A stretch of 24,219 bases of DNA from the IMG/VR virus record IMGVR_UViG_3300021137_000097, positions 1-24,219 of that record. The stretch is one strand, 5' to 3'. The stretch is from a virus. Under the pieces are notes generated by a model, which searched no databases, was not told the DNA's origin, and saw only the letters and a list, made by a program, of their open reading frames with translations. Position numbers and translations under genes: made by a program. Shown piece after piece: positions 1 through 24,219 of the stretch. Each line of letters starts with the position of its first letter. Position 1 is the stretch's first letter.

Positions 1-420
1 ACCTACCCTAGCGGTTGCCCAAGCGGGCCTTATGCCTCTGTAGCAGGTACTGGAACATACCCAAACTGTGGCTGCCCGTCTAACTCTTCTGGTGGTGGAA
101 ACGCTACCAGTTGCCAAACCTGTACAAGCACAACTACTAACTATTACCTTCAAACAATCTACTCAGCTGCTGGAAGTCAGGTATACAGCATCTTAAACAC
201 TACCTCAACTACTGCTGAAGTTAAATCTATACGGGTAAGCGTTGCCAACTCAATTACCTCGTATACCGCCACAGCTTATGATGCAAGCTACAACTATTTG
301 ACCGCTATCTCAGGAACTAACTCAACCGGAGTTGCCGGCACAAGTTATGGTATAGTTAAGGCATATAGTCCTAATGCACAAGGGACTACAGTAGATAACT
401 TCTCAGCACAAGGATTCTAA
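1..420 (+). CDS. C-terminal part of a structural/fibre-like protein (5' end outside window)
   Basis: An open frame runs from the first base to TAA at 418-420 and encodes 139 residues; the start lies upstream of the window. The first 45 residues are Gly/Ser/Thr/Pro-rich with five cysteines (C6, C23, C25, C38, C41 of the visible part). The rest is Ser/Thr/Tyr/Ala-rich with an alternating beta-strand pattern, ending in a domain that looks like a small beta-sandwich. Such composition is usual for secreted or virion-surface proteins such as head fibres or decoration proteins. The neighbouring genes are phage structural genes, so a virion-surface role is inferred. I do not recognise the family and the enzymatic content of the missing N-terminus is unknown. 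Confidence 0.6.
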   Translation, partial: TYPSGCPSGPYASVAGTGTYPNCGCPSNSSGGGNATSCQTCTSTTTNYYLQTIYSAAGSQVYSILNTTSTTAEVKSIRVSVANSITSYTATAYDASYNYLTAISGTNSTGVAGTSYGIVKAYSPNAQGTTVDNFSAQGF

Positions 421-421
421 T

Positions 422-679
422 ATGAGCACACCATACGATAGGCCGGCTAGGCCTTGGGACCTATTCAACAAAAATCTAGGCCGTGTACAGACAGATGTTG
501 CAGCGGAACGCTTTGCAATCTGTAAGGCTTGCCCAGAGCTGCTTCCTACAGGAAACTGTAAGGAATGCGGATGCTTTATGTCAGCAAAGGTAAAGTTGCC
601 TAATGCGTTTTGCCCACTACACAAGTGGGAGCAAGTACGAGTATCATACCTAGAGGATCAGGGAGAAACAAATGGATAA
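422..679 (+). CDS. Small zinc-ribbon-like protein (85 aa)
   Basis: The 85-residue product has cysteines at 34, 37, 46, 49, 51 and 64 and a histidine at 67, laid out as CxxC, CxxCxC and CxxH, which is a plausible one- or two-zinc ribbon. The segment around CKECGCFMSAKVKLPNAFCP closely resembles a class of small phage proteins seen in T4-like and cyanophage-type genomes, usually annotated only as hypothetical. It starts one base after the upstream stop and overlaps the next gene by 8 bases, so it is translated within the structural operon. A structural zinc site is likely. Whether it is a virion component or an assembly factor cannot be told from the sequence. Confidence 0.75.
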   Translation: MSTPYDRPARPWDLFNKNLGRVQTDVAAERFAICKACPELLPTGNCKECGCFMSAKVKLPNAFCPLHKWEQVRVSYLEDQGETNG

Positions 680-893
680 TCAACCAATGACAGGAAGAAA
701 GATTGCTTTTGTCCTAGACAATGAGGTTGTAGACATCCTACATACCGACGATCGTCTAGCAGCTATCTTTTTGAGTGAGCCTAAAGCTATAGACATTACC
801 GATAAGATTGACACAGAAGGTGTCGCGTCTGTATTGGTCGGGTCGTACTATGATGAGGCTAGCAACACATTTGCACTACCTAACCAGATCTAA
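672..893 (+). CDS. Hypothetical protein (73 aa)
   Basis: The gene overlaps the zinc-ribbon gene by 8 bases (ATGGATAA) and is preceded by a GGGAGA-type ribosome binding site. The product is acidic, with predicted beta strands at about 10-25 (KIAFVLDNEVVDIL) and 58-70. The VLVGSYYDEASNTF segment has the form of a short phage protein that ends in a 'description of range' loop. No cysteines, signal peptide or membrane segment are present. I do not recognise a function. The tight coupling on both sides and the following TAAGGAGCTCCT ribosome binding site support it being a real gene of the virion operon. Confidence 0.6.
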   Translation: MDNQPMTGRKIAFVLDNEVVDILHTDDRLAAIFLSEPKAIDITDKIDTEGVASVLVGSYYDEASNTFALPNQI

Positions 894-902
894 GGAGCTC
901 CT

Positions 903-1481
903 ATGCGCGGAGAGAACCGACAAGGGCGTTTTAGCATCCAGTCTGAGCATGCATCTATCATCTCAGGCTCTACAGTTGAGCTTGTAAAGACTGTAGGAAC
1001 CACCATAGAATGGTGGCAGTTTGACTCCGTCAATACCGTAGTAGACCCTATCTACGATGTAGGTAGCGACTCAGGCACAGGACGTGTATGGAAGAACCCT
1101 CTTACTATTCCGGTAATCAATGCCCACCTAGAGCAGGGTGTAACCATCCAGAGTGACCGCGGTTTTTATAACGCTGACCAGCTAACTATCGTCATAAATG
1201 TCGACGTTATTGAGAGTAAGCTCAACTTCTATGGTGCCAACTACAACAATATCCCAGAGCTAGGCAACGTAGAAATCAACCCAGATGCCTACCTACGGGA
1301 TCGTATTGTATTTAGGAACGAAGTTTTTACCCCTGTTCGGGTACTTCCAGAGGGCATTATTCAAAACAATTACACCCTTTTGCGTGTACAATGTAACCAG
1401 GTAAATGCGGAAGAGCTTGTCAACGACAGTCAATTCCAGCATTACGCCAACTACAGTGCTTTTGACCCAACAACAGCGTAA
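903..1481 (+). CDS. Probable head-tail connector / neck-type virion protein (192 aa)
   Basis: AAGGAG lies 5 bases upstream of the ATG. The protein is 192 aa with no membrane segment or cysteine cluster; it has one Cys near residue 165. It contains conserved-looking stretches such as WWQFDSVNTVVDPIYDVG (about 37-54), GRVWKNPLTIPVI and QSDRGFYNADQLT, which I associate with hypothetical structural proteins found between capsid and tail genes of actinobacteriophage-like myoviruses. The position before the terminator and tail-terminator genes suggests a neck or head-completion role. That role is inference from gene order; a small internal capsid or portal-adjacent protein is also possible. Confidence 0.55.
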   Translation: MRGENRQGRFSIQSEHASIISGSTVELVKTVGTTIEWWQFDSVNTVVDPIYDVGSDSGTGRVWKNPLTIPVINAHLEQGVTIQSDRGFYNADQLTIVINVDVIESKLNFYGANYNNIPELGNVEINPDAYLRDRIVFRNEVFTPVRVLPEGIIQNNYTLLRVQCNQVNAEELVNDSQFQHYANYSAFDPTTA

Positions 1482-1490
1482 GGAAACCCT

Positions 1491-1796
1491 ATGTCACTAT
1501 CACACAGCGTTGTAGCTTTAAATAGCTCAACCGCCGTCTCTGTTACCCCTTCAGATCCAACAGTAACAGTTAATGGAGAAAACTATCCTACATGGAATAG
1601 CATGTCCATTAACATTCAAAATGTAGACCTTGTAGCTACAGTGTATATTGGTTCTTCTTCAGTAACCTCGTCTTCATACGGGCTTACCTTATTGCCAGGA
1701 ACTTCTGTCTCTATTGACAACCTAAGTGTTAATGAGCCAGTTTATGCAATTTCATCTGCTTCATCCAGCGTATCTGTACTGGCGGTATTAAAGTGA
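1491..1796 (+). CDS. Small beta-rich virion protein, possible head decoration (101 aa)
   Basis: This 101-aa Ser/Val/Thr-rich protein has repeated short beta-strand patterns: VTPSDPTVTVNG, VDLVATVYIGSSSVTSS, and GTSVSIDNLSVNEPVYAISS. The motif order (a 'vYIGsssVt' strand, a GTSVSI strand, then vYAIs) is the layout of small phage beta-sandwich proteins that describe a value-added or decoration domain. AGGAAA precedes the ATG, and the stop overlaps the start of the next gene in GTGA. There are no cysteines. A capsid decoration or head-fibre role is inferred from composition and context; the exact family is not certain. Confidence 0.55.
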   Translation: MSLSHSVVALNSSTAVSVTPSDPTVTVNGENYPTWNSMSINIQNVDLVATVYIGSSSVTSSSYGLTLLPGTSVSIDNLSVNEPVYAISSASSSVSVLAVLK

Positions 1797-2296
1797 GCAT
1801 CCGTGTAAACAGCCCTGTAGTTCCCGCAGCCATTCTTTACTACGGCAACTTTGCTTTAAGCACAAGCCAAACTAGCGGAGGAACCACCACAGATAACCTT
1901 ATTACTTGGGACACAACCAATATAAGCAAGGGCATGACCCTTAACTCATCGGATAAAAGTAAGATTGTTTTTGCAAACCCAGGAACATACAACCTTAACT
2001 TTTTAGGTCAGTTTAACTTTACTGGCGGTACAAGTGATTATCACATCACAACTTGGTTCTCTAAAAACGGCGTTCAAGTTCCGGCCTCTGCTTTTACCTT
2101 TACCACAGCCAGTGCGCAGGGCTCACAGGTTTTAGCAAACATTGAATCTCCTATTTCTGTGCTGCCAAATGACTACATTCAATTTCACTGGTGGTCTGGC
2201 GCATCAGGAATGTCCCTTCTTGCTACAGCAGCGGGTACAAACCCAACCCGTCCAGCTTCCCCGTCAGCTAACTTAACAATCTATAACGTAGGATAG
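1793..2296 (+). CDS. C1q/TNF-like jelly-roll virion protein (167 aa)
   Basis: The start codon is GTG at 1793, overlapping the preceding TGA (GTGA), so translation is coupled. The product has a complete pattern of beta strands typical of C1q/TNF-like jelly rolls found in phage head fibres and decorations: YYGNFAL, KIVFANPGTYNLNFLGQFNF, TTWFSKNGVQVPAS, SQVLANIESPISVLPNDYIQFHWW, and a final SANLTIYNV strand. The aromatic closing strand and the 'G.Y.l.f..qf.f' strand are the most family-like parts. C1q-like domains normally trimerise, so a trimeric surface decoration is plausible. It lacks any collagen-like or fibre shaft, so it would have to bind the particle directly or through a partner. Confidence 0.55.
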   Translation: MSIRVNSPVVPAAILYYGNFALSTSQTSGGTTTDNLITWDTTNISKGMTLNSSDKSKIVFANPGTYNLNFLGQFNFTGGTSDYHITTWFSKNGVQVPASAFTFTTASAQGSQVLANIESPISVLPNDYIQFHWWSGASGMSLLATAAGTNPTRPASPSANLTIYNVG

Positions 2297-2304
2297 GAAT
2301 AGAG

Positions 2305-2475
2305 ATGGCAAAAGAACACCCAGGCTTTAAGGCCGCACAGAATAAAATTGCAGCAAAAGAAGGTGTCTCCAAGGAGGCAGCCGGCGCTATACTAGCTTCA
2401 TCCTCTCGCAAGGCTTCGGCTAAGGCGAAGGCTAAGAATCCTAATTTGAAGAAGGTAAAGGGTGCCAAAAAGTAA
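2305..2475 (+). CDS. Small Lys/Ala-rich protein (56 aa)
   Basis: An ATG at 2305, with GGAATAGAG upstream, opens a 56-codon frame to TAA at 2473-2475. The product is very basic and helical, with a central VSKEAAGAILASSSRKASAK followed by KAKNPNLKKV. This 'GvSkeaAgAIlAsssRKa...KNPnLkkV' pattern recurs in small uncharacterised phage proteins. It is the first of four tiny Lys-rich genes that end at the terminator at 2936. The charge suggests nucleic-acid contact, for example packaged with DNA in the head, but this is inference. The last 14 bases overlap the next gene. Confidence 0.65.
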   Translation: MAKEHPGFKAAQNKIAAKEGVSKEAAGAILASSSRKASAKAKAKNPNLKKVKGAKK

Positions 2476-2689
2476 AGCACGCCCAAAGGCGGTAGAAAAG
2501 AAGAAAGCCGCTGCCAAGTTTAAGGCAGACGGTAAGACACACATTGTAGACAAGCACGGCAAAGACGTAAAAGTCCACCACCCAGGTGGTAAGACCTATG
2601 ACCTAACCAAGCTTGCCGGAGCCGTCACCATCGGTGCCGGCGTTAAAGCAACCAAAAAATACCATAGTAAAAAGGGAAGTGGTGATTAA
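2462..2689 (+). CDS. Small basic protein (75 aa)
   Basis: The frame starts at GTG 2462, 5 bases after GAAGGT, and overlaps the previous gene by 14 bases. The 75-aa product begins with a Lys/Arg/Ala tract (residues 2-22), then a short beta-like part (KTHIVDKHGKDVKVHHPGGK) with four histidines, a hydrophobic patch (LTKLAGAVTIGAGV, about 48-61) and a Lys-rich tail. It is too short and too hydrophilic for a membrane protein. The HHPGGKTYDLTKLAG segment reads like a compact folded core between basic tails. A DNA-associated virion protein is plausible given the neighbours, but nothing in the sequence proves it. Confidence 0.6.
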   Translation: MPKSKARPKAVEKKKAAAKFKADGKTHIVDKHGKDVKVHHPGGKTYDLTKLAGAVTIGAGVKATKKYHSKKGSGD

Positions 2690-2690
2690 T

Positions 2691-2786
2691 ATGTGCAAAG
2701 CATGTGGATGCGGCTGTTCAAAGCCTAACTGCAAGGGCGCCTGCAAGAAGAAGGCTGGTAAGCCTACTACTAAGAAGGGCAAGTAA
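2691..2786 (+). CDS. Cys-rich, Lys-rich microprotein (31 aa)
   Basis: ATG at 2691 begins one base after the previous stop codon, and the frame ends with TAA at 2784-2786 directly abutting the next ATG. The 31 residues contain six cysteines, C2, C5, C7, C9, C14 and C18 (CxxCxCxC then x4Cx3C), followed by a tail of nine lysines in 13 residues. The Cys spacing is metallothionein- or zinc-knuckle-like and the tail is suited to nucleic acid. GTGATTAAT upstream gives only a moderate ribosome binding site, but translation could be coupled to the gene before it. It is real by position, base use and tight packing; its role is unknown. Confidence 0.6.
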   Translation: MCKACGCGCSKPNCKGACKKKAGKPTTKKGK

Positions 2787-2930
2787 ATGGCTCATAAAGA
2801 TTCAAAGTTTGAGAAGGGTATGACCCCAGCTCAGAAGAAGAAGTTTGAGGCTCAGGATGAAAAGAATGATGCCAAGCTAGCCAAGAAGGTCAAGAAGACG
2901 ACTAAGAAGGCACCAGCTAAAAAGAAGTAA
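2787..2930 (+). CDS. Small Lys-rich protein (47 aa)
   Basis: The ATG directly follows the TAA of the Cys-rich microprotein (TAAATG), so the four small genes form one translational run. The 47-aa product has an N-terminal acidic/basic helical half (KFEKGMTPAQKKKFEAQDEK) and a Lys/Ala/Pro tail ending in APAKKK. The tail resembles histone-H1-like or phage 'KAPAKK' DNA-binding tails. The stop is 5 bases before the terminator stem, which makes this the last gene of the upstream transcription unit. Function is inferred only from charge. Confidence 0.6.
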   Translation: MAHKDSKFEKGMTPAQKKKFEAQDEKNDAKLAKKVKKTTKKAPAKKK

Positions 2931-2935
2931 TAGTT

Positions 2936-2963
2936 AAGCCCCCCACAAGGGGGCTTTTCCTTT
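2936..2963 (+). terminator. Rho-independent terminator
   Basis: AAGCCCCC (2936-2943) pairs with GGGGGCTT (2949-2956) across a 5-base CACAA loop, giving an 8-bp GC-rich stem followed directly by a TTTTCCTTT tract. It sits 5 bases after the stop of the last small Lys-rich gene and is the clearest transcription end in the window. It separates the head/decoration genes from the tail operon. Confidence 0.9.
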
Positions 2964-2979
2964 ATCCTTGACCTTGACG

Positions 2980-2993
2980 CCGGATTTATCCGG
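2980..2993. promoter_or_regulatory. Inverted repeat in the intergenic gap, possible operator
   Basis: The 103-base gap between 2931 and 3033 holds the terminator and then a perfect 6-bp inverted repeat CCGGAT-TT-ATCCGG. It lies just downstream of two overlapping TTGACC/TTGACG hexamers (2968-2979) that resemble a sigma70 -35 box. I cannot find a convincing -10 at the right distance, although TACCTT at 3007-3012 fits TAnnnT. A promoter for the tail operon is expected here because transcription is terminated just upstream. The assignment as an operator is speculative. Confidence 0.3.
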
Positions 2994-3033
2994 AACCCTG
3001 CTGCTTTACCTTGCGTCTTCCTATGGAGGAATT

Positions 3034-3207
3034 ATGATTAGTCTATATGATCGGATGAATCGGTATGAGACCGACGCCGATAAAGTGGAGTTTATTCGCG
3101 GAGTATGCAACTTGCTTCCAGAGAAAAAGCATAAGGGTTTTAATAAAGCGGCTCTTTTAATTGCTACTGGATATGTACTCTCGAAGAAACTTCCTAAAAA
3201 TGGCTGA
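3034..3207 (+). CDS. Hypothetical protein (57 aa)
   Basis: I place the start at ATG 3034 because GGAGGA (3025-3030) sits 3 bases before it. A longer frame back to TTG at 2968 would run through the probable promoter region. The 57-aa product is basic and helical: YDRMNRYETDADKVEFIRGVC (4-24), then a Lys-rich turn and a short hydrophobic helix (ALLIATGYVLSKK). It is the first gene after the terminator and overlaps the next by 8 bases. It could be a small head-tail joining or regulatory protein, but no family is recognised. Confidence 0.55.
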   Translation: MISLYDRMNRYETDADKVEFIRGVCNLLPEKKHKGFNKAALLIATGYVLSKKLPKNG

Positions 3208-3478
3208 TAAATTCACTATAGAGGATTACCTTAAAGCCGTATTAGTTTTCGGTGAAGTAAGCGCATTAGGTATGTTTACGCAGCTTCTACGCAGCCACGC
3301 CGCATCATTTGGCTGGCCAGATCACTTTGTAAATCAACTCGAGGTCGTCTATGTAAATGGGGGGCCTACTATCGCTATGCCTAAAGAGCTTGAGGATCAG
3401 ATGCGCAAGCTTAACTACGGGACTCCAAGCGAGCAGCTTTCTCCTGCCTTAAGTACTTTTGCGATGGGAATGATCTAA
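3200..3478 (+). CDS. Hypothetical protein (92 aa)
   Basis: ATG 3200 overlaps the previous gene by 8 bases (ATGGCTGA). In-frame upstream starts at 3161 and 3173 lie deep inside that gene and have no better ribosome binding site, so I choose 3200. The 92-aa protein is mostly helical (FTIEDYLKAVLVFGEVSALG and FTQLLRSHAASFGW) followed by a short beta/loop end. It ends in TAATG, coupling it to the probable tail terminator. By place it could be a head-tail joining component. The sequence itself does not identify it. Confidence 0.6.
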   Translation: MADKFTIEDYLKAVLVFGEVSALGMFTQLLRSHAASFGWPDHFVNQLEVVYVNGGPTIAMPKELEDQMRKLNYGTPSEQLSPALSTFAMGMI

Positions 3479-4068
3479 TGCCATTTCTTTTAAATGAAGA
3501 CGCAGCGCTTAAGACTCTGCTTACAGGAATTACTGTTGCTGATAGCGGAAATTCGGCACGGCCTGTAGGGGTTTACTATGGACAGCCTGATAAGGAAATC
3601 CGTCAGCAGTCCTACCCATATATAACTATTGATCTCGTGGGGGTTTCTGAGGACCCAACACGTGCTCATCGTGGATACGTTCCTTTGACCTACACCCCTG
3701 AGGGAGTAGATACTACTAACATTAATAGAATTAACTACCCTATCCCAGTAGATCTGATCTATCAGGTATCTACCTGGGCCCGTCAACCACGACATGACCG
3801 CCAGTTGATTGCGGCCCTCTTTAGTCCTGGTAGACTACCATTAAGGTTTGGGCAACTTCCCATCCCCCAAGACGGTACCAACCGTAGGGTGGATGTCCTG
3901 GGGTTCTCAAAAAGGGACTTTATTGAATCGGAGAAACGCCTGTTCAGTAACGTCTATAATATACGTATTAGCTCTGAGCTACTTGTAGATCAGCTAGTAC
4001 AAGCTTACCAAGTAACACACGCACCTAACATCACTACGACATTCCAGTCAATTCCGTTTACGATCTAG
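3478..4068 (+). CDS. Probable tail terminator / sheath-terminator protein (196 aa)
   Basis: This gene is coupled by TAATG to the gene before it and lies immediately upstream of the sheath, the usual position of the protein that caps the tail tube and sheath and joins them to the head. The product is soluble, 196 aa, with an N-terminal helix (LNEDAALKTLLTGI), then YPYITIDLVGV, YPIPVDLIYQVSTWARQPRHD, and RRVDVLGFSKRDFIESEKRLF. The combination 'yPyItidl ... ipvdliYqv..w.r...hD..l' is typical of the alpha/beta fold of contractile-tail terminators and Pvc16-like proteins. Role is inferred from pattern and context; a head-tail connector of the same fold cannot be excluded. Confidence 0.6.
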   Translation: MPFLLNEDAALKTLLTGITVADSGNSARPVGVYYGQPDKEIRQQSYPYITIDLVGVSEDPTRAHRGYVPLTYTPEGVDTTNINRINYPIPVDLIYQVSTWARQPRHDRQLIAALFSPGRLPLRFGQLPIPQDGTNRRVDVLGFSKRDFIESEKRLFSNVYNIRISSELLVDQLVQAYQVTHAPNITTTFQSIPFTI

Positions 4069-4118
4069 AAATAACACCGCAACTTAAAGAAAACAAACTA
4101 ACTAAGGAGTAACCCCTA

Positions 4119-6143
4119 ATGGCAACATACAATCGCCCAGGAGTCTATATCCAAGAAGTACCATTGCAGCAATCGGTTTCTGTGGTTGACACAGCAACCG
4201 CTATCGGTGGTTTTTCTGGAACGTTCCCTTCAGGTCCTGCAGGAGTCCCAACTCTTGTAACCACATGGACACAGTTCACAAAGACATTTGGTGGACTTAA
4301 TGACTCTTACCCAGCTACATGGGCTGTATACAACTTCTTTGCCAACCATGGCACATCGTTGTATGTAAACCGTGTAGTCAGTTCTACAGCAGCTAAAGGC
4401 GCAGTAACACTTACAGACGGTTCTGGTACTTCTACCACAACAACCGCTACTGTTACCGCAGCAGCAGCATCTGCTGGAACAATCACTTACACAGCTACCA
4501 ACACCTACTCAGCAGGCCAGACAGTATCTGTTACAGGGCTTAACGGTTCAGTAACAATTACTGGCATTACTGCAACAGGTACAGCTGTTACATACGCTAC
4601 AGCTTCAACAACTGGTCTTTCAAGCGGCCAGTCAATCACCATTACTGGTGCTACAACCTCAGGCTTTAACGGTACATACACCATCACAGGTGTTGTAACT
4701 AACACAAGCTTTACAGTTACAAGCACAGCTACTGGTTCAAGCTCAACAGCTACAGGTACTTACAGCTCAGCCTTTAACTTGACAGGTGTTGCTATTGCTA
4801 CTGCATCTAGCAGCCAGTTCACAGTTACAAGCGCAACAACAGATCGCTCAGTATCTTCAGCTTCAGGTACAGCGACAGTTGTAACAACCACACCTTCAAA
4901 CAACGCTATCGTTTTGACAGCAAAGAATGAAGGAACTTGGTCAAGCAGCTATTCTGTTTTGGCTAGCCCATCTGGTTCAACAGGTCGCTTTAACCTATCC
5001 ATTTTCTACACAGTAGTACAAAACGGACAGTCTTCTACTTCTACAGTAGAGCGTTACTCTGACTTAAGCATGACTGCTTCAGATAGCAACTACTTCATTG
5101 CAGTAATCAACTCTTACTCATCAATCGTTACTGCAGCTTTGGCATCAAACAACACAGTAACTAATGGAACAGCTATCTATGCGCCTACTACATCAGCAAC
5201 CACAGCTACAAGCTTCTCTGGTGGCCTAGACGGTACAACACCGGTAGTTCTAGACTACAAGAATGGTTGGTCTAACTTTGATAGCGTTAACAACGCGCTG
5301 GTTCTATATGCAGCAGATGCTCCATATCGCACCTTGGCAGCTGACACCTATCAGATGCACGCAGACGCAATGATCTACGCTGCAGGACGTACCGACTGCT
5401 TTGTAGTGGTTGACACACCTTCCCAGATTGCAAACGCTGCTTTGGCACAGGGTGCCGTTACATCTACAGCTCTCTTGGCTGCAGGCGCTACTTCAGGCAA
5501 CATTGCGGCTGCTTACTGGCCATGGATTAACATCCCAGATCCAACTAAGATCCAGGGTGCAACCCGTCTTCAGGCTCCAGGAGCTGCAGTTGTTGGACAA
5601 TATCTAGCAACAGATGCTTCACGTGGTCCAGCAAAGACTCCAGCTGGTTTGCTCAACAAGATTGCTCTTGCAGTCTCTACAGAGCATAGCTTTACCAACG
5701 CTGAGCTTGATGCTTTGAACACCTCTATTGACCCTGTTAACACAATTCGTCAGGCACCTGGTGCAGGAATTGTAATCATGGGTGGACGTACTTTGGACGG
5801 TAGCCCAAATAACCGTTATATCAACATCCGTCGTTCTCTTATCTACATCGAAAAGCAGATGAACAACCTTTCTCAGTTCGCTGTATTTGAGAACAATGAT
5901 TCCATTCTATGGAACAAGCTACAGACCGTTTTAGGTTCGTTCCTATTTAACTACTGGAACAGCGGAGGACTACGCGGTAGCTCTCCTTCACAGGCCTACT
6001 ACGTTAAGTGTGATGCAACAACAACAAGCTTTAGCGATATCCAAGCCGGTATTGTTAATATCCAAATTGGAGTTGCCCTACAATACCCAGCAGAGTTCGT
6101 TGTGATCACCTTGTCACAGCTAACCGGAAGCGCCTCGGCGTAA
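4119..6143 (+). CDS. Tail sheath protein with internal Ig-like insertion (674 aa)
   Basis: The N-terminus (ATYNRPGVYIQEVPLQQSV, then FFANHGTSLYVNRVV at 73-87) and the C-terminal half (SRGPAKTPAG, then INIRRSLIYIEKQM and FAVFENNDSILW) are diagnostic of contractile-tail sheath proteins. Sheath subunits polymerise around the tube and contract to drive it into the cell. Residues about 95-258 are a Thr/Ser/Ala-rich beta insertion absent from core sheaths. Within it, residues 156-206 form a module of the type 'G.s.GqsITItG...sGfNGTYtItgV....FTVtst', with a weaker copy at 122-150. AAGGAG lies 9 bases before the ATG. The 50-base gap upstream shows no clear promoter. The insertion would face the outside of the sheath. 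Confidence 0.95.
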   Translation: MATYNRPGVYIQEVPLQQSVSVVDTATAIGGFSGTFPSGPAGVPTLVTTWTQFTKTFGGLNDSYPATWAVYNFFANHGTSLYVNRVVSSTAAKGAVTLTDGSGTSTTTTATVTAAAASAGTITYTATNTYSAGQTVSVTGLNGSVTITGITATGTAVTYATASTTGLSSGQSITITGATTSGFNGTYTITGVVTNTSFTVTSTATGSSSTATGTYSSAFNLTGVAIATASSSQFTVTSATTDRSVSSASGTATVVTTTPSNNAIVLTAKNEGTWSSSYSVLASPSGSTGRFNLSIFYTVVQNGQSSTSTVERYSDLSMTASDSNYFIAVINSYSSIVTAALASNNTVTNGTAIYAPTTSATTATSFSGGLDGTTPVVLDYKNGWSNFDSVNNALVLYAADAPYRTLAADTYQMHADAMIYAAGRTDCFVVVDTPSQIANAALAQGAVTSTALLAAGATSGNIAAAYWPWINIPDPTKIQGATRLQAPGAAVVGQYLATDASRGPAKTPAGLLNKIALAVSTEHSFTNAELDALNTSIDPVNTIRQAPGAGIVIMGGRTLDGSPNNRYINIRRSLIYIEKQMNNLSQFAVFENNDSILWNKLQTVLGSFLFNYWNSGGLRGSSPSQAYYVKCDATTTSFSDIQAGIVNIQIGVALQYPAEFVVITLSQLTGSASA

Positions 6144-6157
6144 GGAGATAGATAAAA

Positions 6158-6832
6158 ATGACAACACCAGTAACTAATTCACTTAGCAGCTTACTTACTG
6201 ATCCAGTACGTAACTTTAAGTTCTTAGTAACCTTTACTCCTACAGAGAGCGGTTCAGATGTCGCTACTTATGGAACAAACTTTGGAAAGATGGGGTTTGT
6301 ATCTGTTTCCGGTCTAAGCGTAGCTACAGAAGCTATTGCTTACCGTGAAGGTGGATATAACACCAACGTCCACCAGATTCCAGGACAGTCTGCTTTCACC
6401 CCAATCACCCTCTCTAAGGGTGTCATGTTGGGACAAGGCGACAACGCTCTTTGGATGAAGCGACTATTCTCAGTTCTTACTACAGGAACACCTACCTCTA
6501 CAGGTGCTGCTTCTGGCGTAGGCGGAGGATTCCGTTGCAACATTGATATCCAGGTTCTTAGCCATCCAAACCCACAGGCTACAACTGGACAGACAATTAA
6601 CCTAAACGGTGCTGCAACAGGTACAGTTGCACCTACACCTGTTGATCAGCACACCTCGCTACGATTCCGTATCTACCGTGCATGGATCACAAGCTTGTCA
6701 TACTCTGGCCTAGATGCTGGTTCAAACAGCCTCATGGTTGAAGAGATGACAATCGTCCATGAAGGTTGGGACGTATCGTACGCAACTAACTACACATTAG
6801 CAGGAACAGCCCCAGCAATCTATAACGGCTAA
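6158..6832 (+). CDS. Tail tube protein, T4 gp19-like (224 aa)
   Basis: The motif series DPVRNFKFLVTF (15-26), MGFVSVSGLSVATEAIAYREGG and HQIPGQSAFTPITLSKGV is characteristic of the gp19/tail-tube family of contractile tails; the C-terminus EEMTIVHEGWDVSY also fits. Subunits stack as rings to form the rigid tube through which DNA passes. The gene directly follows the sheath, with AAGGAG upstream of the ATG. Residues about 110-150 form a Gly/Thr-rich loop (TSTGAASGVGGG and beyond) longer than in minimal tubes, probably between beta strands. Assignment is secure from both sequence and order. Confidence 0.93.
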   Translation: MTTPVTNSLSSLLTDPVRNFKFLVTFTPTESGSDVATYGTNFGKMGFVSVSGLSVATEAIAYREGGYNTNVHQIPGQSAFTPITLSKGVMLGQGDNALWMKRLFSVLTTGTPTSTGAASGVGGGFRCNIDIQVLSHPNPQATTGQTINLNGAATGTVAPTPVDQHTSLRFRIYRAWITSLSYSGLDAGSNSLMVEEMTIVHEGWDVSYATNYTLAGTAPAIYNG

Positions 6833-6856
6833 TAACTAACATATAAGGAAAACAAT

Positions 6857-7669
6857 ATGACTAATACAACGACTATAACTGCGGAACAAGATCCTGCGCT
6901 AATGAACAAGCTTGCGCAGAAAGCAATGTCTGAGCAGGAGGCAACTGTTGCGGCCGTAAAGCCGGAAATAAAGTTGCCTCCTTCTCCAGAGGTTGCATTA
7001 CCTGGTGGGCTCTATGATCCTTTCAGTGGACTTATCTCCACTGCCGAGGTTCGTGAGCTTACAGGTGCTGATGAGGAAGCTGTTGCAAAGGTGGGCAATA
7101 TCGGCAAGGCTCTATTAACTATCTTAGATAGGGCCACAGTTAAGATTGGCGATGAGCCGGCTACTAAGGATCTCTTAGACGCCCTCTACGCTGGAGACCG
7201 AGAGATGATTCTCTTGGCTATCCGTAAGATAACTTTTGGTTCAGAGGTGCAGGTCGGCCCAGCCGCGTGTGGATCATGCGGTCTTGAGCAGGTCTTTGAT
7301 ATTGATCTGGACAAGGATGTAAAGGTAAAGGCACTTGAAGGTGACCGTCAGTTCACGGTAAAGTGCAATATCGGAGAGGTGTCCGTAGTACTTCCTACAG
7401 GAACCACTCAAAAAGAAATGATTAACTCTACTGACAAAACCTCAGCTGAATTGGATACAATTCTGCTAAAGAACTGTGTTAAGTCTATTAACGGCGTAGA
7501 GGTCATTGACCCAGCCGTAGTTAGAAACCTAGGTCTTAAGGACCGTAGGGCTTTGCTCAGTGAGATCACAAGTCGAAATCCTGGACCACAACTCGGAGAT
7601 ATCAAGAAAGAATGTCAGTCTTGCGGCACGGAGGTACCGCTTCCGCTAACTTTAGCGGGCTTGTTTTAA
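6857..7669 (+). CDS. Tail assembly chaperone, T4 gp26-like with zinc ribbon (270 aa, unshifted product)
   Basis: It sits between tube and tape measure, the position of tail assembly chaperones. EVRELTGADEEAVAK (64-78) and the following helices match the T4 baseplate/gp26-type family found in many myoviruses. Two CxxC pairs, C138/C141 (CGSCG) and C253/C256 (CQSCG), would bind one zinc ion and bracket a beta domain. The frame ends at TAA 7667-7669 inside TTTTAAAAA. An open frame without its own ribosome binding site continues in the +1 frame from that point, which suggests a frameshifted longer form (see the next entries). AAGGAAAA lies upstream of the ATG. Confidence 0.8.
   Translation: MTNTTTITAEQDPALMNKLAQKAMSEQEATVAAVKPEIKLPPSPEVALPGGLYDPFSGLISTAEVRELTGADEEAVAKVGNIGKALLTILDRATVKIGDEPATKDLLDALYAGDREMILLAIRKITFGSEVQVGPAACGSCGLEQVFDIDLDKDVKVKALEGDRQFTVKCNIGEVSVVLPTGTTQKEMINSTDKTSAELDTILLKNCVKSINGVEVIDPAVVRNLGLKDRRALLSEITSRNPGPQLGDIKKECQSCGTEVPLPLTLAGLF
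7643..7658 (+). promoter_or_regulatory. Stem-loop just 5' of the shift site
   Basis: CCGCTAA (7643-7649) is perfectly complementary to TTAGCGG (7652-7658), realistically a 6-bp stem with a 4-base loop. It ends 5 bases before the TTTT of the presumed shift site. It could stimulate frameshifting from the 5' side. With the U-rich GCTTGTTTT that follows, it could also act as a weak terminator or attenuator before the tape measure. Confidence 0.4.
7664..7669 (+). other. Probable programmed +1 frameshift site (TTT TAA)
   Basis: In the chaperone frame the last codons are TTG TTT TAA. A phenylalanyl-tRNA on TTT (7664-7666) can slip forward one base onto an identical TTT (7665-7667) while TAA waits in the A site, the same logic as the RF2 CTT-TGA shift. 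A TAG at 7653-7655 in the new frame confines any shift to the few codons at this site. Confidence 0.6.
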
Positions 7670-7817
7670 AAACGAGATTGACTACCCACTCTTGATGGAA
7701 GCCTATGAGTACATCTCAATAGGTTTTCCAGGGTGGACTTTAGAAGATATACGTTCTCTAAATAATAGAGAACGACTTATGTGGTTAGAAAAGTTTAGGA
7801 ATAGACCAAGGCGGTGA
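7665..7817 (+). CDS. Frameshifted C-terminal extension of the tail assembly chaperone (49 added residues)
   Basis: Reading +1 from TTT at 7665, codons run to TGA at 7815-7817 and encode KNEIDYPLLMEAYEYISIG followed by FPGWTLEDIRSLNNRERLMW and a basic end. This is a well-formed, hydrophilic-helical sequence typical of the downstream part of two-frame tail chaperones. Joined to the 270-aa upstream part it gives about 319 aa. The only ATG (7695) has no ribosome binding site, so independent start is unlikely. The two products would bind the tape measure during tail assembly, the long one in smaller amount. A sequencing error in the T/A homopolymers is the main alternative. Confidence 0.65.
   Translation, partial: FKNEIDYPLLMEAYEYISIGFPGWTLEDIRSLNNRERLMWLEKFRNRPRR
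7808..7816 (+). promoter_or_regulatory. Strong ribosome binding site of the tape measure gene
   Basis: AAGGCGGTG here, continuing into AT, matches the 16S complement AAGGAGGTGAT at all but one position. It overlaps the end of the chaperone extension and ends 6 bases before CTG 7823; the AGGCGG core (7809-7814) is 8 bases from it. It is too far (over 90 bases) from the first in-frame ATG at 7910 to serve that codon. Confidence 0.7.
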
Positions 7818-7822
7818 TTTAA

Positions 7823-10459
7823 CTGAGCGACAATTTAGGTATCTCCTCTGATGGGGCAAAACTACCTAGTGTTAATGGCAAGGCTCTCTTTGAGGATTTC
7901 CCCAAAGAGATGCTTCGCCTGTTCAAAGAGGTCGAGAAGTATGTAGACGTTATCTCTAAGAAGTGGTTAGACACCCTTAAAGAAACAGAGAACGCTACAA
8001 AGGGCATGGCTAAAGATAAGCCTGGCTCAGGCCGCCTTGGTTTAGCCTCAGTTACTAAAGGACAAGCAGTAGCCGGCGCAGCTATGTTTGCTGGATGGTT
8101 TGCGTATAACGCAACACCGAGCACTATGGCAGCTGTCACACAAAGAATTGCGGCTGATTCCTTTGCTGGACTTAGCGGCATGTCTTCTCGCCAAGCAATC
8201 ACACAATCTAACGCTGCTATTGGTGGCGGAGCTACAAGCGCTATGGGCGGCACGTTAGCTGCTCAAGCTTTGTTCTACAGCGGATACTCTGCCAACTCTG
8301 CAAGCTCTCAGACTATTATGGGTCAGCTTGCTGGCATGAGCGCTATGTCTGGCATGTCAAACCAGCAGGCCGCGGGTGCTGCTGGCGCAATGAACGGCAT
8401 GAACTTCTTACGCATGGGCGTAAACATTCGTGACTCTAAGGGCAACCTAAAGCCTATGGACCAGATTATTAATCAGGTCTATAACTTCATGTACGGTGGC
8501 CGTAAGATCACTAAAGAGCAAGCCGCTACGGTATACAATACCAGCAGTAAAGGCTATGCTGATATCTCAACGATCGCAAATGGCGATCCTAATCTTATTG
8601 CTTTGATTCAATCTGGTATTGTAGCCAGAGCTTCTGCCTCTTCTGCCTCTGCATTTAGCAGCGCTATGAAGAGTAAAGATCCAAACCAAATGCTTAACCT
8701 TATGGGTGTAGATCAGAGCAGCCCTATTCGTTCTAACTTCCGCGCAGCTTCTGCGCAGGCTAAGATACTTCAATCTACAGAGCAAGGCCTTGTGGGCGGG
8801 TATAACGTTGCTCAAAGGACTAATGCCGATCTAACAAGCGGGTTTGCTGACCTACTTAATGTTCTTGGCCCTGTTACTGAAGCCTTTATGACGCTCAAAG
8901 GAGCGCTACAAACCTTCCCTAATACGGGCGGGGTTGGCAGCACAATAAGCAGCCTAGGAAGTACAGCAGCAAGTATTGGTAAAGACTACCTTGCTTATAA
9001 AGCAGTAGGTAAATATGCTCCAAAACTTTTAGAAAAAGCCGGTGGAAGCGCCGCACTTCGTACTGCTGGAAAGAGCATCCTTTCTCGTATTGGTGGGTGG
9101 CTTGAAGCAGATGCATTACCTGTAGCAGAGGATGTCGTTGCAGTGGGTGGGCCTCGTAACTATGGTGGGTTTGGTACAGGCGGCCCAGCACCATCCTCCA
9201 CTAACGGTATTCTTCCTGTTCCTCAAGGCACACCTATTACACAACAATACGGACATAACGGACATCCAGGAACAGACTTCGGTGTTAATTTAGGTACTCC
9301 TATTAAGTCTTTTAAAGACGGTGTTGTATCTATTATTGGAAACGAAGCTAATGGCTACGGTAACTGGGTTCAGGTAACTCACAATGATGGTACAGCAACC
9401 CGCTACGCTCACCTACAAAGCATCTCAACTACCCGTGGGCAAAAAGTAACGGCTGGAGATGTTATTGCTAAGTCTGGATCTACCGGACACTCTACCGGAC
9501 CTCACCTTCACTTTGAAGTATTACAAAACGGTAAGAAAGTAAACAGTACTCAGTATGTTATGGGTGCAGGCACAGCCACAAACGCCACCTCCCAAACTAC
9601 CTCAGCTAACCAATCCTCATCAAAAGCCGGACACTCTAACTATATTACTAATAAGGGCTCAAGCTATGCGGCTCTTGTGGGAGATCTAAATGGGTTGTCC
9701 AGCTCAGATATAACATCAAGCATTGCTTCACTAGGAAGTTCTTCTAGTAGCTCTGCTATCAATATGTTTGGAAACACTGTTGCTCACAACCTTGGCAATG
9801 GAAAAGCCCTTTCCTTTGTTAAGGGTAAAACATCTGTTACTCCTGGAGTTATTCTAGGAACAGGAAGCTCACAGCAGTGGGCTAAGACCTTGCTTACTAA
9901 GCTTGGAAAGCCGCTTACTAAGCAGAACATTGCTGCCCTCACAACTTGGGCTGCTTGGGAAGGCGGGCAGTGGCACAACTCAGCTCACTACAACCCACTT
10001 AATACAACCCAACCAGCCAATGGCGCTACCAATATGAACAAGGAAGGCGTTAAGTCTTACCTTAACTGGGATCAAGGATACACAGCTACAATTCAAACTC
10101 TTAAAAATGGAAGATACGGAGCTATCCTATCTGCTCTTACAAAGGGAGATGACACAGCTTCTGTACTAAAGGCTGTGGATCACTCACCGTGGGGTACACA
10201 TATTCCAGGTTATGGTGGGCCTAGCAATGGAATGAACGTAGGGACTGTAGGTCGTGGAAGCCCAGCCTCTACGGTTAACCTTGGATCTTTGAGCAGCTCT
10301 GGGTCTTCGTCTGCTAATATTAACCTAAGCATGTCTGTTACTATTCAAAACGCTTCAGTTCCTGAGACTGAACGTCTTGTGCATGTAGTTGCTAACAGGT
10401 TAAAGGCAGAACTATCTAAGAGCCCTTATGCATTAAGTAGTATTGGAAGTGGATTATAA
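7823..10459 (+). CDS. Tape measure protein with M23 peptidase and lysozyme-like domains (878 aa from CTG)
   Basis: The open frame begins right after TAA 7820-7822 with CTG 7823, served by a near-perfect ribosome binding site. The first in-frame ATG is 7910 (849 aa; residue numbers below count from it) and has only a GAGGA 13 bases upstream. The N-terminal half is Ala/Met/Ser-rich and helical, as tape measures are. Residues about 435-545 form an M23 metallopeptidase: HPGTD (H452, D456), YAH (H501) and HLHFE (H532, H534). Residues about 670-780 form a lysozyme/transglycosylase-like domain with WEGG (E684), NPLNTT and GYTATIQTLKNGRY. It would fix tail length and, on injection, cut peptide and glycan bonds of peptidoglycan. 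TAATG couples it to the next gene. Confidence 0.85.
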   Translation: MSDNLGISSDGAKLPSVNGKALFEDFPKEMLRLFKEVEKYVDVISKKWLDTLKETENATKGMAKDKPGSGRLGLASVTKGQAVAGAAMFAGWFAYNATPSTMAAVTQRIAADSFAGLSGMSSRQAITQSNAAIGGGATSAMGGTLAAQALFYSGYSANSASSQTIMGQLAGMSAMSGMSNQQAAGAAGAMNGMNFLRMGVNIRDSKGNLKPMDQIINQVYNFMYGGRKITKEQAATVYNTSSKGYADISTIANGDPNLIALIQSGIVARASASSASAFSSAMKSKDPNQMLNLMGVDQSSPIRSNFRAASAQAKILQSTEQGLVGGYNVAQRTNADLTSGFADLLNVLGPVTEAFMTLKGALQTFPNTGGVGSTISSLGSTAASIGKDYLAYKAVGKYAPKLLEKAGGSAALRTAGKSILSRIGGWLEADALPVAEDVVAVGGPRNYGGFGTGGPAPSSTNGILPVPQGTPITQQYGHNGHPGTDFGVNLGTPIKSFKDGVVSIIGNEANGYGNWVQVTHNDGTATRYAHLQSISTTRGQKVTAGDVIAKSGSTGHSTGPHLHFEVLQNGKKVNSTQYVMGAGTATNATSQTTSANQSSSKAGHSNYITNKGSSYAALVGDLNGLSSSDITSSIASLGSSSSSSAINMFGNTVAHNLGNGKALSFVKGKTSVTPGVILGTGSSQQWAKTLLTKLGKPLTKQNIAALTTWAAWEGGQWHNSAHYNPLNTTQPANGATNMNKEGVKSYLNWDQGYTATIQTLKNGRYGAILSALTKGDDTASVLKAVDHSPWGTHIPGYGGPSNGMNVGTVGRGSPASTVNLGSLSSSGSSSANINLSMSVTIQNASVPETERLVHVVANRLKAELSKSPYALSSIGSGL

Positions 10460-12657
10460 TGAGTCTTACATATGAGTATGTATATACTGTATCGTCATAC
10501 ATTGACTGGAATAAGGCCGCCCTTGCTGAAGACATCACTGATTCAGCCGCACAAAGCTATGAGAATACTGAGCTATGGCCTAACCTTGTTGGCGATTTTT
10601 TAGAAAATAACGGAGTTTATAGAACAGGAAACACGTTAAATCAAACCCAACACACAACTACAATTGAGCCTGACTTTTCAGTTGTGTACAATGTTAGATT
10701 TTATATGGTTGTTAAGGACACCTCTGCAGCCCCATACGGTGCAGGAACCTTTACTCCAACTAGCGGTGTACCGCAAAACCCAACCGTATACTGGTTAGGT
10801 TCTAAAGATCACGGTCAGACAAACATTACAGACATCATGATTAATAGCGGCACTACAGGCACAGTTTTAGGAAACTTAAACATTGTGGACAACTTCACAA
10901 TTACTTGCGCGGTTAGTGGAGAGCTATGGCCTAATGGAAGCTATGGTGATACTGGTGTAGGAAAACCTGCATATAATTACATTGGAAAGATAAATCCTGG
11001 CAACCCAGCAGTAAAAACGTATGTTGATCCTCTTGTTGCAAAGTATACCTACATGTGCCCTATAAACAACAATGGAGATACTTTTAAACTATCTGTCTCT
11101 CCAAAAGCTGCTGGGTTCACTATGAACCCGGGCGTTACTTTTAGCGGTAAGATCATTAATAATTACAACGCTTCTAACAACACAGGCTGGTTAGATACTA
11201 ACAGTGCTACACAGATTCCGTCAGCTGCAGATACAACCGTACCTTATTTTAACGTAAGTGATAGAAGAATTACCCCCGCTGAGCCAGATGCTCTTAGATT
11301 AAAACTAACAGGAACAATCACTATTGGTGGTTGGCCTCTTATTGGCCCTGCGATCTATGATTTTTGTGGGCTTGCTACCGGTCTTAATGCTCCTTCTTGG
11401 TTAGGTTTTTATATCCAGGGCATTCCTGCAGGCAGTGCCGGCGCTACTGCATATAGTGGTAAATATAAAGTTATTGTTTATGCCTCTAATTTAAACGGCA
11501 CATCTATTAAACAGCTAGATACCTTTACTGAGGCCAGGGTAGAAAGCACAAAAGGCGGAAGCACCAACTATGGGCCAAAGCTAACAGCATGGTATTCAAA
11601 AGCTAGATTAGCTGTGCTAGCTAACTGTGGGGCAGGGACCACATCAACAAATGCGGGGGGAGATTACACCCCTACAGTAGCACCTACTGACGAGGAAAGA
11701 TACAATCCTCCTCCACACATTGATGCAAGAGATATTTCATTTGGTCAAAGAATGATTACATACGCAGATCAATCTGCTGCTGCTGGGGCCCCTATAATTA
11801 GCGACCCTGCCGCATTCTACAGCCCAAACTACACCAGCCCTATTGGAAATATGCTTATTGGGTATACGGGAGAAAGCCCAAGAACTCAAGGTCTTGGCAG
11901 GCTTATACAGGACGTAAATACCGCTGCTTCTTTAAATACAAACCCAGATAACCTTGCTTTGGGGACTGCTGGAAATACAGGAAGTAAGCTTTGGGGCTTT
12001 AGGTTTATGTACAATCCAACGGCTATCCAGTACAGTACATCTTCTAATAATCAAATTGATTTTACCTTGGGATCTAAGGATCCTGCAAACTTGCTAGCAG
12101 GAAACCAGCAAGTAAATATTGAACTGTACTTTAATCGTATTCCTGATATGCAGTACTTAAGAGACTATTCAACTCCTAAAGGACCGGCAAATCTACCTTC
12201 TTTAACAAAACAATACGGGTATGAGATTAGCAACAATGCTATTCAGGGCATTTTAAAAAGAGGTACTGAATACGATATTGAATACCTTTATCGTGTTATA
12301 AATGGCGATCCTATTGAGAACTCTTTGTTGTTTGGTAATTCTTATAAGGGACCAACCTCAGACTTTGGCTATACAACGGCTACCCCTTGCTGGCTATATC
12401 TAAACGATAATCTACGTTACTTTGGATCGGTAGCATCTATCACCGTATACCATAGAGTATTTACCCTTGACATGATTCCTATGTTCAGCGTAGTAGATAT
12501 ATCCTTTAATCGTTACCCTGCAGTATGGACAGATAAAGCAGCAGGAACCAGCTTTAATGACCTATATAGTGCTAAAGGCGGTCTTGCTTCTAGCTTGACC
12601 TCTACAACCACTTCAAACACTACAGGTACTGGTAAGCCTACTGGAGGCACACTATGA
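10459..12657 (+). CDS. Large baseplate/tail protein with hub-type C-terminal domain (732 aa)
   Basis: This 732-aa protein follows the tape measure and precedes the gp53-like gene. Its first 500 residues are a long Gly/Asn/Thr-rich beta region that I do not recognise. The C-terminal 200 residues, from KLWGFRFMYNPTAIQYST (about 507) through VNIELYFNRIPD, LKRGTEYDIEYLYRVINGDP and LRYFGSVASITVYHRVFT, resemble the tube-like or LysM-associated baseplate proteins of contractile systems (Afp7/XkdP-neighbour type). That domain usually joins the tail tube end to the hub. The last 25 residues are a Ser/Thr tail. The N-terminal part may decorate the baseplate. Start at TAATG with GGAAGTGG upstream. Confidence 0.6.
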   Translation: MSLTYEYVYTVSSYIDWNKAALAEDITDSAAQSYENTELWPNLVGDFLENNGVYRTGNTLNQTQHTTTIEPDFSVVYNVRFYMVVKDTSAAPYGAGTFTPTSGVPQNPTVYWLGSKDHGQTNITDIMINSGTTGTVLGNLNIVDNFTITCAVSGELWPNGSYGDTGVGKPAYNYIGKINPGNPAVKTYVDPLVAKYTYMCPINNNGDTFKLSVSPKAAGFTMNPGVTFSGKIINNYNASNNTGWLDTNSATQIPSAADTTVPYFNVSDRRITPAEPDALRLKLTGTITIGGWPLIGPAIYDFCGLATGLNAPSWLGFYIQGIPAGSAGATAYSGKYKVIVYASNLNGTSIKQLDTFTEARVESTKGGSTNYGPKLTAWYSKARLAVLANCGAGTTSTNAGGDYTPTVAPTDEERYNPPPHIDARDISFGQRMITYADQSAAAGAPIISDPAAFYSPNYTSPIGNMLIGYTGESPRTQGLGRLIQDVNTAASLNTNPDNLALGTAGNTGSKLWGFRFMYNPTAIQYSTSSNNQIDFTLGSKDPANLLAGNQQVNIELYFNRIPDMQYLRDYSTPKGPANLPSLTKQYGYEISNNAIQGILKRGTEYDIEYLYRVINGDPIENSLLFGNSYKGPTSDFGYTTATPCWLYLNDNLRYFGSVASITVYHRVFTLDMIPMFSVVDISFNRYPAVWTDKAAGTSFNDLYSAKGGLASSLTSTTTSNTTGTGKPTGGTL

Positions 12658-12935
12658 TAGAACGCGTATCTAGGTACTACGACGGACCGCTATCTCAGAC
12701 TATTGATCCTGTAACAAATGAGCCTAAGATCTCTGTGTACAGGTCTTTTCCCTCTGGAATAAATATCAAGTATATTACTTACGTATGGAAAGCGTCAGAT
12801 GAGCTTTCCTTGGTTGCTAACAGGTTTAATATTGGTACTAAGTTTTGGTGGGAAATCACAGACATTAACCCGGAGATATTAGATCCATTTGATATTGTTC
12901 CTGGAACTGTAATTAGGATCCCTTATGGAAACTAA
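12654..12935 (+). CDS. LysM-like / gp53-type baseplate protein (93 aa)
   Basis: ATGA overlap with the large baseplate gene. Residues about 41-91 (YVWKASDELSLVANRFNIGT, then KFWWEITDINPEI and PGTVIRIP) have the LysM/gp53 signature: a 'y.w...de...ia.rf....WWei...N....' half followed by 'i.PGt.irIP'. T4 gp53 and similar small LysM proteins sit in the inner baseplate and lock wedges to the hub; they act inside the virion rather than binding peptidoglycan. The end overlaps the next gene by 11 bases. Family call is good; exact equivalence to gp53 is inference. Confidence 0.75.
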   Translation: MIERVSRYYDGPLSQTIDPVTNEPKISVYRSFPSGINIKYITYVWKASDELSLVANRFNIGTKFWWEITDINPEILDPFDIVPGTVIRIPYGN

Positions 12936-13779
12936 TCTTGTTAATACCTTTAAAACTTTTGCCTGGATAGCGGATACGGCAGGAAGTTCTTTTACAGTAG
13001 CCTTTCCTAAGGCTCCTGATATGGACCTTATCTTGGTCGGCGCTGAGCTACATCAAGACATGGAGTCCCACGATAGGTTAGTTCTCCATTTTAAAGGCAC
13101 CCCACTTCTTAAAAGAAGTGCCCTTGCTGGAGGAGATCCTGTTATCTTTACTATCACTGGCGGTGATAAAAGTAAGACTACTTGGTATGGCTATATAAAC
13201 CACGCCTATCAGAACAACGGCATGCAGGGCGGAAACACTGACGTGGTATGTATTGGGGCTAGCTGGGTGTTTAAAGATACAGATCAATCTATCTATAAGA
13301 ACTTAACTTCAGATCAGGTAGTTACCCGAATCTGTGCAAAGCACGGCTTTACCGCCGTTACTCAGCGTGATCCACGAGTAAGAGATACTGTTGTACAGGC
13401 AGGTCAAAGTGACTGGCAAGTTCTTCGCAGGCTTGCTAAGCAAAGCGGGTTTGCCCTCAGAGCAGAGAACACGACTCTGTTCTACATGTCTAAAGATAAG
13501 ATCTACCAGTCGTTAAAAAACTCTGCTGCTTATTTTATTTATGTATCTAATGAGGTAGGCGGAGTAGTAGTGCCTGCTGTTCGTGCTCTTGGAACAATAA
13601 CTCATTTTGAGCCGCATATTTCAGACCAAGCCCCTGAGGCTGGCGTCCGTGTTGACCGAGTTATTACCGGAGTAAACAAAAACACAGGCACGGTTATCAA
13701 AACCAAGCACGCCTATACTCCTTCTAAAAAGGGAACAAAGGGAGTTGTCACACCATCTCCGGGGTACTTCCTCAAATGA
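12925..13779 (+). CDS. Baseplate hub, N-terminal part of a gpD/gp27-like protein (284 aa)
   Basis: The sequence has the hub pattern of gpD/gp27/VgrG N-terminal proteins: MDLILVGAELHQDMESHDRL (33-52), a tube-like beta domain with TWYGYINH, then YKNLTSDQVVTRICAKHGF and QAGQSDWQVLRRLAKQSGFA. These form the pseudo-hexameric ring under the tail tube. The protein stops at 284 aa after a Lys/Thr/Pro linker (TPSKKGTKGVV). The rest of the hub fold is encoded by the next gene, joined by ATGA, so the hub is made of two polypeptides here. Start overlaps the gp53-like gene, whose sequence supplies its ribosome binding site. Confidence 0.8.
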   Translation: METNLVNTFKTFAWIADTAGSSFTVAFPKAPDMDLILVGAELHQDMESHDRLVLHFKGTPLLKRSALAGGDPVIFTITGGDKSKTTWYGYINHAYQNNGMQGGNTDVVCIGASWVFKDTDQSIYKNLTSDQVVTRICAKHGFTAVTQRDPRVRDTVVQAGQSDWQVLRRLAKQSGFALRAENTTLFYMSKDKIYQSLKNSAAYFIYVSNEVGGVVVPAVRALGTITHFEPHISDQAPEAGVRVDRVITGVNKNTGTVIKTKHAYTPSKKGTKGVVTPSPGYFLK

Positions 13780-14384
13780 CTAACTTTTCTAATGATGCAT
13801 CTACTGCTGCACAAGCTATCTTTAAAAAACATCATGTACAAGACTCTTCAAACAGCTTAGCTGAATCCAAGCAGATTGCTGACGGCTACTCTGAAAACCA
13901 CAAGTGGCAGCACAGGGCTAGCGTTACGGTTGTAGGCACTCCTGATCTACGACCATACGACCCTATCTATCTTGATGGGCTGCCAAACGGCATGTCGGGA
14001 TACTGGACCATTCTTTCTGCCGTTCACGTGTTTGGTGGTTCGCCAGCTAACTACATGGTGATGCTTGAGGTTGGAACGGATTTGCTTGGGGATACAAACC
14101 CAAATGCCTCTGCCTTTTCTAGAACTAGGGATGTTCAAGCAGAGCTTTCAGGCCAGGCTCTTGTTCAACAAGATGTGGTGATTGTTAATGCGCAGACATC
14201 TCCTAATGCAAATTCATTTGATCTTAATACTGGAACTACCCCATCTACGGCAGTCAATACTCCTTCTCCTGTAGGGGTACCTACTGTGCCAAAATCAACC
14301 TTGGTTATTGCTCCTCCTAAAGCAAGCGTAGCAAAACTTAAGGTACAATATAAATCTAAGAAGAAGAAAGGTTCGGTAAAATGA
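13776..14384 (+). CDS. Baseplate hub, C-terminal part (202 aa)
   Basis: ATGA overlap with the N-terminal hub gene. The core, KWQHRASVTVVGTPDLRPYD (43-62) followed by PIYLDGLPNGMSGYWTILSA and YMVMLEVGTDLLGD, is what normally closes gpD-type hubs in a single chain ('G.p.lrP.dpVyl.glp...sG.W.v......'). Residues after about 115 are a Gln/Asn/Thr/Pro-rich extension ending in a Lys-rich tail (KSKKKKGSVK) that is not part of the hub fold and could contact DNA or the spike. The two halves presumably associate in the baseplate. Start is clear from the ATGA coupling. Confidence 0.7.
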   Translation: MTNFSNDASTAAQAIFKKHHVQDSSNSLAESKQIADGYSENHKWQHRASVTVVGTPDLRPYDPIYLDGLPNGMSGYWTILSAVHVFGGSPANYMVMLEVGTDLLGDTNPNASAFSRTRDVQAELSGQALVQQDVVIVNAQTSPNANSFDLNTGTTPSTAVNTPSPVGVPTVPKSTLVIAPPKASVAKLKVQYKSKKKKGSVK

Positions 14385-14998
14385 TAGAGACCGAGTATGG
14401 GTTTGACCCTCAGGGTCGTCTACGCATGCCTGGAATCTATTCTGCTACCGTTGTAGATAACAAGGATCCTCTAGGCAGAGGAGCTTTAAAGCTTCAGATT
14501 CACCAGACAACTTCTACCCAGATCACTAACTGGGTTCCTGGATGCTTTCCTGTAACGGACACTTCATACCATCCTGACCATAAAGCTCATCTAGCCTCTG
14601 ATATTGCCAACATGCTCACTACTCAAAGCACTACAGCATCAGATCCACAAGGAGGCACAGTAACTATACCTGCCCTTACTGTTGTAGCAAAGAACTCTTC
14701 GTACCAGCTAAACCACGCTCACGTACCAACCACGAAGAGCATGCTTAAGACCAGCCCACAAAACATCTCTACAATAACTACTACCACTCAAACAGGGTCA
14801 GACTCACTTGAAGCCAGCAAGTATGCTAACGGCACTACTGCTCCTAGTCAGACCGGCACTGTAAGCAGCGATATGGTCAACCCTACTACCCCCGAGCACA
14901 CTTTTCATAGAACCGTCCCAGCCATAGGCCAGCTTATTTGGGTTATGTTTATTGGTGGGGATCCTGACAAACCTGTATGGATGGGAGTCCAAGGATGA
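14381..14998 (+). CDS. Baseplate spike, gp5/gpV-like OB-fold protein (205 aa)
   Basis: ATGA overlap with the hub C-terminal gene. Residues 16-60 (MPGIYSATVVDNKDPLGRG, then WVPGCFPV) and the last 28 (PAIGQLIWVMFIGGDPDKPV, then WMGVQG) form the two halves of the OB fold that caps the hub in gp5/gpV/VgrG spikes. Between them lies an insertion of about 110 residues, Thr/Ser/Gln-rich, with several histidines (YHPDHKAH, NHAHVP). The protein ends directly after the OB fold, without the triple beta-helix needle usual in spikes. A separate needle or tip, not seen in the window, is expected. No lysozyme domain is present. Confidence 0.75.
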   Translation: MIETEYGFDPQGRLRMPGIYSATVVDNKDPLGRGALKLQIHQTTSTQITNWVPGCFPVTDTSYHPDHKAHLASDIANMLTTQSTTASDPQGGTVTIPALTVVAKNSSYQLNHAHVPTTKSMLKTSPQNISTITTTTQTGSDSLEASKYANGTTAPSQTGTVSSDMVNPTTPEHTFHRTVPAIGQLIWVMFIGGDPDKPVWMGVQG

Positions 14999-15390
14999 CT
15001 ACACAAGTCGCTATTTCATGGCCATATACCTATAGCCCGTCTGGAGTTGTAGCTACAACTACCGATAGTGCTAAGATATACTTAGACAGAGCGCTTACTC
15101 TTTTGTCTACAAATATTGGTCAACGCCCTATGCTTCCCTCTTACGGGGTCGACTGGAGCAAATCCTTTTTTGAACATGATGGTAACGCCAGGGTTGCTAT
15201 CGAGTCCGCTATAAGAAGCTCTGTGGCTGTATGGCTGCCCCAAATAAAAGTAAGCAGTGTTGAATTTATCTTTGATAATAATTCTGGCGTAGAAAGCGTA
15301 AAGGTTAACCTTATACTTCCAGACAACACTACGGCTTCTTTACCTATTAACTTAGCAACACTATCTACTGACGGAACCATAAAGGGATAA
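14995..15390 (+). CDS. Baseplate wedge protein, gp25-like (131 aa)
   Basis: I choose ATG 14995 because it forms ATGA with the spike stop and has GGGAG 7 bases upstream; an in-frame ATG at 14977 lies inside the spike gene. The 131-aa product carries the GPW/gp25 pattern: KIYLDRALTLLSTNIGQRPM, then LPSYGVDWSKSFFEHD, AIESAIRSSVAVWLPQI and VNLILPDNT. gp25 joins gp6 and gp53 in the inner wedge ring and nucleates sheath assembly. Its placement just before the gp6-like gene is typical. Confidence 0.85.
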   Translation: MTTQVAISWPYTYSPSGVVATTTDSAKIYLDRALTLLSTNIGQRPMLPSYGVDWSKSFFEHDGNARVAIESAIRSSVAVWLPQIKVSSVEFIFDNNSGVESVKVNLILPDNTTASLPINLATLSTDGTIKG

Positions 15391-15392
15391 GA

Positions 15393-17183
15393 ATGACATA
15401 CTCAATCGACTATACCTCTAGAGATTTTGACTCTCTTAAAACAGATCTTATTGCCCTTATTGGCGCTAGGACTACCACCTCAGGTTACACCTGGGACCCT
15501 ACAGACTACTCTGATTTGGGTAACGTTTTGGTAGAAGCATTCTCATACATGGGAGACATCATGTCTCACTATATTGATAGGGTTGCAAATGAGACCACAG
15601 TAGATACTGCAGTCCAAACCAATACCCTTCTTAACTTTGCAAACCTTGTTGACTATAAACCATCCGGTCCAACGCCTGCGTCTATCAGCGTAACCTTTAC
15701 CAACAACAGCGTTAACTCTATTGACATCCCAGTTGGAACCCAGGTGATGGCCCCACTATCATACGGCCCATATACCCAGGTTTACTTTGAGACCACACAG
15801 TCTTATACAGGCCTTGCAGCCGGTGCCTCAACTACCTTGGCAGCTCTTGAAGGCAAGACAGTTAATACGGATCGCCCTGACCTTATTGACAGCACCTATA
15901 ACAAGGCTTTGCCCGTTAACCTGGGCAACTCTGATGGAACTACTAACCAGTCATACACCGTCTTAGACCCTAACATCATTGATAGTTCTTTGATTGCCTA
16001 TGTAGGTCAGAGTGCGGCGTTTACTCAATGGTCATATGTGGACTCTCTTCTTGAATGGGGAAGCACCGACTCTGTGTTTACCACATCAAAGAATGAAGAT
16101 GGAACTACCAACATTGTTTTTGGTGACGGTGTAAACGGAGCTATCCCAGCCAACGGCCAGCTTATCAGTGCAACATACCGAGTAAGCGTAGGAGTTGCAG
16201 GAAACATTAAGTCTAACTCCATCACTGAATTGACATTTGTTCCAGGAAACCTGGACCCACAAGTGGTTACCTATCTTTCTGTTAGCAACTCTCTTCCTGC
16301 TACGGGAGGAGCCGATCCTGACAACATGTCTCAACTACGTGCCAAGATTAAGGCCGCCCTGTTTACTAGAGGACGTGCTGTGACTTTAGCTGACTATGCA
16401 AACCTAGCATTGATGACTCCACAAGTAGGAAAAGCAAAAGCTACCGCATCTGTTTACTCAGCGGTTAATTTATACATTCAGCCACAAAACGATAACTCAG
16501 CTACTCCGGGTTATCCTCAGGCCACATTAGTGTCTACAACCTCTGCTGCAGTTAGCACCGGAACTACAATCACATATACAACAACCTCAGCTCATGGATT
16601 TGCGGTTGGTGACAGTGTAAACATCTCCGGTCTTACTCCAGTAGGTTACAACCTAAGCAACGCCACAATTGCTACCGTTCCTACAACAACCTCATTTACC
16701 ATCACTAACGCCTTAGCTGCCGGTAACAATACAAATACTAATGGCGGATATGTGGTAGATCTTACACCTACCGCTAACTTTACCGGCACCTTGACTCCTG
16801 CAGTAACTCAGTACATGTCAGATAAGATTCCAGCGGGCGTTAGCTTGACGGTATTGCCTCCTGTATATGTTCCAGTATACCTAAGCCTGACTGTTACAGT
16901 TCAATCTACGTATAAGAATGCTGATGCTAAGCTTGCTGTATATCAGGCTATGCTTGGTGCTGGCGGCTTGTTCTACTATGATAATAACGTATTTGGGGAC
17001 GCTGTTACGTTGGCATCTGTAATCAATACTGTGTATAAAGCTTCTCCAGCTATTACAAATGTAAGCGTAACCCAGTTAAATATAAACAACGGTTCAACTG
17101 CTGCGGATATTACACTGGCCGCAAATCAAATCCCATTCTTAACAAATAACGCGTTGATTATCACTGCTACTGGTGGCATCTAA
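15393..17183 (+). CDS. Baseplate wedge protein, gp6/J-like, with inserted beta module (596 aa)
   Basis: AAAGGGAT precedes the ATG. The N-terminus (SIDYTSRDFDSLKTDLIAL, 4-22) and the core (DGTTNIVFGDGVNGAIPANG at 236-255, then GGADPDNMSQLRAKIKAALF and TRGRAVTLADYANLA) are the gp6/BaseplateJ signature. This protein forms the ring that encloses the hub and triggers contraction. Residues about 380-456 are an insertion of the same type as in the sheath (TITYTTTSAHGFAVGDSVNI, then SGLTPVGYN and TTSFTITN), interrupting the C-terminal region before DKIPAGVSLTVLPP. Assignment is firm; the insertion is discussed separately. Confidence 0.88.
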   Translation: MTYSIDYTSRDFDSLKTDLIALIGARTTTSGYTWDPTDYSDLGNVLVEAFSYMGDIMSHYIDRVANETTVDTAVQTNTLLNFANLVDYKPSGPTPASISVTFTNNSVNSIDIPVGTQVMAPLSYGPYTQVYFETTQSYTGLAAGASTTLAALEGKTVNTDRPDLIDSTYNKALPVNLGNSDGTTNQSYTVLDPNIIDSSLIAYVGQSAAFTQWSYVDSLLEWGSTDSVFTTSKNEDGTTNIVFGDGVNGAIPANGQLISATYRVSVGVAGNIKSNSITELTFVPGNLDPQVVTYLSVSNSLPATGGADPDNMSQLRAKIKAALFTRGRAVTLADYANLALMTPQVGKAKATASVYSAVNLYIQPQNDNSATPGYPQATLVSTTSAAVSTGTTITYTTTSAHGFAVGDSVNISGLTPVGYNLSNATIATVPTTTSFTITNALAAGNNTNTNGGYVVDLTPTANFTGTLTPAVTQYMSDKIPAGVSLTVLPPVYVPVYLSLTVTVQSTYKNADAKLAVYQAMLGAGGLFYYDNNVFGDAVTLASVINTVYKASPAITNVSVTQLNINNGSTAADITLAANQIPFLTNNALIITATGGI

Positions 17184-17193
17184 GGAGTAATAA

Positions 17194-20100
17194 ATGACTA
17201 AGTACGGTACCAGTAGATATGGTTCTGGGTTTAAGTACGGCGAAACTACTTCGGTAAACGTCTACTATAACTCTGGGCTAACTGCATTTTCATATGACTA
17301 CAACACTGTAAACCTATCATGGTCCAGATTTACTACCGACCCTGCTGACGGCACTGTGGGAAGCAGCTGGTACTGGAAGATTACTAAAAGCTATGTTGGA
17401 GTAGTTGATAATCCTGAAGATGCTGTATATGTTACAGGCGGTGTCTATGGTGGGTCGTCTGCTTCCTTCCAGTTAACCGCTACAGATATTGACTATGTAA
17501 ACATTGGAAAAGAAGTAACCTATACTCTTTGGGTATTTACAGGGACAGTCTCAAGCGGTGGAACCGGCGTGTGGATTAACTGTGGTTCTAGCAGAGTAAT
17601 TTTGTTAGGTCAAACAGATACACTTGCAAGACTTTCTTCTTGGGTGCCTAGAGCATGGTTGAACGATAACGGCGTTGCAGGTGATGCTGAAGGTGAAGCA
17701 AACAGTGATAATAGTTTAGAGCAAACTCTTTATGCTTTTTCTCTTGTATATGATATGTTCAGGGCAGAAACAAATCTTCTTACTAGAGTTTCTGACAACA
17801 ACTATATCCCAATAGCTATTGCAAATAAAAGAGTAACCGACTTTGGTTTTAACTATGAAATTTCTTTGGGTGACAGCTACAACCGTAGCCTAACTTCCTT
17901 GGGTTACTATATCGGTAAGTATCGAGGCACTGCCGCCGGTATCAACATCTATACCAACGGACTTACTCACTGGAACAATCAAGTAACTATTGGTCACAAC
18001 CTGCTTCTAGACTATAACGATTCTTCTTTTGAAGAAAGTGTGGGAACCTGGACAGCTTCTTCTGGTACATGGGTTTCAGCAGCATATCCTACGGCCCCAA
18101 CAACCCCACAGCCTCCTACCGGAGTTCTCTATGATCTTACAAACTTGCCTAGACAAGTGGGTTATGGCAAGCTAACAACAACTTCTACTACACCTGTAAC
18201 TATAACCGGATCTGTTCCTGTTCCTATTACGGGCAATACGCGATATGTATTTAGTGGGTGGGTTGAGCACCTAAACAATGCCGCCACAGTTTCCACAACT
18301 ATTACATGGAAAGATCGCTTCTACAACACTATTTCAACAACCTCTGCGCCTACCGCTACAACTACCACCACCTCGTGGCAAGAGTTTACTAGCAAGTCTG
18401 ACTCAGGTAGAAACGGTCAGCTCGCTCCGGTTAACGCTTTCTTTGCCACCATCATTATCACTGTCACACCAAGCTCTTCATCTTCTAGCAGCTACCTATT
18501 TGATTACTTCCAATTAGCGGAGTACACAAAGAGCTTTGAGTATGAAGATGCTCGACGTGTTCGTGTAAACGTTCGCGGGCAAAAAGAAAACTACATGTCT
18601 AACCCAGACTTTGAATACGGACTTACCGGTTGGTCGGGGTATAACGGAACTCTTAGCATTGATAGTGGAACTTCCGCCGCGGTAGTGCACGGAACCTCTG
18701 CCGCACTATTAACCTCTACGGTATCTGGAACAGCCTCTTTTGTATCTGACTGGAATGCTGTTGATCCGGGAAGTACTGTTACCTTTAGCGGATATGTTAT
18801 GGGCAGTGCCGCTTTGAACGCTACTGTCATGATTGAATTCTCTAGCCAAGCTAATACTACAACCCAGGCTACCGTACTCTCTGATAGTAACGGTCGTTAC
18901 TACCCTACTACCGTTTACTCAGCTACATCATCGGCTCTCACATTATCTACTACAGCGACTCAACAGATCTATGTAACAGCAGTAGTGCCGCCTTATACAA
19001 AAGACTCGGGATGGCCTTTAGCTAAGGTAACCATCTCATTTGCAGGTGCCTCTGTTGGAACAAAGTTCTGGTTAGATGGGGCATTGTTAGAGGAGTCATT
19101 AACCCCTAGCCGATACTTCTCAGGCTCTGGTGGAATTGATCCTACCAACCCTAATAGCCAGACATATTACAACATTAACAATTGCCGCTGGGAAACTAAA
19201 AACATGTTTAACTACATGTCTAACCCATCGCTTGAAACCAACACTACTGATTGGTCTGCTATAACAGGAACCACAATTAGTAGGGTATCTTCTGACAACG
19301 GTTATACAACTGCCTATGATGGAACATACTTCCTTAAGGTAGCTTATGGAACTACACAATCTGTGGCAGCTGTTGCGTATCTTCCTTGGGCAGCGCTTGG
19401 TGGAGAAGACTTTACCTTCTCTGCTTACGTTCGAGGACCCGCAGGAACCTACACTCTTACTGGCCCTAACAGTTCTGGAACCGCCACGTTCATAGTTTCT
19501 GCTGCTAACGCTGGAGTATGGACAAGAGTTGCTGTAACCACCCATTTAATTGCCGGTCAAACAAGCGCTACATTTACAGTGTCATCAAACAACGGAACAT
19601 ACTTCCATATTGATGGTGCTCAAGCAGAGTATGGCCGTAGGGTTAGCCCATTTGTATCTTCTAGTGGTACATCTATTGTGGCTCTAAACAACCCGCTTAC
19701 ATCAGGTAAATACATCTATGCTTACCAAGGTGAGGCCGCTGGTGGAGGAAAGGGAAACTACCTCTACAACTACAACCTTAAGACAAACCGTTTGAAGGCT
19801 ACCCTCCCACTTGTTGCTCCTATGGGATCTACTACAGCAATTAAGACAGGTATTGGAGATACAGGTTACCAGGAACTTACTGAGTCACTTATTCCTTCTG
19901 CATCCTTTGAGAAGGATCTTGGCTACTGGGTAGGTAACAACGCAACTCTATCCCGGTCTGTGAACCGAGGCTCTGTATTTGGAGACAACACTTCGCACGG
20001 TCAAGGGTACTGCAAGGTAACTACTGTTAACGGAACAGCTAACTTTGGAATCAGCACAGGTAAAATCTACATCACACCTAATGCAAGCTTCTACAGCTCT

Positions 20101-20361
20101 GTAGCTATCCGCCCTGAAACAGGTAGCGCTGGAACCTACACTTTTACCACCGTGTTCTACGACGCTAACAACAACGTTATCTATACAGGCACAACTAGCA
20201 GCAGCATTACCTTGACTACTCGTTGGGGCTTTATGTCTGTTACACATCCGGTAGGAAGTATCGTAGGATCTGCTTACGCAATCGTAACTGTAACCTGCGC
20301 TCCTACCTCTTTTGCTTCAGGTCAAACCTTTGATATTGACCGAGTTGTGTTCCGCCAGTAG
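17194..20361 (+). CDS. gp7/tail-protein-I-like wedge protein with four carbohydrate-binding-like domains (1055 aa)
   Basis: AAGGAG precedes the ATG. Residues about 20-135 look like a fibronectin-III-type domain (NTVNLSWSRF, then VTYTLWVFTG). Residues about 137-275 (TLARLSSWVPRAWL, LEQTLYAFSLVYDMFRAETN, LTSLGYYIGKYRGTAAGINI) resemble the tail protein I/gp7 wedge region. Then four beta-sandwich units begin near 278 (SFEESVGTW), 470 (NPDFEYGLTGW), 677 (NPSLETNTTDW) and 902 (ASFEKDLGYW), each with the 'N..FE.g..gW' opening and a 'ytfSgyv.g.....' later strand of CBM_4_9-like domains. They probably bind surface glycans and serve as, or position, the receptor-binding parts. No separate fibre gene follows, so this may be the adhesin. 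Confidence 0.72.
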   Translation: MTKYGTSRYGSGFKYGETTSVNVYYNSGLTAFSYDYNTVNLSWSRFTTDPADGTVGSSWYWKITKSYVGVVDNPEDAVYVTGGVYGGSSASFQLTATDIDYVNIGKEVTYTLWVFTGTVSSGGTGVWINCGSSRVILLGQTDTLARLSSWVPRAWLNDNGVAGDAEGEANSDNSLEQTLYAFSLVYDMFRAETNLLTRVSDNNYIPIAIANKRVTDFGFNYEISLGDSYNRSLTSLGYYIGKYRGTAAGINIYTNGLTHWNNQVTIGHNLLLDYNDSSFEESVGTWTASSGTWVSAAYPTAPTTPQPPTGVLYDLTNLPRQVGYGKLTTTSTTPVTITGSVPVPITGNTRYVFSGWVEHLNNAATVSTTITWKDRFYNTISTTSAPTATTTTTSWQEFTSKSDSGRNGQLAPVNAFFATIIITVTPSSSSSSSYLFDYFQLAEYTKSFEYEDARRVRVNVRGQKENYMSNPDFEYGLTGWSGYNGTLSIDSGTSAAVVHGTSAALLTSTVSGTASFVSDWNAVDPGSTVTFSGYVMGSAALNATVMIEFSSQANTTTQATVLSDSNGRYYPTTVYSATSSALTLSTTATQQIYVTAVVPPYTKDSGWPLAKVTISFAGASVGTKFWLDGALLEESLTPSRYFSGSGGIDPTNPNSQTYYNINNCRWETKNMFNYMSNPSLETNTTDWSAITGTTISRVSSDNGYTTAYDGTYFLKVAYGTTQSVAAVAYLPWAALGGEDFTFSAYVRGPAGTYTLTGPNSSGTATFIVSAANAGVWTRVAVTTHLIAGQTSATFTVSSNNGTYFHIDGAQAEYGRRVSPFVSSSGTSIVALNNPLTSGKYIYAYQGEAAGGGKGNYLYNYNLKTNRLKATLPLVAPMGSTTAIKTGIGDTGYQELTESLIPSASFEKDLGYWVGNNATLSRSVNRGSVFGDNTSHGQGYCKVTTVNGTANFGISTGKIYITPNASFYSSVAIRPETGSAGTYTFTTVFYDANNNVIYTGTTSSSITLTTRWGFMSVTHPVGSIVGSAYAIVTVTCAPTSFASGQTFDIDRVVFRQ

Positions 20362-20374
20362 TCTGTGGTAGAGT
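20345..20374 (+). promoter_or_regulatory. Candidate sigma70-type promoter, possibly giving a leaderless transcript
   Basis: TTGTGT (20345-20350) and TAGAGT (20369-20374) are 18 bases apart, with TGG just before the -10 (an extended -10). The -10 ends 6 bases before ATG 20381, so transcription would start at about the start codon itself. The -35 is weak (TTGTGT). No comparison was run. Confidence 0.4.
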
Positions 20375-20380
20375 CTTTAT

Positions 20381-20647
20381 ATGGACACTATATTAATTTC
20401 GGCACTGGCAACAGCTTGCATACTATCTGCTGTTGAGGCATTCTTAATCTCTGTTGGTAAATGGCGGGGGTTATTAGCTATTGTACTCAGCGTTATATTT
20501 TGTCTAACCCTCATCGTAAGATTGAGGTTTCTATTCCCGTACATACTTGCATCTACCTTCATAGGGCTTACATTGTCTTTGCTTGTAGAAAAGATCTTTA
20601 CGGGACTGCCTAAGGGGAATTTGCCAAACCGCATACCGCCGAGGTAG
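20381..20647 (+). CDS. Small three-helix membrane protein, holin candidate (88 aa)
   Basis: Three hydrophobic segments at about 3-25 (ILISALATACILSAVEAFLI), 30-47 (GLLAIVLSVIFCLTLIV) and 50-73 (RFLFPYILASTFIGLTLSLL) are linked by short basic turns (GKWRG, RLR) and followed by a basic Pro-rich tail (PKGNLPNRIPPR). Size and topology match class I holins, but no endolysin gene is adjacent and the helices are not specific. It could equally be a superinfection-exclusion or other phage membrane protein. The upstream sequence lacks a clear ribosome binding site, in line with a leaderless start. Its stop codon overlaps the -10 of the next promoter. Confidence 0.6.
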   Translation: MDTILISALATACILSAVEAFLISVGKWRGLLAIVLSVIFCLTLIVRLRFLFPYILASTFIGLTLSLLVEKIFTGLPKGNLPNRIPPR

Positions 20648-20650
20648 ACT
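20621..20650 (+). promoter_or_regulatory. Candidate sigma70-type promoter for the replication genes
   Basis: TTGCCA (20621-20626), an 18-base spacer and TAGACT (20645-20650) form a promoter-like pair. The -10 (GGTAGACT) and spacing nearly repeat those of the promoter upstream (GGTAGAGT). The transcript would start near 20657 and carry the GAGGGGG ribosome binding site of the initiator gene. Confidence 0.45.
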
Positions 20651-20668
20651 ATTTAAAGAGGGGGCAAT

Positions 20669-21691
20669 ATGAGATCACCGTATTCGAACCCTTACCTGTC
20701 TGCACGGGCTAAGGGAATCTTTGCGTACTATGCTGAACTGGGTCGTCCAGTATCAGCCGATGAAATGTCTGCCGTCATGCCTGAGGGGCGTGACGCTATT
20801 CAGGCTGCCATAAACGAACTTCGTAAGGCAGGCTATGTCATCACTACCCGAGAACAAGTCAACGGTAAGTGGAGCAGCTATATAAAATTTACAGAAGCGA
20901 CTAGAAAAATGTTGGGCACCGACACCGGATTTTCAGTACTCGGTGAAAAACCTGCTTTTACGCAGGAAAATGGTAAAAGCCCTGGTCAGACCGACAACGG
21001 ATTTTCAGGGCTCTTGTCTGTCTATAGTCAATCAACTATTAATAGTAATACTACAGATATATATCCTATAGTAGAACTACTACGTAGTTCTACTATATCG
21101 AGGATTTCATCCTCGACTGAGAAAGGAGTTGAAATGCCGTGGGATCTTGATGGAGAAGAAACCGCTGACGGTGAGTTCCACAGTAAGTCTCAAATGCGTA
21201 GGGTTAAGATTATGCGTGAGGCGGAAGAGGCTACTGGAGCCGTAGGCAAGATTGAAGACAAGGCCGCTATGCGTAAGGCTAAGTACGCAGGCAAGGGGTT
21301 CACCACAGCTCCACTAGAGCATCGCAGGAATAAGCCTGAGGAAGACTGGAATACAAAGGACCTAGTCTCAGAGTTTGCCTCGCTGCTTAACGACAGCACC
21401 GCGGGTGAACTTACGATGCAGTTGAACACACAGCAGTTAGCTATCTGGATTAATCAGATGATTAAGAAGGGCGCTACTAGAACTCACATGCTAGCGGCAA
21501 TCAGAATGTTCTTTGATGATCCTCGCAATCTAAACGACGCAGGCATCGGAGCTCCTCTGTGGCGTAGGTTCATTGGTTTCTATCAGAGCGTAGAAGGCAA
21601 GAAGCTTACAGAGGAAAAGGTTGTCTACGAAGATGAAGCCTTTCTGGCTCATCAGGCTAAGATGCTCAAACTACTAGGAGGGGGTAAGTAA
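20669..21691 (+). CDS. Replication initiator with winged-helix domain (340 aa)
   Basis: GAGGGGG lies 4 bases before the ATG. Residues 11-75 form a winged helix-turn-helix (ARAKGIFAYYAELGRPVSAD, then IQAAINELRKAGYVI and a KWSSYIKF wing), common in phage replication initiators/replisome organisers. Residues about 84-150 are a low-complexity Ser/Thr/Ile linker whose DNA holds direct repeats and palindromes (see separate entries). The C-terminal half is Lys/Glu/Arg-rich and helical (MRRVKIMREAEEATGAVGKI; then LVSEFASLLNDST and GAPLWRRFIGFYQSVEGKK) and would contact the loader or helicase. TAATG couples it to the DnaC-like gene. Family identity is inferred from the domain and context, analogous to lambda O. 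Confidence 0.75.
   Translation: MRSPYSNPYLSARAKGIFAYYAELGRPVSADEMSAVMPEGRDAIQAAINELRKAGYVITTREQVNGKWSSYIKFTEATRKMLGTDTGFSVLGEKPAFTQENGKSPGQTDNGFSGLLSVYSQSTINSNTTDIYPIVELLRSSTISRISSSTEKGVEMPWDLDGEETADGEFHSKSQMRRVKIMREAEEATGAVGKIEDKAAMRKAKYAGKGFTTAPLEHRRNKPEEDWNTKDLVSEFASLLNDSTAGELTMQLNTQQLAIWINQMIKKGATRTHMLAAIRMFFDDPRNLNDAGIGAPLWRRFIGFYQSVEGKKLTEEKVVYEDEAFLAHQAKMLKLLGGGK
20918..20936. repeat. Direct repeat, copy 1 (iteron-like)
   Basis: ACCGACACCGGATTTTCAG; it differs by one base from copy 2 at 20990-21008, whose start is 72 bases later. Part of the candidate origin. The repeat also gives the similar peptides TDTGFSVL and TDNGFSGL, so protein-level duplication is a partial explanation. Confidence 0.7.
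20990..21008. repeat. Direct repeat, copy 2 (iteron-like)
   Basis: ACCGACAACGGATTTTCAG; one mismatch (position 8) to copy 1. It lies 10 bases before the AT-rich stretch of the candidate origin. Confidence 0.7.
21067..21097. repeat. Perfect 31-bp inverted repeat (14-bp arms)
   Basis: TATAGTAGAACTAC (21067-21080), a 3-base TAC centre and GTAGTTCTACTATA (21084-21097). It is the longest perfect palindrome I found in the window and could form a cruciform or bind a dimeric protein. It lies within the initiator coding sequence. Confidence 0.9.
21098..21116. repeat. Perfect 19-bp inverted repeat (8-bp arms) abutting the larger one
   Basis: TCGAGGAT (21098-21105), TTC, ATCCTCGA (21109-21116). It begins at the base after the 31-bp inverted repeat ends and is more GC-rich, so the two would form adjacent hairpins on single-stranded DNA or RNA. 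Confidence 0.85.
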
Positions 21692-22332
21692 TGTACGATG
21701 TCACCAAAGAGTCGCCTACAGTTAGGCACGCTCTAGTCCGTGCTCAGGTACCTATAAAGACCTTGGGTATGGAGTTCTCAGACCTGGACGATTCCAAGGC
21801 CAAGACCGTGGCCGAAAGTTGGGTCAGTACAGTCCAGTCTGGAATGGTCATTAAAAGCCCTGGAAGCCCCTCTAGCGGCCTTGGACTCCTATTGGTAGGG
21901 GAACCAGGTCACGGCAAGACTACAATGGCTTCTGTGGCCCTTCAAAGCCTTATTAGGACCATGCCCTTTTCTTCCAGCGTAGCGGGGATCTTCTTGGACT
22001 ATCCAAAGTTCCTCCGCCTAGAGAAAGAGTCGTGGGGTGACAAGGAGACCAAGGAGCTGATGGATCAGATCTACGGAGATGCAAAGTACTCCATTCCGCT
22101 TTTTGTCTTAGATGATTTAGGCAAAGAGTACAGAACTCAAAACGGTTGGTCAGAGAATGTATTTGATGCGTTGTTACGTTCACGCTTCAATGCAGGCTTA
22201 CCAACAATCGTAACTACAAACGTACCTATCACAAAATGGAGAAGTACGTATGGTGAAGCTATGGAAAGTTTTGCCCATGAAGCGTTCGTATCAGTTGTTG
22301 TAGAATCAGAGAGTGGGGACCGCCGCAAATGA
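21691..22332 (+). CDS. DnaC-like AAA+ helicase loader (213 aa)
   Basis: GGAGGGGG lies upstream and the start overlaps the initiator stop (TAATG). Walker A is GEPGHGKTT (70-78, K76), Walker B is LFVLDDLGKE (D141, D142) and the sensor-1 region is TIVTTN (N177), all in the IstB/DnaC-like order. The arginine in LLRSRF (about 161-166) is a possible arginine-finger element. Loaders of this type open the DnaB ring and place it on the origin. Position between the initiator and a DnaB-like helicase fits a complete initiator-loader-helicase set. It ends in ATGA overlapping the SWIM gene. Confidence 0.88.
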   Translation: MYDVTKESPTVRHALVRAQVPIKTLGMEFSDLDDSKAKTVAESWVSTVQSGMVIKSPGSPSSGLGLLLVGEPGHGKTTMASVALQSLIRTMPFSSSVAGIFLDYPKFLRLEKESWGDKETKELMDQIYGDAKYSIPLFVLDDLGKEYRTQNGWSENVFDALLRSRFNAGLPTIVTTNVPITKWRSTYGEAMESFAHEAFVSVVVESESGDRRK

Positions 22333-22625
22333 AAGAGAAAACCTTGAACTGGATGATCACTCAGATCTTTTTATCTGACACAGGGGTTCATGAAGTGCAT
22401 GTCAATAACCTTTCACATAAGTTGCGTTGCAACTGTCCGGGTTTTGAAACTCGTGCTACATGTAAGCATGCGCGTTTTGTACAAACACGTATGGATAAGA
22501 ACGGTGGCATCTATCCTGTAGAAATCTCTAACCGCGTAGATAGGGACACTAGCATCATGGCTAGCGAAGATCCTGTAGCGTTTAGAAACCTATTGATTAG
22601 CTACGGCAAGATCGAAGCGTTGTAA
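22329..22625 (+). CDS. SWIM zinc-finger protein (98 aa)
   Basis: ATGA overlap with the loader gene. The motif LRCNCPGFETRATCKHARFV (32-51) has C34, C36, C45 and H47, i.e. CxCx8CxH with the P-G-F and C-K-H residues typical of SWIM domains. SWIM domains bind zinc and mediate DNA or protein contact in repair and recombination proteins. The rest is a beta strand-rich N-terminus (TQIFLSDTGVHEVHVNN) and an acidic helical end. Placement among replication genes suggests a DNA- or helicase-linked accessory role. The specific activity is unknown. Confidence 0.8.
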   Translation: MKEKTLNWMITQIFLSDTGVHEVHVNNLSHKLRCNCPGFETRATCKHARFVQTRMDKNGGIYPVEISNRVDRDTSIMASEDPVAFRNLLISYGKIEAL

Positions 22626-22628
22626 GTT

Positions 22629-23045
22629 ATGCGCGGCGGCGACATATCAAATGAGATCCCTATGCGGGTATTGGTTACTTTAGACTGTTTACTTGTTAGA
22701 GAGCCTAAGGTTAACAAGGTGCTTGGCATATCGGTTCCTTATATAGAAACCACGTACAATCGGCAAGCGCTATCTCATTTCTGGAGATTCAGAGATAACT
22801 ATGAGTACGTGCTAGAGCTGGTTGGCTTTGAGATGCCTCAGAGCAGCATGGATAGGGTGCTAGAGGATTTAGATAATCTTGGCACCAACCCATTTAACTA
22901 CGCTAAGGCGTACAACGTAGTGGCAGATCTTGTAGCTGAACTGCCCTATCGTCCAGAAGTAAAGCACGTTATTGATATCCCGGATCGTGGGCTACGATAC
23001 GGTCATTGGTATTTAGAACAGGGGGCAACAAATGGCGGCAAATAA
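22629..23045 (+). CDS. Hypothetical protein of the replication operon (138 aa)
   Basis: The gene begins 3 bases after the SWIM stop without a clear ribosome binding site; an in-frame ATG at 22662 (residue 12) is an alternative start. The product starts with a beta strand (MRVLVTLDCLLVREP) and has two helical parts (ALSHFWRFRDNYEYVLELVG and DRVLEDLDNLG). It ends with HVIDIPDRGLRYGHWYLE. There is no P-loop, zinc motif or membrane segment. It overlaps the helicase gene by 14 bases, so it belongs to the replication operon. I do not recognise the family; a DnaB-associated factor is only a guess from position. Confidence 0.6.
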   Translation: MRGGDISNEIPMRVLVTLDCLLVREPKVNKVLGISVPYIETTYNRQALSHFWRFRDNYEYVLELVGFEMPQSSMDRVLEDLDNLGTNPFNYAKAYNVVADLVAELPYRPEVKHVIDIPDRGLRYGHWYLEQGATNGGK

Positions 23046-24216
23046 CGAAGAGCGTTTGCTATCCAAGGCTATACGAGATAGAAATATAAAGCCTTTAATT
23101 GAGTGCGGCGTTCAAGAGGATTGGTTCTTTAACGACCTCAACCGTCAGGTGTGGAAGTTTATTGTCAAGCACAATGAGAAGTACGGCGAGGTTCCTACTG
23201 CCGTAACTTTCAAGGACAACTTCCCTACCTATACTCTGCATGCGGTAGAAGACAATATCGACTACCTTCTAGACCAGCTTATTGAGTACCGCAAGCGTCA
23301 GAAGACTATTGATGCGCTTCTAGATGCTCAGCAGGCCGTGGCTCAGCAAGACCACAATGCCGCTCTACAGACCATGGTTCAGGCAGCTCAAGTCTTGATG
23401 AACGACGGAGTTCGTGAGTCTCTCGACGAGAACCTCAGCGACGATCCTATGCAGCGTTATGATGAGTACATGTCTATCAAGACACGTCCTAACGGCTTGC
23501 TTGGTTTGTCTACTGGCTTTAACACCATTGACAAGATTACTTCAGGAGTTATGAAGCAACAGCTGTGGACAATCGCGGCACCTCCTAAGACTGGTAAGTC
23601 AGTGCTTGCAATGCAGATGGCTATCAAAGCTCAGGATGAGAACCAACGTGTCATGTTCCAGTCTTTTGAAATGACTGCTCGTGAGATGAAGACTCGTTAC
23701 GATGCAATGCGTTCACACATCTCACACCAGCGTTTAATAATGGGAGCTCTTAAATCCGATGAAGAAAAGCGTTATCTCGATCACCTAGGTATTGCTCGTG
23801 ATGATTTCTGGATGCCGGACACGGTAGCCTCTAGAACTATCACAGGTCTTTGTGCAAAGGTAGAGAAGTACGAGCCGGACATTTTGTTCGTTGACGGTAT
23901 GTATCTTATGTTTGATGAGGAAACCGGCGAAACAGAATCAGAGCGTTCTCTTCGCAGTCTTACTCGTTCTATGAAGCGTGTGGCACAGCGCTACAACATT
24001 CCTGTTGTGGTTAGCACCCAGACTCTTCGCTCTAAGATGCGTGGCGGAAAGGTAACGGCAGATTCTATCGGCTACACCTCATCGTTCTTGCAGGACTCAG
24101 ACATTGTTCTAGTTCTACAGCGTCAGGATGAAGATGATGACTCATCTCGTTCTTTAACAGTGGCAGCAAGTCGTATTTCAGGTATGGGATCCACAGATCT
24201 ACTGTGGGATTGGTAG
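23032..24216 (+). CDS. DnaB-like replicative helicase (394 aa)
   Basis: AGGGGG lies 7 bases upstream of the ATG. The N-terminal domain (ERLLSKAIRDRN, then VWKFIVKHNEKYGEVPTAV) is DnaB_N-like. The RecA-type domain has GLSTGFNTIDKITSGV (158-173), Walker A APPKTGKS (183-190; Ala replaces the first Gly), catalytic Glu in QSFEM (E213), Walker B ILFVDG (D288), STQ (328-330), and the AASRISG end with a conserved Arg (R381). It unwinds DNA as a hexamer ring at the fork. At 394 aa it is shorter than bacterial DnaB (about 450-470) and stops just after LLWDW at TAG 24214-24216, 3 bases from the window end, so the last few residues of the usual fold are missing. Confidence 0.9.
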   Translation: MAANNEERLLSKAIRDRNIKPLIECGVQEDWFFNDLNRQVWKFIVKHNEKYGEVPTAVTFKDNFPTYTLHAVEDNIDYLLDQLIEYRKRQKTIDALLDAQQAVAQQDHNAALQTMVQAAQVLMNDGVRESLDENLSDDPMQRYDEYMSIKTRPNGLLGLSTGFNTIDKITSGVMKQQLWTIAAPPKTGKSVLAMQMAIKAQDENQRVMFQSFEMTAREMKTRYDAMRSHISHQRLIMGALKSDEEKRYLDHLGIARDDFWMPDTVASRTITGLCAKVEKYEPDILFVDGMYLMFDEETGETESERSLRSLTRSMKRVAQRYNIPVVVSTQTLRSKMRGGKVTADSIGYTSSFLQDSDIVLVLQRQDEDDDSSRSLTVAASRISGMGSTDLLWDW

Positions 24217-24219
24217 GAG

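Follow-up and report, generated by a model that had tools for sequence, protein, structure and literature searches.

A very probable +1 ribosomal frameshift at a conserved UUU_Y site in a putative phage tail assembly chaperone gene of the PF12322 family

Tail assembly chaperones of the lambda G/GT type are encoded between the tail tube and the tape measure genes and are made as a short protein and as a longer form carrying a C-terminal extension from another frame. The G/GT shift is -1 at X_XXY_YYZ. The majority of frameshifts known in tail chaperones are -1, and for +1 sites there is no accepted general motif. The tail assembly chaperone of the archaeal myovirus HSTV-2 is reported as very likely made by a +1 shift (PMC5009743). 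The tetranucleotide UUU_Ynn is known to be prone to +1 shifts in bacteria, and in E. coli UUU_U shifts less than CUU_U (PMC5009743). In other genes, Yersinia YopN-TyeA, Mesorhizobium FseA and influenza PA-X (UCC_UUU_CGU) shift with UUU in the P site and require no stop codon, and in YopN-TyeA and PA-X the fourth base is a pyrimidine (PMC5009743). The prfB gene of E. coli, encoding RF2, slips forward at CUU_UGA in a stop-dependent and regulatory manner, with a duplex between a Shine-Dalgarno sequence and the rRNA just upstream of the E site. Hairpins upstream of the slip site stimulate +1 shifting on 70S ribosomes and in yeast, and engineered hairpins at this place mimic the Shine-Dalgarno duplex on 70S ribosomes (PMC6321510, PMC3639245).

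We analysed a stretch of virus DNA of 24,219 nucleotides (IMG/VR record IMGVR_UViG_3300021137_000097), the whole of which is here called the window. It contains a contractile-tail module with a sheath, a gp19-like tube, a PF12322 protein and a tape measure that includes an M23 peptidase domain. As in the lambda G/GT type, the PF12322 gene lies between the tail tube and the tape-measure gene, and a short protein is followed by a C-terminal extension in another frame (Table 1). The 0-frame gene ends with GGC TTG TTT TAA AAA, and the +1 frame is open from 7656 to the TGA at 7815-7817. A slip at TTT (7664-7666) leads into 49 codons, KNEIDYPLLMEAYEYISIGFPGWTLEDIRSLNNRERLMWLEKFRNRPRR, and gives a product of 319 aa. 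A preliminary description, made from the sequence alone, had reported a chaperone ending at TAA, an open +1 frame beyond it and an upstream TAG that bounds the shift, all of which held; its 50-codon frame and product of about 319 aa were right to within one codon. We conclude that a programmed +1 ribosomal frameshift very likely produces a GT-like tail assembly chaperone at this locus, for which no protein or reporter data exist. Unlike lambda G/GT, the inferred shift is +1 at UUU_Y, the protein is a PF12322 member with two CxxC pairs, and a hairpin lies on the 5' side of the site.

Table 1. Coordinates in the window of the tail genes and of the elements around the proposed slip site.
Feature	Position	Strand	Remarks
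Sheath gene	4119-6143
Tail tube gene (gp19-like), next upstream of the PF12322 gene	6158..6832	+	Phage_T4_gp19, E 8.2e-22
0-frame gene, 270 aa	6857..7669	+	PF12322 T4_baseplate / phrog_150; likely G-like tail assembly chaperone
Hairpin CCGCTA-ACTT-TAGCGG	7643..7658	+	Arms 7643-7648 / 7653-7658; proposed stimulator; 5 nt between its 3' end and the slip codon
TAG in the +1 frame	7653..7655	+	5' bound of the shift, from the sequence
Slip site UUU_U	7664..7667	+	P-site tRNA-Phe would move from 7664-7666 to 7665-7667; UUU_Y in 105/105 relatives
0-frame stop TAA	7667..7669	+	Would occupy the A site during the slip; most relatives have CGN or CAR here
+1 extension, 49 aa + TGA	7668..7817	+	T-like domain; motif PGWTLEDIRSLxxRERLxWL
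Tape-measure gene with M23 peptidase domain	7823..10459	+	Probable CTG start at 7823 behind AAGGCGG

The tape-measure frame of the window opens with CTG AGC GAC (CTG at 7823-7825), and no ATG, GTG or TTG is suitably placed. Relatives outside the subclade of the window have an ATG at exactly the same position; the subclade has CTG, which is also found in three loci (L003, L005 and L007).

The protein encoded at 6857-7669 was assigned to PF12322 by Pfam (E 8.6e-11, 42.4 bits against a gathering cut-off of 24.5) and to phrog_150 in the PHROG search (E 5.9e-10). Its AF2 model had a pLDDT of 85.8, and the best match in the PDB was the HK97 tail assembly chaperone 2OB9 (Foldseek probability 0.97, E 0.12), with a Z of 6.4 over about 86 residues. 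Taken by itself this match is of middling strength; together with the position of the gene and the presence of the extension it supports a role as a G/GT chaperone. The 270-aa protein is thus likely a G-like tail assembly chaperone, its function being inferred from gene position, extension and predicted fold, and the chaperone role given in the preliminary description is supported. A weaker fold match was obtained with ORF19 of a PICI-like element of Vibrio cholerae (PDB 5IR0, Z 4.0), a hint that a phage satellite protein may possibly resemble a tail chaperone.

Relatives were collected from two IMG/VR scans, from isolated Streptomyces phages and from bacterial genomes, down to about 32% identity. 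This gave 105 distinct readable sequences, with four Streptomyces phages counted in and the bacterial loci left out; they are not independent samples. The extension was found in the +1 frame in all 105. Its dN/dS had a median of about 0.22, whereas the identical DNA read in frame 0 gave about 1.6, and the most variable codon position was the third position of the +1 frame. G-W and R-E-R were invariant in the alignment. Since the +1 relation is kept in 105/105 relatives with this low median dN/dS, it is not due to chance. The sequences establish the frame relation and show that the extension is under purifying selection and evolves as a protein. The AlphaFold model of the extension consists of three helices (pLDDT 89.2). 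Comparison of this model with the PDB gave only matches with Z below 3, which are too weak to exclude anything, and a PHROG search with the window extension alone found nothing significant.

A distant bacterial homologue in Streptomyces sp. AP-93 (L186 2501-3178) ends with TTC TTC GAC CTG TAC and has neither the UUU nor a visible extension. It is possibly decayed, or it may belong to a different tail system.

The last 0-frame Phe codon was UUU followed by C or U in every one of the 105 relatives, and only 9% of the other in-frame UUU codons of those genes were followed by a pyrimidine. After a move of one base in the 3' direction the tRNA-Phe would pair with UUC (94 relatives) or UUU (11 relatives), in each case perfectly. 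The codon after UUU was CGN in 78, CAR in 15, a stop in 11 and CTC in 1. A 0-frame stop lies 1-4 codons downstream of UUU in all 105, and 2-4 codons past it in most relatives, whose A-site codon is CGN or CAR. The A-site codon changed class at least 8 times on a 62-protein tree while UUU_Y stayed constant, and the stop in the A site arose twice, one of these origins being the subclade of the window. Four high-GC bacterial genomes have kept UUU CGC or UUU CCG, where the gene has no other UUU and has 28 UUC elsewhere, and the Streptomyces phages have UUU CGC or UUU CAG at the site despite their preference for UUC. The UUU_Y signal is therefore established by the sequences, and from the turnover in the A site under a constant UUU_Y it follows that UUU_Y is the requirement, and that a stop is one among several slow codons able to fill the A site. 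That stop, CGN and CAR are slowly decoded is itself inferred, and the host and its tRNAs are not known.

The site resembles that of HSTV-2 in the +1 direction, in the annotated join and in having UUU CGC close to the 0-frame stop, and differs from it in that the HSTV-2 protein has no match to PF12322 and that kinship between the two extensions has not been shown. The HSTV-2 join (L172 14982-15813) contains TCC TTT CGC, a sequence of the type of the PA-X cassette of influenza, UCC_UUU_CGN. Upstream of the slip codon we also observed a GAG at window 7631-7633 (codon -11) in 72/72 sequences of the window clade, with GAA in none, and several further codons as far as -7 show unusually little variation in this clade.

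The folding stability of the hairpin was compared with synonymous shuffles that preserve the protein and the codon usage of the gene. It was more stable than the shuffles (p<0.05) in 49/49 distinct contexts of the window clade, with a mean z of -4.4. In a sliding scan along the gene of 46 less similar members, the hairpin position had a mean z of -3.52, the lowest of 200 positions; the background more than 12 codons away averaged -0.12 (sd 0.28, minimum -1.17). Two registers occur, CCGCTA/TAGCGG and CTGCCA/TGGCAG (CCG..GCG and CCA..GCA), in which the 3' arm occupies the identical six positions and the 5' arm is displaced by 3 nt. Base pairs were kept in 183 of 186 cases, and in 57 of 60 in the shifted register. 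These results show that the hairpin is conserved and kept by selection beyond that on the protein sequence, in the window clade only. The four Streptomyces phages have hairpins of the CCCAC/GTGGG type with borderline significance, in BRock at 7 nt from UUU, and in the clade of 40-48% identity no convincing hairpin was found (mean z -0.86, significant in 5/14). Because it is unconvincing or borderline beyond the window clade, we regard the hairpin as a putative lineage-specific enhancer outside the minimal site. Structure downstream of the site was weak (mean z -1.8 in the window clade and -0.8 in distant relatives, for 60 nt from 15 nt past UUU), and no claim is made for it.

That the natural hairpin stimulates the shift is inferred, without reporter data. 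Like the duplex in prfB, it lies just upstream of the E site of a forward slip, but it is an mRNA hairpin and not a Shine-Dalgarno:rRNA duplex. Engineered upstream hairpins likewise are stable, adjoin the E site and raised +1 shifting in the constructs concerned (PMC3639245, PMC6321510); those are designed, whereas the element of the window is natural and conserved. For YopN-TyeA, FseA and PA-X no upstream hairpin is reported in the literature searched, and we found no natural +1 case with an upstream hairpin in the open-licence literature searched. The kind of signal is known, and what is new is the combination of UUU_Y, a 5' hairpin and the PF12322 family.

Several other explanations have to be weighed. 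A -2 frameshift as in Mu would lead from the slip site into the same frame with one residue more, and the frame relation does not distinguish it from +1; Mu-type -2 shifts do occur in tail chaperones. However, it would put tRNA-Phe on UGU, UCU or UAU, with at best two of three bases paired, and would leave the pyrimidine after UUU in 105/105 relatives unrequired, so that we consider it very unlikely. The preliminary description had proposed the +1 slip of tRNA-Phe from UUU to UUU and held a -2 slip to be less likely, and both points are supported by the comparison of these codons with UUC/UUU in every relative. It had also drawn an analogy to RF2, and an RF2-like, stop-dependent +1 shift controlled by termination efficiency is favoured by the stop in the A site of the window and ten other distinct relatives, UUU being a permitted P-site codon ahead of a stop (PMC10885494). 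Against this, the A site holds a sense codon in 94 of the 105 relatives, the stops are two later origins on the tree, and inspection of the aligned junctions showed no conserved Shine-Dalgarno-like sequence near the E site, where the hairpin is found in its place. Strict stop dependence is thus very improbable and the analogy was half right: the stop is not essential. Where the preliminary description had suggested looking for conservation of TTTTAA and of both frames in related phages, both frames were kept throughout, as was UUU_Y, but the stop directly after UUU in only 11/105.

The extension has been annotated as a separate ORF with an internal start in BRock, LuckySocke, GiJojo and S-RIM8, and could accordingly be a small gene of its own or a product of termination and reinitiation. 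In 40 of 103 relatives, however, the +1 frame contains no ATG, GTG or TTG, hence no possible start, from the upstream stop up to the conserved GW motif, and in 53 of 103 it contains no ATG; no conserved start codon belonging to the extension was found in any relative retaining it, and a separate gene would leave the conservation of UUU_Y unexplained. This reading is very unlikely. The hairpin in turn might be a transcription terminator or another element unrelated to the shift, since the sequence next to it in the window, GCUUGUUUUAA, follows it in a manner reminiscent of a weak intrinsic terminator. This is unlikely, as the hairpin is kept in relatives without a U run, for example GATCTCTTTCGAGAG, and its 3' end is fixed relative to UUU while the 5' arm shifts by 3 nt. 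Lastly, an indel from sequencing or assembly, or transcriptional slippage on the T/A run present in the window (TTTTAAAAA), is all but excluded by the frame relation common to independent assemblies and isolated phages and by the TTTCG without a run in most relatives. Both scenarios that would have refuted the preliminary description, a one-base error and a separate gene with its own start, were therefore not borne out; it had overlooked the conserved hairpin that precedes the slip site by 5 nt.

For the programmed +1 shift, we propose that most ribosomes would terminate after Phe270 and release the short G-like protein. The slip would occur with UUU in the P site and a slow codon in the A site, UAA in the window and CGN or CAR in most relatives. 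Peptidyl-tRNA-Phe would then step one base in the 3' direction, leaving UUU for the UUU or UUC that overlaps it, and reading would continue into the 49-aa helical extension to give the long GT-like form. The hairpin would refold behind the ribosome and favour the forward slip, occupying the location that the Shine-Dalgarno duplex has in the RF2 mRNA. By analogy with lambda G/GT, the short form may coat the tape measure protein and the extension may recruit tail tube subunits. The occurrence and the efficiency of the shift, like these protein functions, are inferred.

The frames of more distant PF12322 members were assessed by eye, each in a single genome or a few, and carry less certainty than those of the 105. 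An open +1 frame after UUU_Y was seen in SP-15, LIS04, Streptococcus phage GXN1, LR756508 and Microcystis phage Mel-JY01, and a -1 extension after U_UUU_UUN in RaK2, PBECO4, BF, PA5oct, XacN1, RAS14, apparently LR756511, and cyanophage S-RIM8. Jumbo phage loci (L092 and L173-L177) contain PF12322 genes with a terminal U_UUU_UUN, an open -1 frame and an extension with the same motif, which are not annotated as frameshifts. In S-RIM8 (L188 2462-3360), gp26 ends with AGT TTT TTC GGA TAG and a 45-aa annotated 'gp51' lies in the -1 frame, so that an unannotated -1 frameshift at U_UUU_UUC is likely; no description of a gp26-gp51 frameshift in cyanophages was found in the open-licence literature searched.

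In T4, gp26 and gp51 both match PF12322 and gp51 has a C-terminal tail resembling the extension, but they are encoded by two separate genes without a frameshift. Residues 147-246 of gp51 match phrog_634 (1.2e-23), as does the -1 extension of S-RIM8 (4e-21), and because of this shared match gp51 looks like a PF12322 domain fused to the extension and gp26 like the domain alone. The window extension itself did not match phrog_634. In profile comparisons window-type extensions matched distant extensions at about 80%, and distant extensions matched gp51 at about 80%; when the window extension was compared directly with the tails of T4 gp51, the value was 7%, which is not significant. Possibly gp26 corresponds to G and gp51 to a fused GT; between the window extension and gp51 the direct link is weak. 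A chaperone role of the two proteins is not new, as gp26 and gp51 are already annotated in phage Konradin as assembly chaperones of the tape measure protein; new is the proposal that they represent G and a fused GT. A bolder joint reading would be that the locus has a selected natural +1 signal in which a hairpin refolding 5 nt behind UUU_Y replaces the Shine-Dalgarno stimulator, and that the PF12322 G/GT pair is made in at least three ways, by +1 at UUU_Y, by -1 at U_UUU_UUN and from two genes in T4 (gp26/gp51). We lean towards this reading by a narrow margin.

The fixation of UUU_Y across a very diverse phage family amid turnover in the A site distinguishes the requirements of the shift from the features that can vary. 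If the hairpin has the proposed role, it would provide a natural example of a stimulator known until now from designed constructs. Many phage records miss the extension or annotate a stray small gene in its place. The view across the family leads to a testable proposal for T4, with gp26 as G and gp51 as fused GT, and three-way production of G/GT in PF12322, if true, would explain the apparent lack of a G-T frameshift in T4, which has long been regarded as an exception.
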